This document shows positions 1-64,000 of a stretch of 64,000 bases of DNA, piece by piece. The notes under the pieces were generated by a model that was not told where the DNA came from, searched no databases, and was given only the letters and a program-made list of their open reading frames with translations. Each line of letters starts with the position of its first letter. The stretch's first letter is position 1. Where the stretch lies: the NCBI RefSeq assembly GCF_900187975.1, contig NZ_FZPC01000022.1, positions 62,001-126,000 of the forward strand. Direction: 5' to 3'. The translations under genes were made by a program, and so were the position numbers. The stretch comes from Pseudomonas delhiensis (GTDB lineage: Bacteria > Pseudomonadota > Gammaproteobacteria > Pseudomonadales > Pseudomonadaceae).

Positions 1-89
1 GTGCCGCCGGAACGGCTGGCGCTGTTGAGCCCCACGGGGATGTGCACCAGGCCGAAACTGATAGCGCCCTTCCAGATCACGCGCGCCAT
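1..89 (-). CDS. ku: Ku DNA end-binding protein, N-terminal fragment
   Basis: Only the first 29 codons are in the window; the gene runs off the left edge. The start MARVIWKGAISFGLVHIPV is the characteristic N-terminus of bacterial Ku, the homodimeric ring that binds double-strand ends and recruits LigD for non-homologous end joining. The ATG lies 10 bp after the stop of the small gene at 99-341, so ku looks like the third gene of an mgtC-like / small gene / ku operon. The partner ligase LigD is encoded about 6 kb away on the same strand. The identification rests on this short conserved start plus the ligD neighbour. Confidence 0.9.
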   Translation of the reverse strand, partial: MARVIWKGAISFGLVHIPVGLNSASRSGG

Positions 90-98
90 GTGCGCCTC

Positions 99-341
99 CT
101 ACAGTGAGATGCCATCGTCGAAGCGGACGCGGCCGTCCGCGCTGATGTCGCGGATGCGCGCCAGCATGCGCCGGGCCGCGTCCTCGGCTTCGGCCGCGTT
201 GCGGCTGCCGGGGGCGAACACCCAGAGCACTTCCACCGGCGCGCCCTCGCGCTTGGGCTGGTACTGGATCAGCCCGACGTAGGCGCCGCCGTCGCGCATG
301 GCGTCGGTCCAGGCGCTGCTGCCGCTGAAGTCACGGAACAT
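99..341 (-). CDS. Small hypothetical protein between mgtC-like gene and ku
   Basis: 80 aa, soluble, no signal peptide or membrane segment. The central part (LIQYQPKREGAPVEVLWVFAPGS) looks like a beta-rich core, followed by a helix rich in Ala, Glu and Arg (NAAEAEDAARRMLARIRDI). I do not recognise the family. Its ATG lies inside the end of the upstream mgtC-like gene (11-bp overlap) and its stop is 9 bp before the ku start, so the three genes are probably translated from one RNA. An association with NHEJ is suggested only by position. Confidence 0.75.
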   Translation of the reverse strand: MFRDFSGSSAWTDAMRDGGAYVGLIQYQPKREGAPVEVLWVFAPGSRNAAEAEDAARRMLARIRDISADGRVRFDDGISL

Positions 342-843
342 GGCGCTTCTCCGATGTATCGGGCACCTGCGGCCGCTCGAACAGCCGCGGCAGGCTGTGC
401 AGCACCGCCAGCGCCAGCAGGGTGCCGAGCACCGCGGTGGCCGAATGGCCGCGGCCCACGCAGATGCCGATGGCGGTGCTCAGCCAGAGCCCGGCCGCCG
501 TGGTCAGCCCCTTCACCCGCGCGGTGTCGGCGCTGTCCTTGAGGATGGTGCCGGCGCAGAGGAAGCCGATGCCCGCGGCGATGCCCTGGATCACCCGGCT
601 GATGGCGTCGTCGCCGGCGCCGCCTTCGCTGATCGCCATGACGAAGAGCGCGGCGCCCAGGGTGACCAGCAGGTGCGTGCGCAGCCCGGCGGCCTTGCCC
701 TGGCTCTCGCGCTCGTAGCCCAGCAGGCCGCCCAGCAGCGCGGCGAGCGCCAGGCGGAAGCAGGCGCGGGTGATCTGCTCCAGCTCGCTCAGGTCGGAAA
801 ACTCCGCCAGCAGGGCCTCGGCGATGCGCGACAGGGTCTCCAT
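331..843 (-). CDS. MgtC/SapB family membrane protein
   Basis: 170 aa starting METLSRIAEALL. Several hydrophobic helices (about residues 30-50, 60-80, 85-105, 115-150) and the family signatures GGLLGYERE, GLRTHLLVTLGAALF and GIGFLCAGTI mark the MgtC/SapB inner-membrane family. MgtC proteins help survival at low Mg2+ and modulate ATP synthase in some pathogens; the role of this homologue is unknown. An upstream in-frame extension to about 996 is rejected because it is Arg/Pro-rich and lacks family similarity. First gene of a three-gene operon with the 80-aa protein and ku. The promoter is in the divergent gap 844-1007. Confidence 0.85.
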   Translation of the reverse strand: METLSRIAEALLAEFSDLSELEQITRACFRLALAALLGGLLGYERESQGKAAGLRTHLLVTLGAALFVMAISEGGAGDDAISRVIQGIAAGIGFLCAGTILKDSADTARVKGLTTAAGLWLSTAIGICVGRGHSATAVLGTLLALAVLHSLPRLFERPQVPDTSEKRHVP

Positions 844-1007
844 GGGCCTCTCCGCGAAGGGGTATTGCTGTTGCAGACTGCCGCGCCGGCCGATGGTTTG
901 AACGATTTTCCCGGCGGTAGCGCCGGCACTACCGCCCGGCGGTCGGTCCGCGCGTTTCGCCGCCGCGCCGGTCCAAACCCGGCAATCGCCGAACAAAGGG
1001 ATGCGCC

Positions 1008-1409
1008 ATGAACAGCGACGAAAACGACTTCGCCCACGCCTACGAGCAGGCCCTGACCGAGGTGGCCCTGCCCGCCTTCGCCGCGGCCGGCGAGTACGCC
1101 CGCGACCACGGGCTGCTCTGCCACCTGGGGTTGCACCGCGGCGCCGGCGGGCTTTCCGAACTGGGCCTGCACGCCCGCCGCCCCGGCGAGGGCCTGGACT
1201 GCCACTGCCTGATCAGCGCCGACCCGCAGAGCGCCAGCCTGGTGCACGAGAACCACTACGGCGGGCGCGGCGCCCCGGAGCGCATCGTCGGGCCGCTGGC
1301 CTCGCTCAACCGCATGGTGCTGGACACCCGCCTGCAGGCCTTCTTCCAGGCCGGCTTCGGCCTGAGCCTGGACTACCTGGCGCGCCGCCACGGCGGCGGC
1401 TTCTGGTAG
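1008..1409 (+). CDS. Hypothetical stress-cluster protein, paralogue of 32591-33013
   Basis: 133 aa, soluble. It aligns by eye over its length with the 140-aa product of 32591-33013: both have an acidic N-terminus, then ALPAF..A..(F/Y)ARD.GL.C, a middle segment, and a C-terminal helix with FFQ.(A/G)FG..LD. The shared layout suggests one family duplicated inside this cluster; the function is unknown. A TGAAC motif lies about 105 bp upstream, facing the gene, as at several other stress genes here. It is convergent with glgP, whose stop is 3 bp away. Confidence 0.8.
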   Translation: MNSDENDFAHAYEQALTEVALPAFAAAGEYARDHGLLCHLGLHRGAGGLSELGLHARRPGEGLDCHCLISADPQSASLVHENHYGGRGAPERIVGPLASLNRMVLDTRLQAFFQAGFGLSLDYLARRHGGGFW

Positions 1410-1412
1410 GCC

Positions 1413-3869
<2,457 letters not shown>

Positions 3870-4070
3870 GGCGGTCTCTCCACGGTTCGCCTGTGGGAAA
3901 ACGGCGGCGCCACCGGCCGCCTCGTGTATCTAGGCCCCCGGGCCGGGGCCGGAGTTCAGGCGTTTTCCCCGCCCGGGGCGGCCGTCCGTCCGAATCGCTG
4001 AACGCCGCGCGGCGCTGCGGCCTCTCCCGAACGAACCCCGCAGTGAAGCGGCCGACAAAGGAGAACAGCC

Positions 4071-4445
4071 ATGCCCCGAGGCAGCAAAGACAAGTACACC
4101 GACAAGCAGAAGCGCAAGGCCGAACATATCGAGGAAAGCTACGAGGAGCGCGGCGTCTCCAGGGACGAGGCCGAAGCGCGGGCCTGGGCCACCGTCAACA
4201 AGCAGTCCGGCGGCGGCGAGCGCTCCGGCGGTTCGGGCCAGAAGAAGAGCCCGGGTGCCAAGGCCGAATCGCGGCGTTCCTCGGCGCGCCGCGCGGTGGC
4301 CACCAGGCACGGCGTGCCGCGCCCCGGCCAGCGCCTGGAGGCGATGAACAAGCAGGAGCTGCTGGAACGCGCGCGCCGGCAGAACATCCGCGGCCGCTCG
4401 AGCATGCGCAAGCAGGAACTGATCGAGGCCCTGCGCAAGGCCTGA
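4071..4445 (+). CDS. Plasmid-stabilisation-like protein with C-terminal Rho_N/SAP-like motif
   Basis: 124 aa, very basic and low in hydrophobics. The N-terminal 45 residues (KYTDKQKRKAEHIEES, then EERGVSRDEAEARAWATVNK) match a widespread small family often annotated as plasmid stabilisation protein. A Gly/Ser/Lys-rich linker follows. Residues about 92-124 (MNKQELLERARRQNIRGRS then MRKQELIEALRKA) are a Rho N-terminal/SAP-like helix-extended-helix nucleic-acid-binding motif. The combination suggests DNA or RNA binding; no enzyme motif is seen. A GGAGAA ribosome site precedes the ATG. The name 'plasmid stabilisation' is a database tradition and should not be taken as its function. Confidence 0.8.
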   Translation: MPRGSKDKYTDKQKRKAEHIEESYEERGVSRDEAEARAWATVNKQSGGGERSGGSGQKKSPGAKAESRRSSARRAVATRHGVPRPGQRLEAMNKQELLERARRQNIRGRSSMRKQELIEALRKA

Positions 4446-4491
4446 GCCCCGCGGCCCCTGGTGCGATAGCGCGCCGGGGGCCGCGTGCGCT

Positions 4492-5343
4492 TCAGCCATT
4501 GACCACGGTGCCACCGTTGACGTGCAGCACCTGGCCGCTCATGTACGAGGAGTCGGAGCAGGCCAGGTAGACGTAGGCCGGCGCCAGTTCGTCGGGCTGG
4601 CCCGGACGCCCCATCGGGGTATTGCTGCCGAATGTCTCCACCTCCTCGGCGCTGAAGGTCGAGGGAATCAGCGGCGTCCAGATCGGCCCCGGGGCCACTG
4701 CGTTGACCCGGATGCCGCGCTGGACGAGGTTCAGCGCCAGGGAACGGGTGAAGGCGGTGATGGCGCCCTTGGTCGAGGAGTAGTCGATCAGCCTGGGGTT
4801 GCCCTTGTAGGCGGTGACCGAGGTGGTGTTGACGATGGCCGCGCCCTCGCCCATCAGCGGCAGCAGTGCCTTGGTCAGCTGGAACATGCCGAAGATGTTG
4901 GTGCGGAAGGTGCGCTCCCACTGCTCTTCGCTGATGTCCTCCAGGGAAGCGGCCGGGTGCTGCTCGCCGGCGTTGTTCACCAGCACGTCCACCCTCCCCC
5001 AGCGTTCCTCCAGGCGCCGGGCCACCTCGGCGCAGAAGCCGGCATCGGCGACGTCGCCGGCCAGCTCCAGGCAGTGCTGGCCGCAGGCCTCGATCAGTTG
5101 GCAGGTCCTGGTCGCGTCCTCGGTTTCCTCCAGGTACAGCAGCATCACGTCGGCCCCCTCGCGGGCGAAGGTCAGGGCCACGGCGCGGCCTATGCCGCTG
5201 TCGCCGCCGGTGACCACCGCCACCCTGCCCTCCAGCTTGCCGGCGGCGCGGTAGCTTTCCGAGGCGAACTCCGGCGGCGGCTGCATGGCCTCCTCGCGGC
5301 CGGGCTGCTGGTCCTGGTGCTGGGGCGGTAGTTTGTCGCTCAT
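4492..5343 (-). CDS. Short-chain dehydrogenase/reductase (SDR), stress-type
   Basis: 283 aa. The cofactor motif TGGDSGIGRA (about residues 46-55), the NNAG motif and the catalytic Ser/Tyr-x3-Lys set (NTTSVTAYKG ... YSSTKGAI) are all present, so it should be an active NAD(P)-dependent oxidoreductase. The N-terminal 35 residues are Gln/Pro-rich, as in the YhdF/YdaD/GsiB-neighbour 'general stress' SDRs. The substrate is unknown. ATG at 5343 is chosen because an ordinary ribosome site (GGAGAG) lies just before it. It is followed by nothing in operon. Upstream on the same strand is the metallothionein gene, 44 bp away, so the two may be cotranscribed. Confidence 0.88.
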   Translation of the reverse strand: MSDKLPPQHQDQQPGREEAMQPPPEFASESYRAAGKLEGRVAVVTGGDSGIGRAVALTFAREGADVMLLYLEETEDATRTCQLIEACGQHCLELAGDVADAGFCAEVARRLEERWGRVDVLVNNAGEQHPAASLEDISEEQWERTFRTNIFGMFQLTKALLPLMGEGAAIVNTTSVTAYKGNPRLIDYSSTKGAITAFTRSLALNLVQRGIRVNAVAPGPIWTPLIPSTFSAEEVETFGSNTPMGRPGQPDELAPAYVYLACSDSSYMSGQVLHVNGGTVVNG

Positions 5344-5387
5344 GGTCGCTCTCCTCTCCGGCGCGCGCGCCGGTCGGTGTCGGGGCG

Positions 5388-5564
5388 TCAGCCGCGTGGC
5401 GGCACGGCCTCGCCGCAGTGGCAGTGGGGGTCCTGGCAGTGCTTCTCGCCGTCGGGGTGTCCATCCGCACAGGCCTGGCAGCAATAGGCGCGGCCTTCGG
5501 CGAACACGGCGGCGGCGCCCAGGCTGCACTGGCAGCCGGGGCAGGCGCAGGGTTGGTCGCTCAT
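5388..5564 (-). CDS. Bacterial metallothionein (SmtA/BmtA family), copy 1
   Basis: 58 aa with 10 Cys and 4 His: MSDQPCACPGCQCSL, then YCCQACADGH and HCQDPHCHC. This Cys pattern is the zinc-finger-like two-half fold of bacterial metallothioneins that bind Zn2+ and Cd2+ in a tetra-metal cluster. A second, related gene is at 9505-9744. The ATG has an AGGAGA ribosome site. A TGAAC motif at 5647-5651 (minus strand) lies 83 bp upstream, one arm of a divergent promoter region shared with the DUF4142 gene at 5746. Probable role: zinc storage or buffering under stress. Confidence 0.9.
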   Translation of the reverse strand: MSDQPCACPGCQCSLGAAAVFAEGRAYCCQACADGHPDGEKHCQDPHCHCGEAVPPRG

Positions 5565-5646
5565 CGCAGGTCTCCTTCGGCTCGGTGTCAGGGAGCGGGG
5601 CCGCAGCCCCGCCGGTCACAGGGTTCGGCCGGCAGCGGGCGGTGGA

Positions 5647-5691
5647 GTTCAGCTTTTTCCGCCAGCGGCCCGCCGGCCGCGTTTTCTGAAC
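5647..5691. promoter_or_regulatory. Divergent TGAAC promoter motif pair
   Basis: The two arms are GTTCAGCTTTTTCC at 5647 (reading TGAAC on the minus strand towards the metallothionein) and GTTTTCTGAACC at 5681 (reading TGAAC on the plus strand towards the DUF4142 gene). The TGAAC starts are 40 bp apart and point outwards. The same arrangement occurs at 18483-18548 and 22391-22446. It looks like a -35-type element of a shared stress sigma factor or an activator site. The factor is not identified; no consistent -10 was found by eye. Confidence 0.45.
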
Positions 5692-5745
5692 CTGCGGCCA
5701 CCGCGGGCGTCCACCCAGCACAGCCCACCACCGGAGGAAAGGCCC

Positions 5746-6252
5746 ATGGCCGCGCGCATTCCCCTGCTGCTGTTCGCCTGCCTGTGCTGCATCGGCCTGG
5801 CGCACGCCGCCCCCGCCAGCGAACCCCACGCCACCTTCGTCGCCAGCGCCCTGGCCAACAGCCAGCAGCAACTGGCCCGCGCCCGCCTGGCCCTGGACCA
5901 CGGCCACACCACCGCGGTGCGCGACCAGGCCCAGGGGCTGATCGACCAGCACCAGCGCCTGCAGGAAGACCTGCGGATACTGGCGCGCAGGAAAGGCCTG
6001 CTTCCGCCCCGCGACGAAACCCGCGAAGCCCGCGCCACCCAGGCCCGCGAGCAACTGGCGAACAGCCAGCGCTTCGACCGCGACTACGCCGAGGCGCAAC
6101 TGGCCTCCAGCCGCCAGGCGGTGGAACTCTTCGACCGCCTGGCCGGCGACGGCAGCGACGCCGAACTGCAGCGCTTCGCCCGGCACTGGCAGCCGCAGCT
6201 CTACCACCAGCGGGAGATCGCGCAACAGTTGGTGGATGGGGAGAAGCCGTGA
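5746..6252 (+). CDS. DUF4142 secreted protein, copy 1
   Basis: 168 aa with a clear signal peptide (IPLLLFACLCCIGLAHA, cleavage after AHA near residue 22). The mature part is an all-helical, His- and Gln-rich DUF4142 domain (ferritin-like four-helix bundle): ATFVASALANSQQQLARAR, HTTAVRDQAQGLIDQHQ, SRQAVELFDRL, QLYHQREIAQQL. A second DUF4142 protein is encoded at 60591-61100. The protein should act in the periplasm; members are linked to stress resistance but the biochemical role is unknown. GGAGG lies before the ATG. It is transcribed divergently from the metallothionein gene. Confidence 0.85.
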   Translation: MAARIPLLLFACLCCIGLAHAAPASEPHATFVASALANSQQQLARARLALDHGHTTAVRDQAQGLIDQHQRLQEDLRILARRKGLLPPRDETREARATQAREQLANSQRFDRDYAEAQLASSRQAVELFDRLAGDGSDAELQRFARHWQPQLYHQREIAQQLVDGEKP

Positions 6253-6296
6253 GCCGCGGCCACGTGATCCTACGCTGCCCGAGCCATGCCATACCT

Positions 6297-6345
6297 TGTA
6301 GGAGCGGGCCCTGCGCGCGATTCGCGGGCAGGGCCCGCTCCTACA
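6297..6345. repeat. REP-like palindrome, family 1 (TGTAGGAGCGGGCC type)
   Basis: A perfect 18-bp inverted repeat (arm TGTAGGAGCGGGCCCTGC) with a 13-nt loop containing GCGATTCGC. A 49-bp element of the same form recurs at 38538-38586, and variants are at 11649-11695 and 56299-56321. The GTAGGAGCGG core is typical of Pseudomonas REP elements. It sits between the convergent DUF4142 and ligD genes, where it may also act as a transcription terminator or RNA 3' end stabiliser. Confidence 0.85.
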
Positions 6346-6381
6346 ATGGGGGGCAACATGGGAGACGCGGATTCTTTCGAG

Positions 6382-6415
6382 CGTAGGGCGCATAACGCCT
6401 ACGGCGTTATCCGCC
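6382..6415. repeat. Repeat family 2 (CGTAGGGCG...TTATCCGCC), contains ligD stop codon
   Basis: 34-bp element CGTAGGGCG-CATAACGCCTACGGCGTTAT-CCGCC with an internal palindrome (ATAACGCC/GGCGTTAT). An apparently identical copy is at 39038-39071 and an inverted copy at 45766-45799; variants with AATAACCGTTCGCGGTTAT are at 20123-20153, 28942-28975 and 56196-56229. The ligD stop codon (6407-6409) lies inside it. Confidence 0.85.
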
Positions 6416-8956
6416 ATCGTCATCGGCGCTGCGCCCCAACTGCTCCCACATCTTCCGCGTCAGGCGCTGCCGGACATCGCCCCAGCCCGCCCAGGGATCG
6501 TCCTTGCCCCGCAGCGCCAGGCGTTCATCGATAGTGCCGAGGGTCCAGGCATTGGCCCCCTTCAACGAGTCCAGCTCGCGCTCGGCCACCGGCACCGACA
6601 CCGGCAGGCCCTCGCGGGCGCGGACCGACCAGGCGCACACGGTGCTGGCGCCGCGGCTGTTGCGCAGGTAGTCGACGAAGATCCGGCCCACGCGGTTCTT
6701 CGGCCCGGCCACGGCGCTGAAGCGGTCCGGCATCTGCCTTGCCAGGTGGCAGGTGATGGCGTGGGCGAAGTCCTTGACCTCGTCCCAGCCGTGCCGGCGC
6801 TCCAGCGGCACCAGCACGTGCATGCCCTTGCCGCCGCTGGTCTTGAGGAAGCAGGCCAGGCCCAGCTCGTCCAGCACGGCGAGGGTCAGCCGGGTGGCCT
6901 CGATCATCCGCGCCCAGGGCAGGCTGGGGTCGGGGTCCAGGTCGAGGACGAAGCGGTCGGGGTGCTCCAGGTCGTCCACCCGGGCGTTCCAGGTGTGCAG
7001 CTCGACCACGCCCATCTGCGCGGCGCCGGCCAGGGCCCTGGCGGTGGCGATGCGCAGCAGCGGCGCGTGGCCGGGGTCCAGCCGCGGGTCCAGCTGTTCC
7101 ACGCCGGGCATGGCGTTGCGCGAGGCGTGGCGCTGGAAGAAGACTTCGCCGCCGACGCCGTCCGGGGCGCGCAGCAGCGACACCGGGCGGTCGTCGAGCC
7201 AGGGCAGGATACATTCGGCGGCCCTCTCGTAGTAACGCGCCAGGTCCAGCTTGCGCAGGCCGCTGGCGGCGTCGATCACCCGCTCGGGGTGGGTGATGGC
7301 CACGCCGGCGACCTTCGCGTCGTCCCGTGCTGCCTTCCTCGGGCTTTTGGCCGCGGGTTTCGCCGCCTTGCCGGCCACCCCGGCCGCCGGGCTGGCGCGT
7401 TCCTGGACGATGGCCTTGGCGGGCTTGTCGCTGCGCAGGCCGTGGAACACCGCCTGGCGCACCAGGCCCTCGCGGGTGATCTCGGCGAAGGCCACCTCGC
7501 AGAGCTGCTCGGGGCGCAGCCAGGTCACGTCGCGGTAGGCCTGGCCACGGGGCGGCGCGGCCAGCGGGCAGGTCTTGCGCGCCAGCGGGCGCAGGCTGGC
7601 GTGCACCCGCTTCAGCGTGGCGGCGTCGAAGCCGGTGCCCACCTTGCCGGCGTAGCGCAGCTCGCCCTCGTCGTCGTGCAGGCCCAGCAGCAGCGCGCCG
7701 AAATGCTGGCGGCTGCCCTTGGGCGGAGTCATGCCGACGATGACGAATTCCTGGCGGCGCTTGCACTTGAGCTTGATCCAGTCGGTGGAGCGGCGCTCTA
7801 CATAGGCGCTGCCGGCGCGCTTGCCGATCAGCCCTTCCAGGCCCAGGCGGCAGGCGCTGTCGAGGATGCTGCGCGGATCGTCGGTGAAGTCCTCCGAGTA
7901 GCGCAGGCGGTCGCTGGCGTTGCCCTGCAGCAGCGCGGCCAGCGCCGCTCGGCGTTTTTCCACCGGCTGCCGGCGCAGGTCCTCGCCATCCAGCCAGAGC
8001 AGGTCGAACAGGGTGTAGCGCACCTCGTCGCTGGCGCCCACGTCGAAGGCGTTCTGCAGGCGCTGGAAGTCCGGGCGGCCCTCCTCGTCCACCACCAGTA
8101 TCTCGCCGTCGAGCCAGGCCGACCGCAGCGGCAGGGCCCGCAGCCCGGCGCAGATGTCCGGCAGGCGCTCCGACCAGTCGTGGCCGTTGCGCGTCTGCAG
8201 GCGCACCTTGCCGTCCGCCACCCGCGCCAGGATGCGGTAGCCGTCGAGCTTCAGCTCGTAGCGCCAGTCGCCCTCGGGCGGCGCATCCAGCAGGGTGGCC
8301 AGTTCCGGGGAGATGTGCTCGGGCATGGCGCCGGCCACCTTGTGCGGGGCCTTGGCCGGCATGGCGCGCTTCGGCGGCGGCGCCGCCTCGCCGGGCAGCG
8401 TCCGCCCGCTGAGCACGCTCTGCGGCGCCTCGGCGAGGATGTCGTGGCGGGGGAAGTCGCGGGCCTCGTCGTCGCGGCCCTTGACCAGGAACCACTGCGG
8501 CTTGCGCCCGGCCATGCGGGTGCGGATGAGGTTCCAGCTGCCGTGCAGCTTGCCGCCTTCCAGGCGGAACTTCAGGTGGCCGTTCTCCAGGCCCTGGCGC
8601 GGGTCGCCCAGGGGGACCCAGCGGCCGCGGTCCCAGACGATGACGTCGCCGGCGCCGTAGTGGCCCTCGGGGATGTGGCCCTCGAAGCCGGCGTATTCCA
8701 GCGGGTGGTCCTCCACCTCGATGGCCAGGCGCTTCACCGAAGGGTCCAGGCAGGGCCCCTTGGGCACCGCCCAGCTCTTCAGCACCCCGTCCAGTTCCAG
8801 GCGGAAGTCGTAGTGCAGGTGGCTGGCGTCATGCTTCTGGATGACGAACGCCAGTTCCCCGGCATGCCGCCCGGGGGCTTCGCCGCGCGGCTCCGGCGTA
8901 CCGCCGAAGTCGCGGCGGCGGGCGTATTCCTCCAGGCTGGAGGTGTCACTGGCCAT
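6407..8956 (-). CDS. ligD: Multifunctional NHEJ DNA ligase D (phosphoesterase-ligase-polymerase)
   Basis: 849 aa with the three-domain order of Pseudomonas LigD. The phosphoesterase domain (about 30-185) has the metal/active residues His42, His48, Asp50 and His84. The ATP-dependent ligase domain (about 215-530) has the adenylated lysine Lys236 in YELKLDGYR. The primase-polymerase domain (about 560-840) has the catalytic DLDPD pair in FVLDLDPDPS. A Lys/Ala-rich linker (about 535-565) joins the last two. It partners Ku, whose gene is at the left edge of the window. The last codons and TAA stop come from a family-2 repeat, so the C-terminus (ADDDGG) may differ from relatives. Cytoplasmic. Confidence 0.96.
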   Translation of the reverse strand: MASDTSSLEEYARRRDFGGTPEPRGEAPGRHAGELAFVIQKHDASHLHYDFRLELDGVLKSWAVPKGPCLDPSVKRLAIEVEDHPLEYAGFEGHIPEGHYGAGDVIVWDRGRWVPLGDPRQGLENGHLKFRLEGGKLHGSWNLIRTRMAGRKPQWFLVKGRDDEARDFPRHDILAEAPQSVLSGRTLPGEAAPPPKRAMPAKAPHKVAGAMPEHISPELATLLDAPPEGDWRYELKLDGYRILARVADGKVRLQTRNGHDWSERLPDICAGLRALPLRSAWLDGEILVVDEEGRPDFQRLQNAFDVGASDEVRYTLFDLLWLDGEDLRRQPVEKRRAALAALLQGNASDRLRYSEDFTDDPRSILDSACRLGLEGLIGKRAGSAYVERRSTDWIKLKCKRRQEFVIVGMTPPKGSRQHFGALLLGLHDDEGELRYAGKVGTGFDAATLKRVHASLRPLARKTCPLAAPPRGQAYRDVTWLRPEQLCEVAFAEITREGLVRQAVFHGLRSDKPAKAIVQERASPAAGVAGKAAKPAAKSPRKAARDDAKVAGVAITHPERVIDAASGLRKLDLARYYERAAECILPWLDDRPVSLLRAPDGVGGEVFFQRHASRNAMPGVEQLDPRLDPGHAPLLRIATARALAGAAQMGVVELHTWNARVDDLEHPDRFVLDLDPDPSLPWARMIEATRLTLAVLDELGLACFLKTSGGKGMHVLVPLERRHGWDEVKDFAHAITCHLARQMPDRFSAVAGPKNRVGRIFVDYLRNSRGASTVCAWSVRAREGLPVSVPVAERELDSLKGANAWTLGTIDERLALRGKDDPWAGWGDVRQRLTRKMWEQLGRSADDDGG

Positions 8957-8982
8957 CGGTGCTTCCTCCGTGGCTGGGGCGT

Positions 8983-9435
8983 TCAGCGTTCTTCTTCGTC
9001 AGTGTCCGGCGGCGATACCCGGTCGGTCCAGGGCTTGCCGTCCAGCGGCGCGGAGCGGCCCAGCTCGGCCTCGTCCAGGCCGATGCCGCCGCCGATCTCC
9101 TCCTCGCCCACCACCCGCAGCTCGCGGTCCACCGGCGTGTCGTCGGCCGGTTCCAGCTCGGATTCGCTGCCCTCGTCGAGCAGCGTCTCCGGGGCCAGGT
9201 CGTCACTGTCCACATGGTCCTCGTAGTCGCCGTCGACCAGGGTCTCGCCGCCGGTCATGCCCATCTCGGCCGCCCGTTCCGGCGTGAACTCCTCGTTCAC
9301 CTCGCGCCGCGGGCGCTCGTCGCCGATGCGGCCCTGGGCGCGCTCCTCGTCGAAATCCAGTTCGCGCACCGAGCCCATGCGGTCCTCGGTGTCGTCGATT
9401 TCCCGGGGCTGGCTGTGCTTGCGCTCGTCGTTCAT
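8983..9435 (-). CDS. Acidic hypothetical protein next to ligD
   Basis: 150 aa, strongly acidic (many Asp/Glu) with few hydrophobic residues, so likely extended or partly disordered. Recognisable segments are REIDDTEDRMGSVRELDFD near the N-terminus, PRREVNEEFTPERAAEMGM in the middle and KPWTDRVSPPDTDEE at the end. I do not recognise a domain. It lies 26 bp upstream of ligD on the same strand, with a good ribosome site (GGAGAAGG), and downstream of metallothionein copy 2, so metallothionein 2 / acidic protein / ligD may form one transcript. Confidence 0.75.
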   Translation of the reverse strand: MNDERKHSQPREIDDTEDRMGSVRELDFDEERAQGRIGDERPRREVNEEFTPERAAEMGMTGGETLVDGDYEDHVDSDDLAPETLLDEGSESELEPADDTPVDRELRVVGEEEIGGGIGLDEAELGRSAPLDGKPWTDRVSPPDTDEEER

Positions 9436-9504
9436 GGCCTTCTCCTCTCGCTGGGCGCCGCCCTGCCCCGGCCTCGGGCTGCCGGGCAGGCAGCGGCGCC
9501 GGCC

Positions 9505-9744
9505 TCAGGGGGAAATGGGGTCGCTGGCGGGAAAGGTTTCTTCCAGGGAGTGGTCCAGCTGCTGCTCCTGGCTCTTCTTCGCCTTGCCGCGGTCGGCGCA
9601 GGGACATTCGGGGTCCTTGCACTGCCGGTCCCCGGGGTGGCCCTGGGCGCAGGCCTGGCAGCAGAAGTAGCGGTCGCCCTCGCGCACGGCGGCATCGTCC
9701 AGCTCGCAGATGCAGCCGGGGCAGGCACAGATATCGGGTTTCAT
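9505..9744 (-). CDS. Bacterial metallothionein (SmtA/BmtA family), copy 2 with C-terminal tail
   Basis: 79 aa. The N-terminal half repeats the copy-1 pattern: CACPGCICEL, YFCCQACAQGH, QCKDPECPC. Two metal-binding residues of copy 1 differ (His to Gly or Pro in the second half), and the protein carries an extra 25-residue acidic/Lys tail (KAKKSQEQQLDHSLEETFP). This suggests a duplicated and diverged metal-binding protein. A TGAAC motif (minus strand, 9801-9805) lies about 60 bp upstream with the same flanks (AAAAGCTGAACTCC) as at copy 1. Probably binds Zn2+ or Cd2+ in the cytoplasm. Confidence 0.88.
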   Translation of the reverse strand: MKPDICACPGCICELDDAAVREGDRYFCCQACAQGHPGDRQCKDPECPCADRGKAKKSQEQQLDHSLEETFPASDPISP

Positions 9745-9834
9745 CTCCAGGCTCCTCCGTGCGTCAGCTCTACCTGGGTTGAGCCGGACGCCAGCGGGGA
9801 GTTCAGCTTTTCGTGCGGGCGAGGCCGCCGCGGT

Positions 9835-10065
9835 TCAGGCGGCGTCGTAGGTGCGGATCAGCTCCTGGCCCAGGCTTTCCACCTGCTCGGCGGTGCACAG
9901 TTCCTCGCCGCTGATGCCCACCACGGTGGCGGGCGCCCTGCCCTGCGACGGGTGGCGCAGGCTGATCGCGTAGCAGCCATCGAGCTGCCGGCAGCAACTG
10001 AAGCGGAACGCCGGGTGGTTGTGCTGCAACAGGTCTTCGATTTCACCGCGTGTGAAGTGGGTCAT
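9835..10065 (-). CDS. Small hypothetical protein
   Basis: 76 aa starting MTHFTRGEIEDLLQHN. It has one short amphipathic N-terminal helix, a beta-rich core with two adjacent Cys (FSCCRQLDG) and a C-terminal acidic helix (SGEELCTAEQVESLGQELI). No signal peptide or membrane segment. The ATG at 10065 is preferred to longer upstream starts because a GGAGGGGCC ribosome site lies just before it. The family is not recognised. It lies upstream of and on the same strand as metallothionein 2, separated from it by about 90 bp that include the TGAAC motif. Confidence 0.65.
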   Translation of the reverse strand: MTHFTRGEIEDLLQHNHPAFRFSCCRQLDGCYAISLRHPSQGRAPATVVGISGEELCTAEQVESLGQELIRTYDAA

Positions 10066-10498
10066 CTGCAGGCCCCTCCCAGGAAAGGAATGTCTTTGAG
10101 CAAAGGTAGCGCCGGCAGCCGGCGATAACAGGGTGGCGGGGAGCCATCGTTCGGCCATGCAGAATGCCTGATCGACGAAAGCGCTCCGCGCTTCATCCAC
10201 TTAGCGGGACTGCGGGCCCGCGCGCCGCTTTCTTGTCGCCCAAAAAAACGCCAGGCCGGACGAACGGTCGGCGCCGCGGGACCTTGCCGGGGCGAGGTGG
10301 CTCGCCTCGGCATCACTTGGCCATCATCCTGGCATGCAGTAAGGCGACGGACGATCCCGCCGCTTTGCAATGCGCAAGTATCAAGGGGCCATCGCTTCAA
10401 TAAAAAGCCCAATGGAAACAGTTGGTTGAGGATGACGACAGAGACGGAACGATTGCTGCAAAGCCATCGACCACCGTCCAACCAACAGGGAGCACGTC
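10066..10498. other. Gap with no convincing gene (433 bp)
   Basis: Between the divergent genes at 9835-10065 and 10499-10870. Reading frames here are short and show no protein-like composition. The sequence from about 10370 to 10440 is more AT-rich (TTCAATAAAAAGCCCAATGG) and may hold the promoter of the 10499 gene. A stretch of seven A (10241-10247) is also present. No repeat or RNA gene was recognised. Confidence 0.5.
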
Positions 10499-10870
10499 AT
10501 GCCTGCCACCTCCAACGCTGCCATCGAACACCTGCAGAACCAGTTCCGCGCCTATTCCCCGCGATTCACCTTCCGCCCCGACGGCTCGGTGCTGATGGAC
10601 CTGCACGACGCCAACGGCGAGCGCATCGCCCTGCGCGTGCTGCACAAGGAAGAGCAGGAAAACGACGTCCTGCTGAACAACCTGGTGGAACGCATCCGCC
10701 GCGACCTGATCACCGAGTCGGGCCCGCTGCAGCCGGACAACGTCGACTGGTTCCTCAAGCGCATCGAGCTGCGCACCTTCGTCCCCGGCAACTACCAGCA
10801 CCGGCCGCGCAAGATCGTGGTGGCCGGCGAGCGCCTGCGCGCCCAGGCCGACCGCAACCCGCGCTGGTAG
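10499..10870 (+). CDS. DUF3509-like small protein, paralogue of 33514-33882
   Basis: 123 aa. It shares with the 122-aa product of 33514-33882 an N-terminal beta region (F..Y...F..RPDG..L..L.D), a central helix (N.VERIRRDL.T..GPLQ), and an almost identical C-terminus, RKIVVAGERLRA. The family appears confined to Pseudomonas (DUF3509 type, by recall). Soluble, no catalytic motif. A Shine-Dalgarno GGGAG precedes the ATG. Convergent with the ClpP-like gene. Function unknown; its placement among RpoS-type stress genes suggests a stress role. Confidence 0.78.
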   Translation: MPATSNAAIEHLQNQFRAYSPRFTFRPDGSVLMDLHDANGERIALRVLHKEEQENDVLLNNLVERIRRDLITESGPLQPDNVDWFLKRIELRTFVPGNYQHRPRKIVVAGERLRAQADRNPRW

Positions 10871-10912
10871 GGCCCCCCGACGCCGGCGGGGTTCGAACAA
10901 TCTGCCCCGGCG

Positions 10913-11464
10913 TCAGGCGTGCACCGTCCACTGGCAGGTGGAATCGGCGATGGGCATGGCGTCCACCCGCTCGACCAGGCCGCAGGCGATGGCCTCCTGC
11001 GCCCCGAGGATGCGCGGGTAGGCCATCAGGTAGCTGGGAATGTCCAGGCGCTGCGCCGCGCCCCGGGTGCGCTCGGCGACGATGTCGGTGTAGAGCTTCA
11101 GGTCGTAGTCCAGGCTCATGGCGTACTCCGCCATGCGCGCATGGTCCACCGCGCCATGCAGCGACCAGTGGAACGGGTGGAACAGGAACTTGCTGTACGG
11201 GCAGGCGGTGCGCACCTGGCCGGCGAGGAACAGGATGTTGCCCATGGACTCCACGGTGCCGAGGTTGTGGGTGTCCACCTGCACCGGCAGCGCAAGCAGG
11301 TAGTTGTACAGGGTGAAGCCGTAGCTGCAGTCGCCGCCCATGGTGGCGATGTTCAGCTGCAGGTGGCTGGCGCCCTGCTGCAGGGCGCGGGTGCAGGTGC
11401 TGATGAGGTTGCCGCAGGTGGACGAGTTGATCGGGCCGGTGAAATGGATGATGTGCGTGGACAT
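10913..11464 (-). CDS. ClpP-like serine protease family protein
   Basis: 183 aa, close to ClpP length. ClpP-fold features are visible: an early strand HIIHFTGPINSST, the oxyanion-type glycines in NIATMGGDCSYGFTLYNYL, the nucleophile segment TVESMGNILFLAG (Ser in SMG), and the His segment SKFLFHPFHWSLHG. The catalytic Asp of ClpP is less obvious. There is no ClpX/ClpA gene nearby and true housekeeping clpP lies in the tig-clpP-clpX operon in Pseudomonas, so this is a divergent paralogue. The name is structural; whether it degrades protein is not shown. ATG at 11464 follows a GGAGAGC ribosome site. Confidence 0.82.
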   Translation of the reverse strand: MSTHIIHFTGPINSSTCGNLISTCTRALQQGASHLQLNIATMGGDCSYGFTLYNYLLALPVQVDTHNLGTVESMGNILFLAGQVRTACPYSKFLFHPFHWSLHGAVDHARMAEYAMSLDYDLKLYTDIVAERTRGAAQRLDIPSYLMAYPRILGAQEAIACGLVERVDAMPIADSTCQWTVHA

Positions 11465-11648
11465 GGGCGTGCTCTCCTGGTTGCGGGGGCCTCCGGGCTG
11501 GACATTCTGCTGAGTCGCGGCGAAGCCCGGTCGAGCCATCGGCGCGACGAACGGCTGGGGCGTGGTTCCGCCCATACCCGATGATTGGCGTGGCCGCGGG
11601 TCATCGCGGACGGAGTCCTCCTACGCAGCCCGAGTCATGCCATTCCCC

Positions 11649-11739
11649 TGTAGGAGCGCGCCCTGCGCGCGAAATCGCGGGCAGGGCGCGCTTGTGTCCG
11701 TGCTTACCTGGAGCTGTAGGAGCGGACTCTGTCCGCGAT
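11649..11739. repeat. Two REP family-1 variants
   Basis: 11649-11695 is TGTAGGAGCGCGCCCTGC... with a right arm GCAGGGCGCGCT, an imperfect form of the 49-bp element. 11715-11739 is a partial copy, TGTAGGAGCGGACTCTGTCC. The segment CGTGCTTACCTGGAGCTGTAG between them resembles the spacer at 38521-38540 and 56282-56301, showing a composite repeat unit. Lies between the 3' end of the YbdK-like gene and the 5' region of the ClpP-like gene. Confidence 0.75.
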
Positions 11740-11744
11740 CGGGC

Positions 11745-12899
11745 TCACCGGCTATTCAGGGGCAGGCCCTCCGGCACCTGGCGGTTCTCTTCCAGCAATT
11801 CGGCCACCAGCTCCTGCAGTGCCTCCGCCACATCGCCGCCGCGCGCCAGATGCCGGCGCAGGCTGCGCACCTGCCGCTGTGCGCTGCCGCCCGAGCGGGC
11901 CAGCCGGCAGGCGTGGGCGTAGGCCCATTCGTTGCCGGCGCGGGCCGGTGCCGCGCACTGTGCCCAGGCCTGCGCCAGCCATTGCGCCAGGTCGACGCAG
12001 CGCCCGTCGGCCAGCAGGAAGCGCGCCCGGCAGCCGTGGCGCTGGGCCTGCCAGTAGTTCTCCGCCAGCAGCGCGCGCGCCAGGTGCGGGTCACCGGCAT
12101 CGGCATCGGCCATGGCCTGGGTGAGCAGCGCGCGGAACAGCCCGGCGATGCACAGCGCGTCGGCCAGGCGCGGGCAGGCGTCGCTGATGCGCAACTCCAG
12201 GGTCGGGTAGCGCGCCGAGGGCCTCAGGAACCACCAGGCGTGGCCCGGCTCGCGCATCAGGCCCCGGGCGTGGAGCAGCTTCAGGTGCGCCTGGTAGGCC
12301 GGCTCGTCGGCGAACCACGGCGGCATGCCCATCCGCGGCCATTGCCCGGACAGCGCCCGGCGGTAGCTGGCGAGCCCGGTGTGGCGGCCCTGCCAGAACG
12401 GCGACGAGCAGCTCAGCGCCAGCAGCAGCGGCGCCCAGGGCAGCACCCGGTTCATCAGCGCCACCCGGTCCTGCCCGGGCGGCACCTCCACGTGCACGTG
12501 CAGGCCGCACAGCAGGCTGTTGCGGGCCGGCTGCACGTAGTCCTCGAACAAGGCGCGGTAGTGCGGCTGCTCGCTGGGCGCGGCATCGGCGAGGCGGCTG
12601 AACGGGTGCGTGCCCACCACCAGGCTGCGCAGGCCGTGGGCGCGGGCCAGGTCGGCCAGCTGCGCGCGGCCGCGGGCGAGGAAGGCGACGGCCTCGCCCA
12701 ACTGGCGGAACACCGGGCTGACCAGTTCCGCCTGGCACTGGAACATTTCCTCGGCGAAGCAGTCGCCCAGCGCCCGGCGGCAGGCCGGCACCCAGTCGGG
12801 CGGGACGTGCCGGGCCAGGTCGAGGCTGGCGCCGTCGAGAAGAAAGGCCTCCTCCTCGATGCCGAAGCGGGCCGGTGGATACGCGGGCGTCGCGGCCAT
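11745..12899 (-). CDS. YbdK-type carboxylate-amine ligase (glutamate-cysteine ligase 2 family)
   Basis: 384 aa. The N-terminal FGIEEEAFLLD is the hallmark of the GCS2/YbdK branch of the ATP-dependent carboxylate-amine ligases. Other family segments are FQCQAELVSPVF, CGLHVHVEVPPGQDRV (metal/substrate His) and TLELRISDACP. YbdK of E. coli has only weak glutamate-cysteine ligase activity, so the true amine acceptor here is unknown. The start at 12899 is chosen because it places the FGIEEE motif about 12 residues in, as in relatives. It is divergent from the haem-oxygenase-like enzyme and methyltransferase genes, which suggests a shared pathway. Confidence 0.87.
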   Translation of the reverse strand: MAATPAYPPARFGIEEEAFLLDGASLDLARHVPPDWVPACRRALGDCFAEEMFQCQAELVSPVFRQLGEAVAFLARGRAQLADLARAHGLRSLVVGTHPFSRLADAAPSEQPHYRALFEDYVQPARNSLLCGLHVHVEVPPGQDRVALMNRVLPWAPLLLALSCSSPFWQGRHTGLASYRRALSGQWPRMGMPPWFADEPAYQAHLKLLHARGLMREPGHAWWFLRPSARYPTLELRISDACPRLADALCIAGLFRALLTQAMADADAGDPHLARALLAENYWQAQRHGCRARFLLADGRCVDLAQWLAQAWAQCAAPARAGNEWAYAHACRLARSGGSAQRQVRSLRRHLARGGDVAEALQELVAELLEENRQVPEGLPLNSR

Positions 12900-13051
12900 G
12901 GTGATCCCTGCCGGAAGGGTTACAGGATCGACGCCGCGGCCCGGCCCCGGGTTCCGTCTTTCCTGCGCGCGCCCGCTCGGGCCGATCGTTGAAACCTTCG
13001 CCGCCGGCGCCGATCGCACTCTTCAGGAGCCATCGCCAGAGGAGCCGCCCC

Positions 13052-14407
13052 ATGAACCTGCCCTGCACCCCGCCCCGCGAAGAGGCGGTCGATGCCCGCT
13101 CGCTGCACGCGGCCCTGCTCCACGCGCCGGAGGAGCACCTGGCGGCGGCCGACGCCTTCCTCCAACGGCAGCTGCAACGGGCGACCGAGCGGCCCGTGGA
13201 CCTGCCCGACACCCCGGCGGCCTGGCCGCAGTGGCTGGACGCGCGCGCCGCCCGCACCGCGCGGGACTATGCGCGCTACCTGGCCGAGCGGCATGCCGGC
13301 GCCCCGCGGCGCTACTTCCGCAACCGTGCCCACGCGCTCCACTTCCTGCGCGGCGTGGCCCCCACCAAGCTGGTGGACGGCGCCTGGCTGTACGGCGTGC
13401 TGGCCCATGCCGGCGACGCCCGGCTGCTGCCGCTGGTGCACACCTACCTGGAGGAGCTGGGCCGCGGCGTGGCCGGCTGCAACCATGTGCTGATCTACCG
13501 CCACCTGCTGGAAAGCCTGGGCTGCGCCGGCACGTCCGACCTGTCCGCCGAGCACTACCTGCAGGGCACGGTGCAACTGGCGCTGGGCTGCCTGGCCGGG
13601 CAGCGCCTGCCCGAGCTGATCGGCTACAACCTGGGCTACGAGCTGCCGCCGCTGCACCTGCTGGTGACCACCTGGGAACTGCAGGAACTGGGCATAGACC
13701 CCACCTACTTCCGCCTCCACGTGACCATCGACAACGCCAGCTGCGGCCATGCCCGGCGGGCCCTGCAGACGCTGTTCAACCACCTGCCGGACAAACCGCG
13801 GCGCGCGGCCTTCCTCGCCCGGGTGCGGGCCGGCATGGGGCTGAACGACGTCGGCCTGTCCAGTACCCAGGTGATCGACGGCTTCGACCTGGACCACGAA
13901 CTGCTGGCCATGCTGGAGCGCAAGCAGCCCTTCGCCCGCCACCAGCACAGCGACCGCACGCGCATCCAGGGCCGCACCCTCAACCAGTGGCTGGTCCAGC
14001 CCTGGGGCGTGGCCGCCCTGTTGCGGGCGCTGCAGCAGGAAGGCTGGATCCTGCGCGACGCCGACCCGGCGCGCAGCCGCTTCTGGCGCCTGGTCAGCGG
14101 CCCCGACGCCGCCATGTTCGGCGTCTTCGATGGCTACGAGCAGCAGCTGCTGCACGACTGGATAGCCGGCAGCTGGGCGCCCTCGCCCGCCCCGGTCCGG
14201 CACGCGCCGCCGCGACCGCTGGCGCTGGAGCCGGCGCCGGCCGACCTCGACGAGGAGGAACGCCGGCTGCGCCGCGAACTGGCCCAGCTGGTGCCGCACC
14301 AGCGTCGCCAGCACCTGCTGCCGCTGCTGGCCCCGCAGCGCCACTGGACGCCCCTCGGCCTGCTGGCCACCCGCCTGTTCAGCCAGGACCTGGGGGTGGC
14401 CCCATGA
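13052..14407 (+). CDS. Haem-oxygenase-like iron-containing redox enzyme
   Basis: 451 aa, helical. The segment ELGIDPTYFRLHVTIDN followed by ASCGHARRAL carries a His-x3-Asp-x5-His set (His223, Asp227, His233) as in the haem-oxygenase-like di-iron oxidase (HDO) superfamily; a further candidate ligand set is in YLEELGRG...NHVLIYRHLLE. HDO members oxidise small molecules or fatty acids (for example UndA, SznF). The substrate here is unknown. A long C-terminal segment (about 370-451) is Arg/Leu/Pro-rich. The stop overlaps the next ATG (ATGA), so it is translationally coupled to the methyltransferase. A GGAG site lies 7 bp before the ATG. Confidence 0.8.
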   Translation: MNLPCTPPREEAVDARSLHAALLHAPEEHLAAADAFLQRQLQRATERPVDLPDTPAAWPQWLDARAARTARDYARYLAERHAGAPRRYFRNRAHALHFLRGVAPTKLVDGAWLYGVLAHAGDARLLPLVHTYLEELGRGVAGCNHVLIYRHLLESLGCAGTSDLSAEHYLQGTVQLALGCLAGQRLPELIGYNLGYELPPLHLLVTTWELQELGIDPTYFRLHVTIDNASCGHARRALQTLFNHLPDKPRRAAFLARVRAGMGLNDVGLSSTQVIDGFDLDHELLAMLERKQPFARHQHSDRTRIQGRTLNQWLVQPWGVAALLRALQQEGWILRDADPARSRFWRLVSGPDAAMFGVFDGYEQQLLHDWIAGSWAPSPAPVRHAPPRPLALEPAPADLDEEERRLRRELAQLVPHQRRQHLLPLLAPQRHWTPLGLLATRLFSQDLGVAP

Positions 14408-15354
14408 CTGCACTGCCGCCGCGCCTGGAGGCCCTGCTGGCGCTGGGGCTGCGCCTGCGCCGGGAAGGCTACGCCTTCGTCACCGTGAGCCCGGCCAGCC
14501 ATGCGCGGGTCAATGCCCGCGAGGAAAACGCCCTGGCCCGCGACCTGCGCGACATCTTCGGCTGGAGCCGGCCCTTCGCCGACGGCCAGCTCGAGCGCCC
14601 GCTGTTCTCCCTGCTGGCGGCCGCCGACCTGCTGCACCGGGACGGCCGCCACTGGCGCAGCAAGGTGCGCTGGTCGAGCCTGGAGGACCAGCTGTTCGTG
14701 CACTCGGCCTACCCCACCCAGGAGGCCGAGGCGGTGTTCTTCGGCCCCGACACCTACCGCTTCGCCCGCGCCATCGGCCAGCACCTGCAGGCACTGGACA
14801 GCCGCGACGTCCATCGTGCGGTGGACATCGGCTGCGGCGCCGGGCCCGGCGCCATCCTCCTCGCCGGGGCCTGCCCGCGGGCGGAAGTGCACGCCGTGGA
14901 CATCAACCCCCACGCCCTGGCCTTCACCCGCGTCAACGCGCTGCTGGCCGAGGCGCCGCAGCTGCAGGTGCGCCGCAGCGACCTGCTGGAGGGCCTGGCC
15001 GGCGACTTCGACCTGATGGTGGCCAACCCGCCCTACATGCTCGACCCAGCCCAGCGTACCTACCGCCACGGCGGCGGTTCCCAGGGGGCGGAGCTGTCGC
15101 TGCGCATCCTCGAAAGCGCCCTCGGCCGCCTGGCCCCCGGCGGCAGCCTGCTGCTCTACACGGGCGCCGCGGTCATCGACGGCGAGGCGCCGCTGTGGCG
15201 CCAGGCGAGCCGGCTGCTGGCGGCCCGCCCCGGCTGGGAATGGCGCTACGAGGAACTGGACCCGGACGTGTTCGGCGAGGAACTGGAGCAGCCCGCCTAC
15301 CGGCAGGTGGAGCGCATCGCCGCGGTGCTGCTGACCTTGCGCCGCCTGGCCTGA
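14404..15354 (+). CDS. Class I SAM-dependent methyltransferase, PrmC/HemK-like
   Basis: 316 aa. SAM-binding motif I is AVDIGCGAGPGAILL, the acidic loop is VHAVDINPHAL, and motif IV is Asn208-Pro-Pro-Tyr211, the signature of enzymes that methylate amide or planar nitrogens (PrmC, N6-adenine enzymes). The N-terminal 130 residues are a separate domain with no obvious relative. It overlaps the redox enzyme gene by ATGA. Because it is locked to that gene, a small-molecule or peptide substrate made by the redox enzyme is more likely than release factors; this is inference. Confidence 0.87.
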   Translation: MTALPPRLEALLALGLRLRREGYAFVTVSPASHARVNAREENALARDLRDIFGWSRPFADGQLERPLFSLLAAADLLHRDGRHWRSKVRWSSLEDQLFVHSAYPTQEAEAVFFGPDTYRFARAIGQHLQALDSRDVHRAVDIGCGAGPGAILLAGACPRAEVHAVDINPHALAFTRVNALLAEAPQLQVRRSDLLEGLAGDFDLMVANPPYMLDPAQRTYRHGGGSQGAELSLRILESALGRLAPGGSLLLYTGAAVIDGEAPLWRQASRLLAARPGWEWRYEELDPDVFGEELEQPAYRQVERIAAVLLTLRRLA

Positions 15355-15358
15355 AGGC

Positions 15359-15574
15359 TCAGGGCCGGCGGTAGTGCCCGGGAGTGGTGTCGCGCTCCTG
15401 GCTGCGCTTGACCCGGCTCACCTGCACGTCGCTGATGCGCGCGGCGGTGCCGTGCAGCCCCTGCAGGAAGTCCAGTGCCGCGCCGGCATCGAGCTCGCCG
15501 TCGCGGTGCAGCGCCAGGGTGGTGGGTTGGTCGTCGAGGATGTAGCTGACCAGGTACGGGGGGCTGGGACCCAT
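15359..15574 (-). CDS. Small hypothetical protein, paralogue of 25519-25761
   Basis: 71 aa starting MGPSPPYLVSYILDD. It resembles the 80-aa product at 25519-25761: both start with a YxLxxQPxxxxx strand pair, then an acidic turn, a helix (AALDFLQGLHG / ARFQLESLHSD) and a last strand ISDVQVSRV / ITELRIVPL. Both end in a polar tail. The fold looks like a small alpha/beta domain; the function is unknown. Both copies lie convergent to the end of a plus-strand enzyme operon. A GGAGGA ribosome site precedes the ATG. Confidence 0.7.
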   Translation of the reverse strand: MGPSPPYLVSYILDDQPTTLALHRDGELDAGAALDFLQGLHGTAARISDVQVSRVKRSQERDTTPGHYRRP

Positions 15575-15648
15575 GGGTGTCCTCCTCCGCGAAGGCGGTT
15601 GCAGGGAATGGCCGGGCTCAGGCCCGTTCGCCGCGGCAGGCGCGCCCC

Positions 15649-16035
15649 TCACAGCCAGGGTTGCACGGGCGGGCTGCGCAGCGCCACGGCGATCGCCAGG
15701 CCCAGCTCCTCCAGGCCCACCGGCTTGAGCAGCACCGGGTAGGCCTGGGCGTGCAGCGTGGAACGCTCCGTGTTCTGCGTCAGCACCAGCACCCGCATCA
15801 GCGGGCGCAGCGGCAGGCAGGCCTCGATCAGCGCGGCGCCGGTGAGCGGCCCGGCGAAGGGCTCGTCCACCAGCATCAGGTCGATCACCACCGACGAGGA
15901 CAGGTGCTCCAGCGCCTGTATCCTGTCCACGGCGCTCAGCACCGCGTAGCCGTGGTCCAGCAGCAGTTGCTCCAGGCGCCACAACTGGTCGGCCTGCTCG
16001 GCGAGCAGCAGTACGACCTTGTCCGTTTCGCTCAT
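15649..16035 (-). CDS. Degenerate response-regulator receiver domain protein
   Basis: 128 aa, a single CheY-like domain. It has the expected alternation: KVVLLLAEQADQLWRLEQLL, the phospho-acceptor strand IDLMLVDEPF, MRVLVLTQNTE and the conserved Lys in VLLKPVG. The N-terminal acidic pair that binds Mg2+ is reduced (AEQAD instead of VDDD), and the residue at the acceptor position needs alignment to confirm. No output domain or adjacent kinase. It may be a phosphorylation-independent adaptor or a pseudo-receiver. Confidence 0.75.
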   Translation of the reverse strand: MSETDKVVLLLAEQADQLWRLEQLLLDHGYAVLSAVDRIQALEHLSSSVVIDLMLVDEPFAGPLTGAALIEACLPLRPLMRVLVLTQNTERSTLHAQAYPVLLKPVGLEELGLAIAVALRSPPVQPWL

Positions 16036-16283
16036 GGCTCGTCCCCCGTCGGTGAATGCTTCCTTCCTCTAGTCCAGCAAGAACCACGCCCACCCCCGCG
16101 CCGGGCGCGGCCCCCGGCGCAGAGCACCCGCGCCGCGGGTCATGGCAGGGCGACATCAGCAGAATGCGCTGCCCGCCCGCGGCCGCGCTGCAAAATGCCC
16201 AGCGCTTCCGCCGGTAAGCTGGCCGGCACCAAGCGGCGCCGTCGCAGTCGCAGCAAAAGAGCGGCCAAACGAAGGTACACGCC

Positions 16284-16814
16284 ATGACAGAGCATCCCCG
16301 GCCCCCGCCGGCAGAGCCCGCGCAGGCGTTCCGCGAGCGCAGCTACCCGGTCGACGAGCACATGGCCAGCCAGCGCCGCGCCTGGCGCCTGGAACGCCTG
16401 GGGCTGGTCGTGCTGCTGGGCATCGTGCTGGTGGCCCTGAGCGGCCTGTTCGCCAGCGGCCCGCTGAGTTCGCGCCAGCTGGCCAGCCAGGACGGCCGGC
16501 TGCAGGTCGAATACGAGCGCTTCGGCCGCATCGGCGCCAGCCACAACCTGCACGTGCGCCTGCGGGGCGCCCCCGGCAGCCCGGCCGAGCTGCGCCTGGG
16601 CGGCGACTTCCTCGCCCGCCAGAGCGTGCAGAGCCTGCAGCCGATGCTGCGCGGCGACAGCTGGCGCGGCGGCCTGGCCCTGCGCGGGCGGCACGACGAG
16701 CGCGGCGAGTGGCACCTGTTCCTGACCCTGCTGCCCGACGAGCCGGGCCTGCTCGGCTACCGGGTGGAAGGCGCCGGCCAGGCCCTGGAGTTCAACCAGC
16801 TGATCTACCCCTGA
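16284..16814 (+). CDS. Single-pass membrane hypothetical protein upstream of YetF-like gene
   Basis: 176 aa. Residues 1-35 are polar and Pro/Arg-rich; one transmembrane helix follows (LGLVVLLGIVLVALSGLFA, about 38-58). The C-terminal 115 residues are a beta-rich domain predicted outside the cytoplasm, ending FNQLIYP. I do not recognise the family. It lies 11 bp before the DUF421/YetF gene with a shared GAGGAGG site, so the two probably work together in the inner membrane. Confidence 0.75.
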   Translation: MTEHPRPPPAEPAQAFRERSYPVDEHMASQRRAWRLERLGLVVLLGIVLVALSGLFASGPLSSRQLASQDGRLQVEYERFGRIGASHNLHVRLRGAPGSPAELRLGGDFLARQSVQSLQPMLRGDSWRGGLALRGRHDERGEWHLFLTLLPDEPGLLGYRVEGAGQALEFNQLIYP

Positions 16815-16825
16815 GGAGGTGCCCC

Positions 16826-17275
16826 ATGGAATCCGTCCTGCGCGCCGCGGCCATCTACCTGCTGTTGCTGATCCTCTTCCGCATCGCCGGCAGGCGGTCG
16901 CTGGCGGACATCACCACCTTCGACCTGCTGCTGTTGATGATCATCGGCGAGGCCACCCAGCAGGCCCTGCTGGGCAACGACTTCTCGCTGATCAACGCGG
17001 CGCTGGTGATAGTCACGCTGATCGTCATCGACGTCGGCCTGTCGCTGCTCAAGCTGCGCCACCCGGCGGTGGACCGGCTGATCGAGGGCTCGCCGACGCT
17101 CATCGTCGAGTACGGCCGGCCATTGCGCGCGCGCCTGGCCGAGGCGCGGCTGCGGGAGGAGGACATCCTGCTCGCCGCGCGCCAGACCCAGGGCCTGGAG
17201 CGCATGGAGCAGATCCGCTTCGCCATCCTCGAGAAGAACGGCAAGATCTCCATCATTCCCGAGGGCGGCAACTGA
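16826..17275 (+). CDS. DUF421/YetF family membrane protein
   Basis: 149 aa, shorter than Bacillus YetF. Three hydrophobic helices (about 5-25, 32-50, 55-75) carry the family pattern LFRIAGRRSLADITTFDLLLLMIIG. The cytoplasmic domain contains LIEGSPTLIVEYGRP and the terminal GKISIIPEGG, both typical of DUF421. The function is unknown; relatives affect spore or stress physiology. Second gene of a two-gene unit with the single-pass membrane protein. GAGGAGG lies 8 bp before the ATG. Confidence 0.87.
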   Translation: MESVLRAAAIYLLLLILFRIAGRRSLADITTFDLLLLMIIGEATQQALLGNDFSLINAALVIVTLIVIDVGLSLLKLRHPAVDRLIEGSPTLIVEYGRPLRARLAEARLREEDILLAARQTQGLERMEQIRFAILEKNGKISIIPEGGN

Positions 17276-17644
17276 GCTGGGCGCGCTCGTAGCGGTCGAG
17301 CAGCGGCTGGGTGGTCAGCCCGTGCAGGCGGGGGCTCGGCGCCACCACGCTGCGCGGCCCCGGCCAGGCGCTCCAGCCAGGGGCTGATGCGGCCGATGTC
17401 CGCCTGCCACAGGTCCGGCTCCAGCGGGCCGATGGCAGGTACAGCAGCGAGGAACCGACCGGCAGCAGGCGCAGGTAGGCGGAAGTCAGCCCGGGGGTGG
17501 GCAGGAGGCCGCCGAGCACCAGCAGCCACTGGTTGAAGCCCAGGGGGCCGGCGCTCAGCCGGCGGGCGACGGCGGCGCCTCGCAGCCATCGTCCTCCAGG
17601 CACGGCAAGGCGCGGCAGAGACCGAGGGTGCGAAGGCTTGGCAT
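17253..17644 (-). pseudogene. Decayed gene with about three frameshifts
   Basis: On the minus strand, protein-like segments follow one another in different frames. MPSLRTLGLCRALPCLEDDG (from ATG at 17644) is followed by LSAGPLGFNQWLLVLGGLL and further hydrophobic sequence in a second frame, then AIGPLEPDLWQADIGRISPW in the third, then LHGLTTQPLLDRYERAQ back in the second frame. No single frame stays open across the region. Codon composition in each piece is gene-like. I do not recognise the original family. Sequencing error is an alternative, but three shifts in 400 bp would be unusual. Confidence 0.5.
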
Positions 17645-17675
17645 GGCGGTGGTCCTCGGCGGGTGTCGGTGGAGG

Positions 17676-18191
17676 TCAGCGGGGCGGCGGTTCGTCGCCT
17701 TCGGCCTGCTCCTCGTCGGCCACGCACTGGGGCGTTTCCCCGGCGCCGGCGTCCTCGCCCATGCGCTGGTAGGTGTCGCGCAGCTTCTGCAACTGCTCGG
17801 CGTCCAGCTCGTCCAGCCCCATCAGGGCGTCATGGGCCGCGCGGGTGGTGCGCAGCAACTCGTCGATCTTGATGTGCAGGGCGTCGGTGTCGCGGTTCTG
17901 GGTGTTCTGGATGAGGAACACCATGAGGAAGGTGACGATGGTGGTCGAGGTATTGATCACCAGTTGCCAGGTGTCGTTGAAGTGGAAGAAGGGCCCGCTG
18001 ACGGCCCAGGCCACCAGCAGGGCGCAGGCCACGGCGAAGGTCGGCGGGCGCCCGGCCCAAACCGAGAGCCACTGGGCGAAGCGGGAAAAGGACGGGGCCC
18101 CGGGCGCCTCCTGGGCGGCGCCCCGGGGGCGGGCCCCACCGCGCGCGGCCCGGGAGGCCCGCCCCCGCCCCCTAGCCGGGGCGCTTCTCAT
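17676..18191 (-). CDS. Low-affinity iron permease-like membrane protein (DUF/PF04120 type)
   Basis: 171 aa. After an Arg/Ala-rich N-terminus come two hydrophobic segments (TFAVACALLVAWAVSG; then LVINTSTTIVTFLMVFLIQ) followed by QNTQNRDTDALHIKIDELLR. This block is the signature of the 'low affinity iron permease' family (yeast Fet4-related), in which bacterial members have unproven transport function. The acidic C-terminus (about 130-171) is low-complexity. The start at 18191 overlaps the 3' end of the 18172-18408 gene by 20 bp; the exact start is uncertain because the N-terminus is compositionally biased. Confidence 0.75.
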   Translation of the reverse strand: MRSAPARGRGRASRAARGGARPRGAAQEAPGAPSFSRFAQWLSVWAGRPPTFAVACALLVAWAVSGPFFHFNDTWQLVINTSTTIVTFLMVFLIQNTQNRDTDALHIKIDELLRTTRAAHDALMGLDELDAEQLQKLRDTYQRMGEDAGAGETPQCVADEEQAEGDEPPPR

Positions 18192-18408
18192 CGCCGGTCC
18201 CCTGGATGTCGACGTCGTCCGGTTCGTATTCCGGGGTGCTGGCGCAAGGGCCGCCCGGGCCGTCGGCATCCTCCTCGGGCGTCTCGATGACCGGGCCGGG
18301 CCGGCGCGGCTCGCCACGGCGCTCGCGCACCGGCGCCTTCGGCGGGTCGTCATGTTCGGCCACCGGACCGGGACGGGGTTTCTGCACGATGGTGTTCTTG
18401 CTGCTCAT
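18172..18408 (-). CDS. Small charged hypothetical protein
   Basis: 78 aa, Pro-, Arg-, Asp- and Glu-rich: VQKPRPGPVAEHDDPPKAP and TPEYEPDDVDIQGTGDEK. It has almost no hydrophobic residues and is probably disordered. A strong ribosome site (GGGAGAGAACGTG before ATG) and the TGAAC motif at 18483-18487 (minus strand) support it as a real gene. It overlaps the downstream iron-permease-like gene by 20 bp. Family not recognised. Confidence 0.65.
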   Translation of the reverse strand: MSSKNTIVQKPRPGPVAEHDDPPKAPVRERRGEPRRPGPVIETPEEDADGPGGPCASTPEYEPDDVDIQGTGDEKRPG

Positions 18409-18482
18409 CACGTTCTCTCCCGGGGCTGAGCCCCCAAAGCCTCTCTGGTGTCGCCCTCGGTGGAAAAGCGCCACGGCCGAGA

Positions 18483-18548
18483 GTTCAGAAGATCTCCCCG
18501 GCGGCGCCGGGCGCCCCGCCCGGGGCGCAGCGGGCCATTTTCCTGAAC
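18483..18548. promoter_or_regulatory. Divergent TGAAC promoter motif pair
   Basis: The arms are GAGTTCAGAAGATCTCCCC at 18481 (TGAAC towards the 18408 gene) and TTTTCCTGAACTTCTCCC at 18538 (TGAAC towards the MscS gene). The starts are 61 bp apart and divergent. The GC-rich spacer includes a palindrome (GCCCCGCCCGGGGCGC). GAACTT on the mscS side also resembles the -35 of AlgU promoters, but no TCTGA -10 was found at the expected distance. Confidence 0.4.
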
Positions 18549-18603
18549 TTCTCCCGCCCCGCCCCGACAAAACTATTCAGACGAGTCGACAAGGGGGAAT
18601 ACC

Positions 18604-19731
18604 ATGGCACCGCTGAATGCCTGGCTCGACCTGGCCTTTCTCGGCCACCTGCTGCTGGTGATAGTCGCCGTCCTGGTCGCATTCGGGCTGCTTCGCCTGC
18701 TCCTCGGGTCCCTGAGAAAGCGCCTGGAGGCGCGGACGAGCCAATGGGCCCGCTATGCCTCGGCCATCGCGAACAGGACCAGCAACTTCCTGCTGTTCGT
18801 CTTCTCGCTGATGCTGGCCCTCAAGTTCGTCGCCTTCCCCGCCAACTGGGAGGCGGCCCTGGCCCATGGCTGGTTCGTCGTCCTGGCGCTGCAGGTGGCC
18901 CTCTGGCTCGACGCCTGCGTGCGCCTGTGGACCGGGGAACTGGCCCGCTCGCGCTTCGGGGGCATCCGCAACCCGGTGATGACGACCCTCCTCTCGGTGG
19001 TGATCCTGATCGTCGTCTGGGCCGTGATGCTGCTTTCCATCCTGGCGAACCTGGGCGTCGACATCACCGCCCTGGTCGCCAGCCTGGGCGTGGGCGGCAT
19101 CGCGGTGGCGCTCGCCGTGCAGACCCTGTTGAGCGATGTGTTCGCGTCGCTCTCGATCGGCTTCGACAAGCCCTTCGAGATCGGCGACTTCATCGTGTTC
19201 GGCGACGTGGCCGGCACCATCGAGCACATCGGGCTCAAGACCACGCGCATCCGCAGCCTCAGTGGCGAGCAGATCGTCTGCTCCAACACCGAACTGCTCA
19301 AGCAGACGCTGCATAACTACAAGCGGATGAACACCAGGCGAATCGTCTTCCAGTTCGGCATCAGCTACCGGACCTCGGCCGACAAGGCGAAGGCGGTGGC
19401 GGAGCTGGTGAAGGAAATCATCGACGCCCAGGCGGAGGCGAAGTTCGACCGTGCCCACTTCCTCGCCTTCGACGAGAGCCGCCTGCTCTACGAGGTCGTC
19501 TACATCATGCAGACGGCCGACTACAACCGCTACATGGACGTGCAGCAGCAGATCAACCTCCGGCTGCTGGCCGGGGTGAAGGAACTGGGCGTCGATTTCG
19601 CCTTCCCGGTCCGCGAGCTGCGCAACGTCGAGGCAATGCCCACGCCGCCGCGCAGCGCCGAACGCCAGTCGGCGGCCGCCTTCGCCCACCCACAGGCGCA
19701 AGGCGGCAGCCGGGACTCCACCAGCCATTGA
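18604..19731 (+). CDS. MscS-family mechanosensitive channel
   Basis: 375 aa, similar in plan to extended MscS/YnaI channels. Four hydrophobic helices span about residues 10-35, 60-80, 85-105 and 125-150. The pore helix and beta domain follow: LVASLGVGGIAVALAVQ then DVFASLSIGFDKPFEIGDFI and GTIEHIGLKTTRIRSL, all diagnostic for MscS. The C-terminal cytoplasmic vestibule ends near residue 350, with an Ala/Ser/Gln-rich tail. It should release solutes on osmotic downshock. GGGGGA precedes the ATG. It is divergent from the 18408 gene, sharing the TGAAC motif region. Confidence 0.92.
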   Translation: MAPLNAWLDLAFLGHLLLVIVAVLVAFGLLRLLLGSLRKRLEARTSQWARYASAIANRTSNFLLFVFSLMLALKFVAFPANWEAALAHGWFVVLALQVALWLDACVRLWTGELARSRFGGIRNPVMTTLLSVVILIVVWAVMLLSILANLGVDITALVASLGVGGIAVALAVQTLLSDVFASLSIGFDKPFEIGDFIVFGDVAGTIEHIGLKTTRIRSLSGEQIVCSNTELLKQTLHNYKRMNTRRIVFQFGISYRTSADKAKAVAELVKEIIDAQAEAKFDRAHFLAFDESRLLYEVVYIMQTADYNRYMDVQQQINLRLLAGVKELGVDFAFPVRELRNVEAMPTPPRSAERQSAAAFAHPQAQGGSRDSTSH

Positions 19732-19740
19732 GCGGGCGCT

Positions 19741-20094
19741 TCAGTCCCCGGGGGCGGAACGCTCGTAGCGCGCATTGAACGCCTGGATGAAGGCATTGCG
19801 CAGGATGCCGAGGAAGGCCTGGAAAGCGCTGACGTCCTGGTCATGGATGTTGCCGCTGAGGTCGACGCGGGTAGCGAACGGGTCCTTGCGCTGGTTCTTC
19901 AGCAGCGTCTCGCCGCCGCCGACCAGGGCTTCCCATATGGAGCGGAACAGGCCACGTCCTGCTGCCAGTTGAACACGTCGACGTCGCGCAGGCGCAGTGC
20001 GAAGCCCTCGAAGTCGGAGAAGGGGTCGAAGGACGCCTGCGCTTCCAGCGGCGCCTGGCCGAACAGCCGGGCATGGCCTTCGAAGCGCGCCACG
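19741..20094 (-). pseudogene. C-terminal remnant of a DUF748 (AsmA-like) gene
   Basis: On the minus strand the segment ending at TGA (19741-19743) reads LFRSIWEALVGGGETLLK, then DLSGNIHDQDVSAFQAFLG and RNAFIQAFNARYER, which is the typical DUF748 C-terminus. Upstream, after a frameshift near 19945, the other frame reads EAQASFDPFSDFEGFALRLRD, also typical. Nothing of the large N-terminal part exists, and the remnant stops where the repeat at 20096-20153 begins. It is therefore a non-functional relic of an outer-membrane-lipid-homeostasis-type protein. Confidence 0.7.
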
Positions 20095-20095
20095 G

Positions 20096-20153
20096 CGGAT
20101 AACGCTGCGTCAGCCGGCCGGCAGGGCGAATAACCGTTCGCGGTTATCCGCCG
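20096..20153. repeat. Composite family-2 repeat
   Basis: CGGATAACGCTGCGTCAGCC followed by a spacer and AGGGCGAATAACCGTTCGCGG-TTATCCGCC. The same two-part unit recurs at 56169-56229 (CGGATAACGCAGCGTCAGCC then GTAGGGCGAATAACCGTTCG). It forms the boundary of the DUF748 remnant. Confidence 0.8.
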
Positions 20154-20188
20154 CTGGCCCAAACACCGCGCTCCCACCCGGGCTCACC

Positions 20189-22315
20189 TCATGCCGGCAG
20201 CGCCCCCACCTGCGCTTCCCTGGCCCAGATACGGTGCTGCAGCAACGCGTTCTTCAACCCGCCGAACACGTCCGCCACCGTCGCCCCCATCACCAGGCCA
20301 TCGTCCGGCTGCAGGCCCAGCTGCCCCGGCAGGGCCTGGCCGTCGCCGCTGAAGGCCAGCGGCTTGAGGTGCTTGTAGGCCTCCAGCAGGTAGTGCATGC
20401 CGGCGCCGTCCGCGCCCAGGGTGACCGCCACCCCGCCGGGCACGTAGACCGCGTCGAAGGCCACCGAGGGTAGGCCGTCCCAGGTGCCCTGGGGCGTCAG
20501 GGTGGCGCCGCTGCCGGCCTTGACCGGCGCCGCCGTGGGGGCGATCAGCCTGGCGCTGGCGCCCTCCGCGCCCAGGGCCTGGAGCATGTCGCCGACCTCC
20601 CCTTCGCTGGCGCCGTCGGCGATCAGGATCGCCACCTTGCGCGAGCGGATGTCGCCGGGCAGCAGGTTCACCTGGCTCAACGCCGGCGAGGGCTGCGGCG
20701 GCGTGCGCCGCGGGGCCCGGGCGGTGACCTGCACGCCGATGCGCTGTGCCACCCGTGCGGCCAGCTGGGCGTCGATGTTCGCCAGCACCTCGTTGACCTC
20801 GCGTTCGCGGATGGCCTGGCGCTCCACCTTGCCCAGCTCGAAGGCGTAGGCCGCCACCACGTGGTTCTGCTCGGCCTCGCTCAGGCTGTGCCAGAACAGC
20901 GCGGCCTGGCTGAAGTGGTCGCCGAAGGAGTCCGGGCGCTCGCGCACCTTGGTGCCGGTCATGGGTTCGTGGTAACTGACGAAGCCGCCCTGGCGCGCCG
21001 CCGGCGGCGTCTCCCGGGGCCAGCCGGCGTCGATGGAGTCGGGCTCGTAGGAGGCCCGCCCGCGATGCAGGGTGTGCTGGTGGAAGGCGTCGCGCTGGTT
21101 GTTGTGGAACGGGCACAGCGGCTGGTTGATGGGGATCTGGTTGAAGTTCGGCCCGCCCAGGCGCAGCAGCTGGGTGTCGGTGTAGGAGAACAGCCGGCCC
21201 TGCAGCAGCGGGTCGTTGGTGAAGTCGATGCCCGGCACTATGTGGCCGACGTGGAAGGCCACCTGCTCGGTCTCGGCGAAGAAGTTGTCCGGGTTGCGGT
21301 CCAGCACCATGCGCCCGAGCACCTGCACCGGCACCTGTTCCTCGGGCACCAGCTTGGTGGCGTCGAGCAGGTCGAAGTCGAACTTGTCCTGGTCGTCCTC
21401 GGCGATCAGCTGCACGCCCAGCTCCCATTCGGGGTAGTCGCCCTTCTCGATGTCTTCCCAGAGCGTGCGGCGGTTGAAGTCCGGGTCCTTGCCGGCGAGC
21501 TTCTGCGCCTCGTCCCAGACCAGCGAGCAGGTGCCGGACTTCGGCCGCCAGTGGAACTTCACCAGGGTGCTCTGGCCATTGGCGTTGACCAGGCGGAAGG
21601 TGTGCACGCCGAAGCCCTGCATGTTGCGGAAGGCGATGGGGATGGCGCGGTCGGACATCAGCCACATGACCATGTGCGCCGACTCCGGCTGCAGCGAGAC
21701 GAAGTCCCAGAAAGTGTCGTGGGCCGAGGCGCCGGTGGGGATCTCGTTGTGCGGCTCGGGCTTCACCGCGTGGACGAAGTCGGGGAACTTGATCGCGTCC
21801 TGGATGAAGAACACCGGCATGTTGTTGCCCACCAGGTCGAAATTGCCCTCCTCGGTGTAGAACTTCACCGCGAAGCCACGCACGTCGCGCACGGTATCGG
21901 CCGAGCCGCGCGGCCCCTGCACGGTGGAGAAGCGCACGAACACCGGGGTGCGCTTGCCGGCCTTGCCGAGGAACGCCGCCCTGGTCAGCGCGCTGCAATC
22001 GTCGTAGGCCTCGAAGTAGCCGTGGGCCGCCGAGCCACGGGCGTGGACCACGCGCTCGGGAATGCGCTCGTGGTCGAAGTGGGTGATCTTCTCGCGCATG
22101 ATGAAGTCTTCGAGCAGCGAGGGGCCGCGCGGGCCGGCGCTCAGGGTGTTCTGGTTGTCGGCGATGCGCGTGCCGGTATTGGTGGTCAGGGGCTGCCCGG
22201 TGGCGTCCTCGCGGTAGCGCTCCAGTTGTTCGAGCTTCTCGTTGCCGTTGCCGCGGTCGGTGGTCTGGGTCCCCGCCAGTTGGCTGTGCTTGCCGGACTC
22301 TTTCTTCTGTGTCAT
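20189..22315 (-). CDS. katE: Large-subunit monofunctional catalase, HPII type
   Basis: 708 aa, the size of clade-2 catalases. Active-site His91 is in [12 protein letters not shown], the Asn in [10 protein letters not shown] (about 164-165), and the haem-ligand Tyr in [10 protein letters not shown]. The His of [11 protein letters not shown], which in HPII forms the His-Tyr cross-link, is also kept. The C-terminal domain (about 545-708; [27 protein letters not shown]) is the flavodoxin/DJ-1-like domain found only in large catalases. It removes H2O2 in stationary phase. TGAAC on the minus strand at 22391-22395 lies 76 bp upstream, in a divergent promoter region shared with the four-gene operon at 22498. 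Confidence 0.96.
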
Positions 22316-22390
22316 CTGTCCATCTCCTGATCAGGTGGGCGGCGCCCATGGGCGCGCTGGCTCTTGCTTGGGGGCGGGCGCGGCGGCGGA

Positions 22391-22446
22391 GTTCAGGCTT
22401 TTTTCCCGGCGGTGCGCAGGCGGCGCGTTCGGCGTTCGGTTTGAAC
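22391..22446. promoter_or_regulatory. Divergent TGAAC promoter motif pair between katE and the 22498 operon
   Basis: The arms are GGAGTTCAGGCTTTTTTCCC at 22388 (TGAAC towards katE) and CGGTTTGAACCTGCGG at 22437 (TGAAC towards the acyl-CoA dehydrogenase-like gene). The TGAAC starts are 51 bp apart and divergent. The GAACCTGCGG extension is the same as at 5688-5697, upstream of the first DUF4142 gene. A shared factor could switch on katE and the operon together. Confidence 0.5.
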
Positions 22447-22497
22447 CTGCGGCGCTGCATGGCGGTCGGCTGGGAAACGACCTTCGCCGGAGCCGTC

Positions 22498-23523
22498 ATG
22501 CCCCACGACCTGCCCATCGGCCTGCTGCAGGCCCTCGCCGACTTCGAACTCCCCCGCGACCTCAACCGCCAGCCGGCCACCCTGGGCAGCCGCCTGCGCG
22601 AGCTGTGCGCCGCCGGCCTCGACCAGCTGCCCCGCCCCGGCAGCGGCCTGACCCTGCAGCGCTGGCAGGCGCTGGCGGCGGTGTCCGGCAGCGACCTGTC
22701 GTTGCTCAAGCTGTACGAGGGCCACACCGACGCCCTGGCGATCCTCGCCGAGCTGGCCCCCGAGGTGCCGCGCCGCCCCGGCATCTGGGCGGTGTGGGCC
22801 GCCGACCCGCCGGCCCGGCTGGTGCGCATCCAGGCGCGCCGGGGCGACGAGGTACGCATCAGCGGGGTCAAGCCCTGGTGCTCCGGCGCCGCCCAGGTCG
22901 ACCGCGCCCTGGTCAGCGTCCGTGACGAGGACGAGCGCCCGCAGCTGGTGGCGGTGGACCTGGCGCAGCCCGGCGTGCGGGTCGCCGAGGGCGGCTGGAA
23001 CGCCGTGGGCATGGCCGCCACCGCCAGCGTCGAGGTCACCTTCGAGGCGGCCGAGGCGCGTTGCGTGGGCGGACCGCTGGCCTACCTGGAGCGCCCGGGC
23101 TTCTGGCACGGCGCGGCGGGCATCGCCGCCTGCTGGTACGGCGCCGCCAGCCGCCTGGCCAGCTACCTGCAGCATGGGCATACCGACGATCCCCACGCCA
23201 TGGCCCACCTGGGCGCGGTGGACGCCGCCCTGGCCGGCGCCGCCGGCGCGCTGCGCGAATGCGCCAGCTGGATCGACGACAACCCCGACGCCTGCGCCGA
23301 ACTCGGCGCACGGCGGGTGCGGGCCCAGGTCGAGGGCGCCGTGGAGGCGGTGCAGTGGCACGTCGGCCGCGCGCTGGGCGCCACGCCCTTCTGCCGCGAC
23401 CAGCACTTCGCCCAACTGGCCGCCGACCTGCCGGTGTTCCTGCGCCAGAGCCATGGCGAGCGCGACCTGGCCTGCCTGGGGCTGCGCCTGACCGCCCAGG
23501 CCACCGAGGCCTGGGCGCTATGA
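22498..23523 (+). CDS. Acyl-CoA dehydrogenase-like flavoprotein, first gene of a four-gene operon
   Basis: 341 aa. The middle carries acyl-CoA dehydrogenase-like segments: RRPGIWAVWAADPP, EVRISGVKPWCSGAAQVDRA (the flavin-site SG.K.W.SG pattern of ACADs) and VEVTFEAAEA. The C-terminal helical bundle follows. It is shorter than typical 380-aa ACADs and I cannot place the catalytic Glu, so it may be an oxidase or a non-canonical flavin enzyme. The stop overlaps the next ATG (ATGA). The start at 22498 is supported by the position of the TGAAC motif upstream and lack of similarity before it. Confidence 0.8.
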   Translation: MPHDLPIGLLQALADFELPRDLNRQPATLGSRLRELCAAGLDQLPRPGSGLTLQRWQALAAVSGSDLSLLKLYEGHTDALAILAELAPEVPRRPGIWAVWAADPPARLVRIQARRGDEVRISGVKPWCSGAAQVDRALVSVRDEDERPQLVAVDLAQPGVRVAEGGWNAVGMAATASVEVTFEAAEARCVGGPLAYLERPGFWHGAAGIAACWYGAASRLASYLQHGHTDDPHAMAHLGAVDAALAGAAGALRECASWIDDNPDACAELGARRVRAQVEGAVEAVQWHVGRALGATPFCRDQHFAQLAADLPVFLRQSHGERDLACLGLRLTAQATEAWAL

Positions 23524-24281
23524 GCGCGGCACAGGACCCGATCGCCGCGGCCGGCGCCGGCACCGCGCCCGGTGCCTGGCGCACCTGGCCGGGCCTGCAG
23601 CGACTGCCGCGGATTACCCCGCCGGCGCTGCTGGGCGGCGGGCGCCTGGTGCTGGTGGCGCCGCACCCCGACGACGAGGTGCTGGGCTGCGGCGGCCTGC
23701 TGGCCAGCCTGGGCGCTATGGCCGGCGAGACGCTGCTGGTGTCGGTCACCGACGGCGAGGCCAGCCACCCCGGCTCGCCCCTGTGGCCCCGCGAGCGCCT
23801 GCGCGAAGTGCGCCCGCAGGAGAGCCGCGAGGCCCTCGCCCGCCTCGGCCTGGACCTGCCCCGCCTGCACTGGCGGCGCCTGCGCATGGCCGATGGCCAG
23901 GTCGCTGCGGCCACCCTCGACGCCGCCCTGCGCGGCCTGCTGCGCCCCGGCGACAGGCTGGTCAGCACCTGGCGCCACGACGGCCACCCGGACCACGAAC
24001 AGGTCGGCCTGGCCTGCGCGGCGGCGGCCGCCGCCCGCGGCGCGCGCCATTGCGAAGTGCCGATCTGGGCCTGGCACTGGGCCGAGCCCGGCGACCCGCG
24101 CCTGCCCTGGGCGCGGGCCCGGCGCCTGGACCTGGACGAGCGCGCCCTGTGGCGCAAGCGCCGGGCCATCGCCGCCCATGCCAGCCAACTGCAGGCGGAC
24201 CCCAGCCGCGGCGCCGCCCCCATCCTCGGCCCGCACCTGCTGGAAACCCTCAGCCAACCCTTCGAGGTGTACTTCCTGTGA
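23520..24281 (+). CDS. PIG-L/LmbE family N-deacetylase
   Basis: 253 aa. The zinc site is explicit: LVLVAPHPDDEVLGCGG (about residues 42-58) with the PHPDDE motif and RHDGHPDHEQVG with the third ligand His. PIG-L enzymes remove N-acetyl groups from amino sugars such as GlcNAc-PI, GlcNAc-inositol or bacillithiol precursors. The operon neighbours (glycosyltransferase, NodS-like methyltransferase, acyl-CoA-dehydrogenase-like protein) point to an amino-sugar conjugate as substrate; its identity is unknown. It overlaps both neighbouring genes by 4 bp. Confidence 0.9.
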   Translation: MSAAQDPIAAAGAGTAPGAWRTWPGLQRLPRITPPALLGGGRLVLVAPHPDDEVLGCGGLLASLGAMAGETLLVSVTDGEASHPGSPLWPRERLREVRPQESREALARLGLDLPRLHWRRLRMADGQVAAATLDAALRGLLRPGDRLVSTWRHDGHPDHEQVGLACAAAAAARGARHCEVPIWAWHWAEPGDPRLPWARARRLDLDERALWRKRRAIAAHASQLQADPSRGAAPILGPHLLETLSQPFEVYFL

Positions 24282-24862
24282 GCCTGCCCGCCAGCCATTT
24301 CGAGGCGCTGTACGCCGGCGATCCCGACCCCTGGGCCTTTCGCACCCGCTGGTACGAGCGGCGCAAGCGCTCGCTGCTGCTGGCCTGCCTGCCGCGCCCG
24401 CGCTTCGCCCGCGGTTTCGAGCCGGCCTGCGCCAACGGCGAGCTGAGCATCGAACTGGCGCAGCGCTGCGACCAGCTGCTGTGCAGCGACCCCAGCGCCA
24501 CCGCCGTGGGCCTGGCGCGCCAGCGCCTGGCCAGCTGCGACCACGCCCGCGTACGCCAGGGCGGCCTGCCGCAGGACTGGCCCGCCGGCCGTTTCGACCT
24601 GGTGGTGCTCGGCGAGCTGGGCTACTACCTCGCCCCGCCGGCCTGGCGCCTGGCCTGCGAACGCGCCGCCGCCAGCCTGGAACGCGGCGGCGCGTTGGTG
24701 GCCTGCCACTGGCGCCACCCGATCCAGGGCTGCGAGATGGCCGGCGACGACGTCCATGCCCTGCTCGCCGAGGCCATGGGCGCGCCGGCGCGGGTTCGCC
24801 ACCTGGAGCCGGACTTCCGCCTGGAACTGTGGTTCGACGACAGCGCCGGGGCCGCCCCGTGA
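24278..24862 (+). CDS. NodS-like SAM-dependent methyltransferase
   Basis: 194 aa from a GTG start overlapping the previous stop (GTGA). The N-terminal HFEALYAGDPDPWAFRTRWYE is the signature of the NodS/nodulation-type methyltransferase family, and GFEPACANGELSIELAQRC is its SAM motif I. FDLVVLGELGYYL is the motif around the active site. NodS N-methylates a deacetylated GlcNAc in Nod factors after NodB; here a PIG-L deacetylase would replace NodB. GTG rather than an upstream ATG is chosen because the family motif starts 7 residues in. Confidence 0.88.
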   Translation: MSLPASHFEALYAGDPDPWAFRTRWYERRKRSLLLACLPRPRFARGFEPACANGELSIELAQRCDQLLCSDPSATAVGLARQRLASCDHARVRQGGLPQDWPAGRFDLVVLGELGYYLAPPAWRLACERAAASLERGGALVACHWRHPIQGCEMAGDDVHALLAEAMGAPARVRHLEPDFRLELWFDDSAGAAP

Positions 24863-25515
24863 TCGGCGTGCTGGTGCCGGTGCACAATGAGGAAGGCCGC
24901 CTGCGTGGCTGCCTGCTGTCGTTGCTGGAAGCGGCCCGCCACCCGGCCCTGGGCGGCGAGCCGGTGCGCGTGCTGGCGGTGCTCGACAGCTGCACCGACG
25001 GCAGCGCGGCCATCGCCGCCGAGCTGGGCGTGGCGGTGCTGCCGCTGGCGGCGCGCAACGTCGGCCAGGCCCGCCGCGCCGGCGCCCAGCACCTGCTGGG
25101 CCTGGGCGCGCGCTGGCTGGCCTGCACCGACGCCGACAGCTGCGTCGGCCCCGACTGGCTGGTGCGCCAACTGGCCTTCGGCGCCGAGGCGGTGTGCGGC
25201 ACGGTGCGCCTGGACGACTGGTCGGCCCATGCCCCCGAAGTGCGGGCGCGCTACCTGCGCCACTACCAGCCCCGCGAGGGCCACCGCCACGTGCACGGCG
25301 CCAACCTGGGCGTGTGCGCCCTCGCCTATCGCCGCGCCGGCGGCTTCCGCCCGCTGCCCTGCGACGAGGACCTGCACCTGGTACGCGACCTGGAGCGTTG
25401 CGGCGCCCGCATCGTCTGGACGCACCAGACCTGCGTGACCACCAGCGCCCGCCGCGACTACCGCGCCCACGGCGGCTTCGGCGCCTACCTGGAAAGCCTC
25501 GCCGAACCGCTCTGA
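24859..25515 (+). CDS. GT2-family glycosyltransferase
   Basis: 218 aa from a GTG start (GTGA overlap). It has the GT-A fold start IGVLVPVHNEEGRLRGCL, the nucleotide-sugar DxD-type motif CTDADSCVGPDWL, and the late acidic motif PCDEDLHLVRDLE. No membrane helices, so cytosolic, unlike NodC or cellulose synthase. It probably transfers one sugar from an NDP-donor; donor and acceptor are unknown. Last gene of the four-gene coupled operon. Convergent with the 25519 gene three bp away. Confidence 0.88.
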   Translation: MIGVLVPVHNEEGRLRGCLLSLLEAARHPALGGEPVRVLAVLDSCTDGSAAIAAELGVAVLPLAARNVGQARRAGAQHLLGLGARWLACTDADSCVGPDWLVRQLAFGAEAVCGTVRLDDWSAHAPEVRARYLRHYQPREGHRHVHGANLGVCALAYRRAGGFRPLPCDEDLHLVRDLERCGARIVWTHQTCVTTSARRDYRAHGGFGAYLESLAEPL

Positions 25516-25518
25516 GGC

Positions 25519-25761
25519 TCAGGCCGCGCCATCGGGGGCGCCGGCCTGCCAGCCGTCGCCGGGGCCGGTCGCGCCCTCGCCGGGGGTCAGCGGGACGATG
25601 CGCAGCTCGGTGATGTCCGCCGGGTTGGCGTCCGAGTGCAGGCTTTCCAGCTGGAAGCGCGCCTGGTCCGGGGTCAGGTCGCCGCCGGGGGCCTCCACCT
25701 CGTGGGTGCAGGGCTGGCCTTCGAGCTCGTAGTGGATGCGGAAACGCGGGGCTTGCGCCAT
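25519..25761 (-). CDS. Small hypothetical protein, paralogue of 15359-15574
   Basis: 80 aa starting MAQAPRFRIHYELEGQPC. It has the same small alpha/beta layout as the 71-aa protein at 15359-15574 (strand pair around a Y.L..QP motif, helix with LESLHSD, last strand ITELRIVPL), plus a Gly/Ala-rich tail. The function is unknown. Like the paralogue, it sits just downstream of and convergent to a methyltransferase-containing operon. Confidence 0.7.
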   Translation of the reverse strand: MAQAPRFRIHYELEGQPCTHEVEAPGGDLTPDQARFQLESLHSDANPADITELRIVPLTPGEGATGPGDGWQAGAPDGAA

Positions 25762-25935
25762 GGTCCTGTGCCTCCTGGGTGGGCTGCCGCCGGCGGCGGC
25801 CATTCGTCGCAACGCTTGAGCTGTCCGCGGCTCGGCGCCAGCGGTGCGTGGTCTCCGGCTGACCTGTGCGCAGGTCCAGGGTTCAGCCGCGGTCGCCGAC
25901 CGGCTGCGGCGGATGGGCATGCCGGAATGCGGTTA

Positions 25936-25960
25936 TTGCTATAAGAAAAAGTTATAACAA
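25936..25960. promoter_or_regulatory. AT-rich inverted repeat, candidate operator/promoter
   Basis: TTGCTATAA (25936-25944) and TTATAACAA (25952-25960) form an inverted repeat with one mismatch around a seven-base spacer (GAAAAAG). It is a conspicuous AT island in very GC-rich sequence. It lies in the 317-bp gap between the divergent genes at 25519-25761 and 26079-26351. CTATAAG within it resembles a sigma-S -10. The rest of the gap shows nothing recognisable. Confidence 0.4.
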
Positions 25961-26078
25961 CGGTTCGCTAGCCGGCTATCGTTCATTTCCTGGCGTCGGC
26001 TTTTCGGCGTGAGCGGGCCGAAAGGCCCCGGGCCCTGCGCGGGCACGTCTGAGCGAATCGACTACCCGGAGTCCTTCC

Positions 26079-26351
26079 ATGCAAACCTACCTGCAGGCCA
26101 AACGTATCCTCGAAGACAGCTTCGCGCCCTACGGCTGCCGCTGCACGCTCGAGGCGGACGGTTCGATGACCGTGCAATTGCTCGCGCCCAATTCCACGGA
26201 CGTGGAACTGACCGTGCCGAAGATCCCGCGGCAGGACTGGAACAGCCTGCGCGCCGTGGCCAGGCTGGCCCTGGAGCTGCGCCAGACGCTGGACCTGGCG
26301 ATACTGCAGAAGGACCGGCCGGCCTCGGCCATGCACCAGAAGGCCAGCTAG
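26079..26351 (+). CDS. Small hypothetical protein, possible DUF3509 relative
   Basis: 90 aa, soluble. The N-terminal helix (LQAKRILEDSFAPYG) is followed by a strand pair (CRCTLEADGSMTVQLL) and a Leu-rich C-terminal helix (ALELRQTLDLAILQ). The 'F..Y...C.LE.DGSMTV.L' pattern recalls the N-terminal half of the 10499 and 33514 proteins (F..Y...F..RPDGS.L..L), so it may be a short member of that family. No catalytic motif. Confidence 0.68.
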   Translation: MQTYLQAKRILEDSFAPYGCRCTLEADGSMTVQLLAPNSTDVELTVPKIPRQDWNSLRAVARLALELRQTLDLAILQKDRPASAMHQKAS

Positions 26352-26498
26352 GGATTTCCCGAGCCTCGCCGGGGCCGCGTGCCCCCAGCAAACCCCGGCC
26401 CGTCCGCGCCCTGGCCGCCTGCCGCCGCACTGAAAACCTGAACGCCCGCCCCGCCGCCTTCTCAAAACCAGAATGAGCCACGGGACGAGGTACGCAGC

Positions 26499-27830
26499 AT
26501 GTCTTCCTTCCCCAGCGAAGCCGAGCGCGAACGCCTGGTCGAGCGCCTGCGCCACGCCGCCGAACCGCTGCCCGATCCGGACGCGGCGACCTTCGGCGGC
26601 TTCTTCTCGCGCTACGCCGACGGCCGGGTGGTGCTGATCGGCGAGGCCAGCCACGGCACCTCGGAGTTCTACCGGGCGCGGGCCGCCATCACCCGCCAGC
26701 TGGTCGAGCGGCACGGCTTCAACATAGTCGCCATCGAGGGCGACTGGCCGGACACGGCGCGCCTGGACCGCCACGTCCGCGACTACCCCGGCCAGCCCGA
26801 CGAAGACGCCGCCTTCAGCCGTTTCCCCAGCTGGATGTGGCGCAACCGCGAGGTGCTCGACTTCGTGCGCTGGCTGCGCCGCCACAATGCCGGCCTGCCC
26901 ATCGCCGAACGCGTGGAATTCCGCGGCCTGGACATCTACAGCCTGCGCGCCTCCATGGCCGCGGTGCTGCAGTACCTGGAGCTGCACGACCCGCCCCGCG
27001 CACGCGAGGCCCGCGAGCGCTATGCCTGCCTCACGCCCTGGCAGGACGACCCGGCGGCCTACGGCGCGCGGGTGGAATGGGGCGACGGGGATTCCTGCGA
27101 GGCGGCGGTGGTCGAGCAGCTCAACGACCTGCTGGTGGCCCGCCTGGAGAGCCTGGGCGGCGGCGAAGGCCTGTTCGATGCCGCGCAGAACGCCCGGGTG
27201 GTGCGCGCCGCCGAGCAGTACTACCGGCTGATGTACCGCGCCAGCGCCTCCAGCTGGAACCTGCGCGACAACCACATGTTCGACACCCTCAAGCAGCTGC
27301 TGCGCCACCGCGGCCGCGAGGCCCGGGCCGTGGTCTGGGCGCACAACTCGCACATCGGCGACGCCTCGGCCACCGCCATGGGCTGGCGCGGCGAGTTCAA
27401 CCTCGGCCAGCTGTGCCGCATCGCCTGGGGCGACGCGGCGGTGCTGCTGGGCATGGGCACCGACAGCGGCGAGGTGGCGGCGGCCGACGACTGGAACGGC
27501 CCGCTGCGCATCCAGCAGGTGCGCCCGGCGCTGGAGGAAAGCTGGGAACGCTGCTTCGCCCGCGCCGGCATGGCGGCCTCGCTGACCGACTGGCGTGGCG
27601 CCGTGCACGCGACGCTGCGCGGCCAGCTCGCCAGCACCCTGCTGCAGCGCGCCATCGGCGTGATCTACCGGCCGGCCAGCGAGCGCCGCAGCCACTACTA
27701 CGAGGCGGTGCTGGGCGAACAGTTCGACGCCTACCTGTGGTTCGCCCGGACCACCGCGGTCACCCCGCTGCAGCCCGGCACCGGCGAGGCGGCGCCGGGC
27801 GCGGCGGACACCTTCCCCTTCGGAGTCTGA
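26499..27830 (+). CDS. Erythromycin esterase family hydrolase
   Basis: 443 aa. Family motifs are VVLIGEASHGTSEFY (His52, the catalytic-base region), VAIEGDWPDTARLDR, FPSWMWRN, EFRGLDIYSL and AVVWAHNSHIGDA. The family includes EreA/EreB but most chromosomal members have no known macrolide activity. The next gene is a phosphoribosyltransferase 2 bp away; in Mycobacterium tuberculosis the two domains are fused in Rv2030c of the dormancy regulon, which supports a shared stress role here. TGAAC on the plus strand at 26439-26443 lies 60 bp upstream. Confidence 0.9.
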   Translation: MSSFPSEAERERLVERLRHAAEPLPDPDAATFGGFFSRYADGRVVLIGEASHGTSEFYRARAAITRQLVERHGFNIVAIEGDWPDTARLDRHVRDYPGQPDEDAAFSRFPSWMWRNREVLDFVRWLRRHNAGLPIAERVEFRGLDIYSLRASMAAVLQYLELHDPPRAREARERYACLTPWQDDPAAYGARVEWGDGDSCEAAVVEQLNDLLVARLESLGGGEGLFDAAQNARVVRAAEQYYRLMYRASASSWNLRDNHMFDTLKQLLRHRGREARAVVWAHNSHIGDASATAMGWRGEFNLGQLCRIAWGDAAVLLGMGTDSGEVAAADDWNGPLRIQQVRPALEESWERCFARAGMAASLTDWRGAVHATLRGQLASTLLQRAIGVIYRPASERRSHYYEAVLGEQFDAYLWFARTTAVTPLQPGTGEAAPGAADTFPFGV

Positions 27831-27832
27831 CG

Positions 27833-28489
27833 ATGAACGCATTCGACGACCGGCGGCACGCCGGCAAGGCCCTGGCCGAGGCGCTGCGCGAACGGCCCAT
27901 GCACGAGCCCCTGCTGCTGGCCCTGCCCCGCGGCGGCGTGCCGGTGGCCTATGAAATCTCCCTGGCCCTGCAATACCCCCTGGAACTGCTGCTGGTGCGC
28001 AAGATAGGCGCGCCCGGCCACGAGGAATACGCCGTGGGCGCCGTGGTGGAAGGCGACCCGCCCAGGTGGGTGAAGGACGAGGACCTGCTGCGCCAGCTGC
28101 GCGTGGCGCCCGGCTGGTTCGAGCGGCGCCTGGCCGAACAGCTGCGGGAAATCGAGCGCCGCCGCGTCCGCTACTGCGGGCGGCAGCCGCTGGCGTCACG
28201 CCGTGGCCGCGACCTGATCCTGGTGGACGACGGCCTGGCCACCGGCAACAGCGTGCGTGCGGCGCTGCAGGCCCTGCGCGAGGACGGCCCGCGGCGCATC
28301 ATCCTCGCCGTGCCCGTGGGGCCGCCGGCCACCGTGGAGAAACTGCGGCCGCTGGTGGACGAGCTGGTATGCCTGCTGACACCGGAGGATTTCCACTCCG
28401 TCGGCCACTACTACCGGGACTTCCACCAACTCGACGACCAGGAGGTCATCGACCTGCTCGGCCCCTCGCGCACGCCTTCGGGCGCCTGA
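27833..28489 (+). CDS. Phosphoribosyltransferase-family protein paired with Ere gene
   Basis: 218 aa. The PRPP-binding loop is DLILVDDGLATGNSVRAAL (about residues 123-141), with an N-terminal PRGGVPVAYEISLAL and LLLVRKIGAPGHEE typical of the Rv0571c/Rv2030c-like branch. A short insertion around 75-110 (GWFERRLAEQLREIERRRVRY) is helical. The substrate is unknown. It starts 2 bp after the Ere stop codon, so the two are cotranscribed and probably act together. Confidence 0.9.
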   Translation: MNAFDDRRHAGKALAEALRERPMHEPLLLALPRGGVPVAYEISLALQYPLELLLVRKIGAPGHEEYAVGAVVEGDPPRWVKDEDLLRQLRVAPGWFERRLAEQLREIERRRVRYCGRQPLASRRGRDLILVDDGLATGNSVRAALQALREDGPRRIILAVPVGPPATVEKLRPLVDELVCLLTPEDFHSVGHYYRDFHQLDDQEVIDLLGPSRTPSGA

Positions 28490-28624
28490 TCCAGCCGGGC
28501 CGCGCCGGGGCTTCAACCACTGGCGAAACTTCTTCGAACCATTCTCCGGAGCTGCCTTCCCAGTAACTGTGTGGGCCGACTGGCGGCCCACCCAATGGAT
28601 GCGATGCATCCGAGGAGCACTTTC

Positions 28625-28798
28625 ATGACTTCCAAAAACACCAACCCCGGCAACTTCGCCAACGATCGCGAAAAAGCCTCCGAGGCAGGGAAGAAAGGCG
28701 GTCAGCAAAGCGGCGGCAACTTCGCCAACGACCGTGAGAAAGCCTCCGAAGCCGGCCGCAAGGGCGGGCAGCACAGCCATGGAGGCGGGCGCAGCTAA
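28625..28798 (+). CDS. KGG-repeat stress protein (YciG-like)
   Basis: 57 aa with two tandem copies of GNFANDREKASEAG(K/R)KGGQ, the KGG/YciG stress motif (PF10685 type). Hydrophilic, glycine-rich, probably disordered until bound. YciG-type proteins are RpoS-dependent in enteric bacteria and a close relative (PA2146) in P. aeruginosa is strongly induced in biofilms; both are from memory. ATG at 28625 follows GAGGAGCAC, and a 13-bp stem-loop comes 14 bp after the stop, so it is probably abundant and monocistronic. Confidence 0.9.
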   Translation: MTSKNTNPGNFANDREKASEAGKKGGQQSGGNFANDREKASEAGRKGGQHSHGGGRS

Positions 28799-28812
28799 CC
28801 TGGCAAGTGCCC

Positions 28813-28840
28813 TCCCGGTGGAGCGCCCGCTCCACCGGGA
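28813..28840 (+). terminator. Strong stem-loop after the KGG gene
   Basis: TCCCGGTGGAGCG and CGCTCCACCGGGA form a perfect 13-bp stem with a two-base centre. It starts 14 bp after the stop codon. No T-run follows, so it may be an mRNA-stabilising 3' end rather than a classic intrinsic terminator. Confidence 0.6.
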
Positions 28841-28941
28841 ACCTGATCGCGGACGGAGTCCTACGTAACCCAACTCCCAATGCCCAACGGGATTCCGCCC
28901 CACACCGAGGAGAGGCGTTGGCAGAGATGCATGAACAAATC

Positions 28942-28999
28942 CGTAGGGCGAATAACCGTTCGCGGTCATCCGCCGCCAACCTCAAACCTGGCGCCCTAC
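28942..28999. repeat. Family-2 repeat with outer inverted CGTAGGGCG/CGCCCTACG
   Basis: CGTAGGGCGAATAACCGTTC then GCGGTCATCCGCCGCC, followed at 28991-28999 by CGCCCTACG, the inverse of the first nine bases. It lies immediately before the stop codon (29003) of the minus-strand ABC ATPase gene. Confidence 0.75.
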
Positions 29000-29002
29000 G
29001 GG

Positions 29003-29776
<774 letters not shown>

Positions 29777-29972
29777 GGTCGGCTCATGGCGCTGGGGGGA
29801 GCGCGAAGGATACTGCGCCGGGGCCCGCCTGCGCCAAGGGGCGGGCATATCCCGATGCGCTTCGACGAGCTGGCCTGCGCCCTGGTCGAGCAGTTCCCCG
29901 GCAAGTTCGCCCCGAGGAAGGCATTGGTGCCCGGCCGGATCCTACGGTGCTCCACGATCTCGCCGGCATGAA

Positions 29973-30173
29973 ATGCCATCATCCAGCGATAGCATTCGCC
30001 GGACGAAGAATCGCCACGCCAGAGCACTGGAAACCCTCTTCCGCACGCCCACAAGTACGTCGCTGGCCCTCGCCGACATCGAAGCGCTGGTCCTCCACCC
30101 GGGCAAGGAAGCGAAGAAGTACCCAGTCGAAGAGGCCCGCGAATTTCTCCGCCGGGCCGGAGTTGAACCATGA
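29973..30173 (+). pseudogene. hicA toxin relic with internal deletion
   Basis: 66 aa: NRHARALETLFRTPTSTSLA then ADIEALVLHPGKEAKKYPVE and FLRRAGVEP. The beginning and end match HicA mRNA interferases (KTLE.IF..P....I.W.DIE.L and HPHPGKEAK.Y.V...R.FL...GV.P). The middle, which holds the strand with the catalytic His, is missing, so it should be inactive. The stop overlaps the hicB relic start (ATGA). Confidence 0.6.
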
Positions 30174-30395
30174 ACTGCATGACCTACAAGGGCTACGCGG
30201 CGCGCGTAGAATTCGACGACCGCAACGACATCTTCGTCGGCCGCCTGCCCGGTGTCCGCGACATCAAAGGTCATGCTGCGCATCCGCCCCGAGGTCCATG
30301 CCGCCGCCAGCCTCGCCGCACAAGCCGAAGGCAAGAGCCTCAACCAGTGGGCGGAAAGCGTCTTCGAGCGGGCGGCCGGAAAGCACGCCGGTTGA
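30170..30395 (+). pseudogene. hicB antitoxin relic with deletion and frameshift
   Basis: The frame from ATG 30170 reads MTYKGYAARVEFDDRNDIFVG then RLPGVRDI, matching the HicB N-terminus (YKGY.A..EYD..D.IF.G...G). After about 30265 the similarity continues in another frame as VMLRIRPEVHAAASLAAQAEG then KSLNQWAESVFERAA, which is the HicB C-terminal DNA-binding arc-type domain. The central segment between them is absent. Together with the hicA relic it marks a dead toxin-antitoxin module. Confidence 0.62.
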
Positions 30396-30594
30396 GGCAG
30401 GGATGCCGCAGCTGCGCGACGAGTTGCTCGCCGAACTCACCGGCCACTGACCGCCAACGGCGGCTATCCTTCGGACACGCCGCCTCCGCCTTTGTTTGAT
30501 CCCGGCCAAGGCCCCGCGCCGCGGTTCGTGCCTGAATGGTGCCGACGCCGGAGCCCGGCGTGCATCCATCCCCCCTGCCGGCACGGGAGCGAGC

Positions 30595-32415
30595 ATGGCC
30601 ATGGAAAAGCACCACCAATGGAACCTCGGGTATTTCCTCGTGGCCTTCGTGGCCATGCTGCTGTTGCAGAACTGGCTGGGTGAATACTCGGCCGAGGCGC
30701 CGATTCCCTACAGCGAGTTCCAGCGCCTGCTGGACGCCGGCAAGGTCAGCGACCTGCGCATCGACCAGGAGCGCATCAGCGGCACCCTCAAGGAGCCGAT
30801 CCAGGGCCGCACGCGCTTCACCACCAACCGCGTCGAGCCGCAGCTGGCGGCGCAGCTGGAGAAGGCCGAGGTGGACTTCTCCGGGGTCACCCAGAGCGGC
30901 CTGGCCAAGCTGCTGGGCTGGCTGCTGCCGTTCCTGCTGATCTTCGCCCTGTGGGTGTTCTTCTTCCGCGGCCTGGCCGAGAAGCAGGGCTTCGGCGGCA
31001 TGGTCAACGTCGGCAAGTCGAAGGCGCGGGTGTTCGTCGAGCGCGACACCGGGGTCAGCTTCGACGACGTCGCCGGTATCGACGAGGCCAAGGCCGAGTT
31101 GCAGGAGGTGGTGTCCTTCCTCAAGGACCGCCCCACCTACAGCCGCCTGGGCGCGCGCATTCCCAAGGGCATCCTGCTGGTGGGCCCGCCCGGCACCGGC
31201 AAGACGCTGGTGGCCAAGGCCGTGGCCGGCGAGGCCGGGGTGCCGTTCTTCTCCATTTCCGGCTCGGAGTTCGTCGAGCTGTTCGTCGGCGTGGGCGCCG
31301 CGCGGGTGCGCGATCTCTTCGAGCAGGCGCGCAAGGCCGCGCCCTGCATCATCTTCATCGACGAGCTGGACGCCCTGGGCAAGATGCGCGGGCTGGGCGC
31401 CTTCGGCGGCAACGACGAGAAGGAGCAGACGCTCAACCAGCTGCTCGCCGAGCTGGACGGCTTCGACCCGCGCGAAGGCGTGGTGCTGCTGGCCGCCACC
31501 AACCGCCCGGAAGTGCTGGACCCGGCCCTGATGCGCGCCGGCCGCTTCGACCGCCAGATCCTCATCGACCGCCCGGACCGCCGCGGCCGCGAGGCCATCC
31601 TGCGGGTGCACCTGAAGCGCATCAGCGCCGCCCGCGACCTGGATTGCGGGCAGATCGCCGCCATCACCACCGGCTTCACCGGCGCGGACCTGGCCAACCT
31701 GGTCAACGAGGCCGCCATCGGCGCCACCCGGCGCGGCGCCGAGGCGGTGAGCATGGCCGACTTCACCGCCGCGGTGGAGCGCATCGTCGCCGGCGCCGAG
31801 CGCCGCAGCCGGCTGCTGCAGCCGCAGGAGCGCAAGGTGGTGGCCTACCACGAGATGGGCCACGCCCTGGCCGCCGCCTCGCTGCCGCGCATGGACCCGG
31901 TGCACAAGGTCTCCATCGTGCCCCACGCCATCGGTGCCCTGGGCTTCACCCTGCAGCGGCCCACCGAGGACCGCTTCCTGATCGGCCGCCAGGAACTCAA
32001 GGACCGCATGGTGGTACTGCTGGCCGGGCGCGCCGCCGAGGCCCTGGTGTTCGAGGAGATTTCCACCGGCGCCGCCGACGACCTGGCCAAGGCCACCGAC
32101 ATCGCCCGCCAGCTGGTGACGCGCTTCGGCATGAGCGAGCAGCTCGGCCAGGCCGTGCTGGAGCGGCAGAGCGCGCCCTACCTGAGCGGCGACAACGGCC
32201 ACCTGGCGGGGCTGCGCGAGAAGGACTACTCGGAGCAGACCGCCCGCGAGGTGGACCTGTGCGTGCGCGAGCTGATCGACGAAGCCTTCCGCCGCGCCCG
32301 GGCCCTGCTGGAGCAACGCCGCGCCGACCTGGAGGAAGGCGCGCGCCTGCTGCTGGAGCGGGAAACCCTCACCCCCGGGGACTTCCCCGCGCTGGCCGGC
32401 GCGCCGGCGCCCTGA
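30595..32415 (+). CDS. ftsH: FtsH-family ATP-dependent zinc metalloprotease, likely a second copy
   Basis: 606 aa. Two membrane helices (about 10-28 and 104-124) flank a short periplasmic domain. The AAA+ module has Walker A GPPGTGKT, Walker [12 protein letters not shown] and the pore loop [19 protein letters not shown]. The protease site is HEMGHA (HExxH) with a later Asp. Ribosome site GGGAG is 6 bp before ATG 30595. The housekeeping Pseudomonas ftsH lies near rrmJ-folP-glmM; no such neighbours occur here. A second, laterally acquired FtsH2 is known in P. aeruginosa clone C. The neighbouring hicAB relic fits acquisition on a mobile segment. The symbol denotes the family only. Confidence 0.9.
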
Positions 32416-32590
32416 ACCGGCCTTCTAACCGCCGGCTATTTGCAGCGCCGCGCATATGCCGGGGAACTCATTGACAGATTGGCGCCAGGCAAGTGTCATG
32501 GGCGTTGTCGTCCGGCGCGGTCGAGGTGTAGCGCCGGGTTCACGTGGTCCGTTTGCGTGTTTCCTAATCCCCCGCACAGGAGCCGCCGGC

Positions 32591-33013
32591 ATGTACGACT
32601 CTGCACCCAGGGCCTCGGGGCCCGCGGAGGAGGATTTCCTCTTCACCTTCGAGACCCACGTCCTGCAGAAGGCCCTGCCCGCCTTCGAGGAAGCCAGCCG
32701 CTTCGCCCGCGACCGCGGCCTGGACTGCCAGGTCGAGCTGCTCGTGGACGAGGACGACCACCTGCAACTGTGCCTGTTCGCCCGCCTGGGCGGCAGCCAG
32801 CAGCCGAGCTTCTACCGCATCGTCGCCGATACCGAACTCCAGGGCCTGGTCCACGAGCAATACGCCACCCATGGCCAGCACATGCGCCGCCTGGGCGCGG
32901 ACCTGGACTCGCTGGACGGCGAGGTGCTCGACGAACAGCTCGCCGAATTCTTCCAGCTGGCCTTCGGCATGCACCTGGACGAGCCGGGGCACCGACGAGC
33001 CAGCGGCTTCTAG
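32591..33013 (+). CDS. Hypothetical stress-cluster protein, paralogue of 1008-1409
   Basis: 140 aa, acidic, soluble. It shares with the 133-aa product at 1008-1409 the segments KALPAFEEASRFARDRGLDC, the middle E.QL.L..RLGG.., and the C-terminal EFFQLAFGMHLDEPG. The 'dense' Leu/Ala helix at the end may be a dimerisation element. No enzyme motif. ATG at 32591 is preceded by GGAG. The function is unknown. A single-copy ancestor that duplicated within the stress island is the simplest history. Confidence 0.8.
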   Translation: MYDSAPRASGPAEEDFLFTFETHVLQKALPAFEEASRFARDRGLDCQVELLVDEDDHLQLCLFARLGGSQQPSFYRIVADTELQGLVHEQYATHGQHMRRLGADLDSLDGEVLDEQLAEFFQLAFGMHLDEPGHRRASGF

Positions 33014-33179
33014 CAGCCGCCCCTTTTCCCTGCCGTTCCTCGCTTGGCCTCCCGCAGGCGGGTTTTCGCGCGACACTGTGTGCATGATGGACTGTGCGCA
33101 TGTGAATGGATCGCACGCGCCCGCGCAGGCGGGGTCTGAACAGAGGTACGGGCCACGATGCCCGCTGGAGGAATGCCCC

Positions 33180-33335
33180 ATGAAAAGCCCCGTGGATACC
33201 CCGCACCCCGATCCGGTGGTGACCCGCGAAGCCGATGAACTGGAGGAGCTGGTGGAACTGGACCCGGTCGACAGCGGCCAGGAGCCGCACCTGTCCGCCG
33301 CCCACCAGGAAGGCGTGATCGACGAGCAGCACTGA
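33180..33335 (+). CDS. Small acidic hypothetical protein
   Basis: 51 aa: VVTREADELEELVELDPVDS then HQEGVIDEQH. It is acidic and probably unstructured. The GGAGG site is at the ideal distance from ATG 33180, and an intrinsic-type terminator follows at 33373, so the small gene looks real. A TGAAC occurs about 40 bp upstream (33137-33141). Not recognised. Confidence 0.65.
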   Translation: MKSPVDTPHPDPVVTREADELEELVELDPVDSGQEPHLSAAHQEGVIDEQH

Positions 33336-33372
33336 GCGCCCGGAACCTTGCATTCTGCCGTGCAGGCTTTGT

Positions 33373-33402
33373 GCGATCGTGCGCAATGCACGGTCGCGTT
33401 TT
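33373..33402 (+). terminator. Intrinsic-type terminator
   Basis: GCGATCGTGC and GCACGGTCGC form a ten-base stem with one mismatch and a five-base loop, followed by GTTTTC. It lies 37 bp after the stop of the 51-aa gene. Confidence 0.55.
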
Positions 33403-33513
33403 CGCTACCTTTCCTCAACCTGCTGATTTGAAAAGAGAAAATTTTCAAGCGAAGCTGGAACGCATGCTGCAACAGCTCTCCCATCGGCTTCACGGATACC
33501 AAGGGAGAGCGTC

Positions 33514-33882
33514 ATGCACAACGACCGTAGCCAGGCCCCGCAACTTCTCGGCGAACAGTTCAGCGACTATCGCATCGACCTCCAGCAACGCCCGGATGGC
33601 GGCCTGCTGCTGAGGCTGCGCGACAACGAAAGCCGGCGCCTGCTGACCACCTGGGCCATCCCGGCCAGCGAATGGCGTGACCCGACGCGCCTGAACAACT
33701 TCATCGAACGCATCCGCCGCGACCTGCTGACCGCCGAGGGCCAGCCCCTGCAGGAAGACCAGGTGGACTGCTTCCGCAAGCGCATCGAACTGCAGACTTT
33801 CAACCCCGGCCAGGGCTGCCACCGCCAGCGCAAGATCGTGGTGGCCGGCGAGCGCCTGCGCGCCCTGGCGGCCAACGCCTGA
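33514..33882 (+). CDS. DUF3509-like small protein, paralogue of 10499-10870
   Basis: 122 aa. Same layout as the 10499 product: F.DYRIDLQQRPDGGLLLRL at the N-terminus, NFIERIRRDLLTAEGQPLQ in the middle and RKIVVAGERLRALA at the end; the last segment is identical to its paralogue over ten residues. Cytosolic, no motif that suggests catalysis. GGGAGA precedes the ATG. It ends 1 bp before the stop of the convergent AraC gene. Confidence 0.78.
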   Translation: MHNDRSQAPQLLGEQFSDYRIDLQQRPDGGLLLRLRDNESRRLLTTWAIPASEWRDPTRLNNFIERIRRDLLTAEGQPLQEDQVDCFRKRIELQTFNPGQGCHRQRKIVVAGERLRALAANA

Positions 33883-33883
33883 G

Positions 33884-34849
33884 TCAGTCCGCGCCCTGGC
33901 GGAACTGGCCGGGGGTGGTCCCGCTCCAGCGGCGGAAGGCCTTGGCGAAGGCGCTCTCGTCGGAGAAGCCCAGGCGCTCGGCCACGTCCGCCAGCCGCGC
34001 GGGGCCCTGCAGCAGCTGCTCGGCCATGGCGTGCAGCACGCGCTCGCGCAACAGCTTGAAGCTGCTGCCCTCCTCGGCCAGGCGCCGGTTCAGGTGCCGG
34101 CCGCTGAGGCCCAGGCGTTCGGCGACGCGCTCCTTGCCCCACTGCGGGTGTTCGCGCAGCAGCCCCTGCACCTGGGCCGCCAGGCTCTGCGCGCCCAGTT
34201 GCTGCAACTGGGCGTCGGCCAGCTGACGCAGGTGCTCGCGCATGGGCGCGTTGGCCTGGATCAGTGGCACTTGCAGGTCGCTATCGGCGAACACCAGGCC
34301 ATCCTCGCCGGCGCCGAACCCGGGCAGCAGGCCCAGCAACTCGCGGTAGCTGCCCGCCTCGCCGCGGGCCCCGTGGCCGATGCGCAGCGCCTGCGGGCGC
34401 ACGCGCTCGCCGGTGATCCAGGCGCTCAAGCGCACCAGGCTGGCCAGCACCGCTTCCACCCGCGCCTCGCGGCACACGCTGTAGCTTGGCTGGTAGGCCA
34501 GGGCCACGCCGCCGGCTTGGTGGCGCAGGCTGAACGCGCTGCCCTCGGCGATGATCGGGTAGTACTCCAGCAACGCCTCCAGGGCCTCGCCGAAGGTCTC
34601 GCAGCTCATCAGCAGGGCGCCGACCATGTCCAGGTGGCCGACCTGCAGGGCGCTGCCCAGGCGCAGGCCGAGCAGCGGGTCGGCGCTGGCCGCGCACAGG
34701 CCCTCCCACAGCTCGTCCTGGCGCGCCAGCGGGATGCGCGCCTCGCGGCCCAGTTCGCGCAGTTCGGCGGGCAGCCGCAGGCCCAGGCGCGCGGCGGCCT
34801 GGAGGATGCCCTGGGCGTAGTGGACGGTGATCGAGGGGTTGTTGGGCAT
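33884..34849 (-). CDS. AraC-family transcriptional regulator
   Basis: 321 aa. The N-terminal 190 residues are of the arabinose-binding-domain type seen in OruR/ArgR-like AraC regulators (GLRLGSALQVGHLDMVGALL; ALLEYYPIIAEGSAFSL). The C-terminal double helix-turn-helix spans about 225-321, with RVAERLGLSGRHLNRRLAEE and LADVAERLGFSDESAFAKAF as the two recognition units. Divergent from the symporter/TauE/amidohydrolase operon 145 bp away, so it is the likely regulator of that operon. Confidence 0.92.
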   Translation of the reverse strand: MPNNPSITVHYAQGILQAAARLGLRLPAELRELGREARIPLARQDELWEGLCAASADPLLGLRLGSALQVGHLDMVGALLMSCETFGEALEALLEYYPIIAEGSAFSLRHQAGGVALAYQPSYSVCREARVEAVLASLVRLSAWITGERVRPQALRIGHGARGEAGSYRELLGLLPGFGAGEDGLVFADSDLQVPLIQANAPMREHLRQLADAQLQQLGAQSLAAQVQGLLREHPQWGKERVAERLGLSGRHLNRRLAEEGSSFKLLRERVLHAMAEQLLQGPARLADVAERLGFSDESAFAKAFRRWSGTTPGQFRQGAD

Positions 34850-34993
34850 GGTCCCGAAATAACCGGAAAAAGTCCTGTTTGAGCCATCAAAGCGCGGCGC
34901 GGGGCGGGTATCCTTGCCCATTACAACGAGAAACACAAACGAGCCGCGCATGCCTTGCACCCCCTGCCCCGCGCCCCTTCGGGAGGCGCGCTG

Positions 34994-35917
34994 ATGCCCA
35001 CCGTCCACCTGGAATTCGCCGGCGCCTCGATGCTGGCCCTGAACGCGATCATCGCGCTGATGATGTTCGGCGTCTCCCTGGAACTGCGCCGCGAAGACTT
35101 CGCCCGCATCGTCCGCGCGCCCAAGGCGCCGCTGATCGGCATGCTCATCCAGTTCCTGCTGCTGCCGGCCGGCGCCTGCCTGCTGGCCAACCTGCTGCCG
35201 ATCGACCCGCAACTGGCCCTGGGCATGCTGCTGGTGGCCACCTGCCCCAGCGGCAGCTTCTCCAACGTCATGACCTGGCTGGCGCGCGGCAACGTCGCGG
35301 TGTCGGCCAGCGTCACCGCGGTGTCCGGGCTGTCCGCCGGGTTCTTCACGCCGTTCAACTTCGCCCTCTACGCAAGCCTTGCGCCTGAAACCCGCGCGCT
35401 GCTCACGCAGATCCGCATCGACCCGCTGGAGCTGCTGGCCACGGTGCTGCTGGTGCTGGTGGCGCCGATGCTCGCCGGCATGGCCCTGGGCCGGCGCCGC
35501 CCGCGACTGGCGCGGCGCCTGGAGAAGCCCATGCGGGTGTTCTCGCTGCTGGTGCTGGCGGCCTTCGTGGTCATGGCCTTCGTCAGGAACTACGCGCAGT
35601 TCGTCGCCTACTTCCACCTGTTCTTCTGGCTGGTGGCGCTGCTCAACGCTGTGGCCCTGGGCCTGGGCTACCTGTGCGCGCGGGCCTGCCGGCTGGCCGA
35701 GGCCGACGTGCGCGCGGTGACGCTGGAGAGCGGCATCCACAATTCGGCGCTGGGCATGGCGCTGATCCTGACCTTCTTCCCCGAGGCCGGCGGCATGCTG
35801 CTGATCGCCGCCTTCTGGGGCTGCTGGCAACTGCTCACCGGGCTCGGCCTGGCGCTGTTCTGGTCGCGCCGCGCGCCATTGCCGGGCCTGGCCGCTTCGG
35901 CAGGGAGAGCGCCATGA
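34994..35917 (+). CDS. Bile acid:sodium symporter (BASS) family transporter
   Basis: 307 aa with about nine hydrophobic helices. Family landmarks are NAIIALMMFGVSLELRREDF at the N-terminus, LLLVATCPSGSFSNVMTWLA (Na+ site region) and ESGIHNSALGMALILTFF (crossover helix). Transports an organic anion with Na+; the substrate is unknown. First gene of a three-gene operon with TauE-like and amidohydrolase genes, each overlapping the next by 4 bp, so the substrate may be related to that of the amidohydrolase. GGAGG precedes ATG 34994. Confidence 0.9.
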   Translation: MPTVHLEFAGASMLALNAIIALMMFGVSLELRREDFARIVRAPKAPLIGMLIQFLLLPAGACLLANLLPIDPQLALGMLLVATCPSGSFSNVMTWLARGNVAVSASVTAVSGLSAGFFTPFNFALYASLAPETRALLTQIRIDPLELLATVLLVLVAPMLAGMALGRRRPRLARRLEKPMRVFSLLVLAAFVVMAFVRNYAQFVAYFHLFFWLVALLNAVALGLGYLCARACRLAEADVRAVTLESGIHNSALGMALILTFFPEAGGMLLIAAFWGCWQLLTGLGLALFWSRRAPLPGLAASAGRAP

Positions 35918-36654
35918 GCTACGTGGCGCCGGCCCTGGGCAGCTTCATCCTGCTGGCCTACACCCTGGAGGCGGTCACCGGTTTCGGCAGCGTGGTGCTG
36001 GCGCTGTCCCTCGGCGCCCTGCTGCTGCCCATCGAGCAACTGCTGCCGGTGCTGGTGCCACTGAACGTCGGCCTGACCAGCTACCTGGCCTGGCGCCACC
36101 GCCGCCTGGTGCAGTGGCGGCTGCTGCTGGCCACCCTGCTGCCGGGCATGCTGCTGGGCATGGTGGCCGGCTACCTGCTGCTGCCCTGGCTGGACCCGCA
36201 ACTGCTCAAGCGCGGCCTCGGCCTGCTCATCCTCTGGTTCGCCGTCCGCGAGCTGCAGCGCAGCGCCAAGGGCACGCCGCGCGGCCGGGTGCCCGGCTGG
36301 GCGATGCGCCTGGCCACCGGCGCCGCCGGCGTCTGCCAGGGCCTGTTCGCCTCCGGCGGGCCGCTGCTGGTCTACGCCCTGGCCGGCCAGCAGCTGGACA
36401 AGTCGCGCCTGCGCGCCACCCTGGTGTGCGTCTGGTTCACCCTGAACGGCCTGCTCACCCTGGCCTTCCTGCTCGACGGCCGGCTGCGCCCGGCCCTGCC
36501 CCAGGTGCTGGCCTACGCGCCGCTGCTGCCGCTGGGCCTGTGGCTGGGCGAGCACCTGCACCGGCGCTGCGCGGAACGCCACTTCCGCCTGGCCATCCAC
36601 CTCCTGCTGCTGGTCAGCGGGGTCCTGCTGCTGTCTCCCTGGAGCCTCCTGTGA
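35914..36654 (+). CDS. TauE/SafE family membrane transporter
   Basis: 246 aa, about seven to eight hydrophobic helices. The two half-domain motifs of the family, ALEAVTGFGSVVLALSLGALL-like (LEAVTGFGSVVLALSLG) and RLATGAAGVCQGLFASGGPL, are present. Members export sulfite, sulfoacetate or other small organic acids. Its stop overlaps the following GTG (GTGA) and its ATG overlaps the symporter stop (ATGA). Confidence 0.88.
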   Translation: MSYVAPALGSFILLAYTLEAVTGFGSVVLALSLGALLLPIEQLLPVLVPLNVGLTSYLAWRHRRLVQWRLLLATLLPGMLLGMVAGYLLLPWLDPQLLKRGLGLLILWFAVRELQRSAKGTPRGRVPGWAMRLATGAAGVCQGLFASGGPLLVYALAGQQLDKSRLRATLVCVWFTLNGLLTLAFLLDGRLRPALPQVLAYAPLLPLGLWLGEHLHRRCAERHFRLAIHLLLLVSGVLLLSPWSLL

Positions 36655-38405
36655 GCTACGACATCATCGTCAAGAACGGCCTCTACTTCGACGGCAGCGG
36701 CGCCCCCGGCGCCCTGCGCCACCTGGGCATCCGCGCCGGGCGCATCGATACCCTCAGCGCTTCGCCGCTGGACGAGGCCGGCTGCCCGCAGGTGCTGGAC
36801 GCCGCCGGCAGCTGGGTGACCCCGGGCTTCCTGGAAATCCACTCGCACTACGACGCCGAGGTGATAGCCGCGCCGGCGCTGAAGGAATCGGTGCGCCACG
36901 GCGTGACCACGGTGGCCCTGGGCTCCTGCTCCATCAGCATGGTGCTGGGCGAGGCGGAGGACTGCTCCGACCTGTTCACCCGCGTCGAGGCGGTGCCCCG
37001 CGAGGTGGTGCTGCCGATCCTGCGGGAGAAGCGCACCTGGCGCGACGCCGCCGGCTACCGCGCCTTCTACGAGCAACTGCCGCTGGGCCCGAACCTGTGC
37101 TCCTTCCTCGGCCACTCCGAACTGCGCGTGGCGGTGATGGGCCTGGAGCGCGCCACCAGCGGCGCCAGGCCCACCGAGGCCGAGCTGCGGCGCATGGAGC
37201 AACTGCTCGACGAAGCGCTGGACGCCGGCTGCTTCGGCCTGTCGGTGATGACCACGCGGCTGGACAAGATGGACGGCGAGCGCGCCTGGTCCAGCCCGCT
37301 GCCCTCCACCTTCGCCAGCTGGAAGGAGTTCGCCCGCCTGTTCGCCGTGCTGCGCCGGCGCGGCGCGCTGATGCAGGGCGCGCCCAACGCGGTGACCAAG
37401 ATCAACGTGTTCGCCTTCCTCTGGCAGGCCCACGGCTGGTTCCGCCGGCCGCTCAAGTGCAGCATGCTCACCGCCCTGGACCTCAAGTCGCAGCCCTTCA
37501 TGCACCGCATCACCCGCGCCTCCGGCTGGCTGGCCAACCGCGTGCTGCGCGGGCGCTTCCGCTGGCAGACGCTGCCGGCGCCCTTCGTGGTGCGCATCGA
37601 GGGGTTGAACATGAACGGTTTCGAGGAGTTCGGCGCCGGCGAAGTGCTGCGCGACATCAAGGACCCGGAAGAACTCTACGCGCGCATCCAGGACCCGGCC
37701 TTCCGCGAGCGCTTCCGCAAGGACATCAAGGCCACCCTCAGCCTGGGCCTGTGGCACCGCCGGCTGTCCGACTGCTGGGTGCGCGAATGCCCGGACGCGA
37801 GCCTCGTCGGGCGCAACTTCGAGGAGATCGGCCAGCAGCAGGGCAAGGATGCGGTGGACGCCTTCTTCGACCTGGCCAGCCAGTACCGCAACGCGCTGAA
37901 GTGGACCACCTGCTACGGCAACCACCGCCCGCAGGTGATGGCCAGGCTGCTGGCCAGCCCCTGGACGCAGCCGGGCTTCGCCGACTCCGGCGCGCACCTG
38001 GCCTCCCACGCCCAGTACAACTTCCCGCTGCGCCTGCTCAAGTACGTGCGCGACGCCGAGCTGGCCGGCCAGCCGTTCATGGACGTCGGCCGCGCGGTGC
38101 GGCGCCTGACCGGCGAACTGGCCGACTTCGCCGGGCTGGACGCCGGCTACCTCCGCGTGGGCGACCGCGCCGACCTGGTGATCGTCAACCCCGAAGGCCT
38201 GACCGACGAGCTGGACGAGGTGAGCGAGGCGCCCATGGAAAACCTCGGACTGGTGCGCCTGGTCAAGCGCAACGACGCGGCGGTGGAGGCCACCGTCATC
38301 AACGGCCGGGTGGCCTACCGGCGCGAGGGTGGCTTCGCCGAGGCGCTGGGCAAGGAGCGCGGCTTCGGGCGATTCCTGCCGGGGCGGGACATAGTGCGGG
38401 CGTGA
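36651..38405 (+). CDS. N-acyl-D-amino-acid deacylase-like amidohydrolase
   Basis: 584 aa from a GTG start. The metal-dependent hydrolase core is evident: VTPGFLEIHSHYDAEV (HxH metal ligands), GSCSISMVLGEAEDC, HSELRVAVMG, and late ADSGAHLASHAQ with the catalytic Asp. The terminal RVGDRADLVIVNPEGL and VINGRVAYRREGG is the small beta domain of D-aminoacylases/dihydroorotase-like enzymes. It probably hydrolyses an N-acyl or cyclic amide substrate imported by the symporter. The stop abuts a family-2 repeat at 38406. Confidence 0.85.
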   Translation: MSYDIIVKNGLYFDGSGAPGALRHLGIRAGRIDTLSASPLDEAGCPQVLDAAGSWVTPGFLEIHSHYDAEVIAAPALKESVRHGVTTVALGSCSISMVLGEAEDCSDLFTRVEAVPREVVLPILREKRTWRDAAGYRAFYEQLPLGPNLCSFLGHSELRVAVMGLERATSGARPTEAELRRMEQLLDEALDAGCFGLSVMTTRLDKMDGERAWSSPLPSTFASWKEFARLFAVLRRRGALMQGAPNAVTKINVFAFLWQAHGWFRRPLKCSMLTALDLKSQPFMHRITRASGWLANRVLRGRFRWQTLPAPFVVRIEGLNMNGFEEFGAGEVLRDIKDPEELYARIQDPAFRERFRKDIKATLSLGLWHRRLSDCWVRECPDASLVGRNFEEIGQQQGKDAVDAFFDLASQYRNALKWTTCYGNHRPQVMARLLASPWTQPGFADSGAHLASHAQYNFPLRLLKYVRDAELAGQPFMDVGRAVRRLTGELADFAGLDAGYLRVGDRADLVIVNPEGLTDELDEVSEAPMENLGLVRLVKRNDAAVEATVINGRVAYRREGGFAEALGKERGFGRFLPGRDIVRA

Positions 38406-39167
38406 GGCGGATAACCGCGAGCGGTCATTCGCCCTACGTGTACATGCCCTGCAGGAGCGGATTTGAGCTGCGATTTCGCAGCGGGGCCCGGCCTATCGCG
38501 GACGGAGTCCGCTCCTACGACCGTGCTTTCCTGGAACTGTAGGAGCGGGCCCTGCCCGCGATTCGCGCGCAGGGCGCGCTCCTACAGGGAAGCTACGCAG
38601 GCGGGGATGGCGTAGGAGCAACTGTCTATTGGGTTTGGGTGTAGCGCGCCGCTCCGAGTGCGTGGATGTCTCTTGTTTCGCCCCTCGGGCGAGTCACTTC
38701 TTTCAAACGTCGGGAAGCCGAACCTCAAAGAAGTAACCAAGAAGGCTTGCCCCGACATACGGGCCCGATGGAGCCGGGCTACCCTCGCGAATTCCCCCGC
38801 CACGGAGGCCCGCCCCGACAGCACGTCCCTGTGCTGATCGGGGCTCTAGCGACATCCATGTCGCATGACCTCCTGAGCGCCGGTTTCGCTCGGCCTTCTG
38901 AAGGGGCGTTCCGGTGCGCTCGGTTGTTTCTCTGGAAGTCCCAAACGCCAGAGCAAAAGCGCTTTTGCTTTTCGTAGGATCGAGGGGGACGCCCAGTTCT
39001 TGCTCGCGAACCTCGGTTCCCCGCGTTCGCGATAGTTCGTAGGGCGCATAACGCCTACGGCGTTATCCGCCATGATCGCGGACAGAGTCCGCCCCTACGG
39101 TTCCAGGAAGCATGGATGTAGGAGGACTCCGTCCGCGATTATCCCCGGCCGCACGAACCTCGAGGCA
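38406..39167. repeat. Repeat-filled gap (762 bp) with REP family 1 and 2 elements
   Basis: No gene is seen. 38406-38438 is an inverted family-2 element (GGCGGATAACCGCGAGCGG... CGCCCTACG). 38491-38586 is a composite (TCGCGGACGGAGTCCGCTCC, spacer, then the 49-bp family-1 palindrome at 38538-38586). 39038-39071 is a family-2 copy apparently identical to that at 6382. 39072-39139 holds further family-1 pieces (ATCGCGGACAGAGTCCG; TGTAGGAGGACTCCGTCC). The central 38640-39000 block is non-repetitive within the window, less GC-rich, and carries GCAAAAGCGCTTTTGC (perfect 16-bp palindrome near 38955-38970) but no convincing coding frame. Confidence 0.75.
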
Positions 39168-39983
39168 TCAGCCCCCGGCATTGGCCAGCAGGCGCTGGGC
39201 GCGGGCCAGGACCGGGGCGTCGACCATCTGGCCGTCCACCTGGAAGGCCGCCGCGCCGCTTTCGGCCGCCTCCACCACCCGGCGTGCCCAGGCCAGCTCC
39301 TCGGCGCCGGGGGCCAGGGCCGCGTGGAGCACGGCGACCTGTTTCGGGTGGATACACAGGGCGCCCACCAGGCCCAGGTCGCGGCCATGGCGGAGGGTCG
39401 CGGCGAAGCCTTCGGCGTCGTCGAAGGCCGGGTAGACGGTGTCCAGCGGCGGTTGCAGGCCGTTGACCCGCGAGTGCAGCAGCAGGCCCAGGCGCACCTG
39501 GTCGTAGACGGTTCCCGCCGCCGCGGTGCCGCTGCTCATGCCGATGTCCAGGGCCAGGTCGAGGCCGCCGAAGGTCAGGCGCTCGACGCCCGCGCAGGCG
39601 GCGATCTCCCCCACCGCCAGCAGCCCGCGGGCGCTTTCGATCAGGGGCCACACCGGCTTGCCGCAGGCTGCCACGGCGCGCACCTGGTCGGCGCACTCGG
39701 CCTTGGGCAGGAGGACGCCGGCGATGCCCGGCAGGCGCCGGCACAGTTCCAGGTCGGCGGCGTGCTCGGGGTGCCCGGCGGCGTTCACCCGCACCCGCAC
39801 GCGGGCTTGCGGGCTGGCTGCGAGGAAGGCCGCCAGGTCGTCGCGGGCGCGGGCCTTGAGCGATGCCTCGACGGCGTCCTCCAGGTCGACGATCACGGCG
39901 TCGGCGCCGGCGGCCAGGGCCTTGGCGAAGCGCTCCGGGCGGCTGCCGGGGACGAACAGGGCGGAACGGACGATGGCAGTCAT
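39168..39983 (-). CDS. ccl: CitE-like citramalyl-CoA lyase of itaconate catabolism
   Basis: 271 aa. The HpcH/HpaI-CitE TIM-barrel start is RSALFVPGSRPERFAKALAA then GADAVIVDLEDAV. WPLIESARGLLAVGEIA and LTFGGLDLALDIG hold the Mg2+/acid residues. GALCIHPKQV closes the active site. In itaconate degradation Ccl splits (S)-citramalyl-CoA into acetyl-CoA and pyruvate. The flanking transferase, hydratase and LysR genes have the order of PA0877-PA0883, from memory. Last gene of the operon. Confidence 0.88.
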   Translation of the reverse strand: MTAIVRSALFVPGSRPERFAKALAAGADAVIVDLEDAVEASLKARARDDLAAFLAASPQARVRVRVNAAGHPEHAADLELCRRLPGIAGVLLPKAECADQVRAVAACGKPVWPLIESARGLLAVGEIAACAGVERLTFGGLDLALDIGMSSGTAAAGTVYDQVRLGLLLHSRVNGLQPPLDTVYPAFDDAEGFAATLRHGRDLGLVGALCIHPKQVAVLHAALAPGAEELAWARRVVEAAESGAAAFQVDGQMVDAPVLARAQRLLANAGG

Positions 39984-40006
39984 GGCGGTCCTTGGTCGGG
40001 TTCGGC

Positions 40007-41197
40007 TCACACCGCGCCCTGCTCGTGCAGGCGCTGGATGTCGGCGGCGGTATAGCCCAGCTCGGCGAGCAGGCCGTCGGTATGCTCGCCCAGGCCCGGC
40101 ACGGCGTCCATGCGCGGCGCATAGGCGTTGCTGCGGGCCGGCGGCAGCAGCGCCGGCAGGCGGCCCACCGGGCTGTCGATCTCGCGCCAGGCGTCGCGGG
40201 CCTGCAGTTGCGGATGCTGCCACAGGCCCTGCATGTCGTTGACGTGGGCGTTGGCGATCTGCGCCTGCTCCAGGCGCGCCACCACCTCCGCGGCGCTCAG
40301 GTCGGCGAAGGCCTCGACGATCAGCGCGCGCAGGGCCTCGCGGTTGGCCACCCGCAGGCTGGTGGCGGTGAAGCGCGGGTCGGTCGCCAGCTCCGGGCGC
40401 CGCAGCACCACCTCGCAGAAGACCTTCCACTCGCGCTCGTTCTGCACGCCGAGCATCACGTTCCTGCCGTCGCCGGCGGGGAAAGGCCCATAGGGGTAGA
40501 TGGTGGCGTGGGCGGCGCCGGCGCGCGGCGGTTGCGCCTGGCCTTCGAAGGCGTAGTACATGGGGAAGCCCATCCACTCGGCCATGCCCTCGAGCATTGA
40601 GACCTCCACCCGGCTGCCCTCCCCCGTGCGCTCGCGCAGCAGCAGCGCCGAGAGGATGCCGCTGTAGGCGTACATGCCGGCGGAGATGTCGGCGATGGAG
40701 CAGCCGGCCTTGGCCATTTCGTCCGGGCCGGGGCCGCCGGTCACCGAGAGGAAGCCGCTCTCGCTCTGGATCAGCAGGTCGTAGGCCTTCTTCTGCTCGT
40801 AGGGGCCGCCTTCGCCATAGCCGGAGATGTCGCAGACGATCAGCCGCGGGAAGCGTTCGTGCAGCGCCTCGAACGACAGCCCCAGGCGCGCGGCGGCGCC
40901 GGGCGCGAGGTTCTGCACCAGCACGTCGGCCTGGCCCAGCAGTTGTTCCAGCACGGCATGGGCCTCGGCCTGCTTGAGGTCCAGGGCCAGGCTTTGCTTG
41001 GAGCGGTTGGTCCAGACGAAATGCGAGGCCATGCCGCGCACGCGCTCGTCGTAGCCGCGGGCGAAGTCGCCGACGCCGGGGCGCTCGACCTTGATGACGC
41101 GAGCGCCGAGGTCGGCCAGCTGGCGGGTGCAGAACGGCGCGGCGATGGCGTGTTCCAGGCTGATGACGGTGATGCCGTCGAGGGGACGCGGGTTCAT
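40007..41197 (-). CDS. ict: CaiB/BaiF-type CoA-transferase (itaconate CoA-transferase)
   Basis: 396 aa. Family III CoA-transferase features: LDGITVISLEHAIAAPFCTR, VQNLAPGAAARLGLSFE, and the Asp nucleophile region in CSIADISAGMYAYSGIL. The product would move CoA from succinyl-CoA to itaconate. The assignment to itaconate is from its position between ccl and the prpD/acyl-CoA dehydrogenase/hydratase genes; CaiB sequence alone cannot fix the substrate. The start at 41197 is chosen over an upstream ATG because MNPRPLDG matches the family start and GGAGC precedes it. Confidence 0.88.
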   Translation of the reverse strand: MNPRPLDGITVISLEHAIAAPFCTRQLADLGARVIKVERPGVGDFARGYDERVRGMASHFVWTNRSKQSLALDLKQAEAHAVLEQLLGQADVLVQNLAPGAAARLGLSFEALHERFPRLIVCDISGYGEGGPYEQKKAYDLLIQSESGFLSVTGGPGPDEMAKAGCSIADISAGMYAYSGILSALLLRERTGEGSRVEVSMLEGMAEWMGFPMYYAFEGQAQPPRAGAAHATIYPYGPFPAGDGRNVMLGVQNEREWKVFCEVVLRRPELATDPRFTATSLRVANREALRALIVEAFADLSAAEVVARLEQAQIANAHVNDMQGLWQHPQLQARDAWREIDSPVGRLPALLPPARSNAYAPRMDAVPGLGEHTDGLLAELGYTAADIQRLHEQGAV

Positions 41198-41330
41198 GGG
41201 TGCTCCAGGTGTCTCGTGCGCCGCCATGGCGGGCGGCACTGTCGGTCTGTATCCACGGTCCGGGCGGGCGGCGCATCGCGCTCTGTGAACCCCCGGGTTC
41301 CGGAGGCCGCCCGCCCGGGCCGCGGGCTAC

Positions 41331-42680
41331 TCAGGCGAAGGCTTCCAGGCTTTCCAGGGCATGCAGGCGCCAGCTGGCGTCGATCAGCCGCGCGGCCTCG
41401 GCCTCGCCACGCTCGCCGGCGAAGGCCAGCAGGCGGCGGAACTTGTCTTCCAGCTCGGCGCGGCTGAGGCTGTTGCCCGGGTCGCCCTTGGGCTCGTCGA
41501 TGGCGCCGTGCAGCTGGCGGCCGTCGATGGTGAGCACCTCTACGCGGCCCAGCCAGCGCTGCGGGTAGGCGCCGTCCACCTCGGCATCCAGTTGCATGCC
41601 CACCTTGTCGCGGAAGGCCGCCACGCGCGGGTCCTGCAGGGCGAAGCGTTCGAACTCCACCAGCCCGGCCTTGCCGTGCACGGCGATCAGGCCCAGCACC
41701 GTGCCCATGGAGAACTTCGCCTGGTGCACGGTCTGCGGCACGACCACGCGGCCGAGCACGTCGATGGCGCCCTGGTGCACGCGGGTGGTGACGCGGGCGA
41801 TGTCCTCGGCCTGCAGGCCCTCGCGCTGCATCAGCGCCAGCAGGGCGTCCGCCGCCGGGTGGGTGTGGCGGCAGGAGGCGTGGAACTTGAACGAGGTCTC
41901 CACCAGCGCCCAGCGGCTGCCCAGGCCGTCCACCAGCCAGCGCGGCTCGGCGTCGCTGGACATGCCGGCGGCCATGCCCTGCTCGCCCTCGAGGATGTTC
42001 TGCGCGCCGGTCAGGCCGTCCGCGGTCAGGTACGCGGCCAGCAGGCCGTCGGCGGCGGCCTTGGCGGTGTGCAGCTGCTTGGAGTCGGCGGCGTCGCGGA
42101 GGAACTCCCAGAGCCCGGCGGCCTGGGTCCCGGCGCTGCCCAGGCAGTGCACGAACTGGCGGGCGTCCAGGCCCAGCAGCTTGCCCACCGCCACGGCCGC
42201 GGCCAGGGTGCCGACGGTGGCGGTGGTGTGGAAGATGCGGTAGTGCGAGCGGCCGAGGAACTCGCCGATGCGGATGCCCGCCTCGTAGCCGGCGACCGCC
42301 GCGAGGATCAGGTCGCGGCCGGACCTGCCCAGGTCCTGGGCGGCGGCCAGGGCCGCCGGGAACACCACCGTGGCCGGGTGCAGCACCGAGCTGTTGTGCA
42401 GGTCGTCCTGCTCCACCAGGTGCGAGCTGGCGCCGTTGACCAGGGCGGCGAAGTACGCCGAGGTGGCGCTGCCGTCCACCAGCACGCGGCTGCGGCCGTC
42501 GGCCGGGCCCATTCTGCGGGCGTAGCGCTGGAACAGCGGGATGGGGTGGCGGCCCTGGCTGGCCAGGGCCGAGCCCAGCCAGTCGAGGAACAGGTCTTCG
42601 GTGCGCGCGACCACCGCTTCGGGCAGGTCTTCGTAGCGCAGGCCGGCGAGGAATTCGGCCAGGGCGTGGGTATTGTTCAT
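41331..42680 (-). CDS. MmgE/PrpD family protein of the itaconate cluster
   Basis: 449 aa. Typical MmgE/PrpD segments are LFLDWLGSALASQG, SHLVEQDDLHNSSVLHPATV (active-site His and Asp), GRSHYRIFHTTATVGTLAAA and KFHASCRHTHPAADALL. The family includes 2-methylcitrate dehydratase, cis-aconitate decarboxylase and iminodisuccinate epimerase; the exact role in this operon is not established. It may process a side intermediate or stereoisomer. It sits between the CoA-transferase and acyl-CoA dehydrogenase genes. Confidence 0.87.
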   Translation of the reverse strand: MNNTHALAEFLAGLRYEDLPEAVVARTEDLFLDWLGSALASQGRHPIPLFQRYARRMGPADGRSRVLVDGSATSAYFAALVNGASSHLVEQDDLHNSSVLHPATVVFPAALAAAQDLGRSGRDLILAAVAGYEAGIRIGEFLGRSHYRIFHTTATVGTLAAAVAVGKLLGLDARQFVHCLGSAGTQAAGLWEFLRDAADSKQLHTAKAAADGLLAAYLTADGLTGAQNILEGEQGMAAGMSSDAEPRWLVDGLGSRWALVETSFKFHASCRHTHPAADALLALMQREGLQAEDIARVTTRVHQGAIDVLGRVVVPQTVHQAKFSMGTVLGLIAVHGKAGLVEFERFALQDPRVAAFRDKVGMQLDAEVDGAYPQRWLGRVEVLTIDGRQLHGAIDEPKGDPGNSLSRAELEDKFRRLLAFAGERGEAEAARLIDASWRLHALESLEAFA

Positions 42681-42703
42681 CGCTTGTCGTCCTTGGGCGC
42701 GGC

Positions 42704-43864
42704 TCAGAAGGAACGCGGCAGTTCGAGCAGGTGCTCGGCCACGTAGGAAAGGATCAGGTTGGTGGAGATCGGCGCCACCTGGTACAGCCGCGTCTCGCGG
42801 AACTTGCGCTCCACGTCGTATTCGCAGGCGAAGCCGAAGCCGCCGTGGGTCTGCAGGCAGGCGTTGGCCGCCTCCCAGCTGGCCTTGGCCGCCAGGTACT
42901 TGGCCATGTTCGCCGCCGCGCCGGCGTTGCGCCCGGCGTCGTATTCCGCGCAGGCCTTCCAGCGCATCAGGTCGGCCGCCTCCACCTCGATGTGCGCTTC
43001 GGCGATGGGGAACTGCACGCCCTGGTTCTGCCCGATGGGGCGGCCGAACACCACGCGGTCGCGGGCGTACTGGCTGGCCTTGTCGATGAACCAGCGGCCG
43101 TCGCCGATGCATTCGGCGGCGATCAGCGTGCGCTCGGCGTTGAGGCCGTCGAGGATGTAGCGGAAGCCCTTGCCCTCCTCGCCGATCAGGCTGCTGGCGG
43201 GGATTTCCAGGTTGTCGAAGAACAGCTCGTTGGTCTCGTGGTTGACCATGTTGGCGATCGGTTGCACGGTCAGGCCGTTGCCGATGGCCTCGCGCAGGTC
43301 GACCAGGAAGATCGACATGCCCTCGGCCTTTTTCTTCACCTCGGCCAGCGGCGTGGTGCGGGCCAGCAGGATCATCAGGTCGGAGTGCTGCACGCGCGAG
43401 ATCCACACCTTCTGGCCGTTGATGACGTACTTGTCGCCGCGGCGCACGGCGGTGGTCTTGATCTTGGTGGTGTCGGTGCCGGTGGTCGGCTCGGTGACGC
43501 CCATGGACTGCAGGCGCAGTTCGCCGCTGGCGAGTTTGGGCAGGTAGTAGCGCTTCTGCTCCTCGCTGCCGTTACGCAGCAGGGTGAACATGTTGTACAT
43601 CTGCCCGTGGATGGTCCCGGAGTTGCCGCCGCAGCGGTTCACTTCCTCGAGGATCACCGAGGCCTCGGCCAGGCCCAGGCCGGAGCCGCCGTACTCCTCG
43701 GGGATCATCGCCGACAGCCAGCCGGCCTCGGTCATGGCCCTGACGAAGGCCTCGGGGAAGCCCTTGCGCTCGTCGATCTCGCGCCAGTAGGCGCTGCCGT
43801 ATTCCGCGCACAGGGCGCGCACGCCTTCACGGATGGCCTGCAGTTCTTCCGGGGTGCTGCTCAT
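42704..43864 (-). CDS. Acyl-CoA dehydrogenase of the itaconate cluster
   Basis: 386 aa, canonical ACAD length. Flavin and substrate motifs are LQSMGVTEPTTGTDTTKI, KYVINGQKVWISRVQHSD and LNAERTLIAAECIGDGR, with the C-terminal LQTHGGFGFACEYDVERKFRE. The product should oxidise a short branched acyl-CoA, possibly methylsuccinyl-CoA feeding into the pathway; this is inference. The ATG has GAGGAAC upstream. Confidence 0.92.
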   Translation of the reverse strand: MSSTPEELQAIREGVRALCAEYGSAYWREIDERKGFPEAFVRAMTEAGWLSAMIPEEYGGSGLGLAEASVILEEVNRCGGNSGTIHGQMYNMFTLLRNGSEEQKRYYLPKLASGELRLQSMGVTEPTTGTDTTKIKTTAVRRGDKYVINGQKVWISRVQHSDLMILLARTTPLAEVKKKAEGMSIFLVDLREAIGNGLTVQPIANMVNHETNELFFDNLEIPASSLIGEEGKGFRYILDGLNAERTLIAAECIGDGRWFIDKASQYARDRVVFGRPIGQNQGVQFPIAEAHIEVEAADLMRWKACAEYDAGRNAGAAANMAKYLAAKASWEAANACLQTHGGFGFACEYDVERKFRETRLYQVAPISTNLILSYVAEHLLELPRSF

Positions 43865-43884
43865 GGGGGTTCCTCGATGGGGGT

Positions 43885-44712
43885 TCAGTCGAATTCCACT
43901 TCGCCGCGCTGGGCGATGCCGGCGCCGTTGCCGGCCCAGACCTCGGCCTTGCCGGGGCCGCTGGGGCGGCCGCCGAGCTCGAAGGGCTCGGGGCAGATCA
44001 GCGGGCGCAGGCCGCGGTAGGCGAAGCGGCGCAGGCGCGCCTGCGGGTTGGCGCGGCAGAAGGCGCGCAGGCTCAGGGTGGCGATCAGCGGGCCGTGCAC
44101 CACCAGGCCGGGGTAGCCCTCGGCCTCGGTGACGTAGGGCCAGTCGTAGTGGATGCGGTGGCCGTTGAAGGTCACCGCGGAATAGCGGAACAGCAGCACC
44201 GGGCTGGGCTCCACCGCCTCGCGCCAGGCGCCTTCGGGCAGCGCCTCGGTGCCGCCGAGCCTGGGCGGGCTGGGTTCGCGGTAGACGATGTCCTGCTCCT
44301 CGCGCAGGGCCAGGTGGCCGTCCTGCAGGTAGTCGTGGCGCAGGGTGACGAACAGCAGCGCGCCGGTGCGGCCGTGCTTTTCCTCGACGTTCAGGATGCG
44401 GGTCACCCGGCTGGCCTCGCGGCCGACGCGCAGCGGCGCGTGGAACTCCAGGCGGCCGCCGGCCCACATGCGGTTGCGCCCGTCCGCCGGCGGCAGGAAG
44501 CCGCCGCGCGCCGGGTGGCCGTCGGCGCCCAGGCCAGCCTCGGCCACTGCGTCCTGGAAGAATGCCCAGTGCCACAGCGGCGGCAGCGCCTCGCCGGCGG
44601 CCGGGGCCTGCTCGCCGAGGGTGGCGGCCAGGCGGCTGACCAGCAGCGTGCTCAGCGCCTCGTGGCTTTCCTGGCTGCGGCCTATCCAGGCCTCGTAGGA
44701 AGATTCGCTCAT
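43885..44712 (-). CDS. ich: MaoC/FAS1-dehydratase-like itaconyl-CoA hydratase
   Basis: 275 aa, a fused double hot-dog protein. The N-terminal half contains WHWAFFQDAVAEAGLGADGH, and the C-terminal half the hydratase motif RYSAVTFNGHRIHYDWPYVTE (Asn-x-His catalytic type) and GLVVHGPLIATLSL. This is the mesaconyl-C4-CoA/itaconyl-CoA hydratase family; Ich hydrates itaconyl-CoA to citramalyl-CoA. First gene of the operon, facing the LysR gene 118 bp away. Confidence 0.9.
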   Translation of the reverse strand: MSESSYEAWIGRSQESHEALSTLLVSRLAATLGEQAPAAGEALPPLWHWAFFQDAVAEAGLGADGHPARGGFLPPADGRNRMWAGGRLEFHAPLRVGREASRVTRILNVEEKHGRTGALLFVTLRHDYLQDGHLALREEQDIVYREPSPPRLGGTEALPEGAWREAVEPSPVLLFRYSAVTFNGHRIHYDWPYVTEAEGYPGLVVHGPLIATLSLRAFCRANPQARLRRFAYRGLRPLICPEPFELGGRPSGPGKAEVWAGNGAGIAQRGEVEFD

Positions 44713-44747
44713 TCTCAGTGTCTCTGACCGGGAAATTTCCGAACAGC

Positions 44748-44765
44748 ATGCAAGTTGGCTTGCAT
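44748..44765. promoter_or_regulatory. Candidate LysR operator between ich and its regulator
   Basis: ATGCAAGTTGGCTTGCAT is a perfect 7-bp inverted repeat (ATGCAAG/CTTGCAT) with a four-base centre and contains a T-N11-A, the usual LysR-type operator form. It lies in the 118-bp divergent intergenic region, 36 bp upstream of ich and 66 bp upstream of the LysR gene. It is the only such palindrome in the interval. Confidence 0.65.
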
Positions 44766-44830
44766 TCAGGGAATCCGCATTTTAATAATCCAGCGTTAAC
44801 CGAAACCGAACGCTATCCGGACGTCCCGCC

Positions 44831-45739
44831 ATGCATTTCGACCTGGCCGACCTGCGCCTTTTCGTGCACATCGCCGAATCCCCCAGCCTGACCCAGGGCG
44901 CCCGCCGCGCGCACCTCTCGGCGGCCGCCGCCAGCGCCCGCATCAAGGCCCTGGAAAGCCAGCTCGACAGCCGCCTGCTGTACCGCGACAACCGCGGCGT
45001 CGAGCTGACCCCCAGCGGCCAGCGCCTGCTGCAGCACGCGCGGCTGATCCTGCGCCAGGTGGAGCGGCTCAAGGACGACTTCAGCGAACAGGGCGGCGAC
45101 CAGGCCGGGCACATCCGCATCTTCGCCAACACCACGGCGGTCACCGAGTTCCTCCCGGAGGTGCTGGCCGGCTTCCTCGCCGCGCGCCCCGCGGTCACCG
45201 TGGACCTGCAGGAACGCCTGAACCGCGACATCGTCCGGGCCATCCTCGACGGCTCGGCGGACCTGGGCATAGTCGCCGGCCCGGTGCGCGCCGAGGGCCT
45301 GGAGATCCTCCACTTCAGCACCGACCACCTTGTGCTGGCGGTGCCGCCCGGCCATGCCCTGGAACGCCTGGGCCGCCCGCCCACCCTGGCCGACACCCTC
45401 GGCTATTTCCACGTCGGCCTGCACGAGGGCAGCACCCTGCAGAGCTTCCTGCGCGAACAGGTGGAGCGCCTGGGCGGCACCCTCAACCTGCGCATCCAGG
45501 TGGCCAGCTTCGAGGCCGCCTGCCGGATGATCGAGGCCGGTGTGGGCATCGGCGTACTCCCGGAAACCGCCGCGCGCCGCCACCAGCGCAGCATGGGGCT
45601 GAGCATCCTGCAGCTGGACGAGCCCTGGGTGGTGCGCGAACGCAGCGTGCTGGTGCGCGAGCGCGAGGCACTGCCGGGCTGCGCGCGGACGCTGGTGGAA
45701 CTGCTGCGCCAGGTGGGAGATGGGGTGGTTGCGCCGTAG
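44831..45739 (+). CDS. LysR-family regulator of the itaconate operon
   Basis: 302 aa. The N-terminal winged helix (DLADLRLFVHIAESPSLTQG then SAAAASARIKALESQLDS) and the substrate-binding domain from about 90 (GHIRIFANTTAVTEFLPEVLAGF) are standard. By position it corresponds to the itaconate-responsive regulator of the P. aeruginosa cluster; the inducer is inferred. The TAG stop is formed by the CGTAGGGCG of a repeat that begins at its last codon. Confidence 0.92.
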   Translation: MHFDLADLRLFVHIAESPSLTQGARRAHLSAAAASARIKALESQLDSRLLYRDNRGVELTPSGQRLLQHARLILRQVERLKDDFSEQGGDQAGHIRIFANTTAVTEFLPEVLAGFLAARPAVTVDLQERLNRDIVRAILDGSADLGIVAGPVRAEGLEILHFSTDHLVLAVPPGHALERLGRPPTLADTLGYFHVGLHEGSTLQSFLREQVERLGGTLNLRIQVASFEAACRMIEAGVGIGVLPETAARRHQRSMGLSILQLDEPWVVRERSVLVREREALPGCARTLVELLRQVGDGVVAP

Positions 45740-45765
45740 GGCGATTGTCGGTGCCTGATGAAAAC

Positions 45766-45799
45766 GGCGGATAACGCCGTAGGCGTTATGCGCCCTACG
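45766..45799. repeat. Family-2 repeat, inverted copy
   Basis: GGCGGATAACGCCGTAGGCG-TTATGCGCCCTACG, the reverse complement of the 6382-6415 and 39038-39071 elements. With the CGTAGGGCG at 45735 it frames a 65-bp segment after the LysR gene. Confidence 0.85.
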
Positions 45800-45836
45800 G
45801 ATTGGTGTCGCCGGGGTGGCCCGCTCCCGGCTTCTG

Positions 45837-46041
45837 TAGGAGCGAGCTTGCTCGCGAACGGGACTCTCGGTGGCTTGGGGTATGGGGTTGACTCCGCTCC
45901 CTCTCCCCAGCCCTCTCCCGCAAGCGGGAGAGGGGGCTGTCCTGAGTGCTCTGGAAGTCAGGCGTCATCCTGCCCCCTTCGTCATTTCCGCGAACGCGGG
46001 GCGCCTGTGACTGCCGGGGTTCGCGAGCAAGCTCGCTCCTA
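45837..46041. repeat. Long inverted repeat pair flanking about 160 bp
   Basis: TAGGAGCGAGCTTGCTCGCG-AA at 45837-45858 and its exact reverse complement at 46020-46041 bracket about 160 bp. Inside is a CCCTCTCCCGC/GCGGGAGAGGG hairpin (45911-45934). The arms are themselves REP-like (GAGCAAGCTC type). The structure resembles a pair of oppositely oriented REPs (BIME) or a tiny non-autonomous element. No coding frame is evident in 45740-46094. Confidence 0.65.
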
Positions 46042-46094
46042 CGAAGAACCCCAGGCCCTCCCTGCCCTGCGCGCGATAAAACCTGGAAAGGAAA

Positions 46095-46126
46095 GACCGC
46101 CAACCGGGCGTCCCCGGTTGGCGGTC
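46095..46126 (-). terminator. Intrinsic terminator of the isochorismatase gene
   Basis: GACCGCCAACCGG and CCGGTTGGCGGTC form a perfect 13-bp stem. On the minus strand it is followed by TTTCCTTTCC. It lies 41 bp beyond the stop of the minus-strand hydrolase gene. Confidence 0.75.
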
Positions 46127-46166
46127 CGTTGGGCCGCGCGCACCGCTGCACCGGTACGCGCCGGGC

Positions 46167-46793
46167 TCACTTGGCGGCGGTCAGCGTGCTGTAGCTGGTG
46201 ATCAGGTTGCGGTAGTCCGGGATGTGCGCGGAGAACAGCGCGGCCAGGCCCTCGATGTCGTTGCGCCAGTCGCGGTGCAGTTCGCAGGCCACGCCGAACC
46301 AGGTCATCAGCTGCGCCCCGGCGGCTTCCATGCGGCGCCAGGCGGCGTCGCGGGTGACTTCGTTGAAGGTGCCGGAGGCGTCGGCGACCACGAAGACGTC
46401 GAAGCCTTCCTCCAGGGCCGACAGCGCCGGGAAGGCCACGCACACCTCGGTGACCACGCCGGCGATGATCAACTGCTTCTTGCCGGTGGCCTTGACCGCC
46501 TTGACGAAGTCCTCGTTGTCCCAGGCGTTGATGTTGCCCGGGCGGGCGATGTACGGGGCGTCCGGGAAGAGTTCCTTCAGCTCCGGCACCAGCGGGCCGT
46601 TGGGGCCGCTCTCGAAGCTGGTGGTGAGGATGGTCGGCAGCTTGAAGTACTTGGCCAGGTCGGCCAGGGCCAGCACGTTGTTCTTGAACCTGTCCGGTTC
46701 GATGTCGCGCACCAGGGACAGCAACCCGGACTGGTGGTCGACCAGCAGCACGGCGGCCTGGGACTTGTCGAGACGGACGTAGGGCTTGCTCAT
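46167..46793 (-). CDS. Isochorismatase-family hydrolase, YcaC-like
   Basis: 208 aa. The catalytic triad region is visible: Asp19 in AVLLVDHQSGL and Cys118 in AGVVTEVCVAFPAL, with the cis-peptide strand. The sequence KYFKLPTILTTSFESGPNGP and the C-terminal ITSYSTL are characteristic of the YcaC subgroup, octameric hydrolases of unknown substrate. Monocistronic, with a strong terminator. A LysR remnant next door may be its lost regulator. Confidence 0.9.
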   Translation of the reverse strand: MSKPYVRLDKSQAAVLLVDHQSGLLSLVRDIEPDRFKNNVLALADLAKYFKLPTILTTSFESGPNGPLVPELKELFPDAPYIARPGNINAWDNEDFVKAVKATGKKQLIIAGVVTEVCVAFPALSALEEGFDVFVVADASGTFNEVTRDAAWRRMEAAGAQLMTWFGVACELHRDWRNDIEGLAALFSAHIPDYRNLITSYSTLTAAK

Positions 46794-46979
46794 TGCGCTT
46801 TTCCTCTTGCGGTGGGAAGGCCCGGCTCGTAGCGGGCGCGGTCGGGATTCAGCGTTGCGGGTCCGGCACCTGGTGGTTGTTCGCTACCGGCCGGGCCCTG
46901 GTCTGGCTTTCTATCGGCAGTCGGTAGCGCGGGAACACTTCGCTCATCTTCGTTTCCTCTGCCTGGGCCTCCCGCCCGA

Positions 46980-47132
46980 ATGGCCCGCGCCCAGGCCCGC
47001 TACCAGCCGCGGCTGGTCACCGACGACCTGCTGGCCCTGCGCCAGGCGGCGGTGGCCGGGGTGGGCGCCGCGTACCGGCATCGTGCACGCCGTCTACCCT
47101 TCCCGGCGCGGCCTGAGCCCGCCGGCCGCTAG
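46980..47132 (+). pseudogene. Remnant of a LysR-family regulator
   Basis: MARAQARYQPRLVTDDLLAL then RQAAVAGVG is the ligand-binding-domain segment of LysR proteins (PRLV.DD...LR.A..AG.G). About 50 bp later, in another frame, GIVHAVYPSRRGLSP matches the LysR C-terminal segment (G..HAVFPSRRGL.P). The part between and both ends are lost. Nothing else recognisable is in the 372-bp gap 46794-47165. Confidence 0.6.
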
Positions 47133-47165
47133 CGGCGCAGGATCGGAAAAGGTTCGAGGCCCGCG

Positions 47166-47633
47166 CTATTCGCAGAAGCGCCCCTGCCGCGCCTCGGGCA
47201 TCAGCTCCAGGTACTGGCGGCCGCTCATGTGCACCACGGCGTTGTGGTCGCCGGCCTCGAAGTAGATATCCGATTGCCCGCCCAGGGATTCGTCGATCAG
47301 CGTCTCCAGGCCGAACAGGCTGCCCACCGCCGGGATGGCGCCGGGCGCGCAGTCCTCGAAGCGCGCGGAGAAATCGCCCTCGTGGGCCAGGCGCCAGTTG
47401 CGCCGGGTGAGCTTGTGCACCTTGTGCAGGTCGACCTGGCGGCTGGCTGGCACCACGGCCATCAGCCAGTGGCCCTGGAAGTCGTCGAGGATCACCGGCT
47501 TGGCCATCTGCTGCGGCGGCACGCCGGCGCGGCGGGCGGCCTCGCGGGTGGTCATGGACGTGGCGTGGGGCAGCAGATCGTAGCGACTCTGGTGCTGCGA
47601 CAGGCAGCTCTGCAAACGACTGGACATGCTCAT
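47166..47633 (-). CDS. YbaK/EbsC-family aminoacyl-tRNA deacylase-like protein
   Basis: 155 aa. YbaK-domain features: RYDLLPHATSMTTREAARRA, the catalytic-type Lys in QQMAKPVILDDFQGHWLMAV, and GAIPAVGSLFGLETLIDESL with the conserved GxxPP-like loop. It would hydrolyse a mischarged aminoacyl-tRNA in trans; the specificity cannot be read from sequence. Soluble, single gene. Start at 47633 follows GGAGGTG. Confidence 0.85.
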   Translation of the reverse strand: MSMSSRLQSCLSQHQSRYDLLPHATSMTTREAARRAGVPPQQMAKPVILDDFQGHWLMAVVPASRQVDLHKVHKLTRRNWRLAHEGDFSARFEDCAPGAIPAVGSLFGLETLIDESLGGQSDIYFEAGDHNAVVHMSGRQYLELMPEARQGRFCE

Positions 47634-47770
47634 GGCACACCTCCGGGAAAGCGGCGCCGCCCCACTGCCCCGTGGCGCCGGCGCGGCCGGCTGCGGGGGA
47701 GCCTCCCGCTCCCCGTTTGCTCCAGTCTAGCGCCGCCGCCCCGGTACGGGCGGCGGGCCGACCAGGGGCG

Positions 47771-49036
47771 TCAGAACAGCGGGAGCGGGTAGTTGAGGAT
47801 CAGCCGGTACTCGTCGAAGGCGTTGCTGCTGAAGTCGCGGCGGATGCTGGCGTTGCGCAGGCGCAGGTTCAGGCGCTTGAACGGGCCGCTCTGCACCACG
47901 TAGCCCAGCTCCGTCTCGCGCCCGCGCTCGCGGCCGTCGGCGGTATCGCGGGTGTGCACGTTACTGCCGCGGATGTAGCGCGTCATGAACGTCAGCCCCG
48001 GCACCCCGGCGGCGGCGAAGTCGTAGTCGTAGCGCAGCTGCCAGGAGCGCTCGCGGGCCTGGTCGTAGCTGGAGTTGAAGCTGTCGTTGGCCAGGCTGCC
48101 GCCGGCGCTGCCGTTCACCCGCATCCAGCCACTGTCGCCGGACAGCCGCTGCAGGCCCAGGTAGAAGGTGTGGCCACCCTGCCCCGCCGAAAGCAGCAGC
48201 GACAGGGTGCGGTTGTCCAGCTCGCCGGCGCGGGCGGCGCCATCCTCGCGGCCGACGAAGTAGCCGAGGTCGGCGCCCAGGCGCCAGTCGCCCAGCCCCT
48301 GGCTGTGGCGCAGGTTGACGTACTGCTGGCGGTAGATGTCCTCCAGCCGCGCGTGCCACAGGCCCAGCTGAGTGGCCTGGCCATTGAAGCGGTACTCGGC
48401 GCCGGCGAAGTCGAAGCGGTCGGAGGTGGCGTCCGGGCGCCCGGCCATGGACAGGTCGTCCTGGCTGGCGTCGTTGCGCGGGCTGTTGCTGCGGAACTGC
48501 CCGGCGTACAGGCCCAGGCCGTCGATCTCCCGCACGCTGAGCTGGGCGCCGCGCAGGGTCTGAGGCAGCGAGCGGCCGTCGTCGGCGCGCAGCACCGGCA
48601 GGCTGGGCATCCACTCGCCGACCTTCAGCTCGCTGTTGGCCAGCCGCGCCTTGGCCGCCACCGCCAGGCGCCCGAAGTCGTCCGCCGGGCGGCCGTCGTC
48701 GTGCAGCGGCAGCAACTGGGTGTCGGCGGTGCCCTTGCCGCCGTCCAGCTTCAGCGAGTACAGGCCCAGCACGTCGACGCCCAGGCCCAGGACGCCTGGC
48801 GTATAGCCGGAGCGGGCATCGAGGATGAAGCTCTGCGTCCATTCCTCGGCCTTGGCGCGGGGGAAGTCGGCGTCGACGAAATTGCGGTTGATGTAGAAGT
48901 TGCGCAGGTTCAGCGAGGCCTGCGCATCCTCGGCGAAGCCCCCGGCCAGGCTCTCGCCGCTGGCCAGCAGGCAGGCGGAGGTGAGGCCGAACAGGCGACG
49001 GCCGGGGGTGGACAGCGGGTTGGCAAGGATTGTCAT
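47771..49036 (-). CDS. OprD-family outer-membrane porin
   Basis: 421 aa. An N-terminal signal region (RRLFGLTSACLLASGESLAGG) precedes the OprD start FAEDAQASLNLRNFYINRNF. Barrel segments include WTQSFILDARSGYTPGVLGL, GLYAGQFRSNSPRNDAS and the terminal YRLILNYPLPLF with a C-terminal Phe. OprD porins admit specific small anions or amino acids. Last gene of the mevalonate/HMG operon, so it is the likely outer-membrane entry for that substrate. It is separated from the transporter gene by 98 bp. Confidence 0.93.
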   Translation of the reverse strand: MTILANPLSTPGRRLFGLTSACLLASGESLAGGFAEDAQASLNLRNFYINRNFVDADFPRAKAEEWTQSFILDARSGYTPGVLGLGVDVLGLYSLKLDGGKGTADTQLLPLHDDGRPADDFGRLAVAAKARLANSELKVGEWMPSLPVLRADDGRSLPQTLRGAQLSVREIDGLGLYAGQFRSNSPRNDASQDDLSMAGRPDATSDRFDFAGAEYRFNGQATQLGLWHARLEDIYRQQYVNLRHSQGLGDWRLGADLGYFVGREDGAARAGELDNRTLSLLLSAGQGGHTFYLGLQRLSGDSGWMRVNGSAGGSLANDSFNSSYDQARERSWQLRYDYDFAAAGVPGLTFMTRYIRGSNVHTRDTADGRERGRETELGYVVQSGPFKRLNLRLRNASIRRDFSSNAFDEYRLILNYPLPLF

Positions 49037-49134
49037 TGTTGTTGTTTCCTTTTCTCGGGACGAAGGCCGCCGCACCGCTGCGGGGCAACGGCGGGACGCG
49101 GCCGGGGATGGAGGCGCGGCGGCCTCCGGATGGC

Positions 49135-50517
49135 TCAGCCGGCCAGCGCGAGCAGCGCCGGCACGCTGAGGACGGCGGTGTAGTAGCCCATGAACTGCAC
49201 GCCGATGTTGAAGCCGAGGAAGCGGCCGAGCAGGCCGCCGACCAGGCCCACGCTGAGGATCACCAGCAGGCCCAGCAACCCGCCCTCCCACAGGCCGATC
49301 ACCAGGATCAGGCCGACGAAGGTGGCGATCACCGCCTCGTGGCTGACCCGCCGCGAGACGAACGAGGCCGCGCGGTGGGCGAAGTTCATCGCGAAGGGAT
49401 AGGCGATCAGCACCGCCACCAGCACCGCCAGCAGGCCGAACACCAGGAATTCCCAGGGTTCCATCAGGCTGTGCAGGTTGTGCACCTGGCCGCTGGCGGC
49501 ATCCACGTAGAAGCGTGGCGGCGCGTTGAACAGCGGCGCCGCGGGGCCCGCCGCCACCGGGCTGAGCGGCAGGCCGAAGGCGATCAGCGGGATCAGCGCC
49601 TCGGCGATGTAGGTGGACTCGGTCACCCCGTTGCGCGCCGCCAGCACCGAGGTCAGGCGGTGGTAGGCATGGCGGATGCGCGAGCCGACGATCTCGCCGA
49701 GGATCACCGTCATGGCCACCGGGCTGAACACGAAGGTGGCGCTGGAGACGGCGGCGGTGCCGAGGGTCCAGCCGGTCTGGCGGCGGTCGAGCACCTTCAG
49801 CGGGTTGGGGAAGTAGCCGTCCCAGCCCTTCACGTCCGGTGCCAGGACGAAGGTGCGCGGCTCGCTGCGGCGCATGCGCTGGCGTTCGGCCGGCGCCAGC
49901 AGGGCGAACAGCGAGACGATCAGCGGCCCCACGGCGATGCCGAGGAAGTAGCTGACCGCCAGCTTCACCCCGTGCTGGGCGGTCAGCGCCTGCAGCGCCA
50001 CGATCAGCAGCACGAAGGGCCCCAGGGCCAGCAGCGCGGCCCAGCGCCCGGCGGAGAACCAGGCGATGGCCAGGGCCGCGCAGAGGAACACCCAGGGCGC
50101 CGCCTGCTTGATGGCCTCGCCGAAGGGGGCCAGCAGCACCGCGAAGAGCACCGCCAGGGGCACCGCGATGAACGCCGCCAGCACCGCGCCGGAGATCATC
50201 TTGCGCAGTGCGATGTGCGGCACGCCGAGGTTGCGCAGGAAGTTCGCCTCGCGCATCAGCGGCGTGGCCATGGTGTCGCCGGGGATGCCCAGCAGCGCCG
50301 TGGGCACCGCGTGGGTCATGTGCTTGGCCACCGCGCCGGCGAGGAAGAAGGCGAACACCCCGGCCGGGGCCACGCCCAGCAGCACCACCAGCAGGGTCAG
50401 CGGCGCCAGGGTGGTGGTTTCGTCGCTGCCGGAGACCAGGCCGATGGCGGCGAAGGCCACGGCGCCGATCACCGCCATCAGCAGCGCGACGGGCAGTTGG
50501 TCGAGGAACAGCTCCAT
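49135..50517 (-). CDS. TctA-family large membrane subunit of a tripartite tricarboxylate-type transporter
   Basis: 460 aa, about ten to twelve hydrophobic helices. TctA features include AVPTALLGIPGDTMATPLMR (the PGxxxS/T-type loop), RKMISGAVLAAFIAVPLAVL and RNGVTESTYIAEALIPLIAFG. In this operon it should import mevalonate or 3-hydroxy-3-methylglutarate. No TctC-type periplasmic binding protein is nearby, so binding may be supplied elsewhere. Its ATG overlaps the stop of the small membrane gene (TGATG). Confidence 0.87.
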   Translation of the reverse strand: MELFLDQLPVALLMAVIGAVAFAAIGLVSGSDETTTLAPLTLLVVLLGVAPAGVFAFFLAGAVAKHMTHAVPTALLGIPGDTMATPLMREANFLRNLGVPHIALRKMISGAVLAAFIAVPLAVLFAVLLAPFGEAIKQAAPWVFLCAALAIAWFSAGRWAALLALGPFVLLIVALQALTAQHGVKLAVSYFLGIAVGPLIVSLFALLAPAERQRMRRSEPRTFVLAPDVKGWDGYFPNPLKVLDRRQTGWTLGTAAVSSATFVFSPVAMTVILGEIVGSRIRHAYHRLTSVLAARNGVTESTYIAEALIPLIAFGLPLSPVAAGPAAPLFNAPPRFYVDAASGQVHNLHSLMEPWEFLVFGLLAVLVAVLIAYPFAMNFAHRAASFVSRRVSHEAVIATFVGLILVIGLWEGGLLGLLVILSVGLVGGLLGRFLGFNIGVQFMGYYTAVLSVPALLALAG

Positions 50518-51008
50518 CAGGCCGCCCCTCCCATCGCCGGCGCCGCGGCGGGCGCGCGCTTCTCCGCGGCCCCGTGGGCCTGGGCGAACAGGTCGTACAG
50601 CTGGACCTCCTTCAGCTCCGCCAGCACTTCCGGCGGCAGGTCGCGCAGCTCGCCGAGGCCGCCGTACTCGGCCTCCAGCTCGCGCAGGGCCCGCTCGCGC
50701 CAGGCGGCGTCGGCCACATGCTCGACCACCCGGCGCTTGGGCTTGAACAGCATGGCACTGATCGCCCCGCCGGCCAGGCAGCCGAGGATGCCCACCAGCA
50801 TGGCGTAGGCGCGGGCCATCTGGCTGGAGTCGACGAGGCCGAGGAACAGCCGCTCGGCGAGCAGGAAGGCGCCCAGGCTGACCGCGGCGCCTATGGCGAT
50901 GGCGCCAGCCAGGTGGCGGCTGTCGATGGTGTCGCCCCAGACCTCGTAGAGCCGGGCTTCGGGATGGGGACCAGGCGCCGTCGACGGCGCCGTTTCGTGG
51001 GTGTTCAT
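50517..51008 (-). CDS. Small TctB-like membrane subunit
   Basis: 163 aa with two hydrophobic helices (AGAIAIGAAVSLGAFLLAERL, about 34-54; ARAYAMLVGILGCLAGGAISAML, about 65-87) and a charged helical C-terminal half. True TctB has four helices, so this is a shortened or unrelated small subunit. The tight overlap with the TctA-type gene supports it as part of the transporter. Confidence 0.75.
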   Translation of the reverse strand: MNTHETAPSTAPGPHPEARLYEVWGDTIDSRHLAGAIAIGAAVSLGAFLLAERLFLGLVDSSQMARAYAMLVGILGCLAGGAISAMLFKPKRRVVEHVADAAWRERALRELEAEYGGLGELRDLPPEVLAELKEVQLYDLFAQAHGAAEKRAPAAAPAMGGAA

Positions 51009-51061
51009 GGTAAGGCTCCTGCCCTGTTGGGCTCTTGTTGTTATGTTGCGGTTGCGCTGTT

Positions 51062-51973
51062 TCAGGGGTGCCGCTCACCGCCTGCGGCGGCCAGGGCGCG
51101 GCCGGCGCGCGAGGCGTTGGGCCGGCCCAGCCGCTGGCTGATGGCCGTGCCCAGGCGGGCCACGGCCGGCAGGTCGACGCCGGTGGCGTAGCCCATGCCG
51201 TGCAGCAGGTGCAGCACGTCCTCGGTGGCGACGTTGCCGCTGGCGCCCGGCGAATAGGGGCAGCCGCCGAGGCCGGCCAGCGAGCTGTCGAAGGTGCGCA
51301 CGCCGGCTTGCAAGGCCGCGTGCACGTTGGCAACGGCCATGCCGAAGGTGTCGTGGAAATGCCCGGCGAGGGCTGCCAGCGGCAGACGTTCGGCGCAGTG
51401 CTCCACCAGCCGCGCAGTGGCATCCGGGGTGCCCTTGCCGAGGGTGTCGCCCAGGCTGATCTCGTAGCAGCCCAGCTCGTACAGGCGCTGCGCCACCTCG
51501 CCGGCCCGTTGCGGCGCCACCGGGCCGCCGTAGGGGCAATCGAGCACGCAGGACACGTAGCCGCGCACCCGCACGCCGCGCTCGCGGGCCAGCGCCAGCA
51601 CCGGCTCGAAGCGGCGCAGGCTGTCGGCGATGGAGCAGTTGATGTTGCGCTGGGAGAAGGCCTCGGAGGCGGCGGCGAACACCGCCACCTCCTCGCAGCC
51701 CGCCGCCAGCGCCGCCTCCAGGCCCTGCTGGTTGGGCACCAGGGCGCTGAAGCGCACCCCGGGCCTGCGCCCGAGGCGGCGCAGCACCTCGCCGCTGTCG
51801 GCCATCTGCGGCACCCAGCGCGGCGAGACGAAAGCGCCGGCCTCGATGTGCCGCAGCCCGGTGTCGGCCAGTTGCTCGACCAGTTCGACGCGCGCCGCCA
51901 CCGGCAGCGCCTGGGGCTCGTTCTGCAGGCCGTCGCGCGGGCCGACCTCGACGACCTTCACGAAGCCGCTCAT
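51062..51973 (-). CDS. mvaB: Hydroxymethylglutaryl-CoA lyase
   Basis: 303 aa. The HMG-CoA lyase/DRE-TIM barrel start is [19 protein letters not shown] (Arg/Asp). Other markers are [34 protein letters not shown] (metal-binding His pair) and the C-terminal signature [19 protein letters not shown] with its catalytic Cys. It cleaves HMG-CoA to acetoacetate and acetyl-CoA. It overlaps the HMG-CoA reductase gene by 4 bp, the mvaA-mvaB arrangement of Pseudomonas mevalonii. Confidence 0.94.
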
Positions 51974-53250
51974 GCGCCACGCCTTTCGCGCAGCAGTTCC
52001 ACCGCGCGGTCGGCACGCACGTCGCCGGCTTCCACCAGGCACCGCGCCAGCCAGTCCACTTCCTCGCCGCGGGCGCCGGCCACCAGGGCGATGTTGCGCG
52101 CGTGCAGGGCCATGTGGCCGCGCTGGATGCCTTCGCAGGCCAGGGCGCGCAGGGCCCCGAGGTTCTGCGCCAGGCCCACGGCCACGGCGATTTCCGCCAG
52201 TTCCTGGGCGCTCTGCACGGCGAGGATGCGCAGCGACAGCTGGGCCAGCGGGTGGGTGCGCGTGGCGCCGCCGACCAGGCCCACCGGCATGGGCATCTCG
52301 ATGCTGCCCACCAGGTGCCCTTCGGCGTCCTTCTCCCAGGTGGTCAGCGAGCCGTAGTGGCCGCTGCGGCAGGCGTAGGCATGGGCGCCCGCCTCCACGG
52401 CGCGCCAGTCGTTGCCGGTGGCGACGATCAGGGGGTCGATGCCGTTCATGATGCCCTTGTTGTGGGTGGCCGCGCGGTAGGGGTCGACGGCGGCGAAGCA
52501 GTAGGCGTCGAGGATGCCCTCGATCACCGCCTCGCCGCTGTAGTCCCGCGACTGCAGCTGTTGTGGGGCGATGCGCACCTGGGCCCGGGCCAGGCGCAGG
52601 TCGGCCAGGTTGGAGAGGATGCGCAGGCGCGCCTGGCCGCCGCTGATGCGCTCCATCAGCGGGGCCACCGCCTCGGCCATGGTGTTCACCGTGTTGGCGC
52701 CCATGGCGTCGCGCACGTCGACGATCAGGTGCGCCACCAGCATCGGCCCGCGCGGGCTGTCGGCGAAGCAGTGCACCTCCAGGTCGCGGCAGCCGCCGCC
52801 CAGGCTGTTGAGCAGCTGGTCCTTGCGGTTGGCCAGCTCGAGTATCTCTTCCTTGTGCCGCAGCAGCGCCAGGCGCGCGTTGAACGGGTCGCCCAGGCCC
52901 ACCAGCTGGACCTGGGCACGCATCAGCGGCGCGCTGCTGGAAGTCCGGAAACCGCCGCCGGCGCGGGCCAGCTTGGCCATGTAGGAAGCCGCGGCGACGA
53001 TCGAGGGTTCCTCCACCACCATCGGCACCAGCAGCTCGCGGCCGTTGACCACGAAGTTGCTGGCTAGCGCATAGGGCAGCTCGAAGGTGCCGAGCACGTT
53101 CTCGATCATGCCGTTGGCCACCTCCAGCGGCAGCGCACCGGGTTCGGCCAGGTGCTGCAGCTCGGGCAGCTGCAGCAGGGCCGCGAGCTGGTCGAGGCGC
53201 TGGCGAGGCGACAGGTTGCGGAATTCGGGAAGGCGGGAATCGATGGGCAT
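51970..53250 (-). CDS. mvaA: Class II HMG-CoA reductase (mevalonate-degrading)
   Basis: 426 aa and very like P. mevalonii MvaA, with a uniform two-residue offset: Glu81 ([12 protein letters not shown]), Lys265 (THNKGIMNG), Asp281 (ATGNDWRA) and His379 (IQRGHMALH) correspond to its Glu83, Lys267, Asp283, His381. Class II enzymes use NAD(H) and here should oxidise mevalonate to HMG-CoA for catabolism. Segments [18 protein letters not shown] and [18 protein letters not shown] support the class. First gene of the operon; promoter in the 125-bp gap before the MocR gene. Confidence 0.96.
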
Positions 53251-53339
53251 CGTGGGCGTCCGTTGTGGTTCTTGTGGGATGCGGGCGGCGCCGGGGCCGC
53301 CCGAGGCCCTAAGGTGCTATGACTGGTCCCGCCGATGAA

Positions 53340-53374
53340 GGTACAGTTGGCCGCAACAGTACCCACACTGTACC
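53340..53374. promoter_or_regulatory. Candidate MocR operator cluster
   Basis: GGTACAGT (53340-53347), ACAGTACC (53356-53363) and ACTGTACC (53367-53374) lie in the 125-bp region between mvaA and the MocR-type gene. The outer two form a perfect inverted repeat and the middle one is a third half-site. They end 1 bp before the MocR start at 53376, so autoregulation is likely. Confidence 0.6.
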
Positions 53375-53375
53375 C

Positions 53376-54785
53376 ATGACACTCCCGGAGAGCGCCGTGC
53401 CCCGCCAGACCCTCGCCGAACAGGTCGCCCAGTCCCTCGCCCGACAGATCCGCGAAGGCGCGCTGCAGCGCGGCGACCGCCTGCCCTCGCTGCGCGAGTA
53501 CATGCGCCTGCACGGCCACTCGAAGAATACCGTGATCACCGCCTACGAGCTGCTGGCCGCCCAGGGCCTGGTGGAGGCGCGCCACGGCAAGGGCTTCTTC
53601 GTCCGCGCCAGCGTCCCGCGCGGCAGCGAGGCCGAGGAGCCGCTGCCCTACACCCGCGCCCTGGACACCATCTGGATGATGCGCCAGCAGTTCGTCCGCG
53701 AGCCGGCCCGGGCGCCACTGGGCGAAGGCTTCCCGCCGGTGGCCTGGCTGCAGGACATGCGCCTGGACCGCTTCACCCGCCAGGTGCTGCGCAACGACGC
53801 CAATTCGCTGTTCCGCTACGGCAACCGCCTGGGCAACCCGGCGCTGCGCCAGAGCCTGGTGCGCCGCCTGGCCGGCTACGCCATCGACGGCAACCCGCGG
53901 CAACTCCTCACCACCCACGGCGCCAACCATGCGCTGGACCTGATCGTCCGGCGCTTCGTCGCCCCCGGCGACGCGGTGCTGGTGGAGAACCCCGGCTACT
54001 ACCCGCTGTTCGGCAAGCTGCAGCTGCAGGGCGCGCGCATGCTCAGCGTGCCGCGCCTGGCCGACGGGCCGGACCTGCAGGTGCTGGAGCAGTTGCTGCG
54101 CCACGAACGGCCGAAGCTGTTCTTCCTGCAATCGGTGGGGCACAACCCCACCGGCTCGGACATCTCGCCGGTGAAGGCGCACCAGTTGCTGAAGCTGGCC
54201 GACGAGCACGACCTGCTGCTGGTGGAGGACGACGCCCTGGCCGACTTCAAGCCCAGTTCGGCGATCAAGGTCGCCACCCTCGACCAGCTGCGCCGCACGC
54301 TCTACGTCGGCAGCTTCTCCAAGTCGATCTCGGCCTCGCTGCGGGTCGGCTTCATCGCCGGCAGCCGCGAGCGCATCGAGGAACTGGCGAACCTGAAGAT
54401 GCTGCTGCACACCAGTTGCTCGGAGCTGTGCGAGCGCACCGTGGACGTGGCGCTGGGCGAAGGCTACTTCCTGCGCCACCTCACCCGCCTGCAGGCCCAG
54501 GTCGCCGAGGCCACCCGCGCCGCGCTGGCGGTGCTGGACGAGTTGGGCGCCGAGGTGCTGTGCCGTCCGCAGCAGAGCCTGTACCTCTGGGCACGCTTCC
54601 CGCACATCGACGACGCCGAGGCCTTCACCCGCACCACGCTGCCCCAGGGCCTGGCCCTGGCGCCGGGCGCCATCTTCAGCACCGATCGCGGCCAGGCCAA
54701 CCCCTGGATGCGCCTGAACGTCGCCTACCTGCAGGACCCGCTGTTCGCTGCCTGCGTGCGTCAGGCCCGGGGCGCGCGGCGGTAG
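53376..54785 (+). CDS. MocR-type (GntR HTH + aminotransferase domain) regulator of the mva operon
   Basis: 469 aa from ATG 53376. The N-terminal GntR winged helix is LAEQVAQSLARQIREGALQR then GDRLPSLREYMRLHG and NTVITAYELLAAQGLVEARH. A linker leads to a class I aminotransferase-like domain with GANHALDLIVRRFV and the PLP-lysine segment YVGSFSKSISASLRVGFIAG (Lys in SFSKS). MocR regulators sense an amine or PLP adduct, or have lost catalysis. Divergent from mvaA with GTACAG half-sites between, so it probably controls the mevalonate operon. Its 3' end overlaps the GNAT gene by 25 bp. Confidence 0.9.
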   Translation: MTLPESAVPRQTLAEQVAQSLARQIREGALQRGDRLPSLREYMRLHGHSKNTVITAYELLAAQGLVEARHGKGFFVRASVPRGSEAEEPLPYTRALDTIWMMRQQFVREPARAPLGEGFPPVAWLQDMRLDRFTRQVLRNDANSLFRYGNRLGNPALRQSLVRRLAGYAIDGNPRQLLTTHGANHALDLIVRRFVAPGDAVLVENPGYYPLFGKLQLQGARMLSVPRLADGPDLQVLEQLLRHERPKLFFLQSVGHNPTGSDISPVKAHQLLKLADEHDLLLVEDDALADFKPSSAIKVATLDQLRRTLYVGSFSKSISASLRVGFIAGSRERIEELANLKMLLHTSCSELCERTVDVALGEGYFLRHLTRLQAQVAEATRAALAVLDELGAEVLCRPQQSLYLWARFPHIDDAEAFTRTTLPQGLALAPGAIFSTDRGQANPWMRLNVAYLQDPLFAACVRQARGARR

Positions 54786-55318
54786 ACCAGGGTGTCCTGG
54801 GTGCCGTGCCAGGCATCGTTGCGCGCCCCGCGCAGGGTGCGCACCAGGCGGAAGCCGGCGGCCTCGGCCAGGCGCTGGCTGCGCGGGTTGGCCGAGGACG
54901 TGGTGAGGTACAGCCAGGCCCGCGGCAGTTGCGCGCAGACCTCGCGCAGGGCCGCGCTCAGGTAGCCCTGGCCGGCGAAGCGCGAACTGGCCCAGTAGCC
55001 GATCACGTAACTGTCGCCCCTGCCCCGGGGCTGCAGGCCGATGCAGCCGATCACCTCGGCGCGGTCGGCGCTGAGCAGGAACAGGCGCTTCTCCGCCAGA
55101 GGCGCGGCGTAGTTGGCGATGGCGCCCTTGAGCGAGCGCAGCACCTGCTCGGCGCTCACCTGCGGCGTCACCCAGTCGAGGAAGGGCGCGTGCTCCGCGT
55201 AGCTGTCCTGCAGGGCCCGGCGCAAGGGTTCGCAGAGCGCCAGGCTGGGGCGTACCAGCACGGCGTCGCGGGTGGTCAGGCGGTACTCCACGGGGGGCGT
55301 TTCTTCAGGTGGCGGCAT
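54761..55318 (-). CDS. GNAT-family N-acetyltransferase (RimJ/RimL type)
   Basis: 185 aa. The acetyl-CoA motif A is VIGYWASSRFAGQGYLSAAL (R/QxxGxG/A form) followed by LYLTTSSANPRSQRLAEAAG, the motif B region, and GFRLVRTLRGA. This is the RimJ/RimL-type branch that acetylates protein N-termini or small molecules. Its 3' end overlaps the convergent MocR gene by 25 bp. Confidence 0.88.
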   Translation of the reverse strand: MPPPEETPPVEYRLTTRDAVLVRPSLALCEPLRRALQDSYAEHAPFLDWVTPQVSAEQVLRSLKGAIANYAAPLAEKRLFLLSADRAEVIGCIGLQPRGRGDSYVIGYWASSRFAGQGYLSAALREVCAQLPRAWLYLTTSSANPRSQRLAEAAGFRLVRTLRGARNDAWHGTQDTLVYRRAPRA

Positions 55319-55421
55319 TCGGCCAGACTACCTCAGCCCGGCGCCGCCGGCACCTCCCGGCTGCGTCGGCCGGTCTCGTCTAGGGTATTGGGTAGAGACG
55401 AGCCGTGACGGAAACCAAGCC

Positions 55422-55808
55422 ATGATCGACCTGGAGCTGACCAGGCGCCTGCTCGACGGCGCCCGCCGCGCCGACGGCGGCCCCTTCCCGGCGGAGGCCA
55501 TCGCCCGCCACTACCACGCCGAACTGCACCGCCGCCTGGGCGCGGAGGCGCCGGATGCCGACGTGGTCATCGCCAACGCGCTGATCCTCACCGACCTGAT
55601 GCGCCGCCTGGGCCTGCTGGAAGGCCTCTACCACGGCAACGAGGTCGGCACCCCCAGCGACGGCGAACGCCTGACCGGGGACGGCGAGCGCTTCCTTGTG
55701 CTGCTGGACGATCCGCGGTTCGTCGAGTACCTGGGCAGGCAGCCCTTGCGTGGTGATCGCGAAACGGTGCTGGAGGCTATCCGTCGGTTCAGTCCGGCGG
55801 GTGGATGA
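55422..55808 (+). CDS. Hypothetical protein
   Basis: 128 aa, soluble. Helical segments (TRRLLDGARRADGGPFPAEA, VIANALILTDLMRRLGLLEG) alternate with charged ones, and the end (FVEYLGRQPLRGDRETVLEA) is polar. The start at 55422 is preceded by only a weak purine stretch, so the 5' end is less certain. I do not recognise it. It is followed by a 567-bp repeat region. Confidence 0.6.
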   Translation: MIDLELTRRLLDGARRADGGPFPAEAIARHYHAELHRRLGAEAPDADVVIANALILTDLMRRLGLLEGLYHGNEVGTPSDGERLTGDGERFLVLLDDPRFVEYLGRQPLRGDRETVLEAIRRFSPAGG

Positions 55809-55837
55809 GCCTGGCATATGGGGCTTGCGTAGGATGG

Positions 55838-56375
55838 GTGTCGTACCAGCCGGCAATGCCGGCGTTTCCGGCTGACGCCGGACTTCCCACTCACGCCGAA
55901 CGGTCCCCTCTCCCTTCAGGGGGAGGGTTAGGGAGGGGGCTTGGTGTCAGGGGAAACGCCATCACTGGGATCGAGCTCCGTCCCCTCTCCCCAGCCCTCT
56001 CCCTGAAGGGAGAGGGGGCTATCCGTGCCCAGCGTGAGTGTCGTGCCAGCCGGTGATGCCGGCGTTTCCGGCTGACGCCGGACTTACCACTCACGCCAAA
56101 CGGTGCCCTCTCCCCAACCCTCGCCTACGCGGCCCGCGCTGAAGGGAGAGAGGGCTGTCCCGAGCAAACGGATAACGCAGCGTCAGCCGGCAAGTCCGTA
56201 GGGCGAATAACCGTTCGCGGTTATCCGCCGCCACTTCGTGCCGCCGGTGAGTCCAATCGCGGACGGAGTCCGCTACTACGACCGTGCTTCCTGGAACCGT
56301 AGGAGCGGGCCCTGCCCGCGATCATGGCGTTATCCGAATACCTCACCCCGGATCGAGCTCCGCACCCTCTCCCGC
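55838..56375. repeat. Repeat-rich gap with a 77-bp direct repeat at 200-bp spacing
   Basis: GTGTCGTACCAGCCGGCAAT... (55838-55914) and GTGTCGTGCCAGCCGGTGAT... (56038-56114) match over about 77 bp with few differences, exactly 200 bp apart. Each contains CCGGCGTTTCCGGCTGACGC. CCCTCTCC-type hairpins (55908-55940, 55983-56017) lie between. 56169-56229 is the composite family-2 unit also at 20096. 56257-56321 is the family-1 composite also at 38491. No gene is seen in 55809-56375. Confidence 0.75.
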
Positions 56376-58805
56376 TCAGAACCCCACGCTCGCCTGCACG
56401 AAGAACGTCCGCGGCTGGCCGGCGTAGATGCCGGCGTTGTTGTCGCTGGAGCGGGTGAAGCTCTCCTTGTCGAAGATGTTCTTCACCCCCGCACCGAGCT
56501 TGAGGTTGGACAGCTGCGGGCCGAAGTCGTAGCCCACCCGGGCGTTCCACAGGGCGTAGCCGGGGATGTCGCCGTACTGGCCGTCGGCGGTCGGCTCGGT
56601 GATGTAGTTGTGGGTGAAGCTGCCGTCGGCGTTGGTGCTCGGGCCGGGGGAGCGTTGCTTGGACTGGGCGAAGGCATCGACGTTGTAGGTCCAGCGGTCG
56701 CGCACGTAGCGCAGACCCAGGGTGGCCACCTGGCGCGAGTAGAACGGCAGGTCGCGGCCCTTGAAGCCGGGGATCTCGCCTTCGTAGGTGGCGCGGGTGT
56801 AGGTCAGGGTGCCGTAGGCGGTCAGGCCTTCCAGGCGCGGGTCCAGCGCCGCCAGGTCGTAGTGCAGCGAGGTCTCGATGCCCTGGTGCCTGGTGGCGCC
56901 CAGGTTGGTCCAGCCCACGTCGTTGCTGATGTACTGCAGCTCGTCGTCGAAGTCGATGTAGAACAGCGTCACCTCGCCGCCCCAGGCGCCGTCGTCGTAG
57001 CGCGTGCCGAGCTCGTAGGTGCGCGCCTTCTCCGGTTCCAGGCCGTCGGCGGTCTGGTCGCCGCGGCCGCCCTGGCCGAGCTGGAAGTACTGCAGGCTGC
57101 CGAAGGAGGTCTCGTAGTTGGCGAACAGCTTCCAGGCGTCGGAGACGTGGTACATCACGCTCAGCGCCGGCAGCGGCTCGTTGTAGTCCTTGCTGCGGTT
57201 CTTCGCCTGCACCGGCTTGCCCTTGTTGTCCAGCACCGGGCGGTCCTGCCAGTCGGTGGAGATGCGCTCGAAGCGGATGCCGGGGGTCACCGTCCAGTTG
57301 CCGACGTCGATCTTGTCGTCGATGTACAGCGAGTTGGCCTCGGTGCCGCCGGTGCGGTCCTGGTAGACGTGGCCGTCGGCGCCGGGTTGCGGCGTGGGCA
57401 CGTTGTTCACCAGGGCCACCTGGGAGGCGCGCTCTTCCATGTCTTCCTTCAGGTAGCGGTAGCCGACGCTGGCTTCCTGGGTGGTCGGGCCGAGGAAGAA
57501 GATCCGCGAGATGCGCGGCTCGAAGCCGAAGGTGTGGTAGTCGCGCGGGTAGGACGCGAGGGTCTTGAGGTCGCGGTTGGCGATGTCGCTGCCGCGGAAG
57601 CTGTCGCTGTAGTAGGTCAGCACTTCCAGCTGGGTCAGGTCGTCGATCTTGCGCGTCCACTTGAACGAGCCGTCGCTGCGGCGGCCGCGGAAGTTGTCGT
57701 AGTCGCGCACCGACTGGTAGGGGTCGTGGTCGTACTGCGCCTGGGTCAGGCCGCCGGGCATGTCGACGGTGCCGTCGTAGTAGTGCAGGTTCAGCGCGAA
57801 ATCGTCGGCGTCGGTGGGCGCCCAGTGGGTCTTCAGGGTGACGTCGTCGATGTCGTTGTGGTTGTTGCTGTCGCGGTAGCCGTCGCCCTTCACCCCGGAA
57901 TACAGCAGGGCCATGCCGATGCCGTTGTCGGCGGTGCCGCCGATGAAGGCGTTCTGCATCTGCTTCCAGCCGCCATGGCCGGCGTGCTCGACGGTGGTGC
58001 CCACCTCGCCGGAGAACTTCTTGGGGATGGCCCGGGTGACGAAGTTGATCACCCCGCCGACGTTCTGCGGGCCGTAGCGCACGGAACCGGCGCCGCGCAC
58101 CACGTCGATGCTGTCGTAGCTGCCGGCCACGCCGGGGAACATCGACAGCTGCGGCTGGCCATAGGGCGCCACGGCGGCCGGCACGCCGTCGATGAGGATG
58201 GTGGAGCGCGGCGACAGGCGCGAGGTCAGGCCGCGCACGCCGACGTTGAGGGAGACGTCGCTGCCGCCGGTGCCGTTGTTGTCCTGCACCTGCACGCCGG
58301 GGATGCCGCGCAGCGCCTCGCGCACGCTGACCACGCCCTTCTCCTGCATGGCCTCGCGGCGCACCACGGTGCGCGCGCCGGGGTGGTTCTGCACGTCGCG
58401 TTCCTGGGCGTCGGCCAGCCAGTCGCCGACCACCTTCACCTCGGAGGACTCCATCTGCAGCGGCTCGTCGGCGCCGGCCGCGCGCTTGCGCAGGACGATG
58501 CCGTTGCCGACCACCTGGTAGTCCAGGCCGCTGCCCTGCAGCAGGCGTTCCAGGGCCTGCTCCGGGGTCAGCTCGCCGCTGACCGCCGGGGCCTGCTTGC
58601 CCTCCACCAGGTCGGGGGTGAAGAACAGCTGCAGCGACGCCTGCTGGCCCAGTTGCTTGAGCGCGTCGTTCAGCGGCATCGGGCGGATGTCCACCTGGGC
58701 GGCCTGGGCCTGGCCGGTGGCGGCGGCGATGGCCAGGCCCAGGGCCAGTGGCAGAAGGCGCCGACCGGCGCGGGGGGAAGGCATGCGAAGCGAAGGGTTG
58801 GTCAC
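56376..58805 (-). CDS. fecA: FecA-like TonB-dependent receptor with STN signalling domain
   Basis: 809 aa. The signal peptide (LLPLALGLAIAAATGQAQA) is followed by an STN domain (about 38-108; PLNDALKQLGQQASLQLFF), a TonB-box region, a plug (GVVSVREALRGIPGVQVQDN to IDVVRGAGSVRYGPQNVGG) and a 22-strand barrel ending FFVQASVGF with terminal Phe. The STN domain would signal to the FecR anti-sigma protein encoded next door. The ligand is probably a ferric chelate such as ferric citrate; the fec assignment is by family and order, not by ligand residues. Confidence 0.9.
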   Translation of the reverse strand: MTNPSLRMPSPRAGRRLLPLALGLAIAAATGQAQAAQVDIRPMPLNDALKQLGQQASLQLFFTPDLVEGKQAPAVSGELTPEQALERLLQGSGLDYQVVGNGIVLRKRAAGADEPLQMESSEVKVVGDWLADAQERDVQNHPGARTVVRREAMQEKGVVSVREALRGIPGVQVQDNNGTGGSDVSLNVGVRGLTSRLSPRSTILIDGVPAAVAPYGQPQLSMFPGVAGSYDSIDVVRGAGSVRYGPQNVGGVINFVTRAIPKKFSGEVGTTVEHAGHGGWKQMQNAFIGGTADNGIGMALLYSGVKGDGYRDSNNHNDIDDVTLKTHWAPTDADDFALNLHYYDGTVDMPGGLTQAQYDHDPYQSVRDYDNFRGRRSDGSFKWTRKIDDLTQLEVLTYYSDSFRGSDIANRDLKTLASYPRDYHTFGFEPRISRIFFLGPTTQEASVGYRYLKEDMEERASQVALVNNVPTPQPGADGHVYQDRTGGTEANSLYIDDKIDVGNWTVTPGIRFERISTDWQDRPVLDNKGKPVQAKNRSKDYNEPLPALSVMYHVSDAWKLFANYETSFGSLQYFQLGQGGRGDQTADGLEPEKARTYELGTRYDDGAWGGEVTLFYIDFDDELQYISNDVGWTNLGATRHQGIETSLHYDLAALDPRLEGLTAYGTLTYTRATYEGEIPGFKGRDLPFYSRQVATLGLRYVRDRWTYNVDAFAQSKQRSPGPSTNADGSFTHNYITEPTADGQYGDIPGYALWNARVGYDFGPQLSNLKLGAGVKNIFDKESFTRSSDNNAGIYAGQPRTFFVQASVGF

Positions 58806-58903
58806 GATGTTCCTGTTCCTTGAGGTCCCAATGGCGGCTCGCAGGAAAGGGGCCTGGCGAGCCTTTGCCGGGGAAGACGAAACAGGGCGATGAAAACCTG
58901 AAT

Positions 58904-59866
58904 CTAACGGAGAATTATTTCGCTTGAGCCATCGGGCAAGGCCCGCACCCTGACCGGCAGCAGGTGCGGCAGCGCCATCAGCAAGGCGTCGGTGTCGTCC
59001 ACGCGGAACACGCTGGTCAGGCGCATCTTCGCCACTTCCGGCCCTGCGACGCGCAGCGGCTGGGCACGGTAGCGGGAAACCTCGCGGGCCACTTCGGCCA
59101 GGCTCGCGCCGTTGAACACCAGGCGCCCGTCGCGCCAGGCGGTCTGTGCGGCGACGTCGGTGGCCGCGGCCGGCGCCACCCGCCCCCGGGCGTCGATGCG
59201 CGTGCCCAGCCCCGCGGTCAGCAGCTGTTCGGCGGCGGCCGCTTCGCGCCCGGCCACCCGTACCTTGCCCTCCTCCACCGCTACCCGCACTTCCCCGGCG
59301 TCACGACGCACGTCGAAGCGCGTGCCGGTGACGGTCACCGCGCCCAGCCCGGCGTCGACCACGAAGGGCCGGTCGGCGGCATGGGCGACGCTGAACATGG
59401 CCTCGCCGCGCTCCAGGGTCACGTCGCGGCGCAGGTCTCGGAAGCGCACCTGCAGGCGGGTGTTGCCGTTGAGTTCCAGTTGGCTGCCGTCGGGCAGCTC
59501 CACCTGGCGGCGTTCGCCCAGGGCGGTGTGGAACTCGGCGCTGTAGTCGCGGCCCCAGCCGCCGAACAGCGCGACGCCGGCGGCCAGCCCGGCCACACAG
59601 GCCGCCGCGGCGAACGCCGGCCAGCGCCGCCGTGCACTGCGCGGGCGCAGGGCGATGGGCTCGTCGGCGGCCAGTTGGCGCAGGCGCTGCGCCGGGATCA
59701 GGTCGGCGGCGCTCCACAGGCGCTGCAGCTGCTCGAATTCGTGGCGGTGCGCCGGCGTCGCCAGCCAGGCCTCGAAGGCGGCCTGCCCGGCGGCGTCCAG
59801 CGCGCCGTCCTGGAGGCGCGCGAACCAGCGGGCGGCGGCGTCGCGCGGCGGCTCGGTCAGCGCCAT
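58904..59866 (-). CDS. fecR: FecR-like transmembrane anti-sigma sensor
   Basis: 320 aa. The N-terminal anti-sigma part contains the WFARLQDGALDAAGQAAFEA motif, a single membrane helix is at about 87-105 (WPAFAAAACVAGLAAGVALF), and the periplasmic FecR domain has LPDGSQLELNGNTRLQVRF, VTLERGEAMFSVAH and the C-terminal secretin/TonB-like DDTDALLMALPHLL. It relays ligand binding from the receptor to the sigma factor. It lies between fecI (62 bp) and fecA (98 bp) on the same strand. Confidence 0.92.
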   Translation of the reverse strand: MALTEPPRDAAARWFARLQDGALDAAGQAAFEAWLATPAHRHEFEQLQRLWSAADLIPAQRLRQLAADEPIALRPRSARRRWPAFAAAACVAGLAAGVALFGGWGRDYSAEFHTALGERRQVELPDGSQLELNGNTRLQVRFRDLRRDVTLERGEAMFSVAHAADRPFVVDAGLGAVTVTGTRFDVRRDAGEVRVAVEEGKVRVAGREAAAAEQLLTAGLGTRIDARGRVAPAAATDVAAQTAWRDGRLVFNGASLAEVAREVSRYRAQPLRVAGPEVAKMRLTSVFRVDDTDALLMALPHLLPVRVRALPDGSSEIILR

Positions 59867-59928
59867 GGGCGTTTCCCCGGCACGGTCCTGAGGGTGGGTT
59901 TCACTGGCTGGTCCTTCATCACGGTGAA

Positions 59929-60426
59929 TCACGGTGCATCGCCCAGGCGATCCCTGAGGTGGCGCAGGGTACGGATCATGTATTTTTCCACCATGTTCCT
60001 GCTCAAGCCCAGGCGCTCGGCGATTTCCGCCTGGGACAGCCCCTCCAGCTTCTGCCAGACGAACACCTTGCGGCAATTGGCCGGCAGTTCGGCCAGGGCG
60101 CGTTCGATGGAACCGGCCAGCTGCACCGCGTGCATGGTGGTCTCCGGGTCGCCGTCGGGCGCTTCGTGCCCGTCCAGGTGCTCGATGCCCACCGGCGGGT
60201 GCGCCTGCTCGCGGCGGAAGGCGTCGATGGCCAGGTTGCGCGCCGTGCGGTGCAGGTAGGCGCGCGGCTGCGCCACCGCGGCCTGCGGGGTTTCCAGCAG
60301 GCGCAGGTAGGTGTCGTGGGCCAGGTCCTCCGCATCGACGCGGTTGCGCAGGCGGCGGGTCCAGGCTCCGATGAGCTCCTCGTAGTGTTCGAAGAGCCCA
60401 GGCTTGCGCGGTGGTTTGGCGGGCAT
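59929..60426 (-). CDS. fecI: FecI-like ECF sigma factor
   Basis: 165 aa. Region 2 is ELIGAWTRRLRNRVDAEDLA then HDTYLRLL; region 4 is LAELPANCRKVFVWQKLEG then LSQAEIAERLGLSRNMVEKY. This is the iron-starvation group of ECF sigma factors, released by FecR to transcribe the receptor gene. A weak Fur-box-like stretch (GAATGAGCAAATGGTAATGC, 60446-60465) lies just upstream of the ATG. Longer upstream starts are rejected as they would enter that region. Confidence 0.92.
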   Translation of the reverse strand: MPAKPPRKPGLFEHYEELIGAWTRRLRNRVDAEDLAHDTYLRLLETPQAAVAQPRAYLHRTARNLAIDAFRREQAHPPVGIEHLDGHEAPDGDPETTMHAVQLAGSIERALAELPANCRKVFVWQKLEGLSQAEIAERLGLSRNMVEKYMIRTLRHLRDRLGDAP

Positions 60427-60590
60427 GGGGGGAATAAACGCGAAGAATGAGCAAATGGTAATGCTTCCTGTTTTCCGCTGGCAATGTCCGCCCGGCAACT
60501 TCCCGCGGCATTTCCACCGGCAAGCCGCCGGAACCCCGGGCCGCCTGTGCCCGTCAATCCAGTAGACGCAACGAGGAAGGAGCATCGAAC

Positions 60591-61100
60591 ATGAAAGGCA
60601 TTGGCATCCTCCGCGGCGCCCTGCTCTGGGGCGCCCTGCTGGTATCCGCACCGCTGCTGGCGGCGGACGCCGGGGTGCAGGACTTCGTCAGCCGGGCCTC
60701 GGCCGCCGGCCTGGCCAACATAGACGCGGCCAAGATGGCGCTGAGCAAAAGCCGCTCGGCGGACGTGAAGACCTTCGCCGTCCACCTCATCGACGACAAC
60801 ACCAAGACCAACGTCCAGCTCAAGACCCTGGCCGAAAGCCGCCGCCTGCAACTGGCCGAAGGGCCCGACGAGGCCGGCCGCGCCAGGCTGCAGGAGCTGG
60901 AGGCGCGCCAGGACGACTTCGACGCGGCCTTCGCCCACAGCCAGGTGCGCGCCCAGGAAGAGGCGCTGCGGCTGTTCAGCGAGGCGGCGGAACAGGCCGG
61001 CGACGAGGACGTGCGGCAATTCGCCCAGAACAACCTGGCGGTGCTGCGCCTGCACCTGCAGATGGCCCGCCAGCTGGCCGGGGCCCATGGCGCCGGCTGA
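60591..61100 (+). CDS. DUF4142 secreted protein, copy 2
   Basis: 169 aa. The signal peptide (LRGALLWGALLVSAPLLA, cleavage near residue 25) is followed by a DUF4142 four-helix domain: VQDFVSRASAAGLANIDAAK, SADVKTFAVHLIDDNTKTN, QLKTLAESRRL and AEQAGDEDVRQFAQNNLAVL. It has the typical 'A.IDAA' and 'V..FA..L..DH/N' features, so it is closer to the family consensus than the copy at 5746. Periplasmic, function unknown. Divergent from fecI. Confidence 0.88.
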   Translation: MKGIGILRGALLWGALLVSAPLLAADAGVQDFVSRASAAGLANIDAAKMALSKSRSADVKTFAVHLIDDNTKTNVQLKTLAESRRLQLAEGPDEAGRARLQELEARQDDFDAAFAHSQVRAQEEALRLFSEAAEQAGDEDVRQFAQNNLAVLRLHLQMARQLAGAHGAG

Positions 61101-61247
61101 GCCGCCGGCCACCCATCCGAAACCCCGAACCCTGGCCCTGCCCCGGCCTCTGCCGAATGAAACCGGCTAAACCTACTGGGGACGGACGCTTCCGGGCAGC
61201 GCAGGACTCCCGGACGAAGCCTCACCCAGACACCACAGGAGAACCCC

Positions 61248-61562
61248 ATGACCCCGCATCGATGGTTTCCCTCCCGCCGGCACGACGGCGTGACCGAACT
61301 GCAGACACTGGTCGACGAACTGGGGGCGCTGCTCGAAGGCAGCCACGACCTGGCCGCCAAGGACATCCCCGCGTTCAAGGCGCGCCTGCGCCACCTGACG
61401 GACGACTGCCATGCCATCGGCGACCGCCTGGTCTACCAGGGCCGGCGCGCGCTGCGCCGCGGTGGCGACTACGCCAGCGAGCATCCCTGGCAGGTCGCGC
61501 TCATCCTCGCCGCCACCTGCGGAGCGCTGGTCGCCGCCTGTCTGATCAACCGCCGGCGCTGA
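61248..61562 (+). CDS. DUF883/ElaB/YqjD-like membrane-anchored protein
   Basis: 104 aa. A helical N-terminal half (TELQTLVDELGALLEGSHDL) is followed by a C-terminal anchor (WQVALILAATCGALVAACLI) ending in NRRR. E. coli YqjD/ElaB bind ribosomes to the inner membrane in stationary phase under RpoS; homologues in Pseudomonas are untested. AGGAGAA precedes the ATG. It lies 147 bp downstream of the DUF4142 gene on the same strand. Confidence 0.85.
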   Translation: MTPHRWFPSRRHDGVTELQTLVDELGALLEGSHDLAAKDIPAFKARLRHLTDDCHAIGDRLVYQGRRALRRGGDYASEHPWQVALILAATCGALVAACLINRRR

Positions 61563-61667
61563 ACCCGCACCGCCGCCCGGGCGCCAGGCCCGCACCTCGT
61601 ACGCGAACCGCGCCACGGATTCGGCGCGTGCAGGCCTTCGCGCGCTTCCGCATCGCGCATTTTTAGT

Positions 61668-61696
61668 ATGTAATTACATGATACGTAGTACATTAC
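61668..61696. promoter_or_regulatory. Operator-like palindromes upstream of the KfrA-like gene
   Basis: ATGTAATTACAT (61668-61679) is a perfect 12-bp palindrome, TACGTA is next at 61682, and GTACATTAC (61688-61696) repeats one half. This AT-rich tract in GC-rich surroundings ends 18 bp before the ATG. KfrA proteins on plasmids repress their own gene by binding such sites, so self-regulation is likely. Confidence 0.55.
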
Positions 61697-61714
61697 GAAA
61701 TCACGGGGGCAGCC

Positions 61715-62680
61715 ATGGCACGGGGCGGGATCAACAAGGCGCTGGTACAGAAGGCGCGCATGGCCATACTGGCCCGCGGGGAGAACCCGAGCATCGACGC
61801 CCTGCGCGTGGAGCTGGGCAACACCGGCTCCAAGACCACCATCCACCGCTACCTGAAGGAGCTGGAAGCCGAGGCCGGCGGCGACGCCGGGCGTCCCCTC
61901 GCCTTCAGCGAGGAGCTGGGCAACCTGGTGGCGCAGCTAGCCGAGCGCCTGCAGCAGGAGGCCCGCGACTCGGTGGCCGAGGACCGCGCCAGGCTGTCCC
62001 GCGAGCGGCTGGACTACCAGCAGCAGGTGCGCACCGCCCAGCAGCGCATCGAGCAGTTGCAGGCCCAGAACCAGGCGCTGGAGACGCAGCTGCGGGAAAC
62101 CCGCGAGCAGCTGGAGCAGACCCGCCAGCAGAAGCACCAGGGCGAGCTGGCCAGCGCCCGCCTGCGCCAGGCCGCCGGCGACCTGGAAACCCGCCTGCGC
62201 GAGCGTGACGCGCAGATCGCCGCGCTGGAGGAAAAGCACAACCACGCCCGCCTCGCCCTGGAGCACTACCGCCAGGCCGCGAAGCAGGAGCGCGAACAGC
62301 AACAGCGCCAGCACGAAGCCCAGCTGCAGCAGCTGGCGGGCGAACTGCGCCAGACGCAGCAGGGCCTGGCCGCGCGCCAGGACGAGCTGACACGGCTGAA
62401 CCGCGACAACGAGCGCCTGCTCACCGAGGCGCGCCTGCTGCGCGACCAGCAGCAGGAGCAACAGCAGCAACTGGCCCGCCACGCCCTGGCGATGGAAGCC
62501 CTGCGCCAGGAACGGGCCCAGGCCGAAGGCGCCCGCTCGGTGCTGGAGCAGCGCAACCTGGCCCAGGGCGAGGAACTGGCGCGCCTGGAACAGCACGGCC
62601 GCGAGCAGTCCCGGCAGTTGCAGGCCCTGCAGCAGCGCCTGCAGGAGCTGAGCCTGGCGCTGCGCGACGAAGCGCCCTGA
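61715..62680 (+). CDS. KfrA-like DNA-binding protein with long coiled coil
   Basis: 321 aa. The N-terminal domain (about 1-55; INKALVQKARMAILARGENP then SIDALRVELGNTGSKTTIHR) is the KfrA_N plasmid-replication-region DNA-binding domain. From about residue 65 to 315 the chain is an unbroken coiled coil rich in Gln, Glu, Leu and Arg (EREQQQRQHEAQLQQLAGE). KfrA of RK2-type plasmids is a repressor with a filament-forming coil that helps partition. A chromosomal copy in Pseudomonas is common but of unknown role. Confidence 0.88.
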   Translation: MARGGINKALVQKARMAILARGENPSIDALRVELGNTGSKTTIHRYLKELEAEAGGDAGRPLAFSEELGNLVAQLAERLQQEARDSVAEDRARLSRERLDYQQQVRTAQQRIEQLQAQNQALETQLRETREQLEQTRQQKHQGELASARLRQAAGDLETRLRERDAQIAALEEKHNHARLALEHYRQAAKQEREQQQRQHEAQLQQLAGELRQTQQGLAARQDELTRLNRDNERLLTEARLLRDQQQEQQQQLARHALAMEALRQERAQAEGARSVLEQRNLAQGEELARLEQHGREQSRQLQALQQRLQELSLALRDEAP

Positions 62681-62897
62681 AGCGCCTTCTGCGACTTATT
62701 GCCGGTGGCGCCCCGCGTCTCGCCAGCTAGGCTATAGCGACCACCCGGGTTTCTTTCGCAGCGACCAGCGACCTCCCGCAAGCCGGGACGTCGGCCCTGC
62801 CGGCGATTGGTCCAGCGGCTTTCCGGCCCTTCGGCCGGGGGATTGCCCGGGGCGCTGAACAAGCGTGGACCCATCGCAACCGGCAAGGTATTCCGCA

Positions 62898-64000
62898 ATG
62901 CACGATATCGACCCCGTTGAAACCCAGGAGTGGCTGGACGCCCTGGAATCTGTGCTCGACCGCGAAGGCGAAGAGCGCGCCCACTACCTGATGACGCGCA
63001 TGGGCGAGCTGGCCAGCCGCACCGGCACCCAACTGCCCTACGCCATCACCACCCCCTACCGCAACACCATCCCGGTGGGCCACGAGGCGCGAATGCCGGG
63101 GGACCTGTTCATGGAGCGGCGCATCCGCTCGCTGGTGCGCTGGAACGCCCTGGCCATGGTGATGCGCGCCAACCACAAGGACCCGTCCCTGGGCGGCCAC
63201 ATCTCCACCTTCGCCTCCTCGGCGACGCTCTACGACATCGGCTTCAACTACTTCTTCCGCGCCCCCAGCGAGGAACATGGCGGCGACCTCATCTACTTCC
63301 AGGGCCACGCCTCCCCCGGCATCTACGCCCGCGCCTTCATCGAGGGGCGCCTGAGCGAGGAGCAGCTGGAGAACTTCCGCCAGGAGGTGGACGGCCACGG
63401 CCTGTCCTCCTACCCGCACCCCTGGCTGATGCCGGACTTCTGGCAGTTCCCCACGGTATCCATGGGCCTGGGGCCGATCCAGGCCATCTACCAGGCGCGC
63501 TTCATGAAGTACCTGGAAAGCCGCGGCTTCATTCCCCCGGGCCAGCAGCGCGTGTGGTGCTTCCTCGGCGACGGCGAGACCGACGAGCCCGAATCCCTCG
63601 GCGCCATCTCCCTGGCCGGGCGCGAGAAGCTGGACAACCTGATCTTCGTGGTCAACTGCAACCTGCAGCGCCTGGACGGCCCGGTGCGCGGCAACGGCAA
63701 GATCATCCAGGAACTGGAAGGCGTGTTCCGCGGCGCCAGCTGGAACGTCATCAAGGTCATCTGGGGGCGCTTCTGGGACCCGCTGTTCGCCAAGGACACC
63801 GCCGGCCTGCTGCAGGCGCGCATGGACGAGGCGGTGGACGGCGACTACCAGAACTACAAGGCCAAGGACGGCGCCTACGTGCGCGAGCACTTCTTCGGCA
63901 CCCGCCCTGAGCTGCTGGAGATGGTCAAGGATCTCTCCGACGACGAGGTCTGGAAGCTCAACCGCGGCGGCCACGACCCCTACAAGGTCTACGCGGCCTA
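62898..64000 (+). CDS. aceE: Pyruvate dehydrogenase E1 component, homodimeric type (partial)
   Basis: 367 codons with no stop; the gene runs off the right edge (full length about 880). It starts [20 protein letters not shown], the canonical AceE N-terminus, and contains [20 protein letters not shown], the thiamine diphosphate motif [10 protein letters not shown] ... NCNLQRLDG, and [15 protein letters not shown]. AceE decarboxylates pyruvate in the pyruvate dehydrogenase complex with AceF and Lpd. In P. aeruginosa aceE follows glnE; here it follows a KfrA-like gene, so this could be a rearranged or extra copy. No canonical ribosome site is evident just before ATG 62898. Confidence 0.93.

Follow-up and report, generated by a model that had tools for sequence, protein, structure and literature searches.

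The window analysed here, a 64,000-nt stretch of DNA from Pseudomonas delhiensis, contains a conserved four-gene operon (22498-25515, + strand) encoding a flavoprotein with the acyl-CoA dehydrogenase (ACAD) fold, a PIG-L-type deacetylase, a NodS-related methyltransferase and a family 2 glycosyltransferase (GT2). The operon is probably self-contained and probably makes one small cytosolic amino-sugar metabolite, N-methylated and oxidised, that is tied to stress survival. Each of the enzyme types is familiar. In the literature searched, mostly papers available without subscription, no product was found assigned to the four-gene set, and its gene terms do not occur in the main text of PMC7658413. 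The gene set is widespread, Acinetobacter baumannii included, and its neighbours are genes for trehalose, glycogen and NHEJ and in some cases for catalase. If the product is a new protective sugar metabolite, it would be a missing component of desiccation and osmotic tolerance, and with only four genes and many carrier strains the question is open to direct testing.

Layout and conservation of the operon

As listed in Table 1, the four genes follow each other on one strand. The first-pass annotation had described them as overlapping and as one operon, and the sequence and translations confirmed this: ORF1 and ORF2 overlap at ATGA, and both ORF2/ORF3 and ORF3/ORF4 at GTGA. The ATG of ORF1 at 22498 is in register with the starts in all six upstream regions compared; a crude gene caller placed the start at 22459 instead. 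Comparison of the window with close relatives gives dN/dS of 0.17-0.47 and shows purifying selection on all four genes.

Table 1. Features of the operon and its upstream region.
Feature	Position	Strand	Evidence
ORF1, ACAD-fold flavoprotein, 341 aa, nearest DszC/TdsC flavin monooxygenases by profile	22498..23523	+	Pfam, profile search, AlphaFold, Foldseek, VIA
ORF2, PIG-L/LmbE zinc de-N-acetylase, 253 aa	23520..24281	+	Pfam; invariant H49-D52, H156-x-D158-H159
ORF3, NodS-related SAM methyltransferase, 194 aa, 4isc relative	24278..24862	+	Pfam, NCBIfam, profile search
ORF4, short GT2 glycosyltransferase, 218 aa	24859..25515	+	Pfam, NCBIfam; invariant D91-A92-D93, E170-D171
katE (HPII catalase), divergent neighbour of the operon	20189..22315	-	NCBIfam equivalog cut-off met
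Intergenic region, katE to operon, 182 nt	22316..22497	.	Sequence
TTTGAACC box, upstream of ORF1	22440..22447	+	TGAACC core invariant in 6/6 aligned upstream regions

That the four genes form one functional unit is supported by comparison across genomes. The methyltransferase and the GT2 share one and the same set of genomes, 22 among those of 143 relatives, and all 22 lie inside the 24 that have the flavoprotein, so the set is not a chance one; the scattered or single occurrence that had been named beforehand as evidence against a unit was not seen for these two genes. The remaining two of the 24 are a contig cut inside the PIG-L gene and a lone flavoprotein (genome G014 has this gene alone of the four), presence of the flavoprotein being counted at E <1e-70, a limit chosen after the gap between 1e-75 and 8e-7 had been seen. 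PIG-L is present in 29 of the 143 genomes, in six of them without the other three members. All four members were called in 102 of 125 loci by our own gene caller, which overlooks some genes detected by tblastn; five of the 125 are second copies of another listed locus. One carrier is the non-pathogenic Pseudomonas capeferrum WCS358, whose locus (L154) has the four genes in the order seen in the window. Overlaps of 4 nt were found at 79/112 ACAD-PIG-L, 76/111 PIG-L-methyltransferase and 82/93 methyltransferase-GT2 junctions. Pairwise distances of the members run parallel (r 0.87-0.93 in the 102 loci, uncorrected for the species tree). At one locus, in a genome of another class, PIG-L and the methyltransferase are fused in a single ORF of 462 aa (L101). 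Some records of plasmids, from Acinetobacter, Pandoraea, Cupriavidus and Kitasatospora, also carry the module in whole or partial form. A pattern scan of the genomes of about 85,000 species, with two patterns per gene, gave at least 600 matches, and 547 of the first 600 (matches, not species) encode a flavoprotein relative.

Some genomes depart from this arrangement. The GT2 lies outside the locus, elsewhere in the genome, in G031 and G074, and in seven of nine further genomes whose locus has none (in one of the seven only about 10 kb off); whole-genome search found no GT2 in G271 and G528, and the G528 locus also has no methyltransferase. Where the fetched locus had no PIG-L, the gene was found elsewhere in five of seven whole genomes, in one of them about 12 kb off. 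Two genomes, G447 and G383, have the flavoprotein, methyltransferase and GT2, and whole-genome search at E 1e-5 found no PIG-L in them; PIG-L seems dispensable in some lineages. Further glycosyltransferases absent from the window's genome are present in 8 of the 22 genomes (two of these enzymes were searched). They are of GT4, MurG-like and GT7C-like types, and the GT4 is distantly similar to MshA/BshA. Six MurG-like matches contain in-frame TGA codons, which we read as an edge artefact because the ORF is intact (359 aa) at L212, in the one genome checked.

Enzymes encoded by the operon

Three of the earlier enzyme assignments held. ORF2 matches the PIG-L family of Pfam at 81.3 bits (cut-off 28.2) and hits nothing else in Pfam at an E-value of 1 or less. 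Its zinc-site residues H49, D52 and H159, together with D51, H156 and D158, are invariant in 31 sequences and match the His2-Asp site of PIG-L/LmbE proteins given in PMC4101496. ORF3 is above the Pfam cut-offs for Methyltransf_25 and NodS (27.6 versus 24), and NodS is its best characterised match in the profile search (7.6e-30). The SAM-binding region and the NodS-like N-terminal DPW region are conserved, as judged from the family alignment and the HMMER alignment to NodS. A solved structure, 4isc, is a close relative (E 5.4e-72); it is labelled merely 'Methyltransferase', and the search output gives no substrate for it. In a PADLOC search for defence systems the methyltransferase domain gave a weak match to Mad2 and the other three genes none, and a defence system was rejected. 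In ORF4, Glycos_transf_2 is the sole Pfam family above cut-off, the GT2 motifs listed in Table 1 are intact, and the best NCBIfam model (TIGR04283) is under its cut-off.

In Nod-factor chemistry NodC is the glycosyltransferase or synthase, NodB the deacetylase, NodS the methyltransferase and NodA the N-acyltransferase. The first-pass annotation had read the operon as a minimal form of this pathway. The kinship to NodS stood; membership did not. Like the Nod pathway, the operon combines a glycosyltransferase, a deacetylase and a NodS-family methyltransferase, and a similar series of chemistry is proposed. However, among its four products no NodC-type chitin-oligosaccharide synthase was found (the GT2 is short), Pfam found no NodB-type polysaccharide deacetylase (the PIG-L fold takes its place) and no NodA, a flavoprotein is added, and the methyltransferase reaches 39.5 bits against the 300-bit cut-off of the NodS equivalog. 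The sequence 'glycosylate, de-N-acetylate, N-methylate' is plausible as chemistry.

The flavoprotein had been called acyl-CoA-dehydrogenase-like. This stands for the fold, which was found with the AlphaFold model (mean pLDDT 94.9), Foldseek and VIA, but the sequence profile puts DszC/TdsC monooxygenases first. The top four entries of the profile search are DszC/TdsC (2e-16 to 1e-15), and all ACAD entries come after them. Against a monooxygenase, MsuC is outranked by two entries that bear the name acyl-CoA dehydrogenase type 2. Nitrososynthases match more weakly than DszC/TdsC. The sole ACAD domain matched in Pfam, Acyl-CoA_dh_M, is below threshold (31.7 versus 33.3 bits). The VIA fold scores do not set monooxygenases apart from dehydrogenases, and nitrososynthases are absent from the 50 VIA matches listed, which weighs neither for nor against them; 3m9v and 4kcf we take to be KijD3. 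In the HMMER alignment DszC Ser163 falls on Ser129 and DszC His92 on Lys71, which is Lys or Arg across the family; these two DszC residues, and also His391, are presumably catalytic. The protein shares the fold with DszC/TdsC/MsuC and ORF36/DnmZ and has DszC/TdsC as its best profile matches, whereas it differs from DszC-type enzymes in being shorter, in having Lys or Arg for His92 and in its family's own invariant residues (E74, H76, W100, R316, Q317). To judge from sequence it is more likely a monooxygenase than a CoA-ester dehydrogenase, and an ordinary acyl-CoA dehydrogenase is disfavoured by the profile, with fold scores favouring neither. It is very doubtful that the protein works as a genuine acyl- or aminoacyl-thioester dehydrogenase, with the operon adding an acyl group to an amino sugar or trimming one from it: the profile ranks count against this, and none of the operon's genes encodes an acyl carrier, a CoA ligase or an acyltransferase.

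Neighbouring genes and upstream region

The divergent gene is indeed katE, as had been annotated. Conservation of this adjacency, proposed as a check, was not found: katE was missing from the flanks fetched for all 80 named loci and from all seven other same-genus loci fetched, and we rejected it as a fixed partner. Of the TGAAC region said to be shared between operon and katE, the box upstream of ORF1 with its invariant core stands. TGAAC occurs 105 times in the window (54.5 expected), in 11 of the window's 48 upstream regions (simulation mean 2.9) and as the reverse complement in 10 of 48 (simulation mean 2.6), and this near equality of strands makes no case for a directional promoter role. 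A scan of 22200-26100 for sigma-70-type promoters found none.

The annotation had also suggested stress induction. An association with stress genes is supported by the gene neighbours and by published co-regulation in A. baumannii; induction by stress is conjectural. Among 119 distinct loci the operon lies directly after ligD in 33, after glgX in 28 and after otsA in three (same strand, within 300 nt), and a catalase gene is within 1 kb in four. In PMC5660220, A. baumannii ACICU_02432-02435 are a glycosyltransferase, a SAM methyltransferase, an LmbE protein and an acyl-CoA-dehydrogenase-related protein in one operon. We equate this operon with the present one from the annotations of its four genes and their order, and not from sequence. 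These genes were down 31- to 62-fold with otsAB and catalase in colistin-dependent mutants, the conditions there being antibiotic dependence and not stress (PMC5660220).

Proposed pathway and alternatives

We propose that the GT2 would take an N-acetylamino-sugar (in all probability GlcNAc) off a nucleotide-sugar donor and place it on an acceptor, and that PIG-L would then strip the acetyl group from the transferred sugar. The NodS-like enzyme may methylate the nitrogen so freed, rather than oxygen or carbon, and the resulting compound would be oxidised by the flavoprotein, more likely by monooxygenation than by dehydrogenation of a CoA ester. The GT4, MurG-like and GT7C-like enzymes of some genomes may elaborate it.

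An envelope role is unlikely. The GT2 would then add a terminal amino sugar to a glycolipid or polysaccharide, and PIG-L and the methyltransferase would modify it on a lipid-linked or exported glycan. The GT2 and the further glycosyltransferases do weakly match EpsD, HfsG, MJ1255-type enzymes and GlcN-PG synthase, and PLD-type, YbhN-type and EEP genes are close by in 29-38 loci. However, no flippase, polymerase or glycan ligase was found among the 20 neighbour families named by Pfam, and the direct links are to DNA-repair, glycogen and trehalose genes. Still less probable is a pathway like those of mycothiol and bacillithiol, serving redox balance or detoxification, with PIG-L acting on a GlcNAc conjugate like MshB/BshB and a redox-defence glycoside as end product. 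The operon shares with these systems a glycosyltransferase and a PIG-L enzyme that would free a small-molecule glucosamine amine; BshB and MshB are among the PIG-L matches, and the resemblance of the GT4 to MshA/BshA and the four catalase loci point the same way. Yet ORF2 is far under the equivalog cut-offs (MshB 23.3 versus 224.35 bits, BshB1 38.0 versus 182.5, BshB2 34.8 versus 195.25), the core enzyme is GT2 and not GT4, and a methyltransferase replaces the cysteine ligase.

Within the proposed amino-sugar pathway, the oxidation might take one specific form, which we regard as quite improbable: the flavoprotein would N-oxygenate the freed and methylated amine to an N-methyl-hydroxylamine or nitrone sugar. 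Nitrososynthases (ORF36, DnmZ) act on amino sugars. Such a product could serve under stress as a radical trap or a redox-active compound, taking in pseudomonads and acinetobacters the place that mycothiol has elsewhere, and further glycosyltransferases would extend it in some lineages. A possible chemical parallel is TMG-chitotriomycin, a natural N-trimethylated glucosamine compound.

The four-gene operon and its gene order

The operon of the window consists of four overlapping genes in one direction (see the table below), each sharing 4 nt with the next according to the sequence and translations. A divergent katE, encoding an HPII catalase (KatE), lies 182 nt away. The gene types in the first-pass annotation are upheld by coordinates and Pfam/NCBIfam, the acyl-CoA dehydrogenase (ACAD) naming being weak; its reading as a minimal Nod-factor-like pathway is not, and the operon is not a Nod-factor system.

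Features of the operon, related loci and the window
Feature	Position	Strand	Basis
ORF1, ACAD-fold flavoprotein (weak naming)	window 22498-23523	+	Pfam/NCBIfam
ORF2, PIG-L deacetylase	window 23520-24281	+	Pfam/NCBIfam
ORF3, NodS/Methyltransf_25 methyltransferase (MT)	window 24278-24862	+	Pfam/NCBIfam
ORF4, glycosyltransferase GT2	window 24859-25515	+	Pfam/NCBIfam
Added glycosyltransferases (GT4, MurG-like, GT7C-like)	L043:11155-14189; L204:4478-7470; L212:5170-8115; L203:1078-8476		
Fused PIG-L and NodS-like MT, single 462-aa ORF	L101:9270-10655		
GT2 in two pieces	L104:12296-12959		
Esterase and phosphoribosyltransferase families	window 26499-28489		
GCS2 ligase; Haem_oxygenas_2; MTS-domain methyltransferase	window 11748-15354	-; +; +	

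Computation shows the four genes to be a conserved unit. Among 143 relatives the flavoprotein occurred in 24 at E < 1e-70 (41 at E 1e-3, those beyond the 24 being weak matches), MT in 22, GT2 in the identical 22 and PIG-L in 29. Co-occurrence of MT with GT2 had a Fisher p of 2.4e-26, uncorrected for shared ancestry. Junctions are tight, the pairwise distances of the four genes co-vary (r 0.87-0.93) and each gene is under purifying selection. The flavoprotein is patchy within the genus (8/25) and was found, at E up to 1e-15, in 33 of 398 genomes sampled phylum-wide. Two relatives had it without MT: G011, whose contig stops inside PIG-L, and P. nitroreducens TX1 (G014; locus L161/L038), where it stands alone, with no PIG-L, MT or GT2 in the genome at E 1e-25, and is either a remnant or in a second use. 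GT2 of G031 and G074 is on a separate contig.

We compared 80 named loci (79 from Pseudomonas, one from a Paucimonas MAG), the best 80 of 547 confirmed among 600 pattern matches listed. All four genes were present in 71 of these best 80, in plain order (47), in plain order with a second PIG-L (13), with GT2 3-4 kb upstream (6) or with GT2 on the opposite strand (5); at least one core gene was absent from the other 9. A PIG-L and an MT gene are fused in L101, from a genome of the same phylum. In 14 of the best 80 (e.g. L147, L159, L164, L167-L173) a second PIG-L follows the core on its downstream side, in 13 of the 14 after GT2, where such junctions show a median gap of 157 nt.

Flavoprotein matches were found on 29 plasmid records (Acinetobacter, Cupriavidus, Pandoraea, Comamonas, Kitasatospora, Streptomyces and Embleya). 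Four of six plasmid regions examined had the complete set, L104 had all four with an apparently split GT2 and L106 lacked a close PIG-L. The split gene is on a Pandoraea vervacti plasmid; that on the plasmid of L107 is intact.

Missing and added enzymes

The most constant pair was the flavoprotein (124/125 loci) and MT (120), followed by PIG-L (113) and GT2 (110), in loci that had been picked by their flavoprotein. Eight genomes or records had no PIG-L in the fetched locus, and a search at E 1e-5 matched one in 6 of them: five whole genomes (in G271 the gene shares a contig with the flavoprotein, about 12 kb apart) and, weakly, the neighbour on the Cupriavidus plasmid. The same search gave no PIG-L match in G447 and G383. 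GT2 was searched for in 11 genomes; G275 and the L113 genome already had a locus GT2, leaving 9 informative. Seven of these had a copy elsewhere (for L142 about 10 kb away, on a contig of equal length), and none was found in G271 and G528. Given the genomes without a match, either PIG-L or GT2 can drop out of the set, or have its place taken by something below detection.

Three extra glycosyltransferase genes, GT7C-like, MurG-like and GT4, adjoin the core in P. matsuisoli (L158 and L043, one locus); the name MurG-like is based on a weak match to the MJ1255 family. Members of this set occur with PIG-L or next to the core in same-phylum genomes. In six genomes of genus g6 the MurG-like gene adjoins the GT7C-like gene, the pair being on another contig or distant from the core; GT4 is next to the pair in the two g6 genomes examined. 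Both genes were found in the identical 8 of 143 relatives, all within the 22 core-bearing genomes, and neither was found in the window's genome at E 1e-15. The core can therefore occur by itself, and the added enzymes seem to require its presence.

Stress-gene neighbours and the putative product

Among 119 distinct loci, the gene directly before the operon (same strand, within 300 nt) was ligD in 33, glgX in 28 (abutting or overlapping the operon in 13 of these) and otsA in 3. In one representative each, GlgX, TreY, TreZ and LigD exceeded NCBIfam cut-offs, and OtsA and OtsB were identified by Pfam. The katE adjacency noted in the annotation is not conserved: katE was in 0 of the best 80 of 547 loci. 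The window, L090, L095 and L106 have katE no more than 1 kb from the operon; in L094 and L103 the distance is up to 10 kb.

According to the available text of PMC8084333, glgX, treY and treZ mutants of P. aeruginosa PAO1 grow poorly in salt, and its alpha-glucan and trehalose pathway aids survival of drying and on surfaces. The A. baumannii operon ACICU_02432-02435, equated with ours by the four annotations and not by sequence, is down 31- to 62-fold in colistin-dependent mutants of two lineages, a condition of colistin dependence and not a stress test, and otsA, otsB and a catalase fall with it (available text of PMC5660220). For the Acinetobacter operon, shared regulation with trehalose and catalase genes is therefore a published finding. 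A literature search found no product for the four-gene set. We consider it rather probable that this is an orphan biosynthetic operon whose small amino-sugar product, tied to stress survival, arises by glycosylation, de-N-acetylation, N-methylation and oxidation; we infer the substrate, step order, oxidation type and stress induction of the operon.

Other features of the window

Downstream of the operon lie an erythromycin-esterase-family gene and, after a gap of 2 nt, a phosphoribosyltransferase-family gene; an esterase-like gene is also near the flavoprotein in L035 and L038. The GCS2, Haem_oxygenas_2 (iron-containing redox enzyme) and MTS genes of the window, the latter two overlapping by 4 nt, look like a second orphan pathway. 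All three families recur around the operon, in 15-19 of the loci surveyed. TGAAC occurs 105 times in the window, versus 54.5 expected in shuffles. Of 48 upstream regions, 11 have the motif at 43-124 nt ahead of the start, but 10 contain its reverse complement.
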